Source of the DNA: Streptococcus oralis subsp. dentisani
GTDB lineage: Bacteria > Bacillota > Bacilli > Lactobacillales > Streptococcaceae
DNA: 64,000 nt
Direction of reading: 5' to 3'
Assembly (NCBI RefSeq): GCF_007475365.1
Contig: NZ_CP034442.1
Span: 434,001 to 498,000, forward strand
Shown: in pieces, positions 1-64,000 of the stretch
How positions within the stretch are numbered: position 1 is the stretch's first letter
Layout of the letters: the number at the start of each line of letters is the position of its first letter
Notes under the pieces: generated by a model
What the model was told of the DNA's origin: nothing
The model's input: only the letters and a program-made list of their open reading frames with translations
Database searches by the model: none
Program-made: the position numbers and the translations under genes

Positions 1-1
1 A

Positions 2-1600
<1,599 letters not shown>

Positions 1601-1623
1601 AGAATAGTTGAGAACTAGGTGTT

Positions 1624-1642
1624 AGATAGTCTCAAACTATCT
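1624..1642. other. Small hairpin between ligA and pulA
   Basis: A 7-bp perfect inverted repeat (AGATAGT / ACTATCT, 5-nt loop) lies 23 bases after the ligA stop. No T-run follows on the + strand, so it is at best a weak terminator or an RNA processing/stability hairpin. The rest of this 147-bp gap shows no clear feature. Confidence 0.3.
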
Positions 1643-1747
1643 CTCCTGATGTGTTTTGACATGGTTAAAATCTGTTGTCCATCGTGATGAAATGCCAACT
1701 GAATCCATCAGAATCAAATAAAATTAAAATAGGAATTAGGAAAAAAC

Positions 1748-4033
1748 ATGTACAATTATCCCGTTCTTCTCCATTTTCATAGAAAAAATGGAGATTATAC
1801 AGCTTGCTCATTTAGCACAGACCGAGATGAAAACAAAAACCCTTTAACTTCAGAGACCACTTATTTTGGTCTTCAGTTTTCTTTTACCGTGACCAGTCAG
1901 GAAAAGGTGGATAGTTTCACCTTCAAAGCCGAGATAGATGGTGTATTAAAAGAATATCTTGTACGTTTTAACTACTATCCCTTGCTGACAGAAGCATGGA
2001 TTTTAGAGGGAGTCGAGACTGTGTATTATTCAGAAAATCCAGCTATTGCTAGTCCATATTATAAGGATCAGAATCCATTTGCCTTTGATAAAGCCATCCA
2101 TAGCGCTAGTTTTGATCATCACTGGGGATATCAGGGAGACTTGGGCTGCCAAGGATCTGATTCCCAGACCAGTTTTAAACTCTGGGCTCCAACAGCTACA
2201 GCTGTTCAGGTGGTTGTCTATGAAAACACTAGTAACGATGCACAGATTTGGAAAACCTTTAATCTAGAGCGTGGGAATAGCTATTCATACAGTCATAAGT
2301 ACAATACCATTGGTGTGTGGAGTCTAGACTTAGATGAAAATCTTGCAGGTAAAGCTTATCAGTATAAAATTGAATTTCCTCACCACCAGACTTTGACGAG
2401 AGACCCTTACACGATTGCCACAAGTCCCGACGGAAAACGTTCCGTAATTCTTTCTCATAAAGACAGACAAGTAGAAGGATTCGAAGTCAAACATGGGACA
2501 GAAGCTCCATGGCGTTTGGAGAATCCATGTAAAGCAGTTATCTGTGAAATGCATATTCGTGATTTTACCAAATCGCCTACATCTGGTGTTCCTGAAGAAC
2601 TCCGCGGAACCTTCTTGGGTGCTGCTCAGACTGGAACGGTTAACCAATACGGCCAAGCAACCGCCTTTGACTATATTAAAGAACTTGGTTGCAACTATGT
2701 TCAACTTCAACCGATATTTGATCGCCATAAGGAATATGACGAGAACGGAAATGTAACCTATAACTGGGGCTATGACCCTCAAAACTACAATGCTCCAGAA
2801 ACAAGTTTCTCTAGTAATCCAGATGATCCCGGACAAGTTATTCGAGACCTCAAGACCATGATTCAGGCTTATCATGATGCAGGAATCGGTGTCATTATGG
2901 ATGTGGTTTATAACCATACCTTCTCAACAGTGGACGCTCCATTCCAGACAACTGTTCCCGATTATTTCTATCGTATGAATCGTGATGGAACTTTTCAAAA
3001 CGGTACGGGGGTAGGAAATGAAACTGCAAGTGAACACGAGATGTTCCGCAAGTATATGATTGATTCCATCCTTTATTGGGTGAAAGAATACAATATTGAC
3101 GGTTTCCGTTTCGACTTGATGGGCATTCATGATGTCAAAACTATGCAGGCAATTCGTTGGGCACTGGATGAGGTCGATCCGCGTATTCTCACTTATGGGG
3201 AAGGCTGGGATATGGGAACAGGTCTAGCTCCTTATGACAAGGCTAAGAAGGATAACGCCTATCAGATGCCAAATATAGGTTTCTTTAACGATAACCAGCG
3301 TGATGCGATCAAAGGAGGAGAAGTTTATGGAGCAATCAAATCAGGATTTGTGAGTGGTGCTGCTACAGAACCAATCGTCGCCAAGGCTATTCTTGGTAGC
3401 CGAGAGTTGGGATCCTATCTCAGTCCAAACCAAGTTCTCAACTATGTTGAAGCTCATGACAATTACAATCTTCATGACTTGCTAGCAACCCTTCATCCTG
3501 ATAAGAGTTCCGACCAGATTATGCGCAAGGTTGAGACAGCGACAGCTATGAATCTTCTCATGCAAGGAATGGCCTTTATAGAACTAGGTCAAGAGTTTGG
3601 ACGAACTAAGTTGCTTCCAACTGGTGAACATGGAGAACTAACTCCTGCAGACCGAGAACGTGCTATGAATAGCTATAATGCTCCGGACAGTGTTAACCAA
3701 GTCAACTGGGATCTGATCAATGAACGCCAAGACAGCATTGAGTTTATTCGTCAGATTATCCGCCTAAAAACGCAAATCAGTGCTTTCTCTTATCCAACAT
3801 ATGAAGAAATTTACCGTCATGTCTTTGTCCATACAGCTGCTGAGAATAGCGGGTGGATTGTTTATGAGATTCACGGTGGAGCAGAGCACTTATTGGTTGT
3901 ATTCAATGCTAAGGGAACTTCCTTCTACTTTGAAAATGCAGGTAAGCTTGAAATGTTCCTTACCAACAGTCGTTCAAAACAAGAAAATGTTATTGATGAT
4001 ATTAGTGTCGCAGTTTTAAAAGTGCTCTCATAA
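1748..4033 (+). CDS. pulA: Type I pullulanase (cytosolic glycogen debranching enzyme)
   Basis: This enzyme hydrolyses alpha-1,6 branch points in pullulan, limit dextrins and glycogen. The 761-residue protein has an N-terminal immunoglobulin-like region and a CBM48-type module (FKLWAPTA near residue 142), then a GH13 barrel. The type I signature YNWGYDP is at about residue 337. The catalytic aspartate is in DGFRFD (about residue 454), the glutamate in YGEGWD (about 485), and the transition-state residues in EAHDNY (about 569). There is no signal peptide or LPXTG anchor, so it is the intracellular type, unlike the large cell-wall pullulanase SpuA. It sits upstream of gapN and the glycogen operon, which suits a role in glycogen or maltodextrin breakdown. 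It ends at a hairpin terminator. Confidence 0.95.
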   Translation: MYNYPVLLHFHRKNGDYTACSFSTDRDENKNPLTSETTYFGLQFSFTVTSQEKVDSFTFKAEIDGVLKEYLVRFNYYPLLTEAWILEGVETVYYSENPAIASPYYKDQNPFAFDKAIHSASFDHHWGYQGDLGCQGSDSQTSFKLWAPTATAVQVVVYENTSNDAQIWKTFNLERGNSYSYSHKYNTIGVWSLDLDENLAGKAYQYKIEFPHHQTLTRDPYTIATSPDGKRSVILSHKDRQVEGFEVKHGTEAPWRLENPCKAVICEMHIRDFTKSPTSGVPEELRGTFLGAAQTGTVNQYGQATAFDYIKELGCNYVQLQPIFDRHKEYDENGNVTYNWGYDPQNYNAPETSFSSNPDDPGQVIRDLKTMIQAYHDAGIGVIMDVVYNHTFSTVDAPFQTTVPDYFYRMNRDGTFQNGTGVGNETASEHEMFRKYMIDSILYWVKEYNIDGFRFDLMGIHDVKTMQAIRWALDEVDPRILTYGEGWDMGTGLAPYDKAKKDNAYQMPNIGFFNDNQRDAIKGGEVYGAIKSGFVSGAATEPIVAKAILGSRELGSYLSPNQVLNYVEAHDNYNLHDLLATLHPDKSSDQIMRKVETATAMNLLMQGMAFIELGQEFGRTKLLPTGEHGELTPADRERAMNSYNAPDSVNQVNWDLINERQDSIEFIRQIIRLKTQISAFSYPTYEEIYRHVFVHTAAENSGWIVYEIHGGAEHLLVVFNAKGTSFYFENAGKLEMFLTNSRSKQENVIDDISVAVLKVLS

Positions 4034-4044
4034 ATTAATGTAGT

Positions 4045-4074
4045 AAAAAGGGTTAGATTATCTAATCCTTTTTG
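4045..4074 (+). terminator. Rho-independent terminator after pulA
   Basis: An inverted repeat, AAAAAGG-GTTAGAT / TCTAAT-CCTTTTT, starts 11 bases after the pulA stop and ends in a T-run. The A-tract on the left arm makes it potentially bidirectional. Confidence 0.85.
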
Positions 4075-4170
4075 TCATTTATGAGGTTTTTAATGAAGAG
4101 TAGAATTAAGTTTCAAATAATTTGAAGGATCAAGATTGTGAAAAAAATCTCAATTTTTTCACAAAAAGGG

Positions 4171-4198
4171 TTGTAATTTTCTGAAAATTTGATAAAAT
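4171..4198 (+). promoter_or_regulatory. Probable sigma-A promoter of gapN
   Basis: TTGTAA and TAAAAT are separated by 16 bp and lie 30 bp before the gapN start. A run of AT-rich DNA precedes the -35 box. Confidence 0.55.
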
Positions 4199-4228
4199 AA
4201 GTCTTAATCATTTTCAGGAGGAAGAAAA

Positions 4229-5653
4229 TTGGCAAGATATCAGAATTTAGTAAATGGAAATTGGAAATCATCTGAAAAGGAAATTACAATCTATTCACCC
4301 ATTAATCAGGAAAAGCTGGGGACAGTACCAGCTATGAGTCAGGCTGAAGTAGATGAGGCTATGAAAGCTGCGCGTGCAGCTCTACCGGCGTGGCGTGATT
4401 TAGCACCAGTTGAACGTGCAGCCTATCTGCATAAGGTAGCAGCTATTTTAGAACGCGATAAAGAAAAAATTGGTACAATTCTTGCCAAAGAGGTTGCCAA
4501 AGGGATAAAAGCAGCCATTGGAGAAGTAGTACGTACAGCAGATTTGATTCGTTTTGCTGCAGAAGAAGGTCTCCGTATCACTGGACAAGCAATGGAAGGT
4601 GGCGGTTTTGAAGCTGCAAGTAAAAACAAACTAGCCGTTGTCCGTCGTGAGCCAGTTGGTGTCGTTTTAGCTATCGCGCCATTTAACTATCCAGTTAACC
4701 TTTCTGGATCTAAGATTGCTCCGGCTTTGATTGCAGGGAATGTCGTCATGTTTAAACCGCCAACACAAGGATCTATCTCAGGTCTGTTATTAGCCAAGGC
4801 TTTTGATGAGGCAGGTATTCCAGCGGGGGTATTTAATACGATAACTGGACGAGGTTCTGAAATCGGTGACTATATCATTGAACACAAAGAAGTTAACTTT
4901 ATCAACTTTACTGGCTCGACTCCAATTGGTGAGCGAATCGGTCGTTTAGCTGGAATGCGTCCTATCATGCTTGAACTTGGTGGGAAAGATGCAGCTATTG
5001 TTCTCGAAGATGCAGACTTGGAACACGCAGCTAAACAAATCGTCGGTGGAGCCTTTAGCTATTCAGGACAACGTTGTACTGCCATCAAGCGTGTCTTGGT
5101 TGTGGAAAGTGTAGCGGATAAATTGGCTGAATTACTTCAAGCAGAAGTTGCTAAGCTAACCGTTGGTGACCCATTTGATAATGCTGATATTACACCTGTT
5201 ATTGATAATGCTTCAGCTGATTTCATCTGGGGATTGATCGAAGATGCACAAGAAAAAGGTGCTAAAGCTCTTACACCAATCAAGCGTGAAGGCAATCTTC
5301 TCTGGCCAGCGCTTTTTGACCAAGTTACAAAAGATATGAAATTAGCATGGGAAGAACCGTTTGGACCTGTTCTCCCAATTATCCGTGTCGCTGATGCGGA
5401 TGAAGCAGTAGCAATTGCCAACGAATCTGAGTTCGGTCTTCAATCCTCTGTCTTTACAAATGACTTTAAGAAGGCATTTGAAATCGCTGAAAAGCTTGAA
5501 GTCGGTACTGTTCATATTAATAACAAAACACAACGTGGACCAGATAATTTCCCATTCCTTGGTGTAAAGGGTTCTGGTGCAGGAGTGCAAGGGATTAAAT
5601 ACAGCATTGAAGCAATGACAAATGTCAAATCCATTGTTTTTGATGTGAAATAA
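4229..5653 (+). CDS. gapN: NADP-dependent non-phosphorylating glyceraldehyde-3-phosphate dehydrogenase
   Basis: GapN oxidises glyceraldehyde-3-phosphate directly to 3-phosphoglycerate and makes NADPH. In streptococci it is a main NADPH source because the oxidative pentose phosphate branch is often missing. The 474-residue protein is an aldehyde dehydrogenase with the general base Glu249 in LELGGKDA and the catalytic Cys283 in SGQRCTAIKR. It matches the S. mutans GapN family closely in length and motifs. The start is TTG, chosen because AGGAGG stands 8 bases upstream and no better ATG exists. It has its own promoter and a terminator on each side, so it is likely monocistronic. It sits next to the glycogen genes. 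Confidence 0.95.
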   Translation: MARYQNLVNGNWKSSEKEITIYSPINQEKLGTVPAMSQAEVDEAMKAARAALPAWRDLAPVERAAYLHKVAAILERDKEKIGTILAKEVAKGIKAAIGEVVRTADLIRFAAEEGLRITGQAMEGGGFEAASKNKLAVVRREPVGVVLAIAPFNYPVNLSGSKIAPALIAGNVVMFKPPTQGSISGLLLAKAFDEAGIPAGVFNTITGRGSEIGDYIIEHKEVNFINFTGSTPIGERIGRLAGMRPIMLELGGKDAAIVLEDADLEHAAKQIVGGAFSYSGQRCTAIKRVLVVESVADKLAELLQAEVAKLTVGDPFDNADITPVIDNASADFIWGLIEDAQEKGAKALTPIKREGNLLWPALFDQVTKDMKLAWEEPFGPVLPIIRVADADEAVAIANESEFGLQSSVFTNDFKKAFEIAEKLEVGTVHINNKTQRGPDNFPFLGVKGSGAGVQGIKYSIEAMTNVKSIVFDVK

Positions 5654-5660
5654 TTTATAA

Positions 5661-5692
5661 AATCAGGAAATAACATTCCTGATTTTTATTTT
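5661..5692 (+). terminator. Terminator after gapN
   Basis: The stem AATCAGGAA / TTCCTGATT is followed by a T-rich run, 7 bases after the gapN stop. The following 170 bp to the glgB promoter are AT-rich with no coding signal seen. Confidence 0.85.
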
Positions 5693-5854
5693 TACTAAAA
5701 AAATCAGTTTAAAATTGAAAAATAACGAATGTTTTGGTATTATACTAAGAAAATATATGTAAATTATTCTTTTCTCTCTGAAATGAGTGAAAGCTTAGTT
5801 AAGATAATTTTTCCAAAATTTTCAAGATATTTTTTAAGAAATTCCGTAAACTGC

Positions 5855-5883
5855 TTGAAAGTTCTTTTAAAAGATAGTATAAT
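5855..5883 (+). promoter_or_regulatory. Sigma-A promoter of the glycogen operon
   Basis: TTGAAA and a consensus TATAAT are separated by exactly 17 bp, 40 bp upstream of glgB. Confidence 0.8.
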
Positions 5884-5889
5884 AGAATT

Positions 5890-5907
5890 ATAGAAAACGC
5901 TTACAAA
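5890..5907 (+). promoter_or_regulatory. Putative CcpA-binding cre site
   Basis: The 18-bp site AATAGAAAACGCTTACAA (read one base either side of 5890-5907) matches the cre consensus WWTGNAARCGNWWWCAWW at all but one position (A where T is usual). It lies just downstream of the -10 box, a position where CcpA typically represses by blocking transcription. This suggests carbon catabolite control of glycogen synthesis. Confidence 0.65.
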
Positions 5908-5922
5908 AAGAAAGGGGATTGG

Positions 5923-7851
5923 ATGAATAATCAAGAAGCATTGAGAACCTTCACTACTGGAGAAAATTTTCATCTCCAGCACTATCTAGGAGCACATAAA
6001 GAGGAAAAAGACGGAGAAATTGGTTTTACTTTCCGTGTTTGGGCACCTAACGCTCAGGCTGTGCACTTAGTTGGTGATTTTACAAACTGGACAGAGCATC
6101 AAATTCCCATGGTTCGTAATGAAGCAGGTGTTTGGGAAGTCTTCACAAGTCTGGCTTATGAAGGGCAGATTTATAAGTATCATATCACGCGTGCAAATGG
6201 GCACCAGATTATGAAAATTGATCCATTGGCGGTCCGTTTTGAGGCTCGTCCAGAGACTGGAGCCATCCTGACTGATATTCCAGAGAAAAAATGGAAAGAT
6301 GGTCTTTGGCTAGCTAGGAGAAAACGCTGGGGCTTTTTTGAGAGACCAGTCAATATTTATGAAGCCCACGCTGGATCTTGGAAGAGAAATCCAGATGGTA
6401 GTCCATACAGCTTTGCACAACTCAAGGAAGAACTCATTCCATACCTTGTTGAGATGAACTACACTCACATCGAGTTTATGCCTTTAATGGCTCACCCGCT
6501 TGGATTAAGTTGGGGCTACCAGCTTATGGGTTACTTTGCTATGGAGCATTCTTACGGGCGACCAGAAGAATTCCAAGATTTTGTTGAGGAATGTCATTTA
6601 AACAATATCGGTGTAATTGTGGATTGGGTTCCAGGTCATTTTACCATCAACGATGACGCCCTTGCTTATTACGATGGAACACCAACTTTTGAATACCAAG
6701 ACCACAATAAGGCCCATAACTACGGTTGGGGAGCTCTTAACTTTGACCTTGGGAAGAATGAAGTTCAGTCCTTCTTGATTTCTAGCATTAAATTCTGGAT
6801 TGAGTTTTATCATTTAGATGGTATTCGTGTAGATGCTGTGAGCAATATGCTCTACCTAGACTATGATAATGCTCCTTGGACTCCAAACAAAGACGGTGGC
6901 AATCTCAACTACGAAGGCTACTATTTCCTTCAACGTTTGAACACTGTTATCAAGTTAGCTCATCCAGATGTGATGATGATTGCAGAAGAAAGTTCATCAG
7001 CAACAAAGATTACTGGTATGAAAGAAATGGGCGGTCTAGGATTTGACTACAAGTGGAATATGGGTTGGATGAATGATATTCTCCGTTTCTACGAGGAAGA
7101 TCCGATTTACCGCAAGTATGACTTTAATCTGGTGACTTTCAGCTTTATGTATGTTTTCAATGAAAACTATCTCTTACCTTTCTCACATGATGAAGTCGTA
7201 CATGGTAAGAAGAGCATGATGCACAAGATGTGGGGAGATCGATACAATCAATTTGCAGGACTACGCAATCTCTACACTTATCAGATTTGTCATCCAGGTA
7301 AGAAACTCTTGTTCATGGGAAGCGAATATGGTCAGTTCTTAGAGTGGAAGTCTGAGGAACAGCTAGAATGGTCTAACTTGGAAGATCCAATGAATGCTAA
7401 GATGAAGTACTTCACTTCTCAACTCAATCAATTCTATAAAGAGCATCGTTGCCTTTGGGAAATTGACACCAGCTACGACGGCATCGAAATTATCGATGCG
7501 GATAATAGAGATCAGAGTGTCCTTTCCTTTATTCGTAAGAGTAAAAAGGGTGAAATGCTAGTCTGTGTCTTTAATATGGCGCCTGTTGAACGAAAAGACT
7601 TTACAATCGGACTTCCTGTCGCGGGAGTTTATGAAGAAGTTTGGAATACAGAATTGGAACAATGGGGTGGTGTCTGGAAAGAATACAACCAAACGGTTCA
7701 AACCCAAGAAGGATTATGGAAGGATTATGAGCAGACCTTGACCTTCACCTTGCCAGCTATGGGGGCAAGTATCTGGAAGATTAAACGTCGCTTGAAACCA
7801 ACTAAAACTGTCACAAATAAAACCCAAAAAGGAGTAGAAAATGAAGAATGA
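5923..7851 (+). CDS. glgB: 1,4-alpha-glucan branching enzyme
   Basis: GlgB introduces alpha-1,6 branches into glycogen. The 642-residue protein has an N-terminal CBM48 module ([20 protein letters not shown], residues about 43-62) and a GH13 barrel. The nucleophile Asp is in DGIRVDAV (about residue 304), the acid/base Glu in IAEESS (about 355), and HDEVVHG follows near residue 424. The start ATG follows AAGAAAGGGG. It is the first gene of glgBCDA and overlaps glgC by 11 bases, which suggests translational coupling. The C-terminal tail after the barrel is rich in Lys, Thr and Asn. Confidence 0.96.
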
Positions 7852-8983
7852 AATGCTAGCTTTGATCCTTGCAGGTGGGCAAGGAACACGTCTCGGAAAA
7901 CTCACTCAAAGCATTGCCAAACCAGCAGTGCAATTCGGTGGGCGCTACCGTATCATTGACTTTGCTCTTTCAAACTGTGCTAACTCTGGGATTCACAACG
8001 TCGGTGTGATTACACAATACCAGCCTCTTGCCTTGAACAACCACATCGGAAATGGTTCGAGCTGGGGACTAGATGGCATTAATACAGGTGTTTCTATCCT
8101 TCAACCCTACTCTGCAAGTGAAGGAAACCGTTGGTTTGAAGGGACTAGCCACGCTATCTACCAAAACATTGACTACATCGACAGTGTTAACCCAGAATAC
8201 GTCTTGATCCTTTCTGGTGACCATATTTACAAGATGGACTATGATGACATGCTTCAGTCTCATAAGGACAACAACGCCAGCTTGACAGTAGCTGTTCTAG
8301 ATGTGCCTCTCAAAGAAGCTAGTCGCTTTGGTATCATGAATACAGATGCCAATAATCGTATCGTCGAATTCGAAGAAAAACCAGCAGAACCTAAGTCTAC
8401 TAAAGCTTCTATGGGAATCTATATTTTTGACTGGAAACGTCTACGCAACATGCTAGTAGCCGCTGAAAAGAGCAAGGTAGATATGTCAGATTTCGGTAAA
8501 AACGTTATTCCAAACTACCTTGAGTCTGGAGAAAGCGTTTATGCTTATGAATTCAAAGGCTACTGGAAAGACGTTGGTACTATCGAGTCTCTATGGGAAG
8601 CAAATATGGAATACATTGATCCAAATAACGCTTTGGATAGTCGTGATCGTCAGTGGAAAATCTACTCACGGAACTTGATTTCACCACCAAACTTTATTGG
8701 AAAACACGCTCATGTAGAAGATTCTTTAGTTGTGGATGGCTGTCTCGTGGATGGAACTGTTAAGCATTCCATTCTCTCAACAGAAGCGCAAGTACGTGAG
8801 GGTGCTGAAGTAGTAGACTCTGTAATCATGAGTGGTGCCATTATCGGAAAAGGTGCAAAAATTAAACGTGCCATCATTGGTGAAGGTGCTGTTATTTCTG
8901 AAGGTGTCGAAATTGATGGAACAGACGAAGTACAAGTAGTAGGATATGATGAAGTAGTGGGGGTAGCAACAGATGAAGATTGA
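7841..8983 (+). CDS. glgC: Glucose-1-phosphate adenylyltransferase, catalytic subunit
   Basis: GlgC makes ADP-glucose, the committed step of glycogen synthesis. The 380-residue protein carries the nucleotidyltransferase signature [11 protein letters not shown] at residues 11-21 and ends in a left-handed beta-helix of hexapeptide repeats (from about residue 285). AAAAAGGAG precedes the ATG, which lies inside the glgB tail. It overlaps glgD by 11 bases. In Firmicutes GlgC works as a hetero-oligomer with GlgD. Confidence 0.96.
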
Positions 8984-10112
8984 TAAATATTCAGCCATTT
9001 TAGGAAACACCGTTGGTTTTCACGATATGTCAACTTTGACAGATCATCGTCCAGTAGCCAGTTTGCCATTTGGAGCAAAATATCGTTTGATCGACTTCCC
9101 TCTCTCTAGCCTTGCAAATGCTGGTGTTCGTAGTGTCTTTGGAATTTTCCAACAAGACAATATTAGTTCAGTCTTTGACCACATTCGTTCAGGACGTGAG
9201 TGGGGCTTATCTACCCTTCTCAGTCACTACTATCTAGGTATTTATAATACGCGTGTTGAAAGTAGCACAGTTGGGAAAGAATATTACCAACAGCTTCTCA
9301 CTTATTTGAAACGTTCAGGGTCAAATCAGACAGTTGCACTTAACTGTGATATCGTGGTGAATATTGACCTCAATCAAGTATTCCATTTACATACTACTGC
9401 CGGTCGTCCGATTACAGTTGTTTATAAGAAATTACCTAAAAAGGATATTTCAGATGTTAATGCCATCTTGGAAGTCGATGAAACAGACCGTGTTCTTTCT
9501 CATAAACTTTTTGATGCCAAATCAACAGATGAACTTTTCAACATGTCTACAGATATATTCGTTGTTGATACTCCGTGGTTGATTAAGCGTTTGGAAGAAG
9601 AAGTTCAAAAAGAATACCCAGAAAAATTACGCTATGTTTTACGTGAGTTGGCAGCTAAAGAAGGTGCTTTTGCTTATGAATACACTGGCTACCTAGCCAA
9701 TGTTCACTCTGTTCAATCCTATTATCAAGCCAATATTGATATGCTAGAGTCTCAAAAATTCTACTCTCTCTTCTCACCTAACCAAAAAATTTATACCAAG
9801 GTTAAGAATGAAGAACCAACTTACTACTCAAACACCTCTAAGGTAAGTACTTCGCAGTTCGCCTCTGGTAGTATCATAGAGGGTGAAGTAGTTCAGTCGG
9901 TCCTATCACGTAATATTCACGTTCATAAGGATAGTCTAGTTAAAGACAGTCTTCTCTTCCCACGTGTTGTGATTGGTCAAGGTGCCCAAGTTGAATATGC
10001 CATCTTGGACAAAGGGGTTGAAGTTGCTGACGGTGTCGTTATTCGCGGTACTGCAGAACACCCAGTTGTAGTCAAAAAAGGCGAAAAAGTTACAGAGGAT
10101 ATTCATTCATGA
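8973..10112 (+). CDS. glgD: Glucose-1-phosphate adenylyltransferase regulatory subunit
   Basis: GlgD is a paralogue of GlgC that does not catalyse ADP-glucose formation well by itself but activates GlgC. The visible basis for this call is the N-terminus: where GlgC has the GGxGTRL loop, this protein has [17 protein letters not shown], so the phosphate-binding loop is lost, while the next segment ([20 protein letters not shown]) aligns well with GlgC. It is 379 residues long with a C-terminal beta-helix. It overlaps glgC by 11 bases and glgA by 4. Confidence 0.94.
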
Positions 10113-11542
10113 AAATTTTATTCGTAGCAGCAGAGGGTGCGCCCTTTTCAAAAACAGGTGGTTTGGGAGATGTCATTGGCGCTCTTCCAAAATCACTGGT
10201 AAAGGCAGGGCACGAAGTTGCGGTTGTCTTACCTTACTATGACATGGTAGAGGCTAAATTCGGCGACCAGATTGAGGATGTTCTTCACTTTGAAGTGAGT
10301 GTAGGATGGCGTAGACAGTACTGTGGTATTAAGAAGACCGTCTTGAATGGTGTTACCTTCTACTTCGTAGACAATCAAACGTATTTCTTCCGAGGTCATG
10401 TTTACGGAGATTTCGATGATGGTGAACGTTTTGCCTTCTTCCAACTGGCTGCTCTTGAAGCCATGGAGCGAATTGATTTCATTCCAGATATTCTCCATGC
10501 CCATGATTATCACACCGCTATGATTCCTTTTCTCTTGAAGGAAAAATACAGATGGATTCAGGCATATCAAGGAATCAGAACCGTTTTAACTATTCATAAT
10601 TTGGAATTCCAAGGTCAGTTTTCTGAAGGAATGTTGTGGGATTTGTTCGGTGTAGGATTTGAACGCTATGCTGATGGCACCCTTCGTTGGAATGACTGTC
10701 TTAACTGGATGAAAGCAGGTATTCTCTACGCGGATCGTGTCTCAACCGTATCTCCTAGCTATGCACACGAGATTATGACTAGTCAGTTTGGTTGCGGTTT
10801 GGATCAGATTCTTCGTATGGAGTCAGGTAAGGTTTCGGGTATTGTTAATGGAATCGATACTGATCTCTATAATCCAGAGACAGATGCTCTTTTAGACTAT
10901 CATTTTGATAAGGATGACTTGTCAGGAAAAGCACAAAACAAAGCAAAATTGCAAGAGAGAGTTGGTCTACCAGTACGAGCAGATGTTCCACTAGTTGGGG
11001 TTGTCTCTCGCTTGACACGCCAAAAAGGTTTTGATGTTGTTGTAGAAAGCTTGCATCGTTTCTTACAAGAGGACGTTCAAATAGTCCTTTTAGGGACAGG
11101 AGATCCTGCTTTTGAACATTCCTTCTCATGGTTTGCGCAAGTCTATCCTGACAAGCTATCAGCAAATATCACTTTCGACGTCAAACTTGCTCAAGAAATC
11201 TACGCAGCTTGTGATCTCTTCCTCATGCCAAGTCGTTTTGAACCATGTGGCTTATCTCAAATGATGGCAATGCGCTACGGAACTCTACCATTGGTTCATG
11301 AGGTTGGCGGACTAAGAGATACAGTTCAATCCTTCAATCCAATCGAAGGAACTGGTACTGGATTTAGCTTTGACAATTTAACACCATACTGGCTTAACTG
11401 GAGTTTCCAAACAGCCTTGGATGTTTATAAGAACCAGCCAGATGTTTGGAGAAATCTACAAAAGCAAGCTATGGAATGCGATTTCTCATGGGACACAGCT
11501 TGTAAGTCTTATCTTGACTTGTACCATAGTTTAGTCAACTAA
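10109..11542 (+). CDS. glgA: Glycogen synthase (ADP-glucose)
   Basis: GlgA extends alpha-1,4-glucan chains from ADP-glucose. The 477-residue GT5 glycosyltransferase shows the N-terminal KTGGLGDV motif (residues 15-22), HAHDYHTA near residue 131, and the C-terminal donor-site segment [19 protein letters not shown] near residue 375. It is the last gene of the operon, overlaps glgD by ATGA, and is followed by a terminator. Confidence 0.96.
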
Positions 11543-11547
11543 TAGAT

Positions 11548-11577
11548 AAAATCGTATGATTCTTTCATACGATTTTT
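11548..11577 (+). terminator. Terminator of the glycogen operon
   Basis: The stem AAATCGTATGA / TCATACGATTT has a short loop and is followed by T residues, a few bases after the glgA stop. The next gene follows closely, so read-through is possible. Confidence 0.85.
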
Positions 11578-11603
11578 GGGCTGTTTAGAGAAAAGGAGAA
11601 GTG

Positions 11604-12248
11604 ATGATCCAAGTAAAAGGCCTGTGTGTCATGGATGTTGATGGCACCCTGATAGCAGAAGAAGTGATTGATCTTTTAGGAAAAGAAGCAGGTTGCGAAG
11701 AAGAAATATCGCAGATTACAAGACAGGCAATGCGAGGTGAACTGAACTTTGAAAGGAGTTTACGAGCGAGAGTGGCTTTGTTAAAAGGTCTTCCGATTTC
11801 GGTCTTTGATACTGTCTTCAAATCCATTCATCTGTCCAAAAATGCCCAAGAATTTATCTCCGTACTTCAAAAGAAGGGCATTCTAGTCGGTCTAGTGTCT
11901 GGTGGATTTACACCAATAGTTGAGAGATTAGCAGAATCCCTTGGCATCTCCTATTTCTCTGCCAACCAGTTGGAAGTCAAAGACAACTTTTTAACAGGTC
12001 GACTAGTTGGTGAAATTGTTACAGCCCAAGTAAAACAAGCTACTCTTGAGAATTGGAGAAAGGAATTAGAACTGCCCAAAGAAAGAACGATTGCCATCGG
12101 TGATGGTGCCAATGATCTCTTGATGTTAAAGTCAGCAGGCCACGGTATAGCCTTTTGTGCCAAAGAATTCGTAAAAGTTGAGATAGCTTGTCATGTAGAT
12201 ACAAGGGATCTTTTAGAAGTTTTGCCTTTGATTGATTTCTTAGAATGA
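11604..12248 (+). CDS. serB: SerB-type HAD phosphatase (phosphoserine phosphatase-like)
   Basis: This is a HAD-superfamily phosphatase of about 214 residues with the SerB layout: the nucleophile motif MDVDGTLI near the N-terminus, a small helical cap (MRGELNFERSLRARVALLKG), motif II in LVSGGFTP, and motif III/IV in GDGANDLLML. It most likely dephosphorylates phosphoserine, though other small phosphoesters are possible. A GTG sits at 11601, but the ATG at 11604 has the better spacing (5 bases) from GGAG, so I chose it. It is 9 bp upstream of the glycerate kinase gene, suggesting a two-gene unit in three-carbon metabolism. Confidence 0.8.
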   Translation: MIQVKGLCVMDVDGTLIAEEVIDLLGKEAGCEEEISQITRQAMRGELNFERSLRARVALLKGLPISVFDTVFKSIHLSKNAQEFISVLQKKGILVGLVSGGFTPIVERLAESLGISYFSANQLEVKDNFLTGRLVGEIVTAQVKQATLENWRKELELPKERTIAIGDGANDLLMLKSAGHGIAFCAKEFVKVEIACHVDTRDLLEVLPLIDFLE

Positions 12249-12257
12249 GAGGGAACT

Positions 12258-13373
12258 ATGAAGATTGTAATTGCACCTGATTCTTTTAAAGAAAGTTTGA
12301 CGGCAGAAGAGGTCGCTCAAGCTATAAAAAGAGGATTCCAAAAATCGATAGCAGATGTAGAATGTCTGCTCTGTCCTGTTGGTGATGGTGGGGAAGGAAC
12401 TGTAGACGCTATTCGCCATTCTCTTGAACTCGAAGAAAAATGGCAAGAGGTGACGGGACCTTTTGGTCTAAAAGAAGCAATGCGCTACTTTCAGAAAGAT
12501 CAAAGGGCACTCTTTGAAGTTGCTGACTTGGTTGGTTTAGGGAAGATTCCGCAGGAGAAACGAAATCCCCTCCACATCCAAACACGTGGTATCGGAGAGT
12601 TGATTCGTCACCTCATAGAACTTGGAATGAAAGAAATCTATATCGGTGTTGGCGGTACCGCAAGCAATGATGGTGGAATTGGCATTGCTGCTGGTCTGGG
12701 TTATCGCTTTTATGATAAGAATGGAAAAGAATTGCCAGCTTGCGGTCAGACTTTGCTTGAGTTCGAGTCAATTTCAGACAGCGAGTTGTATAGGATTCCT
12801 GAAGATGTGAAGATTCGCATTTTAGCAGATGTCGTGAGTCCTCTATGTGGCCACCAAGGAGCGACCTATACATTTGGAAAACAAAAGGGCTTGGAACCTG
12901 CATTGTTTGAGACAGTAGATCTGGCTATACAGGGGTTCTATGAAAAATTCTCACCTTCAACCCTATCTCTGAAGGGAGCAGGAGCTGGTGGTGGGATTGC
13001 TGCTGGGCTATGTGCTTTTGCTGAGGCCTGTATCGTATCTGGGATTGATACTTGCTTGGATTTGATTGACTTTGATAAGAAAGTTGCAGGTGCTGACTTG
13101 GTTATTGTCGGAGAGGGCAGACTGGACTGTCAAAGCTTTGCTGGAAAAGCTCCTATCGGTGTAGCAAAAAGAACCCCTAACGGAGTTCCTATTATCGCTA
13201 TTTGCGGTAGTCTTGCTGACGATTTGCCTCCCCTACCATTCGAAAATATACAGGCAGCCTTTTCTATTTTAGAGAAAAGTGAACCACTAGAAGATAGTCT
13301 GAAAAATGCAAGCCTCTATTTGGAGCACACAGCTGCTAATATTGGTCGTTTATTAAAGTTGAGGAAGGATTAA
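12258..13373 (+). CDS. glxK: Glycerate kinase
   Basis: This enzyme phosphorylates glycerate, feeding phosphoglycerate into lower glycolysis. The 371-residue protein begins [20 protein letters not shown], the typical start of the GlxK/GarK family. It also has [13 protein letters not shown] near residue 40, [13 protein letters not shown] near residue 130, and a glycine-rich [20 protein letters not shown] segment near residue 283. It lies directly upstream of eno, a metabolic neighbour. Its last codons overlap by 4 bp the end of the convergent gene at 13370. Confidence 0.92.
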
Positions 13374-13816
13374 CCCAACCATTTTTTCCAGATGGATTTT
13401 TTCGGAGTTTCTGTCTTTTTCTCCTCCCAGAGATTCGAGAATGCAAGTCTAAGGTCCTTTTCATCTACTTGAACAGGTTCATTCGTGTGAATAACTAGAC
13501 CAAAAGGAGAGGTGATATGATCGTCTGAAACAATAGTCGCCTGGCAGTTGCTTTCCTTTGCTTGTTTTAAGTAAAAGACCTGTTTGTCAAACTCAATATT
13601 TGGTGAGATTTTCACAAAAAGTTCCTCTACCTTTTCTTGAAAGCCCTCTAAAATAGAGAAAAATCCATGTTCTAATTCAGGACTATTGGCAGTATTGATA
13701 TCCGCGTAGCCAAGAACTCTTTCCTCGAAAGTACCGAGGTAGCGGCGTTGTTCATCTGGGTTTAATTTCGGCCCACCATGAGTTTTTTCTAGTAGTTGTT
13801 TTGATAAATCTGTCAT
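13370..13816 (-). CDS. YueI family protein (DUF1694)
   Basis: This 148-residue protein resembles the YueI/DUF1694 family of Firmicutes. Recognisable features are the N-terminal segment [20 protein letters not shown] followed by TFEERVLG, and a central [10 protein letters not shown] stretch. The family has a known fold but no firmly established function; weak resemblance to RNA-binding ribosomal proteins has been suggested. It is the only - strand gene in the first 31 kb, wedged between the glycerate kinase gene and eno. Confidence 0.75.
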
Positions 13817-13912
13817 AAAAACAGTATATCACAAAAAACGCAAGAAAACAGACAAAAGAAAGCGATTACTTTATAAAGTTAAGGAAAATTTGCACAAAGA
13901 TAACGTTTTTTC

Positions 13913-13941
13913 TTGAAAAACGCTTATTTTTAAGGTATCAT
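13913..13941 (+). promoter_or_regulatory. Promoter of eno
   Basis: TTGAAA and TATCAT are separated by 17 bp, and the eno start is 37 bp further on behind AAAGGAGAG. This is a strong arrangement, as expected for a highly expressed glycolytic gene. Confidence 0.7.
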
Positions 13942-13975
13942 AGAGGTGTAAAAAATTTAACTCAAAGGAGAGTAA

Positions 13976-15281
<1,306 letters not shown>

Positions 15282-15283
<2 letters not shown>

Positions 15284-15304
15284 AATAGTTCAGTGAACTA
15301 TTTT
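15282..15304 (+). terminator. First hairpin after eno
   Basis: The perfect stem AAAATAGTTCA / TGAACTATTTT begins inside the eno stop codon and is followed only by AT. It probably acts with the stronger terminator about 55 bp downstream. Confidence 0.6.
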
Positions 15305-15355
15305 ATCCCGAACCTTGAAATTCAAAAGTTCGGTCGTTGATTTAACAACGTTTTA

Positions 15356-15388
15356 AGCCCCTCGGATTTTATCCGAAGGGCTTTTTTT
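15356..15388 (+). terminator. Strong terminator of eno
   Basis: The stem AGCCC-TCGGAT / ATCCGA-GGGCT is followed by seven T residues. Between the two hairpins there is a further small palindrome (CGTTG / CAACG). Confidence 0.9.
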
Positions 15389-15423
15389 CTGTTCAGGGGG
15401 CAAAAAGGAGGCAGTGTTTATGG

Positions 15424-15429
15424 TATAAT
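15424..15429 (+). promoter_or_regulatory. Extended -10 promoter for the cysteine-cluster gene
   Basis: TGGTATAAT is an extended -10 element 30 bp upstream of the next gene. No clear -35 box is visible. Confidence 0.5.
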
Positions 15430-15459
15430 AGACAAAAACACTTGTATTAGAAAGCAATT

Positions 15460-15954
15460 ATGTCTAAAGAAATTGATATTGAGTATTACCACCAACTAGC
15501 ACTGCAAAAGCAGAAGGAGCACCGCAAAGTGTTAGCTAATCTAAAGAAAAAACCTCCTAAAAACTTAGATAAGATTGCCCAGCAGATTCACCAAGAAGTC
15601 TTTGATGAGATTGATTGTACTGCCTGTGCTAACTGTTGCAAGACATTGGGACCCAACTTCAAAGAAGCTGATATTACCCGTATCGCCAAATACTTTAAGA
15701 TGAAATTACCAGCTTTTGAAGCGGAATTCCTTCAGGTGGATGAAGATGGGGATAAAGTTTTCAAATCCATGCCTTGCCCCTTTCTAGGAGGAGACAATCT
15801 CTGCTCCATCTATGACGTTCGTCCCAAGGCCTGTCGTGAATTTCCCCATACAGATCGTAAAAAGATCCATCAAATAAATCATTTGACGATTAAGAATACC
15901 TTGACCTGCCCAGCAGCTTATCTCTTTGTTGAGAAATTAAAGGATAGGTTATAG
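15460..15954 (+). CDS. YkgJ-family cysteine cluster protein
   Basis: This 164-residue protein has a CxxC-type cluster in CTACANCCKTLGP (about residues 48-60) and a second cysteine group in CPFLGGDNLCSIYDVRPKAC (about residues 107-126). This is the UPF0153/YkgJ zinc- or iron-sulphur-binding pattern. The N-terminal 45 residues are rich in Lys and Gln and predicted to be helical. The exact role of the family is unknown. The Shine-Dalgarno sequence is weak (AGAAAG), and the gene appears monocistronic. Confidence 0.8.
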   Translation: MSKEIDIEYYHQLALQKQKEHRKVLANLKKKPPKNLDKIAQQIHQEVFDEIDCTACANCCKTLGPNFKEADITRIAKYFKMKLPAFEAEFLQVDEDGDKVFKSMPCPFLGGDNLCSIYDVRPKACREFPHTDRKKIHQINHLTIKNTLTCPAAYLFVEKLKDRL

Positions 15955-16024
15955 AAATATACACCTCTGAATCTTGTACAAATATTCTAGGGCGGAAGTA
16001 TCTGATATCTGATAGACTATAGAT

Positions 16025-16133
16025 AGAATTGAACATGGCCTAAAAGCTGTGTGAAAAAGATAAAATTTCCTAGGACCAGAAACTCCAGCGTCAATTTTCC
16101 TATTTTCACTTTGCTTTTAACGTCTTTTGTATC
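16025..16133. repeat. RUP-like foldback repeat, copy A
   Basis: This 109-bp stretch matches a second copy at 27251-27360 over its full length at roughly 80% identity. Its centre folds back: the arm at 16051-16068 pairs with 16093-16109. One base pair in this stem differs from copy B in a compensatory way (A-T here, C-G there). The length is close to the 107 bp reported for the pneumococcal RUP element, but I cannot confirm the family by sequence. It ends just before the regulator gene. Confidence 0.7.
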
Positions 16134-16157
16134 TTGTGGAGGTAAGAAGAAACGAAT

Positions 16158-16994
16158 ATGATGCATCAATTCAATCAAACCATGGATTATTTGGAGCAGC
16201 AACTGACTTCAGAAGTGGATATGAAAAGATTTCAACAGCTATCTGGCTATTCTTATCCTCTCTTTAGCAGGCTCTTTTCCATCCTAGCAGATATGACTTT
16301 AGCAGAATATTTGCGCAATCGCAGGCTGTCAGAAGCTGTGACAGACTTGCGGGAAAGCACTGAGAAAGTCATTGACATAGCGCTGAAATACGGCTATGAC
16401 TCTGCGGATGCCTTCAGCGCAGCCTTTAAGAAATTCCATGGTGCGACCCCCTCAGAAGTTCGAAATGGAAAACCTTATCGGGTCTTTCCTAGACTTCAAT
16501 TATCCTTAAAGATTACAGGAGGAAAGAACATGGATATCAAGATTCAAAAGAAACCTGCTTTTACCGTGGCAGGCGTTCTATTGGAAGCTATTGACAATAG
16601 CCAATGCCCGTCTGCATGGGAGCAGCTTTATGCAAATCACAGCTTTGAAAGTCTAGAGAGTCTGGGAAGTGGCCAATCCTTTGGTCTCTGCTCGGATGTG
16701 AAAGAAGGCGAAATCATTAACTACATGGCGGCTTATGATGTGACGGATAAAGCGAAAGCAGAAGAACTAGGTCTGTCAATCAAAGACATCCCAGCAGCTG
16801 AATATGCTATCGTCCCAGTCAAAGGTCCTATACCAGCTAGCATTCACAATGCTTGGAAGTATGTTTTGGAGGTTTTTTTCCCAGAAACAGGCTATCGCCA
16901 CTCAGGAGCGCCAGATTTTGAAGTCTATACTGAAGGAGATATGTCGTCACCAGACTATCAAATGGAACTCTGGATACCAGTAAGCAAGGACTAG
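16158..16994 (+). CDS. AraC-family regulator with GyrI-like effector domain
   Basis: This 278-residue protein has an N-terminal AraC/XylS double helix-turn-helix (about residues 10-105, including ALKYGYDSADAFSAAFKKFHG, of which the second half is the classic AraC signature) and a C-terminal GyrI-like/effector-binding domain (about residues 125-278, MDIKIQKKPAFTVAGVLL onward, ending MELWIPVSKD). This architecture is typical of Rob/SoxS-like regulators that sense small molecules or drugs. The start ATG lies 15 bases after GGAGG, which is unusually far, but an in-frame stop at 16143 excludes a start closer to that site. The preceding RUP-like element may supply or alter its leader. Confidence 0.8.
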   Translation: MMHQFNQTMDYLEQQLTSEVDMKRFQQLSGYSYPLFSRLFSILADMTLAEYLRNRRLSEAVTDLRESTEKVIDIALKYGYDSADAFSAAFKKFHGATPSEVRNGKPYRVFPRLQLSLKITGGKNMDIKIQKKPAFTVAGVLLEAIDNSQCPSAWEQLYANHSFESLESLGSGQSFGLCSDVKEGEIINYMAAYDVTDKAKAEELGLSIKDIPAAEYAIVPVKGPIPASIHNAWKYVLEVFFPETGYRHSGAPDFEVYTEGDMSSPDYQMELWIPVSKD

Positions 16995-17029
16995 ATAATT
17001 TTCTATTTTTTATAAAGATGGAAAGCTGA

Positions 17030-17061
17030 CTCTGTAGAAGGTATCTTTTACAGAGTTTTTC
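17030..17061 (+). terminator. Terminator after the AraC-type regulator
   Basis: The stem CTCTGTA / TACAGAG has a 12-base loop and is followed by TTTTTC. Confidence 0.75.
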
Positions 17062-17197
17062 TTTGTTTGAGAAATAACTTATGCAAAAAAGAATTACAAT
17101 TTAATTTAAATTTAAGTATAAAGAAATTCATGTCTATAAATCAAACATACCATAATTTTTGTTTGGATTTTATGGGGCATACGAATAGTTTTCTCGG

Positions 17198-17203
17198 TAT
17201 AAT
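17198..17203 (+). promoter_or_regulatory. Probable -10 box for the BtrH-like gene
   Basis: TATAAT stands 30 bp upstream of the ATG at 17233. No convincing -35 box is seen. The 100 bp before it are very AT-rich. Confidence 0.45.
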
Positions 17204-17232
17204 AGTCCCATAGAAGATAAGGAGGCAGGAAT

Positions 17233-18147
17233 ATGCAGATGTATTTTGGAGATGTGTCGCTTTGCTATAGCTATTCATTGGCAATGGCACTAGAAACCTA
17301 TGGTTATGACTTTAAAGCAGAGTTTTTAGAGGCAATTATGGTGATGGGAAATGGCGCTAGTATCGTGAAGGAAGATGAGGTGCACCCTTTAGTATTCTTT
17401 GATAATGGAATGCCAGACCTTTCCATCTCTCATTCCTTAAAAATACTTGGGTTTGACTTTGAAGAATTCTATCTAAAAGATGGAGCGGAAGTAGATTTGG
17501 AAGAGGTTAAAGGAAAGTTGGAAACGTTTCTGTCTAATGGACCTGTCGTACTGGGTCCTCTTGATATGGGCCATTTGACTTACAATCCCAATCACACAAT
17601 CCTTTATGGTGTAGATCACTTTGTAACTGTGTATGCTGTTGATGGTCAGCATCTCTATTTGCATGATCCAGCTGGTTTTGCCTGTATGAAGGTTACTTTT
17701 AATGACATTTTAGAAGCTTGGAAGGCGGAAGCTATTGACTATAAGCGTGGAGCATACTCCATGTGGGGAAATTTTAAGAAGGTCAAGAGTCCTAGTCAGA
17801 CTGAAATCTATCAGGAAACAGCAAGGATTATGAAGAACCGATATCTGAATGGTCAAAACGGTGTTTTGGAATGCTATGCAAAAGCAGTTGCTGAAAACGG
17901 CTTAAATACGGAGCAAAAGCAATTGCATCAGTATTTCAGCTTTAAACTTGCTGCTGTTCGAAATCTCTATCTCAGTAAATTCTTAAAAAACCATGATCCC
18001 GAAGGGGTAAGGTTAAAAGAAGAATTGGCTACTCTATTTGGTCAAGCCCACCTTTCGTGTTTAAAAGAAGATTACCAAGGACTGTCCCACTTGCTCTATC
18101 AGATAGCTGAAGTGGATGACCGCTTTAGAGATTTATATGTAAAGTAG
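17233..18147 (+). CDS. BtrH N-terminal-like / C39-like papain-fold protein
   Basis: This 304-residue cytosolic protein resembles the BtrH N-terminal domain family, which has a papain-like (C39-like) fold. The likely nucleophile is the cysteine in DVSLCYSYSLAMAL (residue 11). The likely His/Asp pair is in YGVDHFVTVYAVDG and LHDPAG (about residues 132-157), the order seen in C39 peptidases. BtrH acts in butirosin synthesis as an acyl transferase, but no antibiotic genes are nearby, so the substrate is unknown. The C-terminal half (from about residue 190) is helical and unassigned. A strong AAGGAGG supports the start. There is no signal peptide. Confidence 0.65.
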   Translation: MQMYFGDVSLCYSYSLAMALETYGYDFKAEFLEAIMVMGNGASIVKEDEVHPLVFFDNGMPDLSISHSLKILGFDFEEFYLKDGAEVDLEEVKGKLETFLSNGPVVLGPLDMGHLTYNPNHTILYGVDHFVTVYAVDGQHLYLHDPAGFACMKVTFNDILEAWKAEAIDYKRGAYSMWGNFKKVKSPSQTEIYQETARIMKNRYLNGQNGVLECYAKAVAENGLNTEQKQLHQYFSFKLAAVRNLYLSKFLKNHDPEGVRLKEELATLFGQAHLSCLKEDYQGLSHLLYQIAEVDDRFRDLYVK

Positions 18148-18176
18148 TGACTATAAGCATAAAATAACTAGTCAGT

Positions 18177-18207
18177 AAAAGCAGTTTTTCGTAAAGAACT
18201 GCTTTTT
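18177..18207 (+). terminator. Terminator after the BtrH-like gene
   Basis: The stem AAAAGCAGTT / AACTGCTTTT has a 10-base loop and is followed by TG-rich sequence. It is immediately followed by the next promoter. Confidence 0.8.
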
Positions 18208-18215
18208 GATTATGG

Positions 18216-18221
18216 TATAAT
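18216..18221 (+). promoter_or_regulatory. Extended -10 promoter for the ClbS-like gene
   Basis: TGGTATAAT lies 49 bp before the ATG at 18270. Confidence 0.5.
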
Positions 18222-18269
18222 GAAGTGAGGAAATAGCATATCCAACTAAAAAATGAAGGGAGAACTCCT

Positions 18270-18812
18270 ATGCCTAGACCAAGAACGAAAGAAGAATTAG
18301 TGTTAGCCTCTAAGGAAAACTATGAAAAGCTCAATCACTTTATATCTAAATTAAGTGAAGAGGAACTACAGACTCCTTTTGATTTTTCAAAAGACCAAAA
18401 GAAAAAAGAAGCTCACTGGAAAAGAGATAAAAATCTAAGAGATGTTCTGATCCATCTCTATGAATGGCATCAGTTACTTTTGACATGGGTACATTCCAAT
18501 CAAAAGGGTCATGAAAGACCTTTTCTCCCTGAACCTTATAATTGGAAAACTTATGGGGAAATGAATGTCGCTTTTTGGAAGAAGCACCAGAGAACGTCCT
18601 TAGAAGAAGCAACCAAACTCCTCAATCAATCGCATGAAGAGGTTTTAGAGTTGATGGAAGGCTTCAGCAATGACGAATTGTTCACAAAAGGTGTCTATAA
18701 GTGGACGGGAGGAACAAGTCTAGGCTCCTACTTTGTCAGTAGCACTTCCAGTCACTATGATTGGGCTCTGAAAAAACTCAAAGCTCATCAGCGAAATTGT
18801 AAGAATAGCTAG
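18270..18812 (+). CDS. ClbS/DfsB family four-helix bundle protein (DUF1706)
   Basis: This 180-residue protein starts MPRPRTKEELVLASKENYEK and has the DinB-like four-helix pattern with VLIHLYEWHQLLLTW near residue 56 and SSHYDWALKKLK near the end. The histidines at these positions correspond to the usual DinB-fold metal positions. The family includes ClbS, which protects against colibactin, and DfsB. Most members are uncharacterised, and here nothing points to a colibactin pathway. The start is preceded by GGGAG. Confidence 0.8.
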   Translation: MPRPRTKEELVLASKENYEKLNHFISKLSEEELQTPFDFSKDQKKKEAHWKRDKNLRDVLIHLYEWHQLLLTWVHSNQKGHERPFLPEPYNWKTYGEMNVAFWKKHQRTSLEEATKLLNQSHEEVLELMEGFSNDELFTKGVYKWTGGTSLGSYFVSSTSSHYDWALKKLKAHQRNCKNS

Positions 18813-18843
18813 TTGAAGTGCTATTGAAATTCACCAAAGGTTC

Positions 18844-19024
18844 TTCTAAGCTTCGAATAGCTCCATTCTCGTGATTTTTGAACAATTCTAGCTTTAGAAT
18901 CCTTCAAAAATTAAAATTTAAGGTTATCATGGACTTAGAATAGACCTAAAACATTTATTTTAATGTAATTCTAAGTTTAGAATTACAATGATATTAAAGT
19001 AATAGAGCTGTTCGATGCTTAGAA
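18844..19024. repeat. Small element with inverted terminal repeats and repeated TTCTAA motifs
   Basis: A 24-bp sequence at 18844-18867 (TTCTAAGCTTCGAATAGCTC followed by CATT) recurs in inverted form at 19001-19024 with only a few mismatches. Between them lie a perfect 10-bp palindrome (GTAATTCTAA / TTAGAATTAC, 18965-18986), a weaker one at 18885-18900, and CTTAGAAT at 18933. This is either a MITE-like remnant of about 181 bp or a multi-site operator. It fills most of the 284-bp gap before the next gene. Confidence 0.55.
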
Positions 19025-19096
19025 TGTCTTGATTCTGAGAAATCTTGACTAGAAAATGCCTCGAATGGCTTTTTTCTGATATAGGTTGATAGATAG

Positions 19097-19600
19097 ATGG
19101 GTGAGATGATGAACATACAAAAAGAGAAAGTTAGAAAAGAGTTGGTGTCCCTCTGTTTGGGAGAGTTCACAGCCGTCCTATCCTTTTGGTTTTGTTTTTT
19201 CCTTTTGAAAAATCGGCTTGGTGATGAGAATAGTCTAGTAACCATTCTCTATCCTCTGTCTTTACTGACATTTATTTTGCTTCAAGGTTCAATCTATTGG
19301 GCGATTTTGATTAGAAGACTGTCGAATCCCCAGTTCGGAAGAGGTAGTGTCCCCAAACTATATGGTGGTTTCAGAATACTAGACCTTGTTTTACTTATTT
19401 TAGGCTTTCCTTTTATAGTCTGGAATACACCGAGTGTCCAAGTGGGTATTATAGCCACACTAATACAGCTTTTTGCCCTTATCGAATGGGTTAATTATTT
19501 CCTCGTACGCTTATCCTATAGTCTGAATCCTCTTGTTTTATGGAAACGAATTACCAAGGGAAAACTTGAAAAGAGTAGAATAGCCAAGGAGTTGGGATAG
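19097..19600 (+). CDS. Membrane protein of unknown function
   Basis: This protein of about 163-167 residues has four probable transmembrane segments (about residues 20-38, 48-72, 92-108 and 115-138), with positively charged N- and C-termini that suggest both ends are cytosolic. I do not recognise the family. ATG codons at 19097, 19106 and 19109 are all possible starts; none has a strong ribosome site. The inverted-repeat element lies directly upstream and may carry its promoter. Confidence 0.6.
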   Translation: MGEMMNIQKEKVRKELVSLCLGEFTAVLSFWFCFFLLKNRLGDENSLVTILYPLSLLTFILLQGSIYWAILIRRLSNPQFGRGSVPKLYGGFRILDLVLLILGFPFIVWNTPSVQVGIIATLIQLFALIEWVNYFLVRLSYSLNPLVLWKRITKGKLEKSRIAKELG

Positions 19601-19640
19601 AGACGAATAAAGAGCTTACCCATTCGTTTTTGTAATATGC

Positions 19641-19646
19641 TATAAT
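19641..19646 (+). promoter_or_regulatory. Extended -10 promoter for the OGG-fold-like gene
   Basis: TGCTATAAT occurs 45 bp upstream of the ATG at 19691. A T-rich -35 region is present but not consensus. Confidence 0.5.
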
Positions 19647-19690
19647 TAATCTATCAAATTTTTTGAATAACTACTAGAAGTGAGATAGAT

Positions 19691-20305
19691 ATGCAAATAA
19701 ACTACAATAGAAAACAGAAATCAGATATTGTTATTCCTAAACCGTCAGCCGTTGAAGTTGAAAAATACTTAAAATCGTGGAAAAATCTTAAAAATTATAA
19801 GTTGCAAGAAGATGCTTTAGATAAATTGTTTTTTGAGCTATTACCAAGTAACGAAGAAATTTCTGATATCTTATTAAAGGTTGCTACATTAAATGATTTT
19901 TATAGCACTAATATTTTTTCAGTTTATCCAGTTGCAAAGCATATACTGAGTCTTAAAATTGATGAGAGATTGAGACAAGGTGATGTAACTTTAGTCAATG
20001 AAATTCAAAATGTTACCATTAACGGAGTAACTAGAAAGTTCTATTCTTTTTCTACAAAATACTGTTCTCATCATAATCCTAACGAATACCCTATTTATGA
20101 TAGCTATGTAGAAAAGGTATTGAAATATTTTAGAAAAACAGATAAATTTTCTAAATTTAAGAATGCAGATCTAAAAGATTATCAAAAATTTAAAAATATA
20201 ATTATTGCTTTTAGAGAATACTACGGATTAGACGAATTTAATCTTAAAGAGATTGATCAGTATTTATGGCAGTTGGGAAAAGAATATTTCCCAAATAAAT
20301 ATTAG
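19691..20305 (+). CDS. Possible standalone OGG-fold / HhH-type protein of unknown function
   Basis: This 204-residue, AT-rich gene differs in base composition from its neighbours, which suggests transfer. The segment FYSFSTKYCSHHNPNEYPIYD (about residues 117-137; keys YS-F-KYCS-H-P-YPIYD) is like the 'FASKYLHFHxPxxFPIxDS' pattern in OGG-type DNA glycosylase-fold proteins, where the aspartate sits in the active site. A typical glycosylase lysine or helix-hairpin-helix could not be pinned down. Such proteins are often seen beside defence genes. The function is inferred only. Confidence 0.45.
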   Translation: MQINYNRKQKSDIVIPKPSAVEVEKYLKSWKNLKNYKLQEDALDKLFFELLPSNEEISDILLKVATLNDFYSTNIFSVYPVAKHILSLKIDERLRQGDVTLVNEIQNVTINGVTRKFYSFSTKYCSHHNPNEYPIYDSYVEKVLKYFRKTDKFSKFKNADLKDYQKFKNIIIAFREYYGLDEFNLKEIDQYLWQLGKEYFPNKY

Positions 20306-20340
20306 CGACTTTTTTCTCACTAAGAAAGGAAAACTTCAAA

Positions 20341-21033
20341 TTGCCCTACAAATTTCTACTCTTCGATCTCGACCACACCTTGCTTGATTTTGATGCTGCT
20401 GAGGATGTGGCTTTGACGCAACTTCTAAAGGAAGAAGGAGTTTCGGATATTCAAGCCTATAAAGACTATTATGTTCCTATGAACAAGGCTCTCTGGAAGG
20501 ACTTGGAACAAAAGAAAATCAGTAAACAAGAGCTGGTTAACACGCGCTTTTCTCGTTTATTTGCTCATTTCGGACTAGAGAAAGACGGTACTTTGCTTGC
20601 CCAGCGTTACCAATTTTATCTCGCACAGCAGGGGCAAACTTTTTCGGGCGCTCATGAATTCTTGGACGGTCTCATCGAGCGCGATTATGAGCTATACGCT
20701 GCGACAAATGGGATTACTGCCATTCAGACAGGGCGTCTGGCTCAATCAGGTTTGGCTCCCTATTTCAACCAAGTTTTTATCTCCGAGCAGTTACAAACAC
20801 AAAAACCTGATGCACTATTCTATGAAAAAATCGGTCAGCAGATTGCTGGATTTGATAAAGAAAAGACACTGATGATTGGAGATTCTCTAACCGCCGACAT
20901 TCAAGGTGGCAATAATGCTGGCATTGATACTATCTGGTACAATCCCCATCATCTGGAAAATAAGACGCAAGCTCAGCCGACTTATGAAGTCCATTCTTAC
21001 CAAGACTTACTAGATTGTTTGGATAAACTGTAA
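20341..21033 (+). CDS. yjjG: YjjG-type HAD 5'-nucleotidase
   Basis: This 230-residue HAD hydrolase has motif I FDLDHTLLDFDAAED (residues about 8-22), motif II ATNG near residue 120, and motif IV GDSLTADIQGG near residue 180. This is the YjjG/YfnB subgroup, which removes phosphate from non-canonical pyrimidine nucleotides (house-cleaning). The start is TTG, preceded by GAAAGGA; there is no upstream ATG in frame close by. It lies upstream of ung and mutX, which also protect DNA from abnormal nucleotides. Confidence 0.85.
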   Translation: MPYKFLLFDLDHTLLDFDAAEDVALTQLLKEEGVSDIQAYKDYYVPMNKALWKDLEQKKISKQELVNTRFSRLFAHFGLEKDGTLLAQRYQFYLAQQGQTFSGAHEFLDGLIERDYELYAATNGITAIQTGRLAQSGLAPYFNQVFISEQLQTQKPDALFYEKIGQQIAGFDKEKTLMIGDSLTADIQGGNNAGIDTIWYNPHHLENKTQAQPTYEVHSYQDLLDCLDKL

Positions 21034-21058
21034 AAAGTGGTTTAGATAGCCACTTTTT
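21032..21058 (+). terminator. Terminator overlapping the ung promoter
   Basis: The stem AAAAAGTGG / CCACTTTTT is followed two bases later by TATAAT (21061-21066), which is the likely -10 box for ung. Confidence 0.8.
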
Positions 21059-21094
21059 GCTATAATAGAGGCAGTAAAAACGAAGGAGTCGGCT

Positions 21095-21748
21095 ATGCAA
21101 CACTCATCTTGGCATGCTTTGATTAAGGAGCAATTACCTGAAGGTTATTTCGGGAAAATCAATCAATTTATGGAGCAGGTTTATGCCCAAGGGACTGTTT
21201 ATCCACCCAAGGAAAAGGTTTTTCAGGCTCTCTTGAAAACTCCGCTTGAAGAAGTTAAGGTGGTGATTCTAGGGCAGGATCCCTATCACGGGCCAGGTCA
21301 AGCTCAGGGCTTGAGTTTTTCTGTACCTGACTCTATCCCAGCTCCGCCATCCTTGCAAAACATCTTGAAAGAATTGTCAGATGATATCGGGGTTAAGAAA
21401 TCTCATGATTTGACGTCTTGGGCTGAGCAAGGAGTCTTACTTCTCAATGCTTGCTTGACGGTTCCTGCTGGTCAGGCCAATGGTCATGCTGGGCAGATAT
21501 GGGAGCCTTTTACAGATGCTGTGATTCAGGTTGTCAATAATCTAGACAGACCTGTAGTCTTTGTACTCTGGGGTGCTTATGCACGCAAGAAGAAGGCCTT
21601 AGTTACCAATCCTCACCACTTGATTATCGAATCAGTCCATCCTAGTCCTTTATCGGTTTACAGAGGATTTTGGGGTTCCAAGCCTTTTTCCAAGGCCAAT
21701 GCATTTTTAACAGAGACAGGACAAGAGCCAATCGATTGGCTTAGATAA
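21095..21748 (+). CDS. ung: Uracil-DNA glycosylase
   Basis: Ung removes uracil from DNA to start base-excision repair. The 217-residue family 1 enzyme has motif [19 protein letters not shown] (about residues 60-77), whose Asp activates water, and motif [12 protein letters not shown] (about residues 186-196). It is followed by mutX with a 9-bp gap. Confidence 0.98.
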
Positions 21749-21757
21749 GGAGAAAAT

Positions 21758-22222
21758 ATGCCTCAGTTAGCGACGATTTGCTACATTGATAACGGAAAAG
21801 AACTGCTCATGCTCCATCGTAATAAGAAGCCTAATGATGTCCACGAAGGCAAATGGATTGGCGTGGGTGGTAAGCTAGAGCGAGGAGAGACACCTCAGGA
21901 GTGCGCAGCGCGTGAAATCCTCGAAGAGACAGGCCTCAAAGCCAAGCCAGTTCTAAAAGGTGTCATCACTTTTCCAGAATTCACGCCAGATTTAGACTGG
22001 TACACCTATGTTTTTAAGGTGACAGAGTTTGAAGGTGAGTTGATTGACTGCAATGAGGGGACGCTGGAATGGGTTCCCTATGATGAAGTTTTGAGCAAGC
22101 CAACTTGGGAGGGTGACCACACCTTTGTTGAGTGGCTTTTAGAGGACAAACCCTTCTTTTCAGCCAAGTTTGTTTATGATGGGGATAAATTATTGGATAC
22201 CCAAGTTGATTTCTATGAATAA
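21758..22222 (+). CDS. mutX: 8-oxo-dGTP diphosphatase (Nudix)
   Basis: MutX hydrolyses oxidised dGTP and so prevents A:T to C:G mutations. The 154-residue protein carries a full Nudix box, GGKLERGETPQECAAREILE followed by ETG (from about residue 37). It appears nearly identical to the pneumococcal MutX, which is also encoded directly after ung. The pair forms a nucleotide-repair unit, with pyrC starting 12 bp later. Confidence 0.95.
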   Translation: MPQLATICYIDNGKELLMLHRNKKPNDVHEGKWIGVGGKLERGETPQECAAREILEETGLKAKPVLKGVITFPEFTPDLDWYTYVFKVTEFEGELIDCNEGTLEWVPYDEVLSKPTWEGDHTFVEWLLEDKPFFSAKFVYDGDKLLDTQVDFYE

Positions 22223-22234
22223 AGGAGAAAGCAG

Positions 22235-23503
22235 ATGCTACTAATCAAAAATGGTCGTGTAATGGATCCCAAGTCTGGTTTGGATCAAGTGTATGATATT
22301 TTAGTCCAAGATGGAAAAATTGCCAAAATTGCTCCGGAAATCAAGGAAGAAGGAGCAGAGCTAATTGATGCTACAGGTCTTGTTGTTGCGCCTGGACTAG
22401 TTGATATTCATGTTCATTTCCGTGAACCTGGTCAAACCCACAAGGAGGACATCCATACTGGTGCTCTAGCAGCTGCTGCAGGTGGTTTCACAACGGTTGT
22501 CATGATGGCTAATACTAGTCCAACCATTTCGGATGTAGAGACTCTTCAAGAAGTTCTCCAGTCAGCTGCCAAGGAAAAGATTAACGTCAAAACGGTTGCG
22601 ACTATTACCAAGAATTTTAATGGCCAAGACTTGACTGACTTTAAGGCGCTTTTAAAAGCAGGTGCCGTTGGTTTCTCAGATGACGGTATTCCACTTGAAA
22701 GCAGCAAGGTTCTCAAAGAAGCCTTGGAAACTGCTAAAAAACTTGGCACCTTTGTTTGTTTACACGAGGAAGATCCCGGCTTGAACGGTATTCTTGGGTT
22801 TAACGAAAACATCGCTAAAGACCACTTCAAGATCTGTGGTGCGACAGGGGTAGCAGAATACGCCATGATTGCGCGTGATGTTATGATTGCCTATGCAACT
22901 AAGGCCCATGTTCACATCCAGCATTTGTCTAAGGAAGAAAGTGTCAAGGTAGTGGAATTCGCTCAAGGTTTGGGAGCGCAAGTCACAGCAGAAGTGGCAC
23001 CACAACATTTTTCTAAGACAGAAGCTCTTCTTTTAACTCAAGGGAGCAATGCCAAAATGAATCCTCCGCTTCGTTTGGAGTCAGATCGTCGTGCCGTGAT
23101 TGAAGGTCTTAAGTCGGGCGTCATCACTGTAATTGCGACAGACCACGCGCCTCACCATGCAGATGAGAAAAATGTAGAAGATATCACTAAAGCACCATCT
23201 GGTATGACTGGTTTGGAAACCTCTCTTTCTCTTGGTTTGACTTATTTGGTGGAAGCTGGTGAGCTAAGCTTGATGGAATTGCTAGAAAAAATGACTGTCA
23301 ATCCAGCTAAACTTTACAACTTTGAAGCAGGCTACTTGGCTGAAAATGGTCCAGCGGATATCACCATCTTTGATGACAAGGCTTATCGTACTGTTGGTCC
23401 AAACTTTGCTTCAAAATCATCAAATTCACCATTTATCGGGGAAACCTTAAAAGGGCAGGTTAAATATACCATCTGTAAGGGACAAATCGTCTACAAAAAC
23501 TAG
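22235..23503 (+). CDS. pyrC: Dihydroorotase
   Basis: PyrC cyclises carbamoyl-aspartate to dihydroorotate in pyrimidine synthesis. The 422-residue class I enzyme has the metal-binding [17 protein letters not shown] motif (about residues 57-73) and the late-active-site segment ATDHAPHH (about residues 304-311). It is preceded by AAAGGAGAAAG. Confidence 0.96.
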
Positions 23504-23544
23504 ATGGGATTCTGCTCTATAAACTATAAGAATAGAGAGCGTAT

Positions 23545-24885
23545 ATGTATCCAACCCATCAATTTAAAGATAAGTTTGTCTTATTTCTTAAGATATTTTT
23601 CCCTATCCTGATCTATCAATTTGCCAATTATTCTGCCTCTTTTGTGGATACAACCATGACGGGGCAATACAATACCATGGACTTGGCTGGTGTATCAACT
23701 GCAACGAGTCTATGGAATCCTTTCTTCACTTTTTTAACAGGGATTGTTTCGGCTATGGTTCCTATCATCGGCCATCATCTAGGACGAGGTAAAAAGGAAG
23801 AAGTAGCATCTGACTTTTACCAATTTATCTATTTGGCTTTTGTATTGTCTTTGATTTTGCTTGGGATGGTAATATTCTTAGCGCCCCCCGTTTTAAACCA
23901 TATTGGACTAGAAGAACAAGTGGCAGCAGTTTCGGTTTCTTATCTTTGGTATTTGTCTATCGGAATTATTCCCTTGTTGCTTTTCAGTGTTATCCGATCG
24001 CTACTTGATTCACTCGGTCTGACCAAGCTATCTATGTACCTCATGCTCTTATTGCTACCTTTAAATTGTGGATTTAACTATTTGTTAATTTACGGTGCCT
24101 TTGGGTTTCCAGAGTTAGGTGGAGCAGGAGCAGGGCTGGGAACTTCGTTAGCCTATTGGGTTTTATTGGGCATTTCCCTGCTTGTTTTGTTCAAACATCA
24201 AAGATTAAAAGCATTACATCTTGAAAAACGTATCCCGCTCAATATAGATAAAATCAAGGAAGGTGTTCGGTTAGGTCTACCAATTGGGGGAACCGTCTTT
24301 GCGGAAGTGGCTATTTTCTCCGTGGTGGGACTAATCATGGCTAAATTTTCATCGCTCATCATCGCCAGTCACCAGTCAGCTATGAATTTTTCGAGTCTCA
24401 TGTACGCTTTTCCCATGAGTATATCCTCTGCTATGGCAATTGTTGTGTCTTACGAGGTGGGGGCTAAACGTTTTGGGGATGCAAAAACCTATGCTCGTTT
24501 GGGGAGAATAACAGCCCTTATTTTTGCAGGTCTCACCCTGTCCTTTCTCTACATTTTTAGAGATCGTGTAGCAAGTCTATATGGAAATGACCCTCAGTTC
24601 ATTGAAACAACTGCTGTATTTCTGACTTACAGTCTCTTCTTCCAGTTAGCAGATAGCTTTGCGGCACCGCTCCAGGGGATTTTAAGAGGGTACAAGGACA
24701 CTATCGTTCCTTTCTATCTTGGATTAATCGGGTATTGGGGAGTAGCGATACCTCTAGGATATCTACTAGATCAGGCAACTGACTTAGGAGCATATGCCTA
24801 CTGGATTGGGTTAATTGCCAGCTTGATTGTTTCTGGTTGTTTGTATCAATGGCGTTTGAAATCCATAATGAAAAGGTTGAGCTAA
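23545..24885 (+). CDS. MATE family efflux transporter
   Basis: This 446-residue protein has twelve predicted transmembrane segments in two halves, typical of MATE (NorM/DinF-type) cation-coupled drug exporters. Recognisable pieces are FVDTTMTGQYNTMDLAGVS near residue 31 and PMSISSAMAIVVSYEVGAKR near residue 292. The substrate cannot be told. It is the last gene before a strong terminator. Confidence 0.9.
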   Translation: MYPTHQFKDKFVLFLKIFFPILIYQFANYSASFVDTTMTGQYNTMDLAGVSTATSLWNPFFTFLTGIVSAMVPIIGHHLGRGKKEEVASDFYQFIYLAFVLSLILLGMVIFLAPPVLNHIGLEEQVAAVSVSYLWYLSIGIIPLLLFSVIRSLLDSLGLTKLSMYLMLLLLPLNCGFNYLLIYGAFGFPELGGAGAGLGTSLAYWVLLGISLLVLFKHQRLKALHLEKRIPLNIDKIKEGVRLGLPIGGTVFAEVAIFSVVGLIMAKFSSLIIASHQSAMNFSSLMYAFPMSISSAMAIVVSYEVGAKRFGDAKTYARLGRITALIFAGLTLSFLYIFRDRVASLYGNDPQFIETTAVFLTYSLFFQLADSFAAPLQGILRGYKDTIVPFYLGLIGYWGVAIPLGYLLDQATDLGAYAYWIGLIASLIVSGCLYQWRLKSIMKRLS

Positions 24886-24939
24886 TTTTTAGAAAATATC
24901 CCGAAAAATAACTTTGTGAAAAAATACTCTAACCAAAGA

Positions 24940-24970
24940 AAATCCCTGTTAAAACAGGGATTTATTTTTT
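24940..24970 (+). terminator. Terminator after the MATE gene
   Basis: The stem AAATCCCTGTT / AACAGGGATTT is followed by ATTTTTTT. Confidence 0.9.
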
Positions 24971-25000
24971 TACCTTGTGAAATTTTATCGGTCATATACT

Positions 25001-25029
25001 TTGACAGTGTTTTCTAAAAACGGTAAAAT
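25001..25029 (+). promoter_or_regulatory. Promoter of the dehydrogenase operon
   Basis: A consensus TTGACA and TAAAAT are separated by 17 bp, 35 bp before the E1-alpha ATG. Confidence 0.8.
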
Positions 25030-25063
25030 GGTAAAGTAAGAACAATGTTAGAAAGGCAAGATT

Positions 25064-26032
25064 ATGTCAACTTTAGATAAAAATCTTTTGCTAGAGATGT
25101 TCCGTAAGATGGAAGAAATCCGTCGCATGGACTTAAAAATAGCTCAGTTAGTGAAAAAGGGAAAAGTTCCTGGTATGACTCACTTTTCTGTCGGAGAAGA
25201 AGCTGCTAACGTCGGAGCTATGCTGGCCCTCAATCCAGATGATCTAATCACCTCAAACCACCGTGGTCATGGTCAAGCTATCGCCAAAGGAATTGACCTC
25301 AATGGCATGATGGCTGAAATCCTTGGGAAATACACTGGAACATGTAAAGGAAAAGGTGGTTCCATGCACATTGCTGACCTTGATGCTGGTAACCTTGGTG
25401 CCAATGGTATCGTAGGTGGTGGTATGGGAATCGCTGTTGGTGCAGCCCTCAGTCAGCAAATGCAGAACACTGGAAAAATCGTCGTTTGCTTCTTTGGAGA
25501 TGGCGCGACCAACGAAGGTGTCTTCCACGAAGCAGTGAACATGGCTTCTATCTGGAACCTTCCAGTGATTTTCTACTGCATTAACAACGGTTATGGTATC
25601 TCTGCGGACATCAAAAAAATGACCAATGTAGAACATATCCATCACCGTAGCGCAGCATATGGTATTCCTGGAATGTTTATTGAAGATGGCAACAACGTCA
25701 TCGACGTTTATGAAGGATTTAAGAAAGCTGTAGACCATGTTCGTGGTGGTAATGGTCCAGTCTTGATTGAAAGTGTCACTTATCGCTGGCTCGGTCACTC
25801 ATCATCTGACCCTGGTAAATATCGTACACGTGAAGAAGTGGAATTGTGGAAACAAAAAGACCCAATCGAAAACCTTCGCAACTACCTCTTGGAAAACAAG
25901 CTAGCAAGTGCCGAAGAATTGGAAGAAATCCAAGCACAAGTCAAGGAAGCAGTAGAAGCTTCTGTTAAATTTGCTGAGGAAAGCCCATTCCCACCGCTTG
26001 AATCCGCATTTGAAGATATTTACGCAGACTAA
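25064..26032 (+). CDS. pdhA: 2-oxo acid dehydrogenase E1 alpha subunit (pyruvate/acetoin type)
   Basis: This subunit binds thiamine diphosphate and decarboxylates the 2-oxo acid. The 322-residue protein has the TPP-binding motif GDGATNEGVFHEAVNMASIW (about residues 146-165, ending at NN) and the phosphorylation-loop-like YRWLGHSSSDP near residue 243. The family covers both pyruvate and acetoin dehydrogenases. In streptococci this cluster is usually taken as the pyruvate dehydrogenase complex although often labelled acoABCL. It is the first gene of the operon. Confidence 0.93.
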   Translation: MSTLDKNLLLEMFRKMEEIRRMDLKIAQLVKKGKVPGMTHFSVGEEAANVGAMLALNPDDLITSNHRGHGQAIAKGIDLNGMMAEILGKYTGTCKGKGGSMHIADLDAGNLGANGIVGGGMGIAVGAALSQQMQNTGKIVVCFFGDGATNEGVFHEAVNMASIWNLPVIFYCINNGYGISADIKKMTNVEHIHHRSAAYGIPGMFIEDGNNVIDVYEGFKKAVDHVRGGNGPVLIESVTYRWLGHSSSDPGKYRTREEVELWKQKDPIENLRNYLLENKLASAEELEEIQAQVKEAVEASVKFAEESPFPPLESAFEDIYAD

Positions 26033-26048
26033 GGAGAAAGAGATAAAA

Positions 26049-27041
26049 ATGGAAACAAAAACAATGTCGTTCCGTGACACCATTATCCTTGCTATGTCTG
26101 AGGAAATGCGTCGCGATGAAAATGTATTCTTGATGGGAGAAGACGTCGGTGTCTTCGGAGGAGACTTCGGAACTTCTGTTGGAATGCTCGAAGAATTTGG
26201 TCCAGAACGTGTTCGTGACTGTCCGATTTCTGAAGCTGCTATCTCGGGAGCAGCAGCAGGAGCAGCCATGACAGGACTTCGCCCAATCGTTGATATGACC
26301 TTTATGGACTTCTCTGTTATTGCCATGGACAATATCGTCAACCAAGCTGCTAAAACACGTTATATGTTTGGTGGTAAAGGTCAGGTTCCAATGACAGTTC
26401 GATGTGCAGCTGGTAACGGTGTCGGTTCTGCAGCTCAGCACTCGCAATCTCTAGAGTCTTGGTTTACTCACATTCCTGGACTTAAGGTTGTAGCTCCAGG
26501 AACACCTGCGGACATGAAAGGACTGCTCAAGTCTTCTATCCGTGATAACAACCCTGTTATCATTCTTGAGTACAAGTCAGAATTTAACCAAAAAGGGGAA
26601 GTGCCAGTTGATCCAGACTACACAATCCCACTTGGAGTTGGTGAAATCAAACGTGAAGGTACAGATGTAACAGTCATTACTTATGGAAAAATGCTTCGCC
26701 GTGTGGTTCAAGCTGCTGAAGAATTGGCAGAAGAGGGGATTTCAGTTGAAATTGTGGATCCACGTACCCTTGTTCCACTTGATAAGGATATCATCATTAA
26801 CTCAGTGAAGAAGACTGGTAAGGTGGTTCTTGTCAACGATGCTCACAAAACAAGTGGCTATATCGGAGAGATTTCAGCAATTATTTCAGAATCAGAAGCA
26901 TTTGACTATCTAGATGCACCAATCCGCCGTTGCGCCGGAGAAGATGTGCCAATGCCTTACGCACAAAACCTAGAGAATGCAATGATTCCAACAGTTGAAA
27001 GCATCAAAGATGCCATCCGTAAAACCTATAACAAAGAATAA
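26049..27041 (+). CDS. pdhB: 2-oxo acid dehydrogenase E1 beta subunit
   Basis: E1-beta completes the alpha2-beta2 decarboxylase. The 330-residue protein starts METKTMSFRDTIILAMSEEM and contains GEDVGVFGGDFG near residue 30 and the TPP-site segment EAAISGAAAGAAMTGLRP. I chose the ATG at 26049 because GGAGAAAG stands upstream of it; the longer open frame upstream overlaps the E1-alpha end. An unusual 340-bp gap full of hairpins separates it from the E2 gene. Confidence 0.94.
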   Translation: METKTMSFRDTIILAMSEEMRRDENVFLMGEDVGVFGGDFGTSVGMLEEFGPERVRDCPISEAAISGAAAGAAMTGLRPIVDMTFMDFSVIAMDNIVNQAAKTRYMFGGKGQVPMTVRCAAGNGVGSAAQHSQSLESWFTHIPGLKVVAPGTPADMKGLLKSSIRDNNPVIILEYKSEFNQKGEVPVDPDYTIPLGVGEIKREGTDVTVITYGKMLRRVVQAAEELAEEGISVEIVDPRTLVPLDKDIIINSVKKTGKVVLVNDAHKTSGYIGEISAIISESEAFDYLDAPIRRCAGEDVPMPYAQNLENAMIPTVESIKDAIRKTYNKE

Positions 27042-27079
27042 AAGTGCATAAGATAAATTATGTAAAGAACGTAGTTTTT

Positions 27080-27246
27080 AACTTTAGCAACCTGAGATAC
27101 GTGTTGTATCCAAGTTGTATGTAAAGTTGCGACAGTTTTTTGACGAATCGATAATATTCGGCAAAAAACACTTAGTAAGTCTACTAGGTTGGTCGCTATA
27201 TAGCGGCAACCGTAGTAACTTGAGACACATTCCGTGTCCAAGTTAC
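27080..27246 (+). other. Tandem covarying hairpins between E1-beta and E2 genes
   Basis: Two related hairpins lie in direct repeat. The first pairs 27088-27100 with 27106-27117; the second pairs 27215-27228 with 27234-27246. About 30 of 43 aligned bases agree, and differences inside the stems are matched on both arms (A-T versus C-G; C-G versus T-A). Between them is a third hairpin (27187-27211) around the palindrome CGCTATATAGCG. None has a T-run, so they are not terminators. They may act in RNA processing, protein binding or control of E2/E3 levels. Confidence 0.65.
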
Positions 27247-27250
27247 TTGT

Positions 27251-27360
27251 AGAGTTGAACACGGGCTAAAGTCTGTGTGAAAAAGATAAACTTTCCTAGA
27301 AACTAAAGTTTCTTCGTCAAGTTTCCTATTTTCACTTTGACTTTTAACGCCCTTAGTATC
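27251..27360. repeat. RUP-like foldback repeat, copy B
   Basis: This is the second copy of the element at 16025-16133. Arms 27277-27293 and 27319-27335 pair, enclosing a perfect small palindrome (AGAAACT-A-AAGTTTCT region, 27298-27313). Its left end also forms a short stem (ACACGG / CTGTGT). It ends 21 bp before the E2 start codon, so it is transcribed as part of the operon. Confidence 0.7.
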
Positions 27361-27381
27361 ATAATTAGAATTGGAGAGGTC

Positions 27382-28425
27382 ATGGCTGATGACAAGCTAA
27401 GAGCGACTCCTGCGGCTAGAAAGTTAGCGGATGATCTAGGTATCAACCTCTACGACGTTTCTGGCTCAGGTGCAAACGGTCGTGTCCACAAAGAAGACGT
27501 GGAAACTTATAAAGACACAAACGTGGTTCGCATTTCGCCACTTGCAAAACGAATTGCCCTCGAACATAACATTGCTTGGCAGGAAATCCAAGGAACTGGC
27601 CATCGTGGCAAGATTATGAAGAAGGACGTTTTGGCCTTCCTTCCTGAAAATATCGAAAACGATACCATCAAGTCTCCTGCTCAGATCGAAAAAGTGGAAG
27701 AAGTTCCTGATAATGTTACACCTTATGGTGAGATTGAGCGTATTCCAATGACACCAATGCGTAAGGTTATCGCGCAACGTATGGTTGAATCTTACCTAAC
27801 TGCGCCAACTTTCACACTCAACTACGATGTCGATATGTCAGAAATGTTGGCTCTTCGTAAGAAGGTTCTTGATCCAATCATGGAAGCAACTGGTAAGAAA
27901 GTCACGGTTACTGACTTGCTTTCTCTTGCGGTTGTGAAGACATTGATGAAACACCCTTACATCAACGCTTCGTTGACTGAAGACGGCAAGACCATTATCA
28001 CGCACAACTATGTCAACCTTGCGATGGCGGTTGGGATGGATAACGGATTGATGACACCTGTTGTCTATAATGCTGAAAAATTAAGTCTTTCAGAGTTGGT
28101 TGTAGCCTTCAAGGATGTGATTGGTCGTACCTTGGATGGTAAATTAGCTCCAAGCGAACTCCAAAATTCAACCTTCACAATTAGTAACTTAGGAATGTTT
28201 GGTGTTCAGTCCTTTGGTCCTATTATTAACCAACCCAACTCAGCTATCCTCGGGGTTAGCTCAACAGTTGAGAAACCTGTAGTTGTCAATGGTGAGATTG
28301 TCATTCGCCCTATCATGAGCCTTGGATTAACGATTGACCACCGTGTCGTAGATGGGATGGCTGGTGCTAAGTTTATGAAAGACTTGAAAGCCTTGATTGA
28401 GAACCCAATCTCAATGTTGGTTTAA
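27382..28425 (+). CDS. pdhC: Dihydrolipoamide acetyltransferase (E2) without lipoyl domain
   Basis: E2 transfers the acyl group to CoA and forms the complex core. The protein is 347 residues long from the ATG at 27382, which follows GGAGAGG; an upstream TTG in the same frame lies inside the repeat and is unlikely. It has no N-terminal lipoyl domain. It begins with two tandem peripheral subunit-binding domains (about residues 7-40 and 48-88) and then the catalytic acyltransferase domain, with the HRVVDG active-site motif near residue 318. The lipoyl domain is instead on E3, encoded next. Such E2 proteins are known in streptococci. Confidence 0.93.
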   Translation: MADDKLRATPAARKLADDLGINLYDVSGSGANGRVHKEDVETYKDTNVVRISPLAKRIALEHNIAWQEIQGTGHRGKIMKKDVLAFLPENIENDTIKSPAQIEKVEEVPDNVTPYGEIERIPMTPMRKVIAQRMVESYLTAPTFTLNYDVDMSEMLALRKKVLDPIMEATGKKVTVTDLLSLAVVKTLMKHPYINASLTEDGKTIITHNYVNLAMAVGMDNGLMTPVVYNAEKLSLSELVVAFKDVIGRTLDGKLAPSELQNSTFTISNLGMFGVQSFGPIINQPNSAILGVSSTVEKPVVVNGEIVIRPIMSLGLTIDHRVVDGMAGAKFMKDLKALIENPISMLV

Positions 28426-28471
28426 AAAATACAGTATTTATTTTTAGAGATATAGATAAAGGAAGTAAGAC

Positions 28472-30175
28472 ATGGCCTTAGAAGTAATTATGCCAAAAGC
28501 CGGCGTGGATATGACAGAAGGACAAATCGTCCAATGGAATAAAAAAGTCGGAGAATTTGTAAAAGAAGGAGAAATCCTTTTGGAAATCATGACTGACAAA
28601 GTCAGCATGGAATTGGAAGCCGAAGAAGATGGCTACTTGATTGCCATCCTCAAAGGAGATGGGGAAACAGTTCCGGTTACAGAAGTTATCGGTTACCTTG
28701 GAGAAGAAGGTGAAAATATCCCAACAGCTGGAGCAACAGCACCAGAAGCTAGCCCAGCGCCTGCAGCAAGTGCTTCAAACGACGACGGCAAGAGTGATGA
28801 TGCCTTTGATATCGTTGTGATTGGTGGTGGACCTGCTGGATATGTAGCGGCTATTAAAGCAGCCCAACTCGGTGGTAAGGTTGCCCTTGTTGAGAAATCT
28901 GAACTCGGTGGGACGTGCTTGAACCGTGGCTGTATCCCAACTAAGACATACCTTCACAATGCTGAAATCATCGAAAACATCGGTCATGCAGCAAACCGTG
29001 GTATCGTCATCGAAAATCCAAATTTCACTGTAGATATGGACAAACTTTTAGAAACTAAATCTAAAGTTGTCAATACCTTGGTAGGTGGTGTTGCAGGTCT
29101 TCTTCGTAGCTACGGAGTTACTGTACATAAGGGTGTTGGTACTATTACTAAAGACAAGAATGTCTTGGTAAATGGTTCAGAATTGCTTGAAACCAAGAAA
29201 ATCATCCTTGCTGGTGGTTCAAAAGTCAGCAAGATAAACGTTCCTGGTATGGAATCTTCACTTGTGATGACCAGTGATGACATTCTAGAAATGAAAGAAG
29301 TACCAGAAAGCCTTGTTATCATCGGCGGTGGCGTTGTCGGTATCGAACTCGGCCAAGCCTTCATGACATTTGGTTCAAAAGTGACTGTTATCGAAATGAT
29401 GGACCGTATCGTACCAGCTATGGATGCGGAAGTTTCTAAGAATCTTCGCTTGATCCTTGAACGTAAAGGAATGACCATCTTAACTGATACTAAACTCCAA
29501 GAAATCATAGAGGAAAATGGTCAACTTCGTATCAAGGTTGAAGGAAAAGACGATATCATCGCAAGCAAAGCTCTTCTTTCAATTGGCCGTGTGCCAGACC
29601 TTGAAGGAATTGGCGATGTTGAGTTTGAATTGGATCGTGGACGCATCAAGGTCAACGAATATATGGAAACTTCTGTTCCAGGTATCTACGCACCAGGTGA
29701 CATCAACGGTACTAAAATGTTGGCGCACGCAGCCTTCCGCATGGGTGAAGTTGCCGCTGAAAATGCCCTTAAAGGAAATCATGCTGTTGCCAAATTGAAC
29801 TTGACTCCTGCAGCTATCTACACTCTTCCTGAAGTAGCAGCAGTAGGTCTAACTGAAGAACAAGCTCGTGAGAAATACGATGTGGCCATCGGTAAATTCA
29901 ACTTTGCAGCTAACGGCCGTGCCATTGCATCAGATGCAGCTCAAGGTTTTGTAAAAGTCATTGCAGATAAGAAATACGGAGAAATTCTTGGTGTTCACAT
30001 CATCGGTCCTGCAGCTGCAGAATTGATCAACGAAGCATCAAGCATTATCGAAATGGAAATCACTGTTGAAGAAATGCTGAAGACCATCCACGGCCACCCA
30101 ACCTATTCTGAAGTGATGTACGAAGCATTTGCAGATGTACTAGGAATGGCCATCCATTCCCCTAAGAAAAAATAA
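28472..30175 (+). CDS. lpdA: Dihydrolipoamide dehydrogenase (E3) with N-terminal lipoyl domain
   Basis: E3 re-oxidises dihydrolipoamide using FAD and NAD. The 567-residue protein has a lipoyl domain at residues 1-78, with the modified lysine expected at Lys43 in MTDKVSME, then an Ala/Pro-rich linker (about residues 86-112), and a full E3 domain: FAD-binding GGGPAGYVAA, the redox disulphide in GGTCLNRGCIPTK (about residues 146-158), NAD-binding GGGVVGIELG, and the C-terminal HGHPTYSE. This fusion supplies the lipoyl arm missing from E2. It is followed by the lipoate ligase gene. Confidence 0.95.
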   Translation: MALEVIMPKAGVDMTEGQIVQWNKKVGEFVKEGEILLEIMTDKVSMELEAEEDGYLIAILKGDGETVPVTEVIGYLGEEGENIPTAGATAPEASPAPAASASNDDGKSDDAFDIVVIGGGPAGYVAAIKAAQLGGKVALVEKSELGGTCLNRGCIPTKTYLHNAEIIENIGHAANRGIVIENPNFTVDMDKLLETKSKVVNTLVGGVAGLLRSYGVTVHKGVGTITKDKNVLVNGSELLETKKIILAGGSKVSKINVPGMESSLVMTSDDILEMKEVPESLVIIGGGVVGIELGQAFMTFGSKVTVIEMMDRIVPAMDAEVSKNLRLILERKGMTILTDTKLQEIIEENGQLRIKVEGKDDIIASKALLSIGRVPDLEGIGDVEFELDRGRIKVNEYMETSVPGIYAPGDINGTKMLAHAAFRMGEVAAENALKGNHAVAKLNLTPAAIYTLPEVAAVGLTEEQAREKYDVAIGKFNFAANGRAIASDAAQGFVKVIADKKYGEILGVHIIGPAAAELINEASSIIEMEITVEEMLKTIHGHPTYSEVMYEAFADVLGMAIHSPKKK

Positions 30176-30189
30176 AACGAAGATAGATT

Positions 30190-30214
30190 AGACTGGAAAG
30201 GTATTTTCCAGTCT
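30190..30214 (+). terminator. Hairpin between lpdA and lplA
   Basis: The stem AGACTGGAA / TTCCAGTCT has a 7-base loop. Only a mixed CTAT tail follows, so it probably gives partial termination or stabilises the 3' end while allowing lplA to be read. Confidence 0.5.
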
Positions 30215-30234
30215 CTATCGTATAAAGGGATATC

Positions 30235-31224
30235 ATGAAATATATTATCAATCATTCAAACGACACTGCCTTTAATATTGCCTTGGAAGAATATGCCTTT
30301 AAACACCTTTTGGATGAGGATCAAATCTTCCTACTTTGGATTAACAAACCATCTATCATTGTCGGGCGTCACCAGAATACTATTGAAGAAATCAACCGTG
30401 ATTATGTTCGAGAAAATGGTATTGAGGTAGTCCGCCGTATCAGTGGTGGTGGAGCTGTTTACCACGATTTAAACAACCTCAACTACACTATTATCTCAAA
30501 AGAAGATGAAAACAAGGCCTTTGACTTCAAGAGCTTCTCAACTCCAGTTATCAATACCTTGGCTCAACTAGGCGTTAAAGCTGAGTTCACAGGCCGTAAT
30601 GACCTTGAGATTGATGGCAAAAAATTCTGTGGCAATGCCCAAGCTTATATTAATGGACGTATTATGCACCATGGTTGCTTGCTCTTTGACGTTGATTTGT
30701 CAGTCCTTGCTAATGCCCTCAAGGTTTCAAAAGATAAATTTGAATCAAAAGGTGTGAAATCCGTCCGTGCCCGTGTAACCAATATCATCGATGAATTACC
30801 AGAAAAAATCACAGTTGAAGAATTCCGCGATTTGCTCTTGGAATACATGAAAAAAGAGTATCCAGAGATGACTGAATACGTTTTTTCTGAGGAAGAATTG
30901 GCTGAAATCAATCGCATCAAAGATACTAAGTTTGGAACTTGGGACTGGAACTACGGTAAATCACCTGAATTTAACGTCCGTCGTGGAACAAAATTCACTA
31001 GTGGTAAGGTAGAAGTCTTTGCCAATGTTCTTGAATCAAAAATCCAAGACATCAAGATTTATGGTGACTTCTTTGGTATCGAGGACGTTGCTGCAGTAGA
31101 AGATGTCCTCCGTGGAGTGAAATACGAACGCGAAGATGTTCTTAAGGCCTTAGAAACTATTGATATTACACGCTACTTTGCTGGTATTAGTCGTGAAGAA
31201 ATCGCTGAAGCAGTAGTAGAATAA
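30235..31224 (+). CDS. lplA: Lipoate-protein ligase
   Basis: LplA attaches lipoate to the lipoyl lysine, here most likely Lys43 of the neighbouring E3. The 329-residue protein has the ligase signature RRISGGGAVYHDLNNLNY (about residues 66-83), GRNDLEIDGKKFCGNAQ near residue 121, and the small C-terminal accessory domain. It is co-directional with and 59 bp downstream of the E3 gene and is closed by a terminator. Confidence 0.95.
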   Translation: MKYIINHSNDTAFNIALEEYAFKHLLDEDQIFLLWINKPSIIVGRHQNTIEEINRDYVRENGIEVVRRISGGGAVYHDLNNLNYTIISKEDENKAFDFKSFSTPVINTLAQLGVKAEFTGRNDLEIDGKKFCGNAQAYINGRIMHHGCLLFDVDLSVLANALKVSKDKFESKGVKSVRARVTNIIDELPEKITVEEFRDLLLEYMKKEYPEMTEYVFSEEELAEINRIKDTKFGTWDWNYGKSPEFNVRRGTKFTSGKVEVFANVLESKIQDIKIYGDFFGIEDVAAVEDVLRGVKYEREDVLKALETIDITRYFAGISREEIAEAVVE

Positions 31225-31227
31225 ATC

Positions 31228-31263
31228 AAAAAGAAGTTGCTTGTTTTAGCAGCTTCTTTTTAT
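31228..31263. terminator. Bidirectional terminator between lplA and xerS
   Basis: The stem AAAAAGAAG-TTGCT / AGCAG-CTTCTTTTT lies between convergent genes. A-tracts on both sides allow it to stop transcription from both. Confidence 0.85.
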
Positions 31264-31296
31264 GAGTGATATTTTACATAAATAATTTTATGTATT

Positions 31297-32367
31297 CTAT
31301 AAACTATCCAAAGCATTCTTTTGTTCATCATTGACGATATGGGTATAGAGGTCAGTGACTTGTGTACTAGCATGCCCTAACTGGTGGCTGACCAAAACTT
31401 GCGATTTAGTAGCATCATAGAGCCTAGTTGCCAGGGTATGGCGTAGTTTGTGAGGAGTTACACGGACTTTGAAGTCCTCAGAGTACTTAGCAACCATCTT
31501 TTCAACGCTAGAAGCATCGATACGATTGGGAACACCACGATATAAGGTCAGAAAGAGAGCTGTATCCGTCTTTTTCGTCTTATAGCGTTGATTTCGAATG
31601 GCTAGATAATTCTCTAGATAAGGTTTTGCAAATGCCGCGACATTAACCGAGTCACGTTTGCCACCTTTTCGAGTGACATCAATGACCATCATTTTGAGAT
31701 TAAGGTCTCTTAGGTCCAGGTTAACAGCTTCAGATAAGCGAACACCAGATGCCAAGAGAAGGGCAATAATGGCCAAATCACGTTCTTTATTCTTATTAAA
31801 TGACGAGAGAGCGCGATTTGAGAGTTGTTGTGGGTACTCCTGGTCGATATAGGTTAGAAAACCTTCTGTTTCATCACCTAGAAAGAGTTTTTGCTTGATG
31901 TTTTCAGCTCTGGCAGCAAGGGTTTCTTTCTTTTTCTTAGTTGAAACTTTCTTCATTACATTACGATAGAAATAGGGTTCTCCCTGGTCGTTTTCAACTT
32001 CCTCGGTCAGATACTTGTAAAGACTAGAAAGGGCTGATAAGGTCCGATTGATGGTTGTCTGCGAAACGCCTTGTTTGCTTGTATTGGCATTCAGTAAAGG
32101 TCGTTCTCGTAGATATAGGATAAAGGATTCCATGTCTTTTTTTGTCATATGTTCTAAGACAGATAAGGGGATATCGGCCATTGTATCAACGTTTGAAATG
32201 CCAGACTCCAAAACCCAGCTAAAAAATCGATCGTATTCCTTGAGGTATTCGTACAAGGTCGTAAAACTGTAGGGAACAGTAAGCTTTGATTGGTAGTATT
32301 CCAGAACATACCAGGGCATGATTTGTTTTAGTTTGTCGATTCGTTCCAGTAAAATCTCACGTTTCAT
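31297..32367 (-). CDS. xerS: Tyrosine recombinase XerS
   Basis: XerS is the single recombinase of streptococci and lactococci that resolves chromosome dimers at dif-SL, replacing XerC/XerD. The 356-residue protein shows the catalytic Arg in SGVRLSEAV, the His-x-x-Arg pair in HKLRHTLAT, a second His in HQLGH, and the nucleophilic Tyr in VTDLYTHI close to the C-terminus. The target site lies 51 bp upstream of its start, the usual arrangement. It is the first - strand gene to the right of the polarity switch. Confidence 0.95.
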
Positions 32368-32417
32368 GTATTTTCTCCATAATTAAGTCTACTAGTAGTA
32401 TAGCATAGATCTATATG

Positions 32418-32450
32418 TTTTTCAAGAAAATTATAGTTTTTCGGAAAGAT
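32418..32450 (-). promoter_or_regulatory. dif: dif-SL chromosome dimer resolution site
   Basis: On the - strand the site reads ATCTTTCCGAAAAACTATAA then TTTTCTTGAAAAA. This matches the dif-SL layout as I remember it: two imperfectly inverted XerS arms around an A/T centre, located just upstream of xerS. It marks the replication terminus region. Confidence 0.85.
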
Positions 32451-32484
32451 GTTATAGGAGCTTTTAAAGAAAGGAATAAAATAG

Positions 32485-32526
32485 AAAAAAGACTCAGATC
32501 TATGAAATACAGACCTAAGTCTTTTT
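32485..32526. terminator. Bidirectional terminator
   Basis: A long imperfect stem, AAAAAAGACT-AGATCT / AGACCT-AGTCTTTTTT, has T-runs on both strands. It follows the small - strand membrane ORF. Confidence 0.75.
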
Positions 32527-32527
32527 T

Positions 32528-32722
32528 CTATTGTGAATTATTATATAGTGCTTTTTCTAGTTTCCAAATACTAAACCAGAATGAAATAGTCAGCAGAATA
32601 AGGAAAATAAAAAAGAGATTATCAGTAACGATACTTCTGTTCATTCTACATAACTGAAGAGCTATATAAGGAGCTATGAGATACAAAATACATTGTATAA
32701 TTGCTATTGTTTTCTTTTTCAT
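32528..32722 (-). CDS. Possible small two-helix membrane protein
   Basis: This is a 64-residue hydrophobic ORF (MKKKTIAIIQCILYLIAPYI and onward) with a charged N-terminus and two predicted membrane helices, followed directly by a terminator. No good ribosome site precedes the ATG at 32722, and the frame stays open upstream to 32824. An antisense ORF at 32676-32861 (61 residues, also hydrophobic, followed by another terminator) overlaps it, so the true coding strand is uncertain. No family is recognised. Confidence 0.4.
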   Translation of the reverse strand: MKKKTIAIIQCILYLIAPYIALQLCRMNRSIVTDNLFFIFLILLTISFWFSIWKLEKALYNNSQ

Positions 32723-32858
32723 GATTTTAATCTTACTGTACAGATTTGATACAGTAAACTCCTTTCTAGCTTTATGCTTTATCATTTCTAACTTAATTAT
32801 AGTCTTATTTTTACCCAAGTTCAATTATTTGTATGTAAAATATTTTATCTGCAAAAAA

Positions 32859-32889
32859 TAACCGATCTCATTTCTGAGAATCGGTTTTC
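32859..32889. terminator. Terminator after the ClC gene
   Basis: The stem AACCGAT-CTCA / TGAG-ATCGGTT has T-rich sequence on both strands. On the - strand it ends transcription of the ClC gene at 32937. Confidence 0.8.
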
Positions 32890-32936
32890 TAATGTATTTA
32901 ATTAAATTTTTACACAATATAAATTATGTAAAAAAC

Positions 32937-34487
32937 CTACAGCAACAAATCTTTGACTTTTCCAATTTCACTTTTTGGAATCACTAGGTGAATCATATCA
33001 CCCAGATACATTCTAGTTGAGCCGTTAACTGTTTGGCTCTTGCCATTATGGACTTGGGTGGTGATGAGTACGTTATGTGGCAAGTTGAGTTCGTGAACCT
33101 GTTTTCCAGCGATTTTGTCTGATACAGGAATTTCAATGAGGGTAACTTCTCCTTCATCTGTCGCTTCTTCAGGCAGCATTTTTTCCAACATAGCCTCATA
33201 GACTGGCGCACCCTTGAGTAGATCCATGATGATGTAGGCTACCAAGGTCACAAGTCCGAGGGGCATGAGATTTCGGATGTCTCCTACCATTTCGGTTACA
33301 AGAATCATGGCTGTTAGGGGAGCCTTGGATATCGCTCCAAAGTAGCCACTCATTCCTAAAATGATAAATATTGGAAATTGTTCCTGACTGACAAGACCAA
33401 GATTAACACAAATGACGCCAACTAGGGCACCAAGTAAGGAACCAAGGGCCAAAATTGGTAGGAAAATTCCTCCTGGAAGGCCACTTCCATAACTAATCAT
33501 GCTCCAGATAAAGCGGATCAAAAAGTAAACTAATAGAATTTGGAAACTAAAATCTTGCTTAGTTAGGGAAAGAACTAGCTGATTTCCACCACCAAGGATC
33601 TGTGGTGAGAAAATTCCGACTGGTATGATGAGAATAAAGGCCAGAATTGGATAATAAGCTCTATCTAAACGGATTTTTTGAGCAAGCCAATCATAAACTC
33701 TACCAACATTAAGTACAGCTTTCTCATAGAAAAAACCAGATAGCCCGAGAAAAACTCCCATAAGGAGGTAAATCCAATACTGGTCTAGGGTCATGAGAGG
33801 AATGTTGTCAGGCATATCCAATACTGGCGTTAGACCAAATATGAGTAGCGAAACAAAGTTTGCTACGAGACTAGCTGCTAGAGTGGAGACCCAGAAAAAG
33901 CGTGAAAAATGGTGGTAAACTTCTTCTATAACAAAGAGGAGACCTGCGATTGGTGCATTAAAGGCAGCTGCTAGTCCTGCAGCAGCCCCACTTGCAATCA
34001 AGGAACGTTCCTCTACTGGACTGGATCTGAGCCACTTGGCAATACCTTTACCACCGACCGCTCCAAGTTGAATACTTGGCCCTTCTCGACCTAGCATGAG
34101 TCCACTTGCAATAGCTAGAATCCCTAGAATATATTTTTTCCAGAGGACACTCCACCAGCTAAGAGTCATCAGTCCCTTTAGTTCGGCTTCAACTTGTGGG
34201 ATTCCTGAGCCTTTGATATCTTTCTCTGAGCGAGTTAATTTGGCACTGAGCCAGCAAACTATTAAATAAAATAGGCCAATGATAAAAAGATTGCGCACTA
34301 GGTGCGCTTGATCTTGATAGAGCCCTTGTATCAGGTGGAAGCCTTTTTCGATTAAGAAACGAAAGGATCCAACAATTAGCCCGACAACTAGCCCGACGAT
34401 GATTCCTCGCCCAACTTGGGATAATATGGTACTTGAAGCAAAGGCAAATTCTTTCTTGGATCGGAGTATTTCTGACTGTTCCTCCAT
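32937..34487 (-). CDS. clcA: ClC-family chloride channel/exchanger with TrkA-C domain
   Basis: This membrane protein moves chloride or fluoride across the membrane. It has about 516 residues from the ATG at 34487, chosen because TTGGAGG stands 8 bases before it; a TTG at 34502 and an ATG at 34493 are possible but badly spaced. The ClC core shows GSGIPQVEAEL, GREGPSIQLGAVGGKG with the gating Glu, and GSGLPGGIFLP. The last 75 residues form an RCK/TrkA-C regulatory domain. The Glu at the gating position suggests an H+/Cl- exchanger type. It starts just after rnhB, as if in one transcript with rbgA-rnhB. Confidence 0.93.
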   Translation of the reverse strand: MEEQSEILRSKKEFAFASSTILSQVGRGIIVGLVVGLIVGSFRFLIEKGFHLIQGLYQDQAHLVRNLFIIGLFYLIVCWLSAKLTRSEKDIKGSGIPQVEAELKGLMTLSWWSVLWKKYILGILAIASGLMLGREGPSIQLGAVGGKGIAKWLRSSPVEERSLIASGAAAGLAAAFNAPIAGLLFVIEEVYHHFSRFFWVSTLAASLVANFVSLLIFGLTPVLDMPDNIPLMTLDQYWIYLLMGVFLGLSGFFYEKAVLNVGRVYDWLAQKIRLDRAYYPILAFILIIPVGIFSPQILGGGNQLVLSLTKQDFSFQILLVYFLIRFIWSMISYGSGLPGGIFLPILALGSLLGALVGVICVNLGLVSQEQFPIFIILGMSGYFGAISKAPLTAMILVTEMVGDIRNLMPLGLVTLVAYIIMDLLKGAPVYEAMLEKMLPEEATDEGEVTLIEIPVSDKIAGKQVHELNLPHNVLITTQVHNGKSQTVNGSTRMYLGDMIHLVIPKSEIGKVKDLLL

Positions 34488-34503
34488 AATCATTTCCTCC
34501 AAC

Positions 34504-35283
34504 TTAACTTTCTTTATTTGCTACAACCAGTGTTTTGACAGGTTCAAAACTGGTACGATGAATTGGGGTAACTCCTAGTTTATCAAGACCTTCTATGTGT
34601 TTTGTCGTTCCATATCCAGCATTGGCAGCGAAATCATATCCAGGATACTGGTTGTCATAATCCTTCATTAAATTATCCCGTGTCACTTTGGCAACTATGG
34701 ACGCGGCTGCGATAGAGAGCGAGTTAGCATCTCCCTTGATAATGGCTGTTTGGGAAATCGGCAATTCCAGTTTCATGGCATCGATCAAGAGGTGCTCAGG
34801 TTGTGGATTTAGCTGAGAGATTGCCTCTTTCATAGCAAGCTTAGTTGCTTCATAGATATTGACTTGGTCAATGACTTGATTATCCATGATTCCAATGCCG
34901 ATTGCCAATGCTTGTTCTTGAACGGCTTGATAAATTTCCAAATGTTTCTTTTTGTGGATTTTCTTACTATCGTTGAGGCCTCTGATTTTACAATTTTTAG
35001 GTAAGATTACCGCTGCAGCGACTACAGGTCCAGCAAGAGGACCGCGGCCGACCTCGTCAATACCTGCAATTAAGGTTAAGCCTTGTTTATAAAGCTCTTT
35101 TTCATAGGAAAGCATGTTTTCTAGACGAATATTTTCCTCGAGTTCAGCTTGAATGGCTTTTTTCCGCTTGCTGATTTCCTTTTGAACTCCAGTTCGGCTA
35201 TCTTTTTCCAGTTCAAGAAACAGGGGATTGTCTAAGTCTTTGACTGTAGCAAGAAGTTCTCTGATTTCTTTAATCGTCGTCAT
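34504..35283 (-). CDS. rnhB: Ribonuclease HII
   Basis: RNase HII removes RNA from RNA:DNA hybrids and misincorporated ribonucleotides. The 259-residue protein has an N-terminal extension of about 70 residues and the RNase H fold with catalytic residues in [16 protein letters not shown] (about residues 73-88) and the later aspartate in LLIDAMKLE near residue 165. The start overlaps the rbgA end by 14 bases, indicating coupling. Confidence 0.96.
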
Positions 35284-36121
35284 CGATGTCGTCCAATGTA
35301 TCTAAGGTGTAGGTACCGAGTTTTCCATCACGAACTTCCTTCACGAAGAGACTGTAAAAACGGTCGTAGTCGTCTCGGAAACCGAGGGCGCGTGTCATAT
35401 CCATGATGATCACAGGAGCATCTTCTTCAATTTTCATTTGTTTGAAGCGTTCAGCTAGCTTATCTGGATAATGTTTTTTGAAATAATTGAGACCAAAAAT
35501 GGTCACTTCATCCATTGGAAGCAACTGGTCTTTTATTGCTCCAGTTAGGGCTAGTTTAAGTGCGACAGTGTCATCTTCAAACTTAGGCCATAGAATCCCT
35601 GGTGTGTCTAGAATTTCAAGGTCTTTATTGGTTTTGAGCCATTGTTGCCCCTTGGTTACACCTGGTTTATTGCCGACAACTGCAATCTTTTTCCCAGCCA
35701 AACGATTCATCAGGGTTGATTTTCCAGCATTTGGAATTCCAATAATCATGGTACGCAAGGTTTCAATCTTGATACCGCGTTCCTTTTGGCGGGCAATCTT
35801 ATCTGCCATAAGCTTTTTGGCTGCATCTGTCACAACTTTCACAGTAACTTGCTCTTTGGAATTGATAGCCAGTGTTTGAATTCCCTGTGATTCAAAGTAC
35901 TGACGCCATTCTTTTGTCATTGCTGGATCAGCTAGGTCTGCCTTGTTTAAAATCAAAAGTTTGGGTTTATCACCCACAATCTTGTTTAACATAGGATTTT
36001 GACTAGATAAAGGAAGACGCGCATCCACCAAAATCGTCACAAAATCAACAAATTTTAAATTCTCCTGAACTTGTCGCCGAGCCTTAGACATGTGGCCCGG
36101 AAACCATTGAATAGTAGCCAT
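35270..36121 (-). CDS. rbgA: Ribosome biogenesis GTPase RbgA (YlqF)
   Basis: RbgA is a circularly permuted GTPase needed for late 50S assembly. The 283-residue protein starts [20 protein letters not shown], the usual N-terminus. I chose this ATG at 36121 although the frame is open to 36205. The permuted order is visible: the G4 motif NKADLAD (about residue 62) precedes the P-loop [14 protein letters not shown] (about residue 130) and DTPG (about residue 178). It forms a unit with rnhB. Confidence 0.95.
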
Positions 36122-36210
36122 AATAATTCCCCTTCCGACTAAAAAAACGTGATAAAACGTTTTCTTTCTCACATCTATTCTATCATAAATTAGGTGCTTT
36201 TGCACAGGCT

Positions 36211-36238
36211 TTGACTAAAATAAAATCATACTATAGTA
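36211..36238 (+). promoter_or_regulatory. Upstream promoter candidate for mazEF
   Basis: TTGACT and TATAGT have a 16-bp spacer. The -10 box falls inside the left arm of the palindrome at 36231-36262. Confidence 0.45.
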
Positions 36239-36262
36239 CATAACTTAATTTATGTACTATAG
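36231..36262. promoter_or_regulatory. 13-bp perfect palindrome upstream of mazEF
   Basis: CTATAGTACATAA and TTATGTACTATAG are a perfect 13-bp inverted repeat with a 6-bp spacer. It lies between the divergent rbgA and mazE genes. An operator is likely; a hairpin role is possible. Confidence 0.6.
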
Positions 36263-36269
36263 TGTTTGC

Positions 36270-36308
36270 TTGACTTAATGTGCTGTTTGGTATATACTTT
36301 GTATATAC
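36270..36308 (+). promoter_or_regulatory. mazEF promoter with overlapping operator
   Basis: TTGACT and TATACT with a 17-bp spacer form a good promoter. Over the -10 box lies GTATATAC-TTT-GTATATAC (36290-36308), a symmetric pair of 8-bp palindromes. This is where an AbrB-type antitoxin such as MazE would be expected to repress its own operon. Confidence 0.65.
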
Positions 36309-36328
36309 AGTTTCGTGGAGGTAGAGTG

Positions 36329-36544
36329 ATGAATACAGTAAAGACTCGGAAGGTGGGAAATTCTCTCACAGTGACCATTCCTAAAAATTTGGGTATGACA
36401 GAAGGTCAAGAAATGGTTGTCTATAAGGGAATTGATGGAGTCATTGTCTTGGCTCCTAAACTAAAAGATCCTTTTGATGGGATTGCTGATTTAAGAATGA
36501 CAAATGATTTTGAAGGGGTAAAAATCATTGACAGCGAAATGTGA
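36329..36544 (+). CDS. mazE: MazE-type antitoxin (AbrB/SpoVT fold)
   Basis: This 71-residue protein has an N-terminal AbrB-type DNA-binding swapped-hairpin domain (TVKTRKVGNSLTVTIPKNLG, residues 3-22). The acidic C-terminal tail (DPFDGIADLRMTNDFEGVKI) is the part expected to wrap the toxin. The ATG at 36329 follows GGAGG and is preferred over an upstream in-frame TTG at 36266. It overlaps mazF by 17 bases. It is expected to neutralise MazF and repress the operon. Confidence 0.88.
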   Translation: MNTVKTRKVGNSLTVTIPKNLGMTEGQEMVVYKGIDGVIVLAPKLKDPFDGIADLRMTNDFEGVKIIDSEM

Positions 36545-36884
36545 TTATATTCCTGAAAAACAAGATATCATTTGGCTCGACTTTGATCCATCAGTTGGTC
36601 GGGAAATTCAAAAACGGCGCCCTGCCTTGGTTGTGTCTAGGAGAGAATATGCCTTGCAAACTGGTTTTGTTGCTGTCTGTCCCATCACCCATGGTCAGCA
36701 GCATTTAGCAGAAAAAGGCCTGCTCGTTCCTGTCTCGTCGGATAAGGTAGATGGTGCTGTCAACCCATTTCAACTTTATACCTTTGATTTTCGAATGCGC
36801 AATGCTCAAAAAATAACTAGAATGGATACGCAACGTTTTCAGAAAGTGGTTCAACTGTATCAATATATCTTTGAAGATACTTAA
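36528..36884 (+). CDS. mazF: MazF/PemK-type toxin (endoribonuclease)
   Basis: MazF cleaves mRNA at short sequence motifs. The 118-residue protein carries the family pattern DIIWLDFDPSVGREIQKRRP (about residues 13-32) followed by ALVVSRREY, plus the conserved VCPITH near residue 50. The start is TTG at 36528, inside mazE; no in-frame ATG exists nearby. Read against the leading strand of this replichore, the pair is one of few + strand units here, suggesting insertion of a mobile module. Confidence 0.88.
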   Translation: MTAKCDYIPEKQDIIWLDFDPSVGREIQKRRPALVVSRREYALQTGFVAVCPITHGQQHLAEKGLLVPVSSDKVDGAVNPFQLYTFDFRMRNAQKITRMDTQRFQKVVQLYQYIFEDT

Positions 36885-36916
36885 ATCCTACCATGTATAG
36901 ACAAGGTAGGATTTTT
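36883..36916. terminator. Terminator between mazF and the convergent gene
   Basis: The stem AAATCCTACC / GGTAGGATTT is followed by T residues on both sides of the loop region. It separates the convergent genes. Confidence 0.85.
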
Positions 36917-38095
36917 CTATATGACTAATCTTTCTAAAAATGGTTGAAGGCAGTTGGTCAAAATCCCCCTAATCCAAGTTGATTGAGCTGAAGATAGGTG
37001 GTCCGCTTCTAGACATTCTTTTAAGAATTCAGCAACTTGATCTGGAGCAATTTCAAACTCAAAGGCTTTCATCTTGTAGAAAAAGTCGATTAAATGATCA
37101 GACATGTAATCCTCTGAAAAGGGCACTTCTCCAGTTTTTCGATATTCTAGTAAGAGTCGAGAAAATTTGGCTTTTTCATCAGGCAAATCACGAAAATAAG
37201 AATTGAGAAGCCAAATCTGCTTTTGCTTTCTCTCGAGAGGATCTTGATTCACAATTCTCTGGTCTTTTTCAAGCTCTTTTTGATTTTGCTTTGCCTTGAT
37301 GGCCCGCTCTTCCCTATTCTTTCCAAAAAGGATTTTTTCCCATTTTCGTTCTTCTGGTGTGAGAGTTTCTGTAAAGCCAAAGTAATCTTGATAGGCGCGT
37401 TCAGCAGGCCCCATGGCTAGAATGAGATTGTCAGCGTATTGCTTGGCGATTTTGTCTCTTTTCTTACGTTCTTTCTCTGCCTGGATCCGTAAATGTTGCT
37501 CGTAGTCTATTTTCTCCTTACCTAGCTTGATAAGGTATAGTTGATCATCAGACTTACCAAGTAGAAAGGGTTTGATACACTTTTCAAGGACTTCTTCCAG
37601 ACGAGCCTTCTTTTTTGGCTCTGCCTTGGTCCAACTTCCACCTTGAAAGACTTCTAGGAAAAGCTGGTAATCTTTCTCAGGTGCAAATTGATTGCCACGA
37701 TTGGCTTTGAAAACACCTTTTTCCCAAAACCATTTTAGAAGTCGTTCGTCAAAATTGCTTTTATTGACTTTGATTTTTTCCTTTTTCTTGACTTTTCTAG
37801 TTAGATTTTCAAGCTTTCTGAGAAGTTTCTCTTCTTCTTCCAGTTGCTGATCGAGGCTAATACGATGAAAATGGCGAACACAGTCGCTTCCGATTGGAAA
37901 GAGGCGTTGGCCTGTGACATTATTTAAGAGTTCGTAAGCGTACTTAATGGCATTTCCGCAGATACAGTTACTGCGCCCAATACCATTAAAAATCAAGGAA
38001 ACTTCATTCCATTCCTTGGTTGCTTGATCCCAAGTATTTGCTTGCGAAGCTTGTATAACTGCGTCATGCAGGGATTTTCTAACTGGAAGTGGCAT
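36917..38095 (-). CDS. Protein of unknown function with N-terminal cysteine motif
   Basis: This is a 392-residue cytosolic protein. The N-terminal 75 residues contain CICGNAIKYAYELLN and GSDCVRHFHRI (cysteines at about 44, 46 and 71), which looks like a small metal-binding treble-clef-like module. The rest is highly charged and helical, with a probable coiled coil (about residues 80-105 and 205-290). I know of a similarly placed conserved hypothetical gene beside rexA in S. pneumoniae, but no function. It lies 18 bp downstream of rexA in the same direction and may be cotranscribed with rexBA. Confidence 0.7.
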   Translation of the reverse strand: MPLPVRKSLHDAVIQASQANTWDQATKEWNEVSLIFNGIGRSNCICGNAIKYAYELLNNVTGQRLFPIGSDCVRHFHRISLDQQLEEEEKLLRKLENLTRKVKKKEKIKVNKSNFDERLLKWFWEKGVFKANRGNQFAPEKDYQLFLEVFQGGSWTKAEPKKKARLEEVLEKCIKPFLLGKSDDQLYLIKLGKEKIDYEQHLRIQAEKERKKRDKIAKQYADNLILAMGPAERAYQDYFGFTETLTPEERKWEKILFGKNREERAIKAKQNQKELEKDQRIVNQDPLERKQKQIWLLNSYFRDLPDEKAKFSRLLLEYRKTGEVPFSEDYMSDHLIDFFYKMKAFEFEIAPDQVAEFLKECLEADHLSSAQSTWIRGILTNCLQPFLERLVI

Positions 38096-38112
38096 GAGGT
38101 CTCCTTTCTAGA

Positions 38113-41100
38113 TTATACTTTTACAACTTGAACCTGGTCTTTACCAAGTAAGATCAAGTATTTTTCAACATTTTTAATCGAATAAGCTCGTGATAAGGCT
38201 TCTCCGTAGAGGGCTAACTGACCACGATAGCGTTCAATAAGCTGATTTGGTTCATCATAACGGTCAGTCTTATAGTCAAAGAGGACAATTCGGTCGTGAT
38301 AGAGTAAATATCCATCTAGGATTCCACGGACAACAAAGTTCTCTTGGCTCTTTTGGTCTCGTTTGAGCATGGAGAAAGGTTGCTCTCGATAGAGATGGTT
38401 TGTATTGGCGAGAATTTCCTGACCAAGTGCTGTGTCAAAGAAAGCTAGGATTTTAGAAAGATTGATTTTATCTCTAACAGCTGGACTAGTTTGAACTTGT
38501 TTGAGAGTATTTTTCAGGCTAGCAAGTGTTGGTTGCTGACTGAGGTCGATTCTCTGCATGAGTTCGTGGGTTGCACTACCAATTTCTGCTCCTGTTACCT
38601 TTTCTTTAGTTGAAAAATCTGGTAAATCGAAGCTGATTTGCTTCTCTGGTGATTTGGTTTGGTTAGCAATTTGTACCCCTTCCATATCCATCACTGGTTC
38701 ATAGAATTTCTTGATTTGGCTAGGAGTTTGGACGCTAGGAAGTTCAATAGCCGCACGGTGAAGAGTATTATAGACTTCTACCTCTTTTAGCATTTCAAGA
38801 GCTTCTTTGATGGTCTCTGACTGACGATTGCTTGCTTGAGAACTATCTTGTAGAGGACTCTTGTTTTCCAACTCTCCAATAGCTTCTCTGGTCAGCTGGT
38901 CTTCACCAACGAAACGGTAGCTAAAGTTGAGATTGTCTCTAGCAAACACTTTAGTGATAGCCCAAATCCAATCTTGGAAATTCTTGGCTTGAAGTCTGGT
39001 ATGTTTATCTAGTTTTCCGTTTTCAGATCTTGGATATTCCTTAACTTCCAGCTTTTCACGAGAGCCCTTACCGACAAGATAGAGCTTTTTCTCAGCCCGT
39101 GTCATGGCAACATACAGCAGACGCATCTGCTCAGAATAGCTAGCCAGTTGCAGTTCTTCTTCATTCTGCGTATAAGTAAGGCTAGGAATGGAGAGTTTAA
39201 TGGTTTTAGGATAGTGAGCTTCTACTGCTCCTGTTTCTACCTTGGCAATGTATTTGACACCAAGCCCATTTTTACGACTGAGAATAACATCAGACATTGA
39301 GTCTTGCTTATTGAAGTCCTGATCCATGTTGAGGATAAAGACATAAGGAAACTCCAGACCTTTACTCTTGTGAATGGTCATGAGTTCCACTGCATCTTTA
39401 GGTGGTGCAACGGCTGCGCTTGCGAGATCATGCTGTGCTTCCAAAACCTGATCAATCATTCGAATAAAACGAGACAAGCCTTTGAAATTACTCTTTTCAA
39501 ACTGGTCTGCTCTCAAAGCTAAAGCATAGAGATTGGCCTGTCTGGCAGGACCGTTAGGCAAGGCTCCAACATAATCATAGTAAAAACGATCGTTGTATAT
39601 CTTCCAAATCAAGTCATAGAGGGAGTGGGTTTTGGCATATAAGCGCCAAGAATCCAAGATATCCATGAATTGATTTAGTTTTTCCGCTAAAGCTTTGTGA
39701 ATTAACTCTTTCCGCTCAGTTGTTTGTTTTTGAGCATGAAGCAGTTTTTCATAAAGATTCTCTTGGACTTTATCAGCTGCTTTCTGAAGGGACAAACGTG
39801 CTAACTCGTCCTCATCAAAGCTAAACATGGGAGACTTCATAAGGGCAACCAAGGCATAGTCTTGCAGAGGATTGTGAATGACACGAAGGGTGTCTAGCAT
39901 GACTTGCACTTCTAGGGATTGGAGGTAATTATTTTGTTCTCCGTCTGTTTTTACAGGTATCCCGTATTCAGACAAGGCAAGGAGAATCTGATCATTACGA
40001 CTGCGACTGGAAGTCAAAAGGGCGATTTCTTTAAAGGCTACACCATTCTCTTGATGGAGCTTCAGGATTTCCTTGATGACTAAGCGCATTTCACCTGTTA
40101 GTTTTGTTTCTACTTGGCTCTCTTCTTCCTCTTGTTCACTTTCATCCTTGTCATAAAGGAGAAATTCTGCCTTGTTCTCAGGATTGGGAGTCAGTTTGGT
40201 ATTGGCAAAAACAAGCTGGTGCATGCTATCGTAGTTGATTTCACCAACGTCTTGGTCCATAAGGCGTTCAAAGACATGGTTGGTTGCTGATAGCACTTCT
40301 GAACTACTGCGGAAATTTTCCTTGAGGAGAATCAGCTTGCCCTCTTGAGGATTATGCGCATAGCGTTGGAATTTTTCATTGAAAATCTGTGGATCTGCCT
40401 GACGGAAACGGTAGATGGACTGCTTGATATCTCCCACCATAAAGCGATTGTGGCCATTCGACAGCAATTCCAGCATCCGTTCTTGAATGTGGTTGGTATC
40501 CTGATACTCATCGACCATGACTTCATGGAATCGCTCCTGATATGCCTCACGGACTTGTGGGAAATTCTCTAAAATTTCGATGGTATAATGACTGATATCA
40601 GCAAATTCAAAGGCATTTTCCTGTCGTTTACGTTCACGATAAGCCGCCACAAAATCGCTCATAAAGTTTTGGAAAGTTTTAGCTAACTCCCAGGTGTCTC
40701 CATGATAACGTTCTTGATAGTCGAGAATCGTTATCTGGTCTGCTAGTTGTCCAAGTTTTGCAAACTGGGTTTTTCTCTCCTCGTTATAAGCATCTGCAAA
40801 TGGCTTCAAATCAGCCTTTCGACTAGAGTTAGCAAGAGCCCGACCATTTTTCTCCTTCGAGATAGCGACAACACGTGAAAGAACTTTTTGATAAGCCTGA
40901 CTCTCGGACTCGTGATTTAAGGAGCCAATTTCATCCAAAACCTGTTGCACAGCTTCTAAATAGGCAGCTTTGGGGAAGTCCTTGGCATCATTATCCAGAT
41001 GATAACGGAAAAAGCTTTCCAAATCCAAAAGAGCCTGCTTGATTTGCTCAGTTAGTTTTTCTTTTTCACTGGTAAAATCAGCTTCTTCAAAGCCTTTGAG

Positions 41101-41766
41101 GAAAGAATCACTCAGCCATTTTTGCGGATTACTGGTGGATTGGAGGAAGTCATAAATTTTGTAGACTTGCTGGCGCAGACCACGTTCATCCTTGCCACGC
41201 CCTGCAAAGTTCTTAACTAAACGACTAAACTTCTCTTTATTTTCACCTTGGTAATGCTCTTCAAACACCTGATGAAAAACTTCGTTTTTTAAGATTAACT
41301 GTTCGCTTTCATTTTGTAGAATACGAAAATTTGGTGCGATGTCAATCAGATAGCCATGTTTACCGAGGAATTTTTGTGTGAAGGAGTCCATGGTTCCGAT
41401 GGCCGCGTTTGGCAGATCAGCCAACTGTCGTCCCAAGTGTTGTTTGAGATCAACATCATCGGTTTCTTGGATTTGCTGGCTGATTTTTTTCTCCAAGCGT
41501 TCCTTGAGTTCGGTCGCAGCCTTGACAGTAAAGGTTGAGATAAAGAGTTGAGAAATTTCCACGCCACGTGCTAATTTGTCCAGAATACGCTCTGCCATGA
41601 CGAAGGTCTTTCCAGAACCAGCAGACGCTGAGACTAGGATATTCTGCCCAGCAGTATAAATGGCTTCGATTTGCTCGGCTGTTTTCTTCTGTTCCTTGCT
41701 TGAACTCGCTTCTGCTTCTTGCAATTTTTGAATCTCTTCCTCAGTTAAAAAGGAAACGGACTTCAT
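38113..41766 (-). CDS. rexA: ATP-dependent helicase/nuclease RexA (AddA)
   Basis: RexA is the helicase-nuclease subunit of RexAB, the RecBCD/AddAB-type complex that processes double-strand breaks for recombination. The 1217-residue protein has a UvrD-type Walker A (ASAGSGKT, about residues 48-55), Walker B/motif II in VDEYQDTN near residue 413, motif VI in [13 protein letters not shown] near residue 903, and a C-terminal nuclease with FDYKTDR near residue 1164. It overlaps rexB by 4 bases. Confidence 0.97.
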
Positions 41767-44700
41767 CGGTTCAACTCCTTTCTCATTTTTTCAAACCAAG
41801 CTTGCTTGAGTTTTTCTCCCACCAGTCGTTTGCCATCAGCTAGGTCTAACTTTTCTAGGAAACGAGCTTGACCTAAATGGTAATTGGCTTCAAAGCCTGT
41901 AATGGCTTGATGTTGCTGGACGTATGGGGCAATACTACTGCCGTTTTCTGTGTACGGATTGATGGCGAACTGGCCTTTTAAAATCTTTTCAGCTGCTTTC
42001 TTGTAAAGATGAGCATTGTAGGCCAGTAGGAGCTCAAATTCCTCATCTGTCAGCTGGTTGGCTTTATTTTTATTGTAAAATTCCCCCAAGTGACTGCTTT
42101 CTTTCTCTAAAAAGAGCCCTTGGTATTTCATAGACTTGCTGGCTTCTACTACTGCTCCAGTCAAACTTTTAACGGTCAACAGAGATTGGACAGGTTCTGC
42201 CATTTCTAAGTACATAGCTCCGAAAAAGTTCTGTTCCCCTTCCTTTTTAAGGGCGGCAAGATAGGTTGGCAGTTGGGAATTAAGTCCATTGAAAAAATGA
42301 GGAAACTGGAACTGAGTCAAACTAGACTTGTAGTCTACTACTCCTAGTGCTCCATCAGCTTTCAGGCGGTCAATGCGGTCAACCTTGCCTCGCACATGGA
42401 CACTGCGACCATTATCCAATTGAATAAAGGCCTGATCTTTGCCTCCAAATGTTGCTTCCTCTTGGATGGTTTCGATGGCTGGATTATGACGAAGGATGTG
42501 GCCAGTGGTCCGAGCGACATCGAGAAGAACTTCCTTGGTAAACTGGGCTTCTAAACTTTCTTGATAAATGGCTTCAAATTCGCGTTCTTGACTGGTTTCC
42601 TTAATAGCTTGCTCCAGACGTTGATCAAACGGATTTTCAGCAGGCAGTTTCAAGGCACGTTCAAAAATACGGTGCAAGAAATTCCCATGACTGCGAGCAT
42701 CTGGGCGCAGGCGCAATTCTTCCTGCAAACCTAAGACATAGCGGAGGAAATAACTGTATTCATTTCGGTAAAACTCTGTCAAACCAGAGGTAGACAGGTA
42801 AAACTCCTTGTCAGCAGGATAGAGAGCTTGTAAGGTATCCTTTGCTAATGGCTTGCTACTTGGACTAGTTGGAAGGGCAGGATTTGAAAGGCCTTTTTGG
42901 TCAAGTTTTTTCCCCATGACACGCGCCAAGACAGTGACAAAGGTCACATCTTGTTCATTTTCACTAGAATCCACTTGCTGATGATAAGCCACCAGACTAG
43001 ACAAGAGACTGTGATAAGAACCCATATCTTCTTTGCTAAGATTTTTATGGTTCATTCTCTTTTCTCTTCTGCTAAATCCAAAACTCACCAGTTCATGAAG
43101 ATAGGCAGATTCCTTGCTCTCGTTTTCATTGAGAAGACTTGGTGCTGACAAAATCAACTGCTTACGAGCGGCATTGACTAAAGAAAGCATGGTATAGCGA
43201 TTTTTTTTGAGGTTTTCACTGCTTGCAATCAGCAATTGCGCTCTCTCTTCTGTCGCTTGGTTTAGGCTTTGTCTTTCTTCGTCTGTCAAAAGACTAGTAT
43301 TTTGCGCGATTTTTGGTAGATGATCCTGAGTGAGTCCAATGGCATAGACAAAGTCAGCAGTCAGTGGTGCAATCAAATCGTAACTCTGCACCAGAACGGT
43401 GTCCACTGTCGCTGGAATAGTGCGATACTGAGATAAACTCATCCCAGAGTGGAGTAAGGCTAAGAAGTCCTCCAGACTAACTTGTGAACCATCAAAAACT
43501 GTCGCAAATTGTTCTAAAACATGACAGAAAGCTTTCCAAACTTCAGCTTGCCTTTCCTGCTCTAGGACTTCCATAGTGGATGTTAAACCTTGCATCTGCT
43601 TGCTTAAAGCAGCGTTTTTTAGAAAAGCACTCCACTTTTGCAAAAGATTTTCAGCCTTCTGTTTCCGACTGGCAAATAAGGTTTCAAGAGGAGCCAAAAC
43701 ACGCAAACGAATGGCATTCAAGCGTTCCAAATCAAATTTTCCATGGTGGGATTTTGTGAAGATTTGCTGAAAGATTGGCAAGCCATTGATACCAAGATAG
43801 CGGAGGTATTGCTCAAAAGCATCAATCTCTGCCTGACTGAGGTCAGTATACAAGCCTGTTCTGAGAAGATTAATCAAATCCTCCTGACGGAAACGGTAGC
43901 GTTTTAAACGTAAAATTGACTCCACATACTGGGTCAAGGGATGGTGGGCCATAGATTCGCTTTTACCTAGATAGAATGGAATCTGGTACTGGTCAAAAAT
44001 GGTCTTTAAGGACAATTGATAAGAAGCCACATCTCCTAACAGAATACGAAAATGCTTGTAACTCAAGTCTGGATTGTCATGTAATTTCTGACGGATACTA
44101 CGCGCTACCAACTCCAACTCTTCCTTTTGCGTCAAGCAAGACCAGATTTGCAGATTATCACGGTCATTCTCATCGACTTCCAAAGTGAGTTCTGAAAAGT
44201 CATAAGAAGACTCCAGCAAACGAGAGGCCTTGTCAAAACTATCCATTTTCTCATGAGTCTGAGAACGGTCTTGAGCAGGCGTTTGGTATTTAGCACCTAA
44301 ATGATGAAGAAATTCTACACTGGCTTGGTAGAGATTGCCTTCAGCGAACGGACTGGTATAGGCCTTCTTACTTGCATAAGAACCAATGACAATCTCAACA
44401 CCTTTACGATGGAGCAGATCCACCACATGCTCTTCCTCGGCAGAAAAACGGGTAAAACCGTCGATAACCAAAGCCAGCTGACTGAAATCACTACTTACCT
44501 TATCATTCTCAATAGCCTCAATCAAATGGGACAACTGACTTCCCTGAGCTAACTGGCTTTGATTGAGATAGGCAGTCACTTGCTCAAAAATCAAGAGTAA
44601 GTCTGCCCGCTTGTCCTCATCGGTCAAACTTTCCAAGTCTAAAAAACTCATCTGAGCAGTTGTCATCTCGTGATAAAGTTCAATCAACTGCTGGATAAAT

Positions 44701-45038
44701 TGAGGGTCTTGTTTAATCGCGCCATAAACACGTAAATCCTTGGAATCGAGTCCCGCAAGGCATTTATAAAAAGCCATCCCAAGCCCGATGTCATCTAGAC
44801 TCGTCTTAGTTGGCAAATCATTCAAGACCAGGTAACGAGCCATCTGAGCAAAACGCGTGACGGTAATCGCAAAAGAAGCCTGCTGGGACAAGCATTCCAG
44901 CACGGCGCGTTCCTTTTCAAATGAAAGAGAGTTGGGTGCGATGTAGAAAACACGCTTGCCTGCAGCAACTAGCTCTTCTGCCTCTCTGGTTAGAATTTCA
45001 GTCAAAGAAGTCCGAATATCAGTATAAAGTAATTTCAT
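41763..45038 (-). CDS. rexB: ATP-dependent nuclease subunit RexB (AddB)
   Basis: RexB is the second nuclease subunit of the RexAB complex. The 1091-residue protein has a degenerate helicase-like N-terminus (no Walker A lysine is visible in [18 protein letters not shown]) and a C-terminal nuclease motif GVVDYKSS near residue 922. The four cysteines that hold the iron-sulphur cluster in B. subtilis AddB are not present around this nuclease domain. It is the first gene of the rexB-rexA unit. Confidence 0.95.
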
Positions 45039-45144
45039 CTCAGCCTCGTTTGCTTTATCAAAGTTTCTTACTCTATTATAGCAAAGTTCGCTTCACAGTC
45101 CAAATCCAAAATTCTTGTTGATAATCATTTAACTAGCAAATCAA

Positions 45145-45564
45145 TCATACTTCATCATCCACTTTCATATGATGAAAGATATAGAGGAAAAAGTCTTTGG
45201 AAACTTCAAAATGTCCATAACGAAGTCGAGAAGTATAGTCTCTCCATTCAGGATGTTGTCTGGCTATTTCTATGGAACAATCTTTGACTGGTAGATAATA
45301 CTCGACATTTCGTCTAAAGGGAAAGAATCCTTCAAATTGCTCTACTTGATAGGCTTTGTCATCTATAATTTTACCTACGGCCACAAAAGCCTGTAACTTA
45401 TCTTGACCATTCATATCGTATTTTGGACTATAGTATAAAAGATAGTCACCTTTTTTCATACGATTTAAGGGGCCGCCCTTTCCATGACAGACCTGACAAA
45501 AATTTCCCTCAACTCCTCTTAAAACATGGTTCTTTGAAACAACTCCGACCCAATATCTAGGCAT
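45145..45564 (-). CDS. EVE domain protein
   Basis: The 139-residue protein starts MPRYWVGVVSKNHVLRGVEG and contains the aromatic-rich pattern of EVE domains (MKKGDYLLYYSPK, then FRRNVEYYLPV). EVE domains resemble PUA/YTH folds and are thought to read modified nucleic acid bases. They are often fused to, or found near, restriction or toxin-antitoxin genes. It overlaps the end of the MarR gene upstream by 8 bases, so the two are probably cotranscribed. Confidence 0.85.
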   Translation of the reverse strand: MPRYWVGVVSKNHVLRGVEGNFCQVCHGKGGPLNRMKKGDYLLYYSPKYDMNGQDKLQAFVAVGKIIDDKAYQVEQFEGFFPFRRNVEYYLPVKDCSIEIARQHPEWRDYTSRLRYGHFEVSKDFFLYIFHHMKVDDEV

Positions 45565-46018
45565 TTTTATCCTCCAATACTGCTAACATGCGATTAAAAC
45601 TTTCTCTATCGTTAGAAAGTTTTTCAAAGAATTCTTCATCAATTCCCTCTACTAAGGGTAAAGCTTGATTGATCTTCTCCGCGCCAGACTTCGTCACTGA
45701 GACAAGTTTTGCCCGACTATCCTTTGGGTGTTGATCGCGTCTAATGTAGTCTTTCTTCTCCAGTAGCCTAACAATCTGGGAAACCGTCATGACATCCATA
45801 CCGGTGAACCGAGCTATATCAACTTGCGTTACATATTCCTCTCTATTGCTCAGAAACAAGAGAGAGGTTAACACGATAAATTGAGGCAAAGTGAGACCAA
45901 CTGATTTTAAAACTCTTTTTAAGTTGCTTTCCCACTTGTTGTAAACTTTGATGAAAAGAAGACCTGTAGATTCTGTTTCATCATTTTTGTAAATTGAATT
46001 AAACTTATACTTTAACAT
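45557..46018 (-). CDS. MarR-family transcriptional regulator
   Basis: This 153-residue protein is a winged helix-turn-helix regulator of the MarR type: TQVDIARFTGMDVMTVSQIV (recognition region, about residues 59-78) followed by the wing RDQHPKDSRAKLVSVTKSG (about 95-113). MarR proteins usually repress their own operon and respond to phenolic or oxidant signals. The AT-rich divergent region towards the phosphatase gene contains AT-palindromic sequence (GTATAC at 46039) that could be its operator. Confidence 0.88.
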   Translation of the reverse strand: MLKYKFNSIYKNDETESTGLLFIKVYNKWESNLKRVLKSVGLTLPQFIVLTSLLFLSNREEYVTQVDIARFTGMDVMTVSQIVRLLEKKDYIRRDQHPKDSRAKLVSVTKSGAEKINQALPLVEGIDEEFFEKLSNDRESFNRMLAVLEDKNA

Positions 46019-46128
46019 TTTTTCTCCTCAAATATTAAGTATACATATTATATAAGAATTTATTTTGTTTTTCAAGAAAATGAAAGTCAAATTTTACAAT
46101 TCTGTCAGACATTTTATAGTCTATATGC

Positions 46129-46134
46129 TATAAT
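46129..46134 (+). promoter_or_regulatory. Extended -10 promoter of the Cof-type phosphatase
   Basis: TGCTATAAT occurs 31 bp upstream of the ATG at 46165. Confidence 0.5.
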
Positions 46135-46164
46135 AAAAGCAAAACACCTAGAAAAGGAAGTCTT

Positions 46165-46974
46165 ATGATTAAACTACTAGCCTTGGATATGGACGGAACC
46201 CTCCTTAATGAAGCCAAGGAAATCCCACAAGCCCACATTACTGCCATTCACCAGGCTATTGAAAAAGGCGTCAAATTGGTTCTCTGTACGGGTCGACCGC
46301 TTTTCGGTGTTCTTCCTTATTACAAAAAACTGGGTCTTGATCTCCAGAACGAGTATGTCATTGTCAATAACGGTTGCTCAACTCACCAGACCAGTGACTG
46401 GAGTCTAGTTGACTGGCAAGAACTCAGTCCAGCTGACATTGAATACCTCTATGACCTGGCTGAAAAAAGCGACGTCCAGTTGACTCTTTTTGATGAAGAA
46501 CATTATTTTGTTCTCGGTGGTAAGCCTAATCAAATCGTTCAAAATGATGCCAAGCTCGTCTTTTCAGACCTGACTGAAATTTCCCTTGAGGAAGCCACCA
46601 GTGGTAAATATCGTATGTTCCAAGGAATGTTTTTGGGAACAAAAGAGCAAACAGACGATTTTGAGAATCGTTTTGCTGGGGAGCTTTGCCAACAATTTAG
46701 CGGTGTTCGTTCGCAGCCTGTCATTTATGAAGCTATGCCACTTGGTACGACAAAGGCTACTGCTCTTTCTCGACTAGCAGATATTTTGAAGATTGATTCC
46801 TCAGAAATCATGGCCATGGGCGATGCCAATAACGACATCGAAATGCTTCAGTTTGCAGGACTTGGCATTGCTATGGGAAATGCTAGTGACCATGTCAAAT
46901 CCCTTGCTAATGACGTTACAGCCAGTAATGAAGAAGACGGCGTTGCGCGTGCCATTGAGAAGTATATTTTATAA
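46165..46974 (+). CDS. Cof-type HAD-IIB sugar phosphatase
   Basis: This 269-residue protein has HAD motif I LDMDGTLLNEAKEI (about residues 6-19), motif II CTGRP, a C2B-type cap, and motif IV MGDANNDIEMLQFAGLGIAM (about residues 213-232). It is close to YidA/YkrA-type phosphatases acting on sugar phosphates or flavin precursors; the substrate cannot be told. It is followed by a good terminator. Confidence 0.9.
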   Translation: MIKLLALDMDGTLLNEAKEIPQAHITAIHQAIEKGVKLVLCTGRPLFGVLPYYKKLGLDLQNEYVIVNNGCSTHQTSDWSLVDWQELSPADIEYLYDLAEKSDVQLTLFDEEHYFVLGGKPNQIVQNDAKLVFSDLTEISLEEATSGKYRMFQGMFLGTKEQTDDFENRFAGELCQQFSGVRSQPVIYEAMPLGTTKATALSRLADILKIDSSEIMAMGDANNDIEMLQFAGLGIAMGNASDHVKSLANDVTASNEEDGVARAIEKYIL

Positions 46975-46982
46975 TTGAGAGG

Positions 46983-47013
46983 CCCAGTTCATATCAACTG
47001 GGTTTTGTTTTTT
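46983..47013 (+). terminator. Terminator after the Cof-type phosphatase
   Basis: The stem CCCAGTT / AACTGGG is followed by TTTTGTTTTTT. Confidence 0.85.
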
Positions 47014-47113
47014 AGAATCATAAAACTTTAGAAACTCTTTAGAATTACTTGAACTTTCTTTGATTTCTATAGCTTATACTAAAGTTAGAAAAATAAATCA
47101 AAAGGAGAAAATC

Positions 47114-48022
47114 ATGAAAACAGTACTCGAAATTCAAGGACTGACCAAACAATTTGGTAAACAAGCTATTCTTCAAGATCTTAGTCTAATCATAAAAGAG
47201 GGAGATATTTATGGTCTAATTGGAAAAAATGGAGCAGGTAAAACTACTCTTATTAAAATCATTACACAATTATTGTTTGCGGACAAAGGTACAGTTTCCC
47301 TCTTTTCTAGTCAAGGACAAAATGAGTGGACCAAGGCTTTATCTCGAGTTGGTTCTGTTATCGAATCACCTGTAGCCCATAATCATTTAACAGCTTATCA
47401 AAATCTGAAATATTATTGTATGATTCGTCATATCCCAAATGCTGATAAGGTGATTCATGAGACCTTGGACTATGTTGGCTTGTCAGATACAGGGAAAAAA
47501 GTCTTTCGTGATTTCTCACTAGGAATGAAACAAAGACTTGGCATCGCCATTGCCCTCCTATCCAAACCTGACTTCCTTATTCTTGATGAACCCATTAACG
47601 GTCTCGATCCGATTGGAATCAAAGAATTTCGTCTGATGATTCAGCGACTCAATCAAGAAAAAGGCATAACTATCCTCATCTCTAGCCATATCTTGTCAGA
47701 ACTCTATCTCTTAGCTAATCGCTTTGGTATTCTGGATCAAGGTAAGATTATCCGTGAAATCAGTAAAGCCGAGTTTGAAACACTGAGTGAGGATTATATT
47801 GTTCTTAAAACAAGCGATAAAGAAAGAGCTTGTCAGGTATTGAAAGAACAAATCCAACTCCAGTTTAAGGTTGTCAATCCTGAAAATGAAATCCATATCT
47901 TTGGTAATGAACAAGATGTCAAACAGATTCTCAAGCAACTAACTTTGTCCGATGTTGCTATTGATGAGATTTACTTTGCCCGTCAAAACCTAGAAGAATA
48001 CTTCACCCAATTGGTAGAATAG
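47114..48022 (+). CDS. ABC transporter ATP-binding protein
   Basis: This 302-residue ATPase has Walker A GKNGAGKTT (about residues 38-46), the signature FSLGMKQRLG (about 135-144) and Walker B FLILDEPINGLDP (about 154-166). The overall form matches the BcrA/lantibiotic-immunity-type ATPases. The ATG at 47114 follows AAAGGAG. The permease gene follows after 10 bp. Likely roles are export of, or resistance to, a peptide antibiotic. Confidence 0.92.
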   Translation: MKTVLEIQGLTKQFGKQAILQDLSLIIKEGDIYGLIGKNGAGKTTLIKIITQLLFADKGTVSLFSSQGQNEWTKALSRVGSVIESPVAHNHLTAYQNLKYYCMIRHIPNADKVIHETLDYVGLSDTGKKVFRDFSLGMKQRLGIAIALLSKPDFLILDEPINGLDPIGIKEFRLMIQRLNQEKGITILISSHILSELYLLANRFGILDQGKIIREISKAEFETLSEDYIVLKTSDKERACQVLKEQIQLQFKVVNPENEIHIFGNEQDVKQILKQLTLSDVAIDEIYFARQNLEEYFTQLVE

Positions 48023-48032
48023 GAGAAAAATC

Positions 48033-48785
48033 ATGATACATACCATTCAAGCAGATTTTTACCGTCTTTTCCGCTCCAAAGGATTCTGGATTACAGAATT
48101 CATTCTCTTTGTACTTATGTTACTGGGTGCTACTATTGGTGCTACAGGACATCTAATGGCAGTAAATACAACACCACCAGAGACTCCTACCCATGGTTGG
48201 AATGGGATAGAAGCTCTAATCAACGCGTCTAGCAATGGTTCAAACCTCGTTTTTCTCTGCATTGTTCTAGCATGTCTCGTTCTCGGAGTTGATCTAATCG
48301 GCAAGCTCTATAAAAATAGTTTGACTGTTGGCGTTTCTCGTACAGAGTTTTTCCTTGCTAAATCCTTTGTACTAGCAAGTATCGCTTTCTTACAACTTAT
48401 TGTTAGCCTTGTTATTGCCTTTATTCCAGCAACTATACTAAACGGACTTGGTACGATGCCTGATGGCTTTATCGGCAATCTACTTGTAACCATTTTCCTT
48501 CAATTTCTCTGCCTTCTCGCTTGGCTTTCAATTGTTTCCTTCATTCTCTATGTTAGTCATTCTTATCTTGCGGTATTTATTGGTTATTTGGTCAGCTCTA
48601 TCTTACTTTCTATGCCAATGCTTGTTTTCCCAGACATTGAAATTCTACGATATTTAATCCTAGATTTTGCCTATGCTATGACTAGTAATAGTCAATCTAT
48701 TCTCTATACCATCACGGTTTGCGTTTCTGTCATACTTTTCTTCTCTCTCAGCAGCCTTACCGTTTTCAAGAAGAAAAGTCTATAA
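48033..48785 (+). CDS. ABC transporter permease (BcrB/lantibiotic-immunity type)
   Basis: This 250-residue protein has six predicted membrane segments with a large first extracellular loop (about residues 40-65). It is the partner of the ATPase immediately upstream. Proteins of this type protect against bacitracin or lantibiotics. It ends at a terminator shared with the convergent histidine kinase gene, so the transporter and the two-component system are neighbours and may be functionally linked. Confidence 0.85.
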   Translation: MIHTIQADFYRLFRSKGFWITEFILFVLMLLGATIGATGHLMAVNTTPPETPTHGWNGIEALINASSNGSNLVFLCIVLACLVLGVDLIGKLYKNSLTVGVSRTEFFLAKSFVLASIAFLQLIVSLVIAFIPATILNGLGTMPDGFIGNLLVTIFLQFLCLLAWLSIVSFILYVSHSYLAVFIGYLVSSILLSMPMLVFPDIEILRYLILDFAYAMTSNSQSILYTITVCVSVILFFSLSSLTVFKKKSL

Positions 48786-48786
48786 A

Positions 48787-48823
48787 AAATGACCTCCTCT
48801 AGACTACTGAGGAGGTTTCTTTT
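48787..48823. terminator. Shared terminator between permease and histidine kinase genes
   Basis: The stem GACCTCCTC / GAGGAGGTT lies between convergent genes, with T-rich tails on both strands. Confidence 0.85.
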
Positions 48824-48825
48824 CG

Positions 48826-49704
48826 TTAAAAGTAAATGAAAACCGACAACCATTTACCATCTGTGCTTAGCTTCATATCCGCTCCAAGAAGATGAACTAA
48901 TTCCTCGGTAATATAGAGACCTAAGCCAGAGGATTCTTCAGTATCTGACATATTTTCAGAATAAAAACGATTACTGAGATTGTCTATATTCTTGATAGGT
49001 TTTTTGACTAGGTTATCAATTTCCAAAACAAGCCTATTTTCTTCCTTTTTCAAAGAAAGTCGAGCCTTCTCCTTGCCGTGCTTGAGAACATTTCCAAGGA
49101 GGTTTTGTATAATTCGATCAAGCAAATCCTCATCAGTCGTCGTTTTCAATCCTGGTTCAACGTTAAAATCAAGAACAATCTGTGAAGATTGAAAAACGTC
49201 GTAATAAGTTAAAGTCTTCTTCGTTATAAAAGTTGATAAATCAAGTTCTTCCAGTTTCGGTTTGACTGCTCCTTCCATCAAATGACGATATTCGAGGAGA
49301 GCCTCCAAACGTTTGGAAACCAAATCAAGATGATGGGCTATTTTGTTTAAGGTTTCTGGACTATTATCGGGATGTTTTATTAGTTGCTGAGTATATCCTG
49401 AAGCGATTGTCAAAGGTGTCCGAATATCATGAGCGATGTTACTGATTGCCATATCTAGGGTGTGTTTTTCACGCTTCATGATTAGCCGATTTTGCTCCAC
49501 TTCTTGAAATAGATTCTCAATTTGGTTATGTAGACGTAAAATGGTCTTTGAAAAGAAGTTTACCCCGATCCTCTTCATGCTACCAGAGCGAATCTTTTCT
49601 TCGATTTGTCTGCTTAAATCTCTAATTGCCATATGATAGCGAATCAAAGAAATCGCTAAAATAATGTTAGTAAGGAGTAATATTGATATCAAAATGTAAT
49701 TCAT
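48826..49704 (-). CDS. Sensor histidine kinase
   Basis: This 292-residue kinase has one N-terminal membrane helix (about residues 2-20) and almost no extracellular part. The H-box is NIAHDIRTPLTIASGY (about residues 87-102), and the G-box is SSGLGLYI near the C-terminus. Such short sensors usually detect signals in the membrane, often through a neighbouring ABC transporter. The ATG at 49704 shares its A with the TAA stop of the response regulator gene, and AAAGGAG precedes it. Confidence 0.9.
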   Translation of the reverse strand: MNYILISILLLTNIILAISLIRYHMAIRDLSRQIEEKIRSGSMKRIGVNFFSKTILRLHNQIENLFQEVEQNRLIMKREKHTLDMAISNIAHDIRTPLTIASGYTQQLIKHPDNSPETLNKIAHHLDLVSKRLEALLEYRHLMEGAVKPKLEELDLSTFITKKTLTYYDVFQSSQIVLDFNVEPGLKTTTDEDLLDRIIQNLLGNVLKHGKEKARLSLKKEENRLVLEIDNLVKKPIKNIDNLSNRFYSENMSDTEESSGLGLYITEELVHLLGADMKLSTDGKWLSVFIYF

Positions 49705-50402
49705 TATTTGTCTCCTTTTAATCGAACACCAACTCCCCAAATGGTTTCAATGTACTCATGATTTGGATCCAGTTGATGCAGTTTTTTACGGAGATTGCTT
49801 AGATGGGTGTTGAGCGTATTGTCTCCAGGCAGGTAACTTTCTTCCCAAATCAATTCATAGAGTTCTTCCTTGGTGAAGATTTTTTTAGGATGATGGAGCA
49901 ACATTTGAAGAATCTGACACTCTTTCTTTGCAAGGCGAATGGTTTCAGTAGAATTGCTTATTTCAAAACTATCCGCATCGAACTGGATATTTTTAAAGTT
50001 TTTTACGAGGTTATCAATTTCTCTTCGATTTTCTGACTGATGTTCACCACTTTGGCGTAATTGCACAGTGACTCTAGCAAAAACTTCATCTAAATCAAAA
50101 GGTTTTACTACATAATCATTGGCACCATCTAGGAGATATTGGCTGATGAGCTTTTTATCGCCCAAAGCAGTGAGCATGATGACCGGAGTCTGACTAGTTT
50201 GTCGAATGGCTTGCAAGACTTGGTCGCCATTTTTCCCTGGAAGCATGATATCTAGCAAAACAAGATCAATGCCACCTTTGTCAAATTGCATGATACCTTC
50301 TGTGCCAGAAAATGCTTGAATCACCTCGTGTTCCTCTGCAAGAATGGTTCTTAAAATTTCCTGGATTTCATTATTATCTTCAATTACAAGAATGCTCGCC
50401 AT
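49704..50402 (-). CDS. OmpR-family response regulator
   Basis: This 232-residue protein has a receiver domain (acidic pocket in VIEDNNE, phospho-accepting Asp in VLLDIMLPG at about residue 52, Lys in YVVKPF) and a C-terminal winged-helix DNA-binding domain ending IWGVGVRLKGDK. The ATG at 50402 is preferred; the longer frame to 50474 lacks a ribosome site. It is coupled with the kinase gene and is expected to control the convergent ABC transporter or other envelope genes. Confidence 0.92.
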   Translation of the reverse strand: MASILVIEDNNEIQEILRTILAEEHEVIQAFSGTEGIMQFDKGGIDLVLLDIMLPGKNGDQVLQAIRQTSQTPVIMLTALGDKKLISQYLLDGANDYVVKPFDLDEVFARVTVQLRQSGEHQSENRREIDNLVKNFKNIQFDADSFEISNSTETIRLAKKECQILQMLLHHPKKIFTKEELYELIWEESYLPGDNTLNTHLSNLRKKLHQLDPNHEYIETIWGVGVRLKGDK

Positions 50403-50520
50403 AAACCTCGTCCTTTCTAAAACTATTATAACATGTTTTGTTAGGAATTCCAGATACAGAAAAACTCCTCTCACATTTTAAGCAAGAAGGAGCTCAAGAA
50501 GGAGCTAATGAACATTTAAA

Positions 50521-51258
50521 CTACTTAACCAAATAAGCAATTAAGGTTATGATCCATAGATGAGCTGGGTAGAAAATATAAAAGAAATATTTACTCCAAC
50601 TGGTTTCTTTTCCTCGCTGTCCATTATACAAGGCCATAAAAGGAAATACGGTGATAAAGAGCCAATCAGAATTGTAAAGCATCATTTCCAAGGTTTGGTA
50701 CCAAGTATCATAGGTATGGATAGAAGTCACTAACAGGAAGGCCCAAAGTAGAGTATAGAGGAGATTTCGCAATCCCTTACGATTTCTACAAGAGTAACTA
50801 ATCAAGAGAAATGGTAGCATGGTGATACCACCCTCAGTAAAAAGACAACCGAAAATCAAGAGCCCAGCAACTCCAATCCGACGCCACAACTTCTCCTTTT
50901 TATCCAACTCTTTTCTGGGAAAGCCAAGCCAAAGCATGGTAACACCGATAGCCAGAGTCAGGAAAATATTGTTATGTACCATTACAGATTTGGAGGCAAA
51001 AAGTACATTGAGTAAAGTATTTCCAAGAAACATCATAGTGGCCCAAGACCATAAACGTAGGAGATAGTTTTCTACATTACTTGTATGGATAAACCCTTCC
51101 ATAGCCATATAAGCAAACCAAACTCCCACACAACGGGTCATAGCGTGGAAAATACCTTCCCACAGAGGAGAAACGATCCCTGTGATATGAGGGATATGGT
51201 CTAGAACCATTGCTGCAGCCATCAGGTACTTCAACTGTGTCGCATTCCATTTTTTCAT
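50521..51258 (-). CDS. TraX-family membrane protein
   Basis: This 245-residue polytopic protein has about eight membrane segments and starts MKKWNATQLKYLMAAAMVLD followed by HIPHI, the typical TraX/acyltransferase-like N-terminus. TraX acetylates F-pilin in E. coli; the streptococcal relatives are chromosomal and their substrate is unknown. It has its own extended -10 (TGCTATACT on the - strand near 51292) and stands alone between the response regulator and the polyamine operon. Confidence 0.85.
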   Translation of the reverse strand: MKKWNATQLKYLMAAAMVLDHIPHITGIVSPLWEGIFHAMTRCVGVWFAYMAMEGFIHTSNVENYLLRLWSWATMMFLGNTLLNVLFASKSVMVHNNIFLTLAIGVTMLWLGFPRKELDKKEKLWRRIGVAGLLIFGCLFTEGGITMLPFLLISYSCRNRKGLRNLLYTLLWAFLLVTSIHTYDTWYQTLEMMLYNSDWLFITVFPFMALYNGQRGKETSWSKYFFYIFYPAHLWIITLIAYLVK

Positions 51259-51335
51259 AATAAACCTCTTTCTTTTTGATCTACATAGAGTATAGCATAT
51301 ATTTCCACGTATAATCGTACACCCGTCTTACATTT

Positions 51336-51368
51336 AAAAAGCCTATCTTACATTTTTGTAAGACAGGC
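51336..51368 (-). terminator. Terminator of the polyamine operon
   Basis: On the - strand, GCCTGTCTTACA-AAAA-TGTAAGATAGGC is followed by TTTTTAAA, 35 bp after the aguB stop. Confidence 0.9.
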
Positions 51369-51402
51369 GTGAATATCAAAAAATTATTATGAAATTAACC
51401 TT

Positions 51403-52278
51403 CTAGTCCGTAATTCGTTGATACATTTCTGGTCTTCTATCACGAAACAGTCCCCAGTTGAGGCGTTCACTTGCTCCCTTGTCAAGGTCATAAGTTGCTA
51501 ACAGAACAGCTTCACCTTGTCTTTCAGCTCTTTCTAGAATAGCTCCTGTTTCATCCGTCATAAAGGAGGAACCGTAGAAGTCAAGACTGGAACTCTGTCC
51601 ACCATTTTCCTCACTAGGAGTGACTTCCTCCAAACCGTAACGATTGGCTGCAATGACTGGGACAATATTCGCTGCTGCGTGACCTTGCATAGTACGTTGC
51701 CAGTGACCACAACTATCTGTATCCAAAATTGGTTCTGAACCAATGGCTGTAGGATAAAAGAGCAATTCAGCACCATTCAGAGCAAGACAGCGCGCTGTTT
51801 CAGGAAACCATTGATCCCAACAGATACCAATCCCAATCTTAGCATAGCGAGTATCCCAGACCTTGAAACCAGTGTTACCAGGCGTAAAATAAAACTTTTC
51901 TTGATAATAATGATCATCTGGTATGTGGGTTTTCCGATAAACACCCAGCACTTCCCCATCTGCATCAATGACAGCAATAGAGTTATATAAGACATTGCCA
52001 TCTTTTTCATAAAAACTAATTGGTAAAACAACTTGTAGTTCCTTAGCAAGCACTTTAAAATGCTGAATGGCTGTATTTTCTGTCACCGACTGGGCACACT
52101 GGTAGTAGTCATACTGACGTTCCTGACAGAAATAGGGACGTTCAAACAATTCGGGTAAGAGAATAATTTGTGCGCCTTGTTCTGCAGCCTGACGTACTAA
52201 ACGCTCTGCAGAGTGGATATTCGTTGCCACATCCTTGGCGCATTGCATCTGGATTGCTGCAACTTTTACATTTCTCAT
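51403..52278 (-). CDS. aguB: N-carbamoylputrescine amidase
   Basis: AguB converts N-carbamoylputrescine to putrescine, CO2 and ammonia. The 291-residue nitrilase-superfamily protein shows the catalytic triad region: Glu in LLPELFERPYF (about residue 43), Lys in RKTHIPDDHY (about 119) and Cys in GICWDQWFPE (about 155). It is the last gene of the operon and starts 8 bp after aguA. Confidence 0.95.
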   Translation of the reverse strand: MRNVKVAAIQMQCAKDVATNIHSAERLVRQAAEQGAQIILLPELFERPYFCQERQYDYYQCAQSVTENTAIQHFKVLAKELQVVLPISFYEKDGNVLYNSIAVIDADGEVLGVYRKTHIPDDHYYQEKFYFTPGNTGFKVWDTRYAKIGIGICWDQWFPETARCLALNGAELLFYPTAIGSEPILDTDSCGHWQRTMQGHAAANIVPVIAANRYGLEEVTPSEENGGQSSSLDFYGSSFMTDETGAILERAERQGEAVLLATYDLDKGASERLNWGLFRDRRPEMYQRITD

Positions 52279-52286
52279 TTTTTCTC

Positions 52287-53372
52287 CTATTCTGGGATTT
52301 GTTGGGTAATACAGTGGATATTACCACCACCCAAGAGAATATCTCTGGCTGGTATTCCGACAACTTTACGGTCTGGGAAACACTTACTGAGGATATCTAA
52401 GGCAACTTGGTCATTGACATCTTGAAACTGGGGAACAAGGACAGCCTTGTTGGCAATATAAAAATTAACATAGGAAGCTGCAAGACGTTCACCCGCATAA
52501 CGCTCTTCTTCACCTTCTTCATAGGTATAGCCTAGCAAATCCTCTTCGGTTACAACTTGATGAAGCGCTGGGATAGGCAATTTATGAATGGTGAAGGGAC
52601 GCCCTTTTGCATCCGTTTCCTTTTCTAAAAGCTCAAGGTCGGCTGCAGACATGGCATACTGAGGATCGCTTTTGTCGTCTGTCCAAGCTAGAACAAGCTC
52701 TGAAGGACCTACAAAGGCTGCAACATTGTCAACGTGTTCATTGGTTTCATCCTGATAAATACCATAAGGAAGCCAAATAACTTTTTCAGCTCCAAGGCTA
52801 TCTAATAAGGTATTTTCGATTTCCTCTTTACTTAGATGAGGATTGCGACCAGGACTAAGCAAGCAACTTTCAGTCACGAGAATCGTTCCTCGACCATCGC
52901 TATGTATTGCACCGCCTTCTAGTACAAAAGGTTTAGCATCATAAACAGGCATTTCCAAGGCCTCAGCAAAACGACTAGCTACTTGGTTATCCTCTTCATA
53001 ATCTTGATAAAGACCATCGACTGTACCACCCCAGGCATTGAAAGACCAGTCTACTGCCAACTTTTCCCTTTTATCATTGAGGAGAATGGTCGGACCAGTA
53101 TCACGCGCCCAGGCATCATTTGTCGGAATATCTAAATAAACAACCTTGTCTCCTAGATAGGATTGGGCTTCAGATAGATGATCCTGCTCCACCAAAAGAT
53201 AAACAGTTTCCCTTTCTGCTATGGTCTTGATAATTTGGCTAAATGCTTTTTTGGCAGCCTTTCCTTGGAAGGGCCATGAACCTGGTCGAGTCGGCCAGAT
53301 CATGAGGGTTCCATGATGTGGTTCGTACTCTGCTGGCATACGATAGCCTAATTTCTTTGGACTGTCCATCAT
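52287..53372 (-). CDS. aguA: Agmatine deiminase
   Basis: AguA converts agmatine to N-carbamoylputrescine. The 361-residue protein has the family patterns [20 protein letters not shown] near the N-terminus, [14 protein letters not shown] near residue 85, [20 protein letters not shown], and the C-terminal catalytic cysteine in [11 protein letters not shown]. In this operon it acts between the decarboxylase and AguB. It overlaps nspC by 4 bases. Confidence 0.96.
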
Positions 53373-54496
53373 GATAATCTCCCTTTAAAGTCTTGGTAAC
53401 CGAAGGCTTTGACTAAACTGCAGTCTCCCTGCTCGTCCATAAGATAGAGACTTGGCAAGCCAATACCGTTAAAAGTATTATTTTTGACAAAGGAGTAAAT
53501 AGCCATATCTTCGAAATAGAGTCTGTCACCGATTTGGACTGGATTTTCAAAACTATAGTCGCCAATCACATCACCCGTCAGACAAGTATTGGAAGAAAGT
53601 CTATAGGTATGGGCTTTTTCCTGAGCCTCAAATCCATTTCTCAAAGGTGGACGATAGGGCATCTCAAGTACATCTGGCATATGGCAGGTCGCGGAGGCAT
53701 CTAAAACCAAGATCTCCATACTGTTTTCTACAATATCCAATACTTCAGTTGCTAGATAACCCGCATTGAGCGCAATGGCTTCACCCGGCTCGATATAGAC
53801 CTCAAGATTGTAAGTTTCTCGGATACGCTTGATTTCAGAAATCAGCAAATCCACATCGTAATCTTCTCTTGTGATGTGGTGTCCGCCACCCATATTGAGC
53901 CATTTCACCTCATGTAAATAAGGACCAAACTGCGCTTCTACTGCTTTCAAAGTTGTCTCTAAATCATCTGAACCTTGCTCGCAAAGGGTATGAAAATGAA
54001 GTCCGTCCACTAAATCCAACAAATCACTAGGAATTTTATCAAGTGTCACACCAAAACGAGAACCTGGTGAACAAGGGTCATAGAGCGCGTGATCTCCTTG
54101 GGTTGAACATTGAGGATTGATACGCAAACCGACACTGATACCAGCCGCTCGACAACGAGGACCATGTTTACGCAACTGTCTCTCCGAGTTAAAGACGATA
54201 TGGTCTGTTATCTCAAGCAATTCCTCCAAGTCCACATCCCTGAAAGCTGGCGCAAAAACATGGACTTCCCCCGGAAATTCTTCTCTAGCCAGCTTCGCTT
54301 CATAGAGACCACTTGCAGTTGTACCAGATAGGTACTGGCTAATCAAGGGATAGGTTTTGTAGAGGGAATATGCTTTCTGGGCAAGCAAAACCTTGCAACC
54401 AGCTTCTTCTTGTACATATTGTAAAATGCGACAGTTGGCTTCTAACTTTGCTAAGTCAATGACGTAAGCTGGTGTTGGTACTTGTTCTAGCTTCAT
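53369..54496 (-). CDS. nspC: Carboxynorspermidine/carboxyspermidine decarboxylase
   Basis: NspC is a PLP-dependent enzyme that decarboxylates carboxy(nor)spermidine to (nor)spermidine. The 375-residue alanine-racemase-fold protein begins with [18 protein letters not shown] and has the PLP lysine in [10 protein letters not shown] near residue 41, HFHTLCEQG near residue 172, and [13 protein letters not shown] near residue 235. Together with the upstream dehydrogenase it makes spermidine without S-adenosylmethionine decarboxylase. Confidence 0.92.
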
Positions 54497-55755
54497 TAGT
54501 CCACCATTTGCGGATTCTCAACCACAACCCAAGGCAAACCATACTCATTCAATGCTTCCATGAATGGATCTGGATCCAACTCTTCAAGGTTGTAAACTCC
54601 AGGTTGTTTCCAAGTACCGTTCATCACTAATTTTGTCCCAATCATAGCTGGAACTCCTGTTGTGTAAGAAATAGCTTGTGAACCAACCTCTGCGTAACAT
54701 TCCTGATGGTCGCAAACATTGTAGATATAGATGGTCTTTTCAACACCGTCTTTGACACCTGTAAAGATACAACCGATATTGGTTTTACCAACTGTGCGTG
54801 GACCAAGGCTGGCTGGATCTGGAAGCAAAGCTTTCAAAAATTGGATTGGTACGATTTCTTGACCGTTAAAGTTAATGGTATCCGTACGAAGGAGTCCGAC
54901 ATTTCCCAAGCATTTCATGTGTGTTAGATAAGATTGCCCAAAGGTCATAAAGAAACGAATCCGTTTGACACCAGGAATGTTTTTGGCCAATGATTCAATT
55001 TCTTCATGGTGAAGGAGATACATGTCTTTTTGTCCAACTTGAGGGAAATCATACTCACGCTTGATAGACATAGCTTCAACTTCGACCCATTTTCCATCTT
55101 CCCAGTAAGAACCTGGCGCAGAAACCTCGCGGAGATTGATTTCTGGGTTAAAGTTTGTCGCAAATGGATAACCGTGATCTCCACCATTACAGTCTAAAAT
55201 GTCGATATAGTGGATTTCATCGAAGTAATGTTTGAGGGCATATGCTGAAAAGACACTAGTCACACCTGGGTCAAAACCAGAACCAAGAAGAGCAGTTAAG
55301 CCAGCTTCTTTGAATTTCTCCTGATAAGCCCACTGCCATGAGTAGTCAAAGTAGGCTGTAAATCCAAGTTCCTTACAACGTTTCTCATAAATAGCACGCC
55401 ATTCAGGGTCTTCTGTATTCTCAGCCTCATAGTTGGCAGTATCTATATAGTGGACACCTGTCGCCAAACAAGCATCCATGATAGTTAAGTCTTGGTATGG
55501 CAGAGCTACGTTCAAAACGGCTTCTGGTTTGTAGCTTTCAATCAAAGCAATCACTTCTTCTACCTTATCAGCATCAAGAGCAGCTGTTTCAATCTTTGTA
55601 CTTGTTTTGCCTTCTAATTTAGCCTTCAAATCATCACATTTTGACTTTGTACGGCTAGCAATCATAATCTCTGTAAAGGTTTCGCTATCTTGACAAATCT
55701 TTGAAATAGCAACTTGGGCAACGCCCCCACATCCAATGACTAATAAACGACTCAT
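54496..55755 (-). CDS. lys1: Carboxynorspermidine/carboxyspermidine dehydrogenase (saccharopine dehydrogenase family)
   Basis: This enzyme condenses putrescine (or diaminopropane) with aspartate semialdehyde and reduces the product with NADPH. The 419-residue protein begins MSRLLVIGCGGVAQVAISKI, a Rossmann motif, and belongs to the saccharopine-dehydrogenase-like family. It is often labelled lys1 or lys9 in streptococci, but its place between speE and nspC points to polyamine synthesis, not lysine metabolism. Its stop overlaps the nspC start by one base (TAATG). Confidence 0.9.
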   Translation of the reverse strand: MSRLLVIGCGGVAQVAISKICQDSETFTEIMIASRTKSKCDDLKAKLEGKTSTKIETAALDADKVEEVIALIESYKPEAVLNVALPYQDLTIMDACLATGVHYIDTANYEAENTEDPEWRAIYEKRCKELGFTAYFDYSWQWAYQEKFKEAGLTALLGSGFDPGVTSVFSAYALKHYFDEIHYIDILDCNGGDHGYPFATNFNPEINLREVSAPGSYWEDGKWVEVEAMSIKREYDFPQVGQKDMYLLHHEEIESLAKNIPGVKRIRFFMTFGQSYLTHMKCLGNVGLLRTDTINFNGQEIVPIQFLKALLPDPASLGPRTVGKTNIGCIFTGVKDGVEKTIYIYNVCDHQECYAEVGSQAISYTTGVPAMIGTKLVMNGTWKQPGVYNLEELDPDPFMEALNEYGLPWVVVENPQMVD

Positions 55756-56612
55756 TTTTTCCCTTCCTCATCTTCTAAAATATCCTCAACATACTTGGGC
55801 AACATAAAGGCACCCACATGTAAGTTTGCAGTGTAGTATTCTGTGAAAAGCTGGCGTTTTTTCCAGCCTTCCTTATCAAAATCTTTGACCGGGTGGTATT
55901 TTTTCGATGCAAATCCAAACAACCAATAACCAGCAGGACTGGTTGGGATGTGCGCCTGATAAACCCGACTGATTGGAAAGGCTTGATTGACCTTACGGTG
56001 CATACTTCGGCAAGCTGACTCATCTTCGTCAAAGAAAGGACTACCATGCTGATAAATCATGATGCCGTCTTTTTTGAGAGCTCTGTAACTGTTTCCATAA
56101 AATTCCTTGGTAAAGAGCCCTTCCGTATGTCCAAATGGATCTGTTGCATCGTTGATGATAATATCGTAGTCATCTTCACAGTTTCGCAAAAAGCGTAGCC
56201 CATTTTGGTAGTAAATGGTAACACGAGGATCATCTAGCCCTGCAGCAAAGTCTGGGAAATACTCACGGCAGACCTCAACCAACATCTCATCTGGTTCCAC
56301 AATATCGATTTGCTCAAGTTCAGGATAGAGGGTTAATACTTGGGCAACACCACCGTCACCACCCCCAATAACCAAGACTTTCTTTGGATTGGGATGCACA
56401 GCCATGGGAACGTGAACGGTCATTTCGTTGTAAACAAAATCATCCGCATCTGAGAACAAGACGTGACCATTTAAAATCAGTATTTTCCCAAAAGCTGGCG
56501 TATCCAAGACTTCGATATCCTGCCATTCACTTTTTCCAGCATAGAGTTGCTTGGCAGTTCTCAAGGACAATTTCACATCTGGAGTATGAACTTCAGAAAA
56601 CCATAAATCCAT
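55752..56612 (-). CDS. speE: Spermidine synthase-type aminopropyltransferase
   Basis: This 286-residue protein has the SpeE pattern: ILNGHVLFSDADDFVYNEM, HVPMAVHPNPKKVLVIGGGD (about residues 70-89) and INDATDPFGHTEGLF near residue 153. Classical SpeE needs decarboxylated AdoMet made by SpeD, and no speD is in this operon. Its role beside the NspC route is therefore uncertain. It overlaps the next gene by 4 bases and directly abuts speA. Confidence 0.93.
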   Translation of the reverse strand: MDLWFSEVHTPDVKLSLRTAKQLYAGKSEWQDIEVLDTPAFGKILILNGHVLFSDADDFVYNEMTVHVPMAVHPNPKKVLVIGGGDGGVAQVLTLYPELEQIDIVEPDEMLVEVCREYFPDFAAGLDDPRVTIYYQNGLRFLRNCEDDYDIIINDATDPFGHTEGLFTKEFYGNSYRALKKDGIMIYQHGSPFFDEDESACRSMHRKVNQAFPISRVYQAHIPTSPAGYWLFGFASKKYHPVKDFDKEGWKKRQLFTEYYTANLHVGAFMLPKYVEDILEDEEGKK

Positions 56613-58073
56613 CTAGTTCTCCTTTCTCTTAATGACGTTGATGTGATTGACCTCTGGATCTTCCGTCCCTTGGAGGGAGCAACCACGTTCCTTGGCAAAT
56701 TGGATATAGTCTACAATTTCTCGTGTAATACGTTCACCAGGAGCCAAAATTGGAATCCCTGGAGGATAGCACATGACAAATTCCCCACAGACATGTCCAA
56801 CAGAATCAGCCAAGGATAAACTTTCTCTTTCTGAATAGAAGGCTTCTTGTGGAGACAGCACTAACTCTGGTTGGATATATTCTCCAGCTATCAAGTCTTT
56901 CCCATCTCTTGAGTAGAGTCTCTTGATATCAGCCAAAGCACCGACCAAACGTTCGATATCTTGGATGCGGTCACCGATGGAAATATAGGCCAAGATATTC
57001 CCAATATCCCCAAACTCGATCTGAATATCGTATTCATCTCGCAAGAGGTCATAAACCTCTATCCCTGTTAGCCCAATCCCCTGAGTGTACACTGACAGCT
57101 TGGTCACATCAAAATCACAGACTGACACACCGTCTATTAACTCTTTTGAGTAGGCATAGTAACCACCAATAGCATTGATTTCACGACGAGCATACTCGGA
57201 TAGCTCAATGACTTTCTCAAACGACTCTTTTCCACGAAGAGCTAAGTTGCGACGTGAAATATCCAAACTAGACATTAACAAGTAGGAGGCTGATGTTGAC
57301 TGAGTCAAGTTGATGATCTGACGAACGTACTCGGGATTCATCTGATTCCCAATAAGTAAAATGGAGCTTTGGGTCAAACTCCCACCAGACTTATGCATAG
57401 AGACCGCTGCCATATCAGCGCCAACGTCCATAGCAGATAGCGGCAATTTATCTGTAAAATGCAGATGAGCTCCATGGGCTTCGTCCACTAAAACAAGCAT
57501 GCCAGCTTCATGAGCCATTTCCGTCAAACCTTTAAGGTCTGAACAAATCCCATAGTAGGTAGGATTGTTGATTAGGATAGCTTTAGCATCCGGATGTTCC
57601 TTGATGGCCTGTGCAACACGGTCATTTTCAAGACCTAAAGCGATGCCGATTTTAGGATCTACACTCATCTCGATATAGATGGGAATGGCACCACATAGAA
57701 CCAGCGCATTGATAGCAGATTTGTGGACATTACGTGGCAGAATAATCTTATCTCCTGCCTTGCAGGTGGAAAGAATCATGGTTTGAACAGATGATGTTGT
57801 TCCACCAATCATGAGAAAGGCATGCGCTGCTCCAAAAGTATCAGCTGCTAGTTCCTCTGAATCCCGAATAATCGAAATGGGATGGCCTAGATTATCCAAG
57901 GGTTTCATAGAATTGACATCAATGCCAACACATTTTTCTCCCAACAATTCAACAAGTTCTGGATTTCCCCGTCCGCGTTTGTGACCTGGTACATCAAAGG
58001 GAACAATCCGTTTCTTTCTTAGCTTAATCAGACCTTCATAAATAGGGGCCTGATTTTGATCTAACTTTTTCAA
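56613..58073 (-). CDS. speA: Orn/Lys/Arg decarboxylase (probable arginine decarboxylase)
   Basis: This PLP enzyme is the first step of the pathway; with aguA and aguB downstream the likely reaction is arginine to agmatine, although such genes are often labelled lysine decarboxylase (cad). The 486-residue short-form protein has the PLP lysine in SMHKSGGSLTQSS (about residue 228) and DEAHGAHL (about 198). The start is TTG, 8 bases after AAAGGAG. An ATG-TCT-TGA minimal frame overlaps it but sits too close to the ribosome site. A long structured leader with a terminator precedes it. Confidence 0.93.
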   Translation of the reverse strand: MKKLDQNQAPIYEGLIKLRKKRIVPFDVPGHKRGRGNPELVELLGEKCVGIDVNSMKPLDNLGHPISIIRDSEELAADTFGAAHAFLMIGGTTSSVQTMILSTCKAGDKIILPRNVHKSAINALVLCGAIPIYIEMSVDPKIGIALGLENDRVAQAIKEHPDAKAILINNPTYYGICSDLKGLTEMAHEAGMLVLVDEAHGAHLHFTDKLPLSAMDVGADMAAVSMHKSGGSLTQSSILLIGNQMNPEYVRQIINLTQSTSASYLLMSSLDISRRNLALRGKESFEKVIELSEYARREINAIGGYYAYSKELIDGVSVCDFDVTKLSVYTQGIGLTGIEVYDLLRDEYDIQIEFGDIGNILAYISIGDRIQDIERLVGALADIKRLYSRDGKDLIAGEYIQPELVLSPQEAFYSERESLSLADSVGHVCGEFVMCYPPGIPILAPGERITREIVDYIQFAKERGCSLQGTEDPEVNHINVIKRKEN

Positions 58074-58136
58074 GACATACTCCTTTACCGTATTTTTAGC
58101 TCCTCAAAATGATGAGGGAGACCAAAGGTTGACTTA

Positions 58137-58165
58137 TGAAAAAAGAGCAGGTTTTCACCTGCTCT
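58137..58165 (-). terminator. Intrinsic terminator in the speA leader
   Basis: On the - strand AGAGCAGG-TGAAAA-CCTGCTCT is followed by a T-run, only about 65 bases before the speA start. It lies between the leader RNA and the structural genes, so it could act as an attenuator or end a separate small RNA. Confidence 0.9.
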
Positions 58166-58235
58166 GCAATCTTCTGACGTGTTTATTTTGGTTTCTGTTG
58201 AGTATGTCTGTTCCTGATGTTTCCTAACTCTCTAG

Positions 58236-58440
58236 TAGCAAATATTACGTACTTTATTGATCGTTTCACAAGATGACGTGTGCTTTCACCACACTAAAAT
58301 TTATGAATTAGGACAAGCGTCCTAACATCAACTTATAAAAGTAGGCTTTTAACCCTATCAATAATGTGGCTTTTCAACCACGCTTCGGCATTCAACCCTG
58401 CCTGTCCGTAGGCATTTTTTACTCGGGTTTATATTTGCTA
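58236..58440 (-). ncRNA. Candidate structured leader RNA of the polyamine operon
   Basis: A perfect 10-bp stem (58431-58440 with 58236-58245, TAGCAAATAT / ATATTTGCTA) closes a 205-nt domain. Inside are hairpins at 58399-58414, 58366-58381 (GTGG/CCAC), 58342-58357 (TAGG/CCTA), 58309-58324 (TAGGAC/GTCCTA) and 58278-58294 (GTGTG/CACAC). Several loops share a GGTTGAAAAGCC-like sequence. An alternative stem at 58387-58402 would exclude the first hairpin. No T-box sequence, lysine riboswitch core or other class I know was found. With the downstream terminator it looks like a riboswitch-like attenuator or a stand-alone sRNA. Confidence 0.6.
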
Positions 58441-58471
58441 GAAAACATCTTCTCATTTTCTAAGCCTTATA

Positions 58472-58500
58472 ACTATATCATGTTTACAAGAGCTTGTAAA
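58472..58500 (-). promoter_or_regulatory. Promoter of the polyamine leader/operon
   Basis: On the - strand TTTACA (58495-58500) and TATAGT (58472-58477) have a 17-bp spacer. The predicted start near 58465 gives a leader of about 325 nt to the terminator and about 390 nt to speA. Confidence 0.75.
58483..58500. promoter_or_regulatory. Palindromic operator overlapping the -35 box
   Basis: TTTACAAG-AG-CTTGTAAA is a perfect 8-bp inverted repeat with a 2-bp centre that covers the -35 element. It is a likely repressor site; the protein is not known. Confidence 0.6.
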
Positions 58501-58555
58501 GTACTTTTTTTGAATTTACTTAAATTTTGTTCGTAAATAGTTGAATTGCTACCAA

Positions 58556-58614
58556 AAAGTTCATGTTCAACGAACTGGAAACGATTATAAAAGGAACTAT
58601 TTTTTAGTTCCTTT
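58556..58614 (-). terminator. Terminator(s) after the 58.6-kb small gene
   Basis: On the - strand AAAGGAACTA-AAAAA-TAGTTCCTTT followed by TATAATC (58590-58614) is a clear hairpin; a second stem (AGTTC / GAACT followed by TTTTT) follows near 58560. The remaining bases to the polyamine promoter show nothing else. Confidence 0.75.
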
Positions 58615-58619
58615 CAAGA

Positions 58620-58895
58620 TTATTTAATCTTATGCTTATCCATTTTTTCCTGGAAAATTTCTGTAATGATTTGGCGCAATTCTTCTCGTTCCTTCTCAGG
58701 AATCTCACCACTTCTCTTGGCAGCTGCATAGAGCTCTGGATGTTCGATGGAAATTCGCTTTATTGTCCGAGTTGTTGCGTGTTTTCTCACAAAAAATGGG
58801 ATGCGTTTGATCCATTCCTGAGGTACTAGGGCAAGGATTTTCGCAGCAGTTTCCTTATCGCTAATTTCAGATGTTATCAGTCCCTGCTTTATCAT
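58620..58895 (-). CDS. Small charged protein of unknown function
   Basis: This is a 91-residue protein from the ATG at 58895, rich in Lys, Glu, Ile and Arg, mostly helical, with no membrane segment. The best ribosome site, AGGAGAAG, lies further up and would serve an AUA codon at 58929-58931, in frame, giving a 103-residue product that starts IELKDFTEKEQEMIKQ. Either the annotated ATG is used with a weak AGGA site, or the original ATG has mutated to ATA. No family is recognised. Confidence 0.6.
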   Translation of the reverse strand: MIKQGLITSEISDKETAAKILALVPQEWIKRIPFFVRKHATTRTIKRISIEHPELYAAAKRSGEIPEKEREELRQIITEIFQEKMDKHKIK

Positions 58896-58967
58896 TTCCT
58901 GTTCTTTTTCAGTAAAATCTTTTAATTCTATGATTCTTCTCCTAGTTAGTAAATGACTCTATGGTAG

Positions 58968-58996
58968 ATTATATACTAATCCTGACCAAAGTACAA
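58968..58996 (-). promoter_or_regulatory. Promoter for the 58.6-kb small gene
   Basis: On the - strand TTGTAC and TATAAT have a 17-bp spacer, 37 bp before the AUA codon and 72 bp before the ATG. Confidence 0.65.
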
Positions 58997-59036
58997 ATAG
59001 AATAACATCAAAAAAACTTAGTAGGTCTTCATTTCA

Positions 59037-60056
59037 CTAATCATCACGCGCTACTTCTCCAACTAGCTCAAAATCTATCATATGGTAGTTTTCATCCAAG
59101 CGAATTAAGGAAAAATACTCATTCCAAAACAGGTGGTCACTGGGACTTTTCCACTGGATACCATACCATAGTTGGGTCGAGTCTACAGGATGTGCAGGCG
59201 GAACTGACCATAATTTATCACCAAAGGTTGTTCGCATGGTTCCTTCTTCAATTCTAGTCAGTAAATCCACACCATCTAGCTTATAGGAGATAGCTTTTGA
59301 TTTTGCTGCTTTGATACGATCTTCATCTAGCTTAAACTGGATAATTTTACAGTCCTCTAAAGCAATTTCTTTTGTTTCATCTCCGTATAAGGAAATACTT
59401 CCAAGGATTAAACCATCTTTGCCAAGAAGATAGGGAGCATACGACACAGCATTGCTATCTTGATGAAAACCTTTTTCGATAAAAATACTCTTATCAGCCT
59501 GATATTTTTTGATTTTCCCCGAAGAAAGAGCCTCATCATAATCGTTACTAAAGCTATCCTCCCCCCTGATATAAATGTCAAAACCTGCTTTTAGAAGGTC
59601 GCTCACACTTGTTTGTGTTAGCGTGATCGACTTGTCATCTATCGTCAATTCTGGTGCTTTTGGTGGCAACCCTATCTGACCATAGGCTATCATAAGAAAT
59701 AAAGCCATCATAAAAGAAACCACAAGTGCAATCATCGCTTTTCCCGTGCGTTTTCTGGCATTAAAAAGTGCCATAATCGGCGGTAGGATGACAATTCTGG
59801 CCAAGATAGCATTACCAGTTCCACCCCTACTCATTATTTGGACTACAAAAACACCAGCAATCGCAATCATCGACAAATAAACCAAAAGCTCGCCAAACCC
59901 CATCTTGTCTGTACGAGTTTGTTCATTTACTGGCTCATCTAAGACGGATTTCCCATTCACTACCAGCCTTTTGAGGAAGAAATACATTCCGAGTCCAATC
60001 CCCAAAAATGCCAATGCAAGAAAAGTTAGCGAACTGATTACAATTATTCTACCCAT
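59037..60056 (-). CDS. Membrane protein of unknown function, possible immunity-type protein
   Basis: This protein has 339 residues from the ATG at 60056, chosen because AAGGAGAA precedes it. There is one N-terminal membrane helix (about residues 3-25), then a cluster of three more (about 55-130), followed by a soluble domain of about 200 residues with alternating charged and aromatic stretches. I do not recognise the family. It follows a second membrane protein gene by 13 bp, and the pair looks like one unit. Confidence 0.7.
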   Translation of the reverse strand: MGRIIVISSLTFLALAFLGIGLGMYFFLKRLVVNGKSVLDEPVNEQTRTDKMGFGELLVYLSMIAIAGVFVVQIMSRGGTGNAILARIVILPPIMALFNARKRTGKAMIALVVSFMMALFLMIAYGQIGLPPKAPELTIDDKSITLTQTSVSDLLKAGFDIYIRGEDSFSNDYDEALSSGKIKKYQADKSIFIEKGFHQDSNAVSYAPYLLGKDGLILGSISLYGDETKEIALEDCKIIQFKLDEDRIKAAKSKAISYKLDGVDLLTRIEEGTMRTTFGDKLWSVPPAHPVDSTQLWYGIQWKSPSDHLFWNEYFSLIRLDENYHMIDFELVGEVARDD

Positions 60057-60069
60057 CTCAATTTTCTCC

Positions 60070-60516
60070 TTAGTTAATACATTCAACCTTTAATTTCTTT
60101 TTCAAGGTTCTATTCGCAATCAGTAGCACAAGCAAAAGAAAGGGCGCTCCATTAAGAACAAATATGGGGAAAGCCTTGATAGCAATCCATAATATCGTCC
60201 CTTTTTTCTCAATCCAACTACTCCCCCAATCACCATTGATCAATGGAAATAGTGATTCTATGTAGCCTTGATACCATAGGAAGAATGGATTTTGGGAGCA
60301 ATTCGCATTCAGCCAGATAATTATCAAGCAAAACAGAATCAAGTAGACCAAACCGACAAATACACTAATCCGTCTGGTGGTCTTTGTCGCCTGTTGACAG
60401 ATTCTTTCTTTGGCCTCTTGATCAAACCCTTCCAGAGCACTATTCTTGCAAGTTTCTTTTTCAAATCTGTAGAGTAGATACCGATAGAGGTAATCCTTTC
60501 GCATATCGCCTTTCAT
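60070..60516 (-). CDS. Small membrane protein of unknown function
   Basis: This 148-residue protein has a cytosolic N-terminal part of about 45 residues with many Lys, Arg and Glu, followed by three membrane helices (about 48-68, 100-115 and 118-138). The start ATG follows GAGG. It is paired with the membrane protein downstream. The family is not recognised. Confidence 0.65.
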   Translation of the reverse strand: MKGDMRKDYLYRYLLYRFEKETCKNSALEGFDQEAKERICQQATKTTRRISVFVGLVYLILFCLIIIWLNANCSQNPFFLWYQGYIESLFPLINGDWGSSWIEKKGTILWIAIKAFPIFVLNGAPFLLLVLLIANRTLKKKLKVECIN

Positions 60517-60624
60517 ATAAAACCTCGTCTAAAGCTTGGAGAACAAATTAAAAATCTTCTAATTCAAGGAATTGCAGTCTAGATAATTTGTGATTATTGC
60601 AGAAGGGTACATAGGGCTTTTTTT

Positions 60625-61121
60625 TCAGAGCATATCAACATACCATGTTTTTTCATCGCCAAATCCATAGAATTTCTCATCAATCAACCATTTGCCATCA
60701 ATCAACCTAAGCACAAACTTATGTTTCATTTCCAAAGCTTCCTCATAGTATAGTATGACCGTTGCCAGATCCCTTTTTCGCATGGTAAACCAAACGGAAA
60801 AATTCTCGCCTCGTAAATACGAATACTCACTTGGATGGCCATAGGAGTTCCTAGCCCCTTTTAATAAGAGTTTCTCGCTTACACAGCCATCCAGGAGAGC
60901 CAGATAGCGTTGATGGTATTCGTCCATCAGTTTCTTCCATTCGGGATGAATCTGATGTGAAGGTATCTTGAGTAGCCTTTTTTCAGCATCGAGTTCCTTG
61001 TTGTATTCATAGATTCCTTCTTCCAAAAAGGTTAATTTCTGTAATAATTCCAATAAGAATGTAAGAGTTCATCTACCATTTTTTTGTATTTTTCTGGGGT
61101 GCTTTTTAACGTCAGTTCCAT
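60625..61121 (-). pseudogene. Frameshifted NTF2-like/immunity-type gene
   Basis: Two frames appear to form one gene. A short frame from ATG 61121 (after GAGG at the end of the upstream gene) runs 29 residues, MELTLKSTPEKYKKMVDELL and a few more, then stops at 61032. The main frame (142 residues, stop at 60625) continues from there but has only a TTG start at 61053 without a ribosome site. A one-base indel between about 61035 and 61060 would join them into a protein of about 165 residues. The C-terminal part (VILYYEEALEMKHKFVLRLI, GKWLIDEKFYGFGDEKTWYV) looks like a small NTF2-type fold. This could also be a sequencing error. Confidence 0.5.
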
Positions 61122-61127
61122 TATCTT

Positions 61128-61688
61128 CTAACCTCGATATTCATGTGTCAGTTCTGCCAATTCTCTATCAGACAGACTACCATCAGTATAGAGTTTTTTC
61201 AACAACTTATCATCAAATTCAAAAGAATAATATTCTATCACAAATTCTTTAAACCTATCGTATGTATCAAAGGTGTATCCCAATAACCAAGTTCCGCCGT
61301 TATTATTCTCAATGTTATTTTGATGAATGGTACCATCATACCAGATACAAAATGTTGTTTCTTCTCTTTCTTTTAAAGTTAAAAGATTCAGCCATTTTTC
61401 ATCAATACCTTCATAAATCCTGTCGATAATGTTCTGATTCCATTGGTCAGCTGCAAACTGATTGAGACTATTTTCATGATCAAATCCCTTTATCAAGACC
61501 ACTTCTTCTGTAAAAATCACATCCAAAGAATCCCCAGCACCGTTATCAATGCTGTATCGGCTAGTGAAGTCCGTTACTTTCTTTCGTATCAATCTCAAAT
61601 AGTCTTTTGAAGGATCTGTTAAATAATCATCCAAAACATACAAGGCCTCAAGGCTTTTTTGCATATTGTCCCGGTATAAGTGCTTCAT
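61128..61688 (-). CDS. Hypothetical soluble protein, immunity-like
   Basis: This 186-residue acidic protein is rich in aromatic residues (DGTIHQNNIENNNGGTWLLG, TYDRFKEFVIEYYSFEFDDK). The start follows AAGGTGAG. Small, acidic, single-domain proteins in tandem are typical of immunity proteins to polymorphic toxins, but I cannot assign a family. It ends within bases of the next, frameshifted gene, suggesting coupling. Confidence 0.65.
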   Translation of the reverse strand: MKHLYRDNMQKSLEALYVLDDYLTDPSKDYLRLIRKKVTDFTSRYSIDNGAGDSLDVIFTEEVVLIKGFDHENSLNQFAADQWNQNIIDRIYEGIDEKWLNLLTLKEREETTFCIWYDGTIHQNNIENNNGGTWLLGYTFDTYDRFKEFVIEYYSFEFDDKLLKKLYTDGSLSDRELAELTHEYRG

Positions 61689-61716
61689 ATCTCACCTTTT
61701 CTACCCATCTTTTCCA

Positions 61717-62178
61717 TTACTTGCTAAAATCGCAATTCTTATAGCGAGAAGAAACAAAGCCTGAAATCGAAATCTGAGGAATATTCCATTCATTAGCTAG
61801 GTAAATCCTGCATTCAATTTCATCTCCTTTAGGAGTCCTTGCAATAAATTCGTATCTTCCTAATTCTTCATTGTTTCTATTTCTTTCAATCCTTTCGAAA
61901 TAGCTTTCTTTAAAAAATTTCTGAAACGCTTCCCAAATCAGCTCAACCTCATTAAGCGATAATTCGACTTTTAGACCATATCCCAATCCAACCTTACATC
62001 TCATCTTTCGACCCGTTTCATCAGCTTTGCAAGTTTTTACGCTTCCTTTATTATGAACCCAATCAATACTATCCAATTGATTGATCTTAATAGCTAATAA
62101 GTCTTTGAACCCAGTCATTTGTCCTAGAAAATACTTAGATGCAATTTCAAAAATCTCTAAATTCTCCAATGCCATCAT
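61717..62178 (-). CDS. Hypothetical soluble protein, immunity-like
   Basis: This 153-residue protein has a beta-rich pattern in its second half (GRYEFIARTPKGDEIECRIY, ISISGFVSSRYKNC). Two adjacent ATG codons (62178 and 62175) follow AGAGAGG very closely; a TTG a little downstream has better spacing, so the start is uncertain. It is a member of the row of small genes at 59-64 kb. No family is recognised. Confidence 0.6.
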   Translation of the reverse strand: MMALENLEIFEIASKYFLGQMTGFKDLLAIKINQLDSIDWVHNKGSVKTCKADETGRKMRCKVGLGYGLKVELSLNEVELIWEAFQKFFKESYFERIERNRNNEELGRYEFIARTPKGDEIECRIYLANEWNIPQISISGFVSSRYKNCDFSK

Positions 62179-62224
62179 CCTCTCTTATAATTTGAACCTT
62201 TCTTGGCCAGCTTACACTAGTTTC

Positions 62225-62362
62225 CTAATCCGCATCTACCCAGAGATGATATTTTTTACAGTCAAGACATTTCAATAGATAGCCACAAACGGATCTATTA
62301 CCATCCTCGATTAATATTGGATCTTGAAACTCTTTATATATAAAATACTTCTCGTTTTTCTT
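62225..62362 (-). pseudogene. C-terminal remnant of a CbrC (UPF0167) family gene
   Basis: The - strand encodes 45 residues with the stop at 62225 and no start: FQDPILIEDGNRSVCGYLLK followed by CLDCKKYHLWVDAD. The end CxxC-K/H-x6-VDxD is typical of the C-terminus of CbrC family proteins, and E. coli CbrC is linked to colicin E2 tolerance. An in-frame stop lies directly upstream, so the first two thirds of the gene are gone. Confidence 0.6.
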
Positions 62363-62383
62363 CTATTATACCACTTAAACGAC

Positions 62384-62414
62384 AAAAGCCTGTAGTTTCA
62401 GTGTACTGCAGGCT
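62384..62414 (-). terminator. Terminator after the HEAT-repeat-like gene
   Basis: On the - strand GCCTGCAGT / ACTACAGGC is followed by TTTT. It lies 140 bp after the HEAT-like gene stop and before the CbrC remnant. The 140 bp between show nothing clear. Confidence 0.7.
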
Positions 62415-62554
62415 TACTATGTAGAAAGAAACAATGATGACCACAACATTCATACATTTCAGGTGCTGATATTGATAATATGTTCCTTTGTAGTTTTAGA
62501 GATGCAGAAACTTATCTATCAAATAACTCTCAAATGTTTCTATATGATTGGTGT

Positions 62555-63283
62555 CTAATGCTTACTTAGAAATCTAATAGCAGATTTTTGAGCCTTTTCT
62601 ATTTTTTCAAGGTCCATATTTTCTACTGCAGAAGATGGTATCCATCTCTTGCCAAATAATATTTGAGCTGCTTCTATCATCATACCGCAAGCATAGAGGT
62701 CTTTTTCTTCGGTAATAGCTTGAATAAAACTGGTCTTTACTTCTTTGGATATGATTTCTACTTTTACTCTATGAAAGGACAGTTGCATGAGACTTGCCGC
62801 AGACCATGCACGACAAAAAGCATCTCCATCACCTAGCATTTGTCTTGTCAAAAGACCAATTTCTTTTTCTGTTCCTACCCAACCTAAAGCTATGACCACC
62901 TTTTGACGAAGAATAGTATTCTTTATATCTAAAAGTGAAATGAGAATAGGAATCAGTTGGTCACAAAGCGACCAATAAAAATCTCGATGCTTTGATTTAG
63001 AAAGGATTTCCGCTATAAGATACGCAGTCAATACACTTTGTTTTTCATCTTTAACTTCATCCAACTGTTCAAATAGAAACTCTAATCCATCTCTTCCATG
63101 TTTATCAAAGCTACCTTCTAAATGCAGGTTTCTACCTTCATTCCAATCTTTGCAAATCAGTTCATAATGATATGCGATTTCTTGGGAACTACCCAAATTA
63201 GCTACAAATTTGATTCTTTTACCAGAAGGAAAGCTTTCTTTTTCCAAGTCAAGATATGCTTTTTGTAAATCTTCTTTATCCAT
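62555..63283 (-). CDS. HEAT-repeat-like protein, possible immunity protein
   Basis: This is a 242-residue helical protein from the ATG at 63283 (GAGG 7 bases upstream; a TTG at 63295 is less likely). The middle has paired helices with the pattern of HEAT repeats (DQLIPILISLLDIKNTILRQ followed by KVVIALGWVG; MLGDGDAFCRAWSAASLMQL). HEAT-type proteins occur among immunity proteins of contact-dependent and LXG toxins. There is no signal peptide. Confidence 0.65.
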   Translation of the reverse strand: MDKEDLQKAYLDLEKESFPSGKRIKFVANLGSSQEIAYHYELICKDWNEGRNLHLEGSFDKHGRDGLEFLFEQLDEVKDEKQSVLTAYLIAEILSKSKHRDFYWSLCDQLIPILISLLDIKNTILRQKVVIALGWVGTEKEIGLLTRQMLGDGDAFCRAWSAASLMQLSFHRVKVEIISKEVKTSFIQAITEEKDLYACGMMIEAAQILFGKRWIPSSAVENMDLEKIEKAQKSAIRFLSKH

Positions 63284-63331
63284 TTTTTGCCTCAAGCTAT
63301 TTTATTCTTTTAGAAACGTTTGATAAACCTT

Positions 63332-63862
63332 TTAACAAATAGTGACCATGACATTACCATTGAGCTCTAAAATTTTCTTGTAAAAATCTTTCATTGCTTG
63401 GAAATACTCGCAGATTTCTTCTTCAATCTCTTCCTCTTCTTCATCATAATCCCAAATATCAGGATAAAGATCTGCATTTTTACAAGCTTGCATACTAAAA
63501 TGCGCCATGGCTTCTTCCATATCAAAGTTTTCCAATGCTGAATAAATTTCTGCTACTTTTGTTTTTTCTGTATAAGTAATATATTCTGCGACATTTTCAA
63601 GTGGCGTCACACCCAAAATAGCCACGCTCAAAGGATCATTCCGACTGGGGTTTGAAGTACCAACATCTGTAAGCACAAAATGAAGAACATCCCACATTTT
63701 ATCTATATCAAGTAGAAGTTCTTCTTCCTCTACTATCTCAAATTGATCTTCTTCTTCAGCATTAAAACTTTTCATTTGATGTAAATACTGATCATTGATA
63801 TATCTATAATTAGCAATCATTCCCATTTGTTTTTCCTCCAAAATTTCTATGTTGAATGACAT
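63332..63862 (-). CDS. YfbM family (DUF1877) protein
   Basis: This 176-residue acidic protein shows the family pattern: MGMIANYRYINDQYLHQMKS (about residues 13-32), LLDIDKMWDVLHFVLT (about 50-65), and a C-terminal acidic helix before FYKKILELNGNVMVTIC. DUF1877 proteins are common in immunity-gene arrays and their direct role is unknown. It is the right-most - strand gene. Confidence 0.8.
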   Translation of the reverse strand: MSFNIEILEEKQMGMIANYRYINDQYLHQMKSFNAEEEDQFEIVEEEELLLDIDKMWDVLHFVLTDVGTSNPSRNDPLSVAILGVTPLENVAEYITYTEKTKVAEIYSALENFDMEEAMAHFSMQACKNADLYPDIWDYDEEEEEIEEEICEYFQAMKDFYKKILELNGNVMVTIC

Positions 63863-63941
63863 TTTTATATAAGCTCAATTTCGCCCAGGTTTAGTTTTTG
63901 CCTGATTTATTGTATCCTCAGATGTTTTCCCTATAAAGTGT

Positions 63942-63947
63942 TATAAT
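63942..63947 (+). promoter_or_regulatory. Extended -10 promoter at the right edge
   Basis: TGTTATAAT is an extended -10 element 47 bp before the partial + strand gene at the right edge. Confidence 0.5.
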
Positions 63948-63994
63948 AAAGGTGTATCTAAAATGTGGATTATAGTTTAAAAAGGAGAATAGCG

Positions 63995-64000
63995 ATGGGC
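63995..64000 (+). CDS. Start of a + strand gene (partial)
   Basis: ATGGGC at the edge follows AAAAAGGAG with ideal spacing and an upstream extended -10 promoter. Only two codons are visible, so the product cannot be told. Confidence 0.5.

Follow-up and report, generated by a model that had tools for sequence, protein, structure and literature searches.

The RNA specified upstream of speA in Streptococcus oralis subsp. dentisani is proposed, with moderate confidence, to act in cis as a riboswitch-like attenuator of transcription of the spermidine operon, its ligand being most likely spermidine. The components of this reading differ in strength. It is very likely that the leader attenuates spermidine genes in cis and probable that it binds its signal directly; identification of that signal as spermidine is evenly poised, and we infer both the direction of the switch and the switching helix. 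The window, the 64,000-nucleotide stretch of DNA analyzed here, carries a promoter, a structured leader and an intrinsic terminator before the first gene, all on the same strand, which is the arrangement of an attenuator as judged from sequence. As in riboswitches, the fold is covarying and aptamer-like, and the genes that accompany it in different lineages consistently belong to a single pathway. The initial annotation had suggested a riboswitch-like attenuator of a polyamine operon, a proposal that is now well supported as far as a cis-acting leader is concerned.

Organization of the leader and operon

Transcription of the leader is predicted to start near 58465 on the minus strand. A promoter scan detected the -35 and -10 elements TTTACA and TATAGT, with a 17-nt spacer and a TG before the -10 element, at 58472-58500 on this strand, bearing out the consensus-like promoter previously annotated; similar letters occur in near relatives and the S. 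pneumoniae transcript entries start at the equivalent place. A 5' hairpin, P0 (CUUAGAAAA / UUUUCUAG, 58438-58464, identified by eye), is formed with different letters in other leaders but not in every one, none being seen by eye in locus L046. The folded core, defined by alignments and by the match to its covariance model, R1, extends over 58238-58439, and dinucleotide shuffles of the leader region fold less well than the region itself (z -5.23, 0/100 shuffles as good). Alignments identify a conserved linker, GAGAGUUAGGAAAC (58200-58232), containing the stem P9 (GAGU 58230-58227 / ACUC 58203-58200), followed by GAUUGCAG, which is GAUUGUAG in most relatives, and the intrinsic terminator AGAGCAGGU-GAAA-ACCUGCUCU with its U run (58139-58171, the terminator itself at 58165-58144). 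The strong terminator previously noted is thereby confirmed, about 65 nt upstream of the speA UUG start at 58073. The distance from the predicted start to the end of the U run, 58465-58139, is 327 nt; in two S. pneumoniae records the span from the corresponding GCUUAG through the last letter of the T run measures 328 nt. The promoter scan of the window listed no minus-strand site between the terminator and speA, suggesting that the operon probably depends on read-through.

The first gene, speA (56613-58073, minus strand), is named as an arginine decarboxylase gene after S. pneumoniae SP_0916, for which this activity is stated in PMC7531197; the best NCBIfam matches of its product are Orn/Lys/Arg decarboxylases, all below cut-off. 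It is followed on the same strand by speE, encoding a polyamine aminopropyltransferase (55752-56612, NF002010 above cut-off), the gene for CASDH, carboxynorspermidine synthase/carboxyspermidine dehydrogenase (54496-55755, NF043000, E 5e-122, 408 bits against a cut-off of 800), and nspC, encoding carboxynorspermidine decarboxylase (53369-54496, TIGR01047 above cut-off). Two further genes (51403-53372, minus strand), for a putative agmatine deiminase (52287-53372) and a putative N-carbamoylputrescine amidase (51403-52278), owe their names to inspection by eye and to the operon of S. pneumoniae as presented in PMC10887117. Together these genes constitute an arginine-to-spermidine operon. A run of short reading frames without assigned function is present upstream of the operon (60625-63862, minus strand).

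Structure and covariation of the core

The core is closed by a long-range stem, P1 (58438-58431/58245-58238), which encloses P2 (58429-58425/58398-58394), the hairpin P2a (58413-58400), P3 (58381-58366), P4 (58364-58358/58260-58254), P5 (58355-58343), P6 (58340-58327/58277-58264), P7 (58325-58308), likewise part of the core, and P8 (58294-58278), all on the minus strand. P1, P2, P3, P5 and P8 covary, P2a is supported, and P4 and P6 showed no variation in the covariation test. Among 16-18 sequences, paired cells amounted to 138/144, 72/72, 68/68, 61/68 and 78/80 for P1, P2, P3, P5 and P8, respectively, with double changes at 1/8, 2/4, 3/4, 2/4 and 2/5 positions, and the observed pairing of each was reached by 0/500 shuffles. 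In this test the strands of P2, P3 and P8 were chosen by hand, and L235 was omitted from P3 and P8, L233 from P8, L042 from P6 and one sequence from P5. In the second leader type described below P6 does vary, two of its positions having G-C in place of A-U. Three loci were omitted from core alignments A2 and A6 because of inserts of very roughly 130-190 nt, located inside the P3 hairpin in L056 (1987-2327) and L057 (1710-2053) and inside the P5 hairpin in L059 (1653-2100), the remainder of the core being kept in each. Judged from these sequences, the P3 and P5 hairpin loops appear to tolerate insertions.

Comparison with other genomes using a covariance model, which had been recommended as a check on the closing stem, found P1 kept and covarying. 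The perfect 10-bp stem originally described, UAGCAAAUAU/AUAUUUGCUA, was retained in part: its inner 8 bp, corresponding to P1, persist in relatives, and its outer 2 bp in near relatives only. Two stems had also been considered mutually exclusive. One, 58414-58399, is the supported P2a; the other, 58402-58387, is not conserved, its GGC arm being GGU in L060 and L031 and GCC outside the order with the UGCC partner unchanged, and was rejected as an alternative stem. A loop sequence said to recur in several hairpins is present in P3 and P5, of which the P5 loop, GUUAAAAGC, is largely conserved but the P3 loop is not, so that the resemblance looks accidental and is probably due to chance.

Additional pairings may extend the core. 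A possible pseudoknot identified by eye, PK1, would join AGU 58253-58251 and ACU 58236-58234, which flank the 3' strand of P1 (58234-58253, minus strand), the equivalent outside Streptococcus, also by eye, being AGAGU/ACUCU. A second possible pairing, PK2 (58216-58449, minus strand), would join GAUGUUUUCUA at 58449-58439 with UAGGAAACAUC at 58226-58216. In a shuffle test the PK2 duplex beats 95% of letter shuffles in 13/18 leaders, 10/11 from Streptococcus and 3/7 others; exact partners vary among lineages, and PK2 and P0 exclude each other in the window.

Linkage to speA within Streptococcus

R1 was built on 18 Streptococcus sequences only. It matched 120/335 genomes of the family, all in the window's own genus (1/10 genera), and 16/295 genomes of the order, again in this genus only (1/74 genera); these large searches used stricter filters, at which weak matches are lost. 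An exact-pattern search matched 79 named contig stretches, every title being Streptococcus. Among 284 genomes of the genus, 117 contain both the RNA and speA, 3 the RNA only, 2 speA only and 162 neither (Fisher p 1e-73, uncorrected for relatedness, genomes of one genus not being independent). For this comparison, speA orthologues were counted in 119 of 128 matching genomes, nine weak ones (22-34% identical) being dropped. All 117 RNAs are on the same strand as speA and point at it, at a distance of 131-676 nt (median 162) that is below 250 nt in 115 of these genomes.

The three genomes with the RNA and no speA are G254 and G256, in which a transposase-like gene is next, and G275, in which the contig ends. 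At the corresponding loci, L049 (G254) and L038 (G256), an intact leader is succeeded by a frame identified by eye as an IS200/IS605-like transposase. An intact leader with speA absent nearby indicates that the RNA can outlive its operon. Similarly, speA is broken in seven of the 117 genomes, the match being in two pieces in five (G043, G125, G127, G129, G152) and containing an in-frame stop in two (G037, G156). RNA decay is visible only in G043, the others scoring strongly, including G037 in which the RNA has an insert; the mostly undecayed RNA beside a broken speA (6/7 genomes) again indicates that the RNA can outlive speA. In G043 (L044/L188), part of P6-P8 is deleted and speA is split in two frames, which from the sequence looks like joint decay of RNA and speA.

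A second leader type and spread across Bacillota

The two Streptococcus speA orthologues lacking the RNA are 62-63% identical to the window speA and carry another conserved leader, type B, probably a relative of the window-type RNA (type A) on sequence evidence. R1 detected nothing convincing on these two divergent leaders. Type B has strong matches in 11/395 genomes of the order, one of them Streptococcus and the rest extending to further genera, and all 11 are upstream of and on the same strand as speA; in G109 a type B leader is also located before speA. The underlying DNA search, with one of the two divergent leaders as query, matched 14 genomes, three with only 24-34-nt matches being set aside. 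Type B was absent from the plasmid and phage collections searched, and a family search around G336 matched 7/105 genomes, all of them type B genomes found before. The type B fold, tested on the same sequences from which its structure was drawn, is 99.0% paired with double changes at 6 pairs, and its paired cells were matched by 0/500 shuffles.

A model of type B, R2, matched 5/151 genomes of the class, three of them outside the order. On these three loci R1 gave E-values of 2.9e-23, 2.4e-22 and 6.3e-21 and R2 gave 1.4e-8 to 8.1e-8, covariance-model E-values being rough; matched by both models, they bridge types A and B. Direct comparison is not significant alone, with E 0.014 at best for R1 on type B and 0.14, at the right place, for R2 on type A. 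According to these models the two types thus appear to be linked through intermediates only. At each bridging locus the RNA is followed by CASDH and then nspC (by eye in the third). No extra copy was found in relatives of the three bridging genomes, 4, 2 and 1 genomes from the family or orders concerned.

Among 96 genomes of the phylum, R1 matched six including its own, the five new matches having E-values of 2e-21 to 9.8e-9 and one being partial. One of the five, in the class, precedes CASDH; of the four outside the class, two precede speD followed by speA and two precede speA, one of the latter having the partial core match. Thus, 8/8 loci outside the order precede spermidine genes on the same strand: CASDH in four, speD then speA in two, and speA in two. 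A terminator is located ahead of the gene in the loci inspected by eye. Over all searches, covering 1,952 genomes with overlaps counted, the distribution of the RNA within Bacillota is patchy, with scattered members, and in the genomes examined it is present almost only in front of spermidine-making genes. We consider it an even proposition that these RNAs constitute a new riboswitch class, patchy in Bacillota and with at least two structural types, that would bind spermidine and terminate transcription of whichever spermidine gene comes first (speA, speD or carboxynorspermidine synthase).

Relation to catalogued RNAs

An S. pneumoniae transcript from the equivalent place has been catalogued as a putative sRNA since 2010. 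It appears as SN20, which lies between SP0915 and SP0916, has its own promoter and terminator and is given a length of 318 (PMC2887815), as F59/srn235, with a Tn-seq lung fitness of 0.05 (PMC3395615), and as M7 at TIGR4 869478-869804, 327 nt, matched in 385/385 surveyed strains and retained on a list purged of cis-regulators (PMC12323649). SN20, F59, srn235, Spd_sr49 and M7 occupy the same place as the window element, and M7 has the same length. A review, PMC4387999, repeats the transcript, in the part concerned, without function. Where these entries, as available, describe a putative sRNA without assigned function, we read a cis-acting leader. On the strength of a short motif, one publication conjectured an FMN-switch-like role, which is rejected here in that no Rfam FMN match was found on the element.

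The Rfam entry RF02440, SpF59_sRNA or 'ldcC RNA', is typed 'Gene; sRNA' and called Streptococcus. Its 54 positions correspond to the P2/P2a part of the window-type RNA, whereas the element described here comprises about 200 nt plus linker and terminator and is a leader. The Rfam search that had been suggested gave a divided result: the window scores 28.5 bits (E 0.003-0.005), below the threshold of 37.2, and several relatives are above it. The threshold is passed by L048, L032, L034, L050, L222, L223 and L224 and failed by L031, L059, L058, L044 and L070. A sub-threshold window with passing relatives indicates that the window is an RF02440 homologue failing the formal cut-off. The three bridging copies outside the order (L222, L223, L224) score 61.9-70.7 bits, more than the Streptococcus copies scanned. 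With its 54 nt, its sRNA type and its Streptococcus name, RF02440 appears mis-scoped. RF02440 had no match at E up to 1 on seven type B loci scanned. The earlier failure to recognize a described class consequently holds for the full fold, which is undescribed, but not for the RF02440 fragment or for the transcript listed since 2010.

A full-text literature search found RF02440, SpF59 and 'ldcC RNA' in 0 papers, and one on speA leaders in Lactobacillales found nothing relevant. The best-ranked matches listed in literature searches on RNA elements of polyamine genes did not show the element as a leader, nor is it shown as one in the available portions of PMC8632094, PMC11109978, PMC7266159 and PMC6429828; the supplementary list of 141 early-terminated elements belonging to PMC6296669 may contain it. 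Neither the complete element nor its role in cis nor its wide occurrence was found in the literature searched. The spermidine riboswitch of PMC10853860 is likewise a leader riboswitch of polyamine genes, with a terminator-controlled case before ldcC. It is described there as a close SAM-I variant, whereas Rfam SAM families have no match in the window at E up to 5 or in the relatives scanned at E up to 1, and identity with it was rejected on this basis. The odc1 and potE motifs of PMC8632094 are also RNA elements near polyamine genes. As far as its descriptions extend, odc1 occurs with an ornithine decarboxylase gene and is listed under uORF elements, potE is a weak candidate, and neither is placed before speA, speD or CASDH. 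Other Rfam leader classes were rejected for the element, scans of the window and relatives giving no match. Elsewhere at these loci, a ribosomal protein L21 leader, RF00559, is located upstream of the element in L058 (3157-3228, minus strand, 58.8 bits, above threshold), and a match to the Staphylococcus sRNA S35 lies away from the leader in L186 (5057-5167, 33.7 bits, below the threshold of 69).

Regulation and alternative explanations

Location almost only before spermidine genes, combined with a terminator, suggests that the RNA probably senses a polyamine and switches the genes off. As the first gene varies by lineage and the end product is always spermidine, spermidine is the likeliest signal. 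RNA polymerase would start near 58465 and make the aptamer-like domain P1-P8, probably with pseudoknots, before meeting the terminator at 58165-58144. With polyamine, most likely spermidine, plentiful, the domain would be stabilized and transcription terminated, generating the RNA of 327 nt that the catalogues list as a 'small RNA'; with polyamine scarce, polymerase would read on into speA-speE-CASDH-nspC.

A systematic search for covarying antiterminators, which omitted L056, L057, L059 and leaders of 250 nt or less, returned mostly invariant complementarities and, in the window type, no antiterminator with covariation. The best candidate in this type pairs GAGAGUAGG with the terminator 3' arm over 9 bp, an extra U interrupting it in the window's group. 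By eye, L224 contains segments resembling a four-part attenuator ahead of the terminator (AUUAAAGAGC / GCUUUUUAAU / AAAGCAAGUG / CACUUGCUUU) and L222 a similar set, thus two of the three bridging loci.

Published expression data are mixed. As reported in PMC8540371, deletion of a polyamine transporter increased speA 16.9-fold and speE 14.4-fold by qRT-PCR, a change not seen in the RNA-seq of the transporter mutant. According to PMC10887117, the transport blocker AMXT 1501 increased five operon genes 1.4-1.9-fold by RNA-seq and three of these 2.4-3.3-fold by qRT-PCR, DFMO decreased two pathway genes 1.5-fold, and polyamine-synthesis proteins are said to fall upon SP_0916 deletion. Following polyamine depletion, therefore, two studies report increases and other results decreases, so that derepression is disputed in these sources.

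The same leader could be an attenuator in which a protein, or the ribosome or a tRNA, reads the signal in place of direct binding of a metabolite to the RNA. Such a reader would be fitted equally well by a large conserved fold with a terminator, and the change of first gene between speA, speD and CASDH is uninformative in this regard. However, no frame is common to the leaders: two of 13 scanned list no candidate, and the commonest frame, from the conserved AUGCCGAAGC, occurs in 4/13 and has no ribosome-binding site. A leader-peptide attenuator was rejected given the absence of a conserved short frame with a ribosome-binding site among the 13. The Rfam scans of the window and relatives also placed no leader of the T-box, PyrR or ribosomal-protein kind on the element, and a length of about 200 nt with numerous unpaired letters that do not vary would be more typical of an aptamer; we regard a protein or ribosome reader as unlikely. 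That the RNA is chiefly a trans-acting sRNA, located before speA by chance, is very improbable. It is catalogued as a discrete RNA (SN20, 318; M7, 327 nt in the entries available), and it persists in two genomes that have no speA and in several in which speA is broken. The Tn-seq lung fitness reported in PMC3395615, which might be added in its favor, does not distinguish the two views because leader insertions would also silence the operon. Against it, 117/120 copies are upstream of speA and, outside the order, the RNA precedes other spermidine genes too. Independence from the downstream gene is confined to the 3/120 copies without speA, and the sRNA was rejected as the main role. This accompaniment of speA in 117/120 genomes renders the stand-alone sRNA initially offered as an option less likely, with a second role possible.

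If the RNA does bind a metabolite, an upstream or side compound (arginine, agmatine, putrescine, S-adenosylmethionine or its decarboxylated form) is a doubtful alternative to spermidine. speA uses arginine and speD uses AdoMet, and each is the front gene in some loci. However, CASDH is the first gene in four loci, followed by nspC in three (one by eye), and the CASDH and nspC enzymes use neither arginine nor AdoMet; spermidine is the end product common to all front genes. Arginine, suggested at the outset, is unlikely as a general ligand, being weakened by the four loci outside the order in which CASDH is first with no arginine decarboxylase between.

Implications

Because polyamines adhere to RNA in general, selective polyamine sensing by an RNA is difficult to establish; PMC10853860, in the text available, regards earlier polyamine-sensing claims as unconvincing and describes one class only. 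Insertions cause a lung defect (fitness 0.05), and this, together with the reported capsule effect of speA loss, makes control of the operon directly testable. If the proposal is true, the orphan 'small RNA' of pneumococci and the 54-nt entry in Rfam would become a regulator that is widespread, controls spermidine synthesis and has an undescribed fold.
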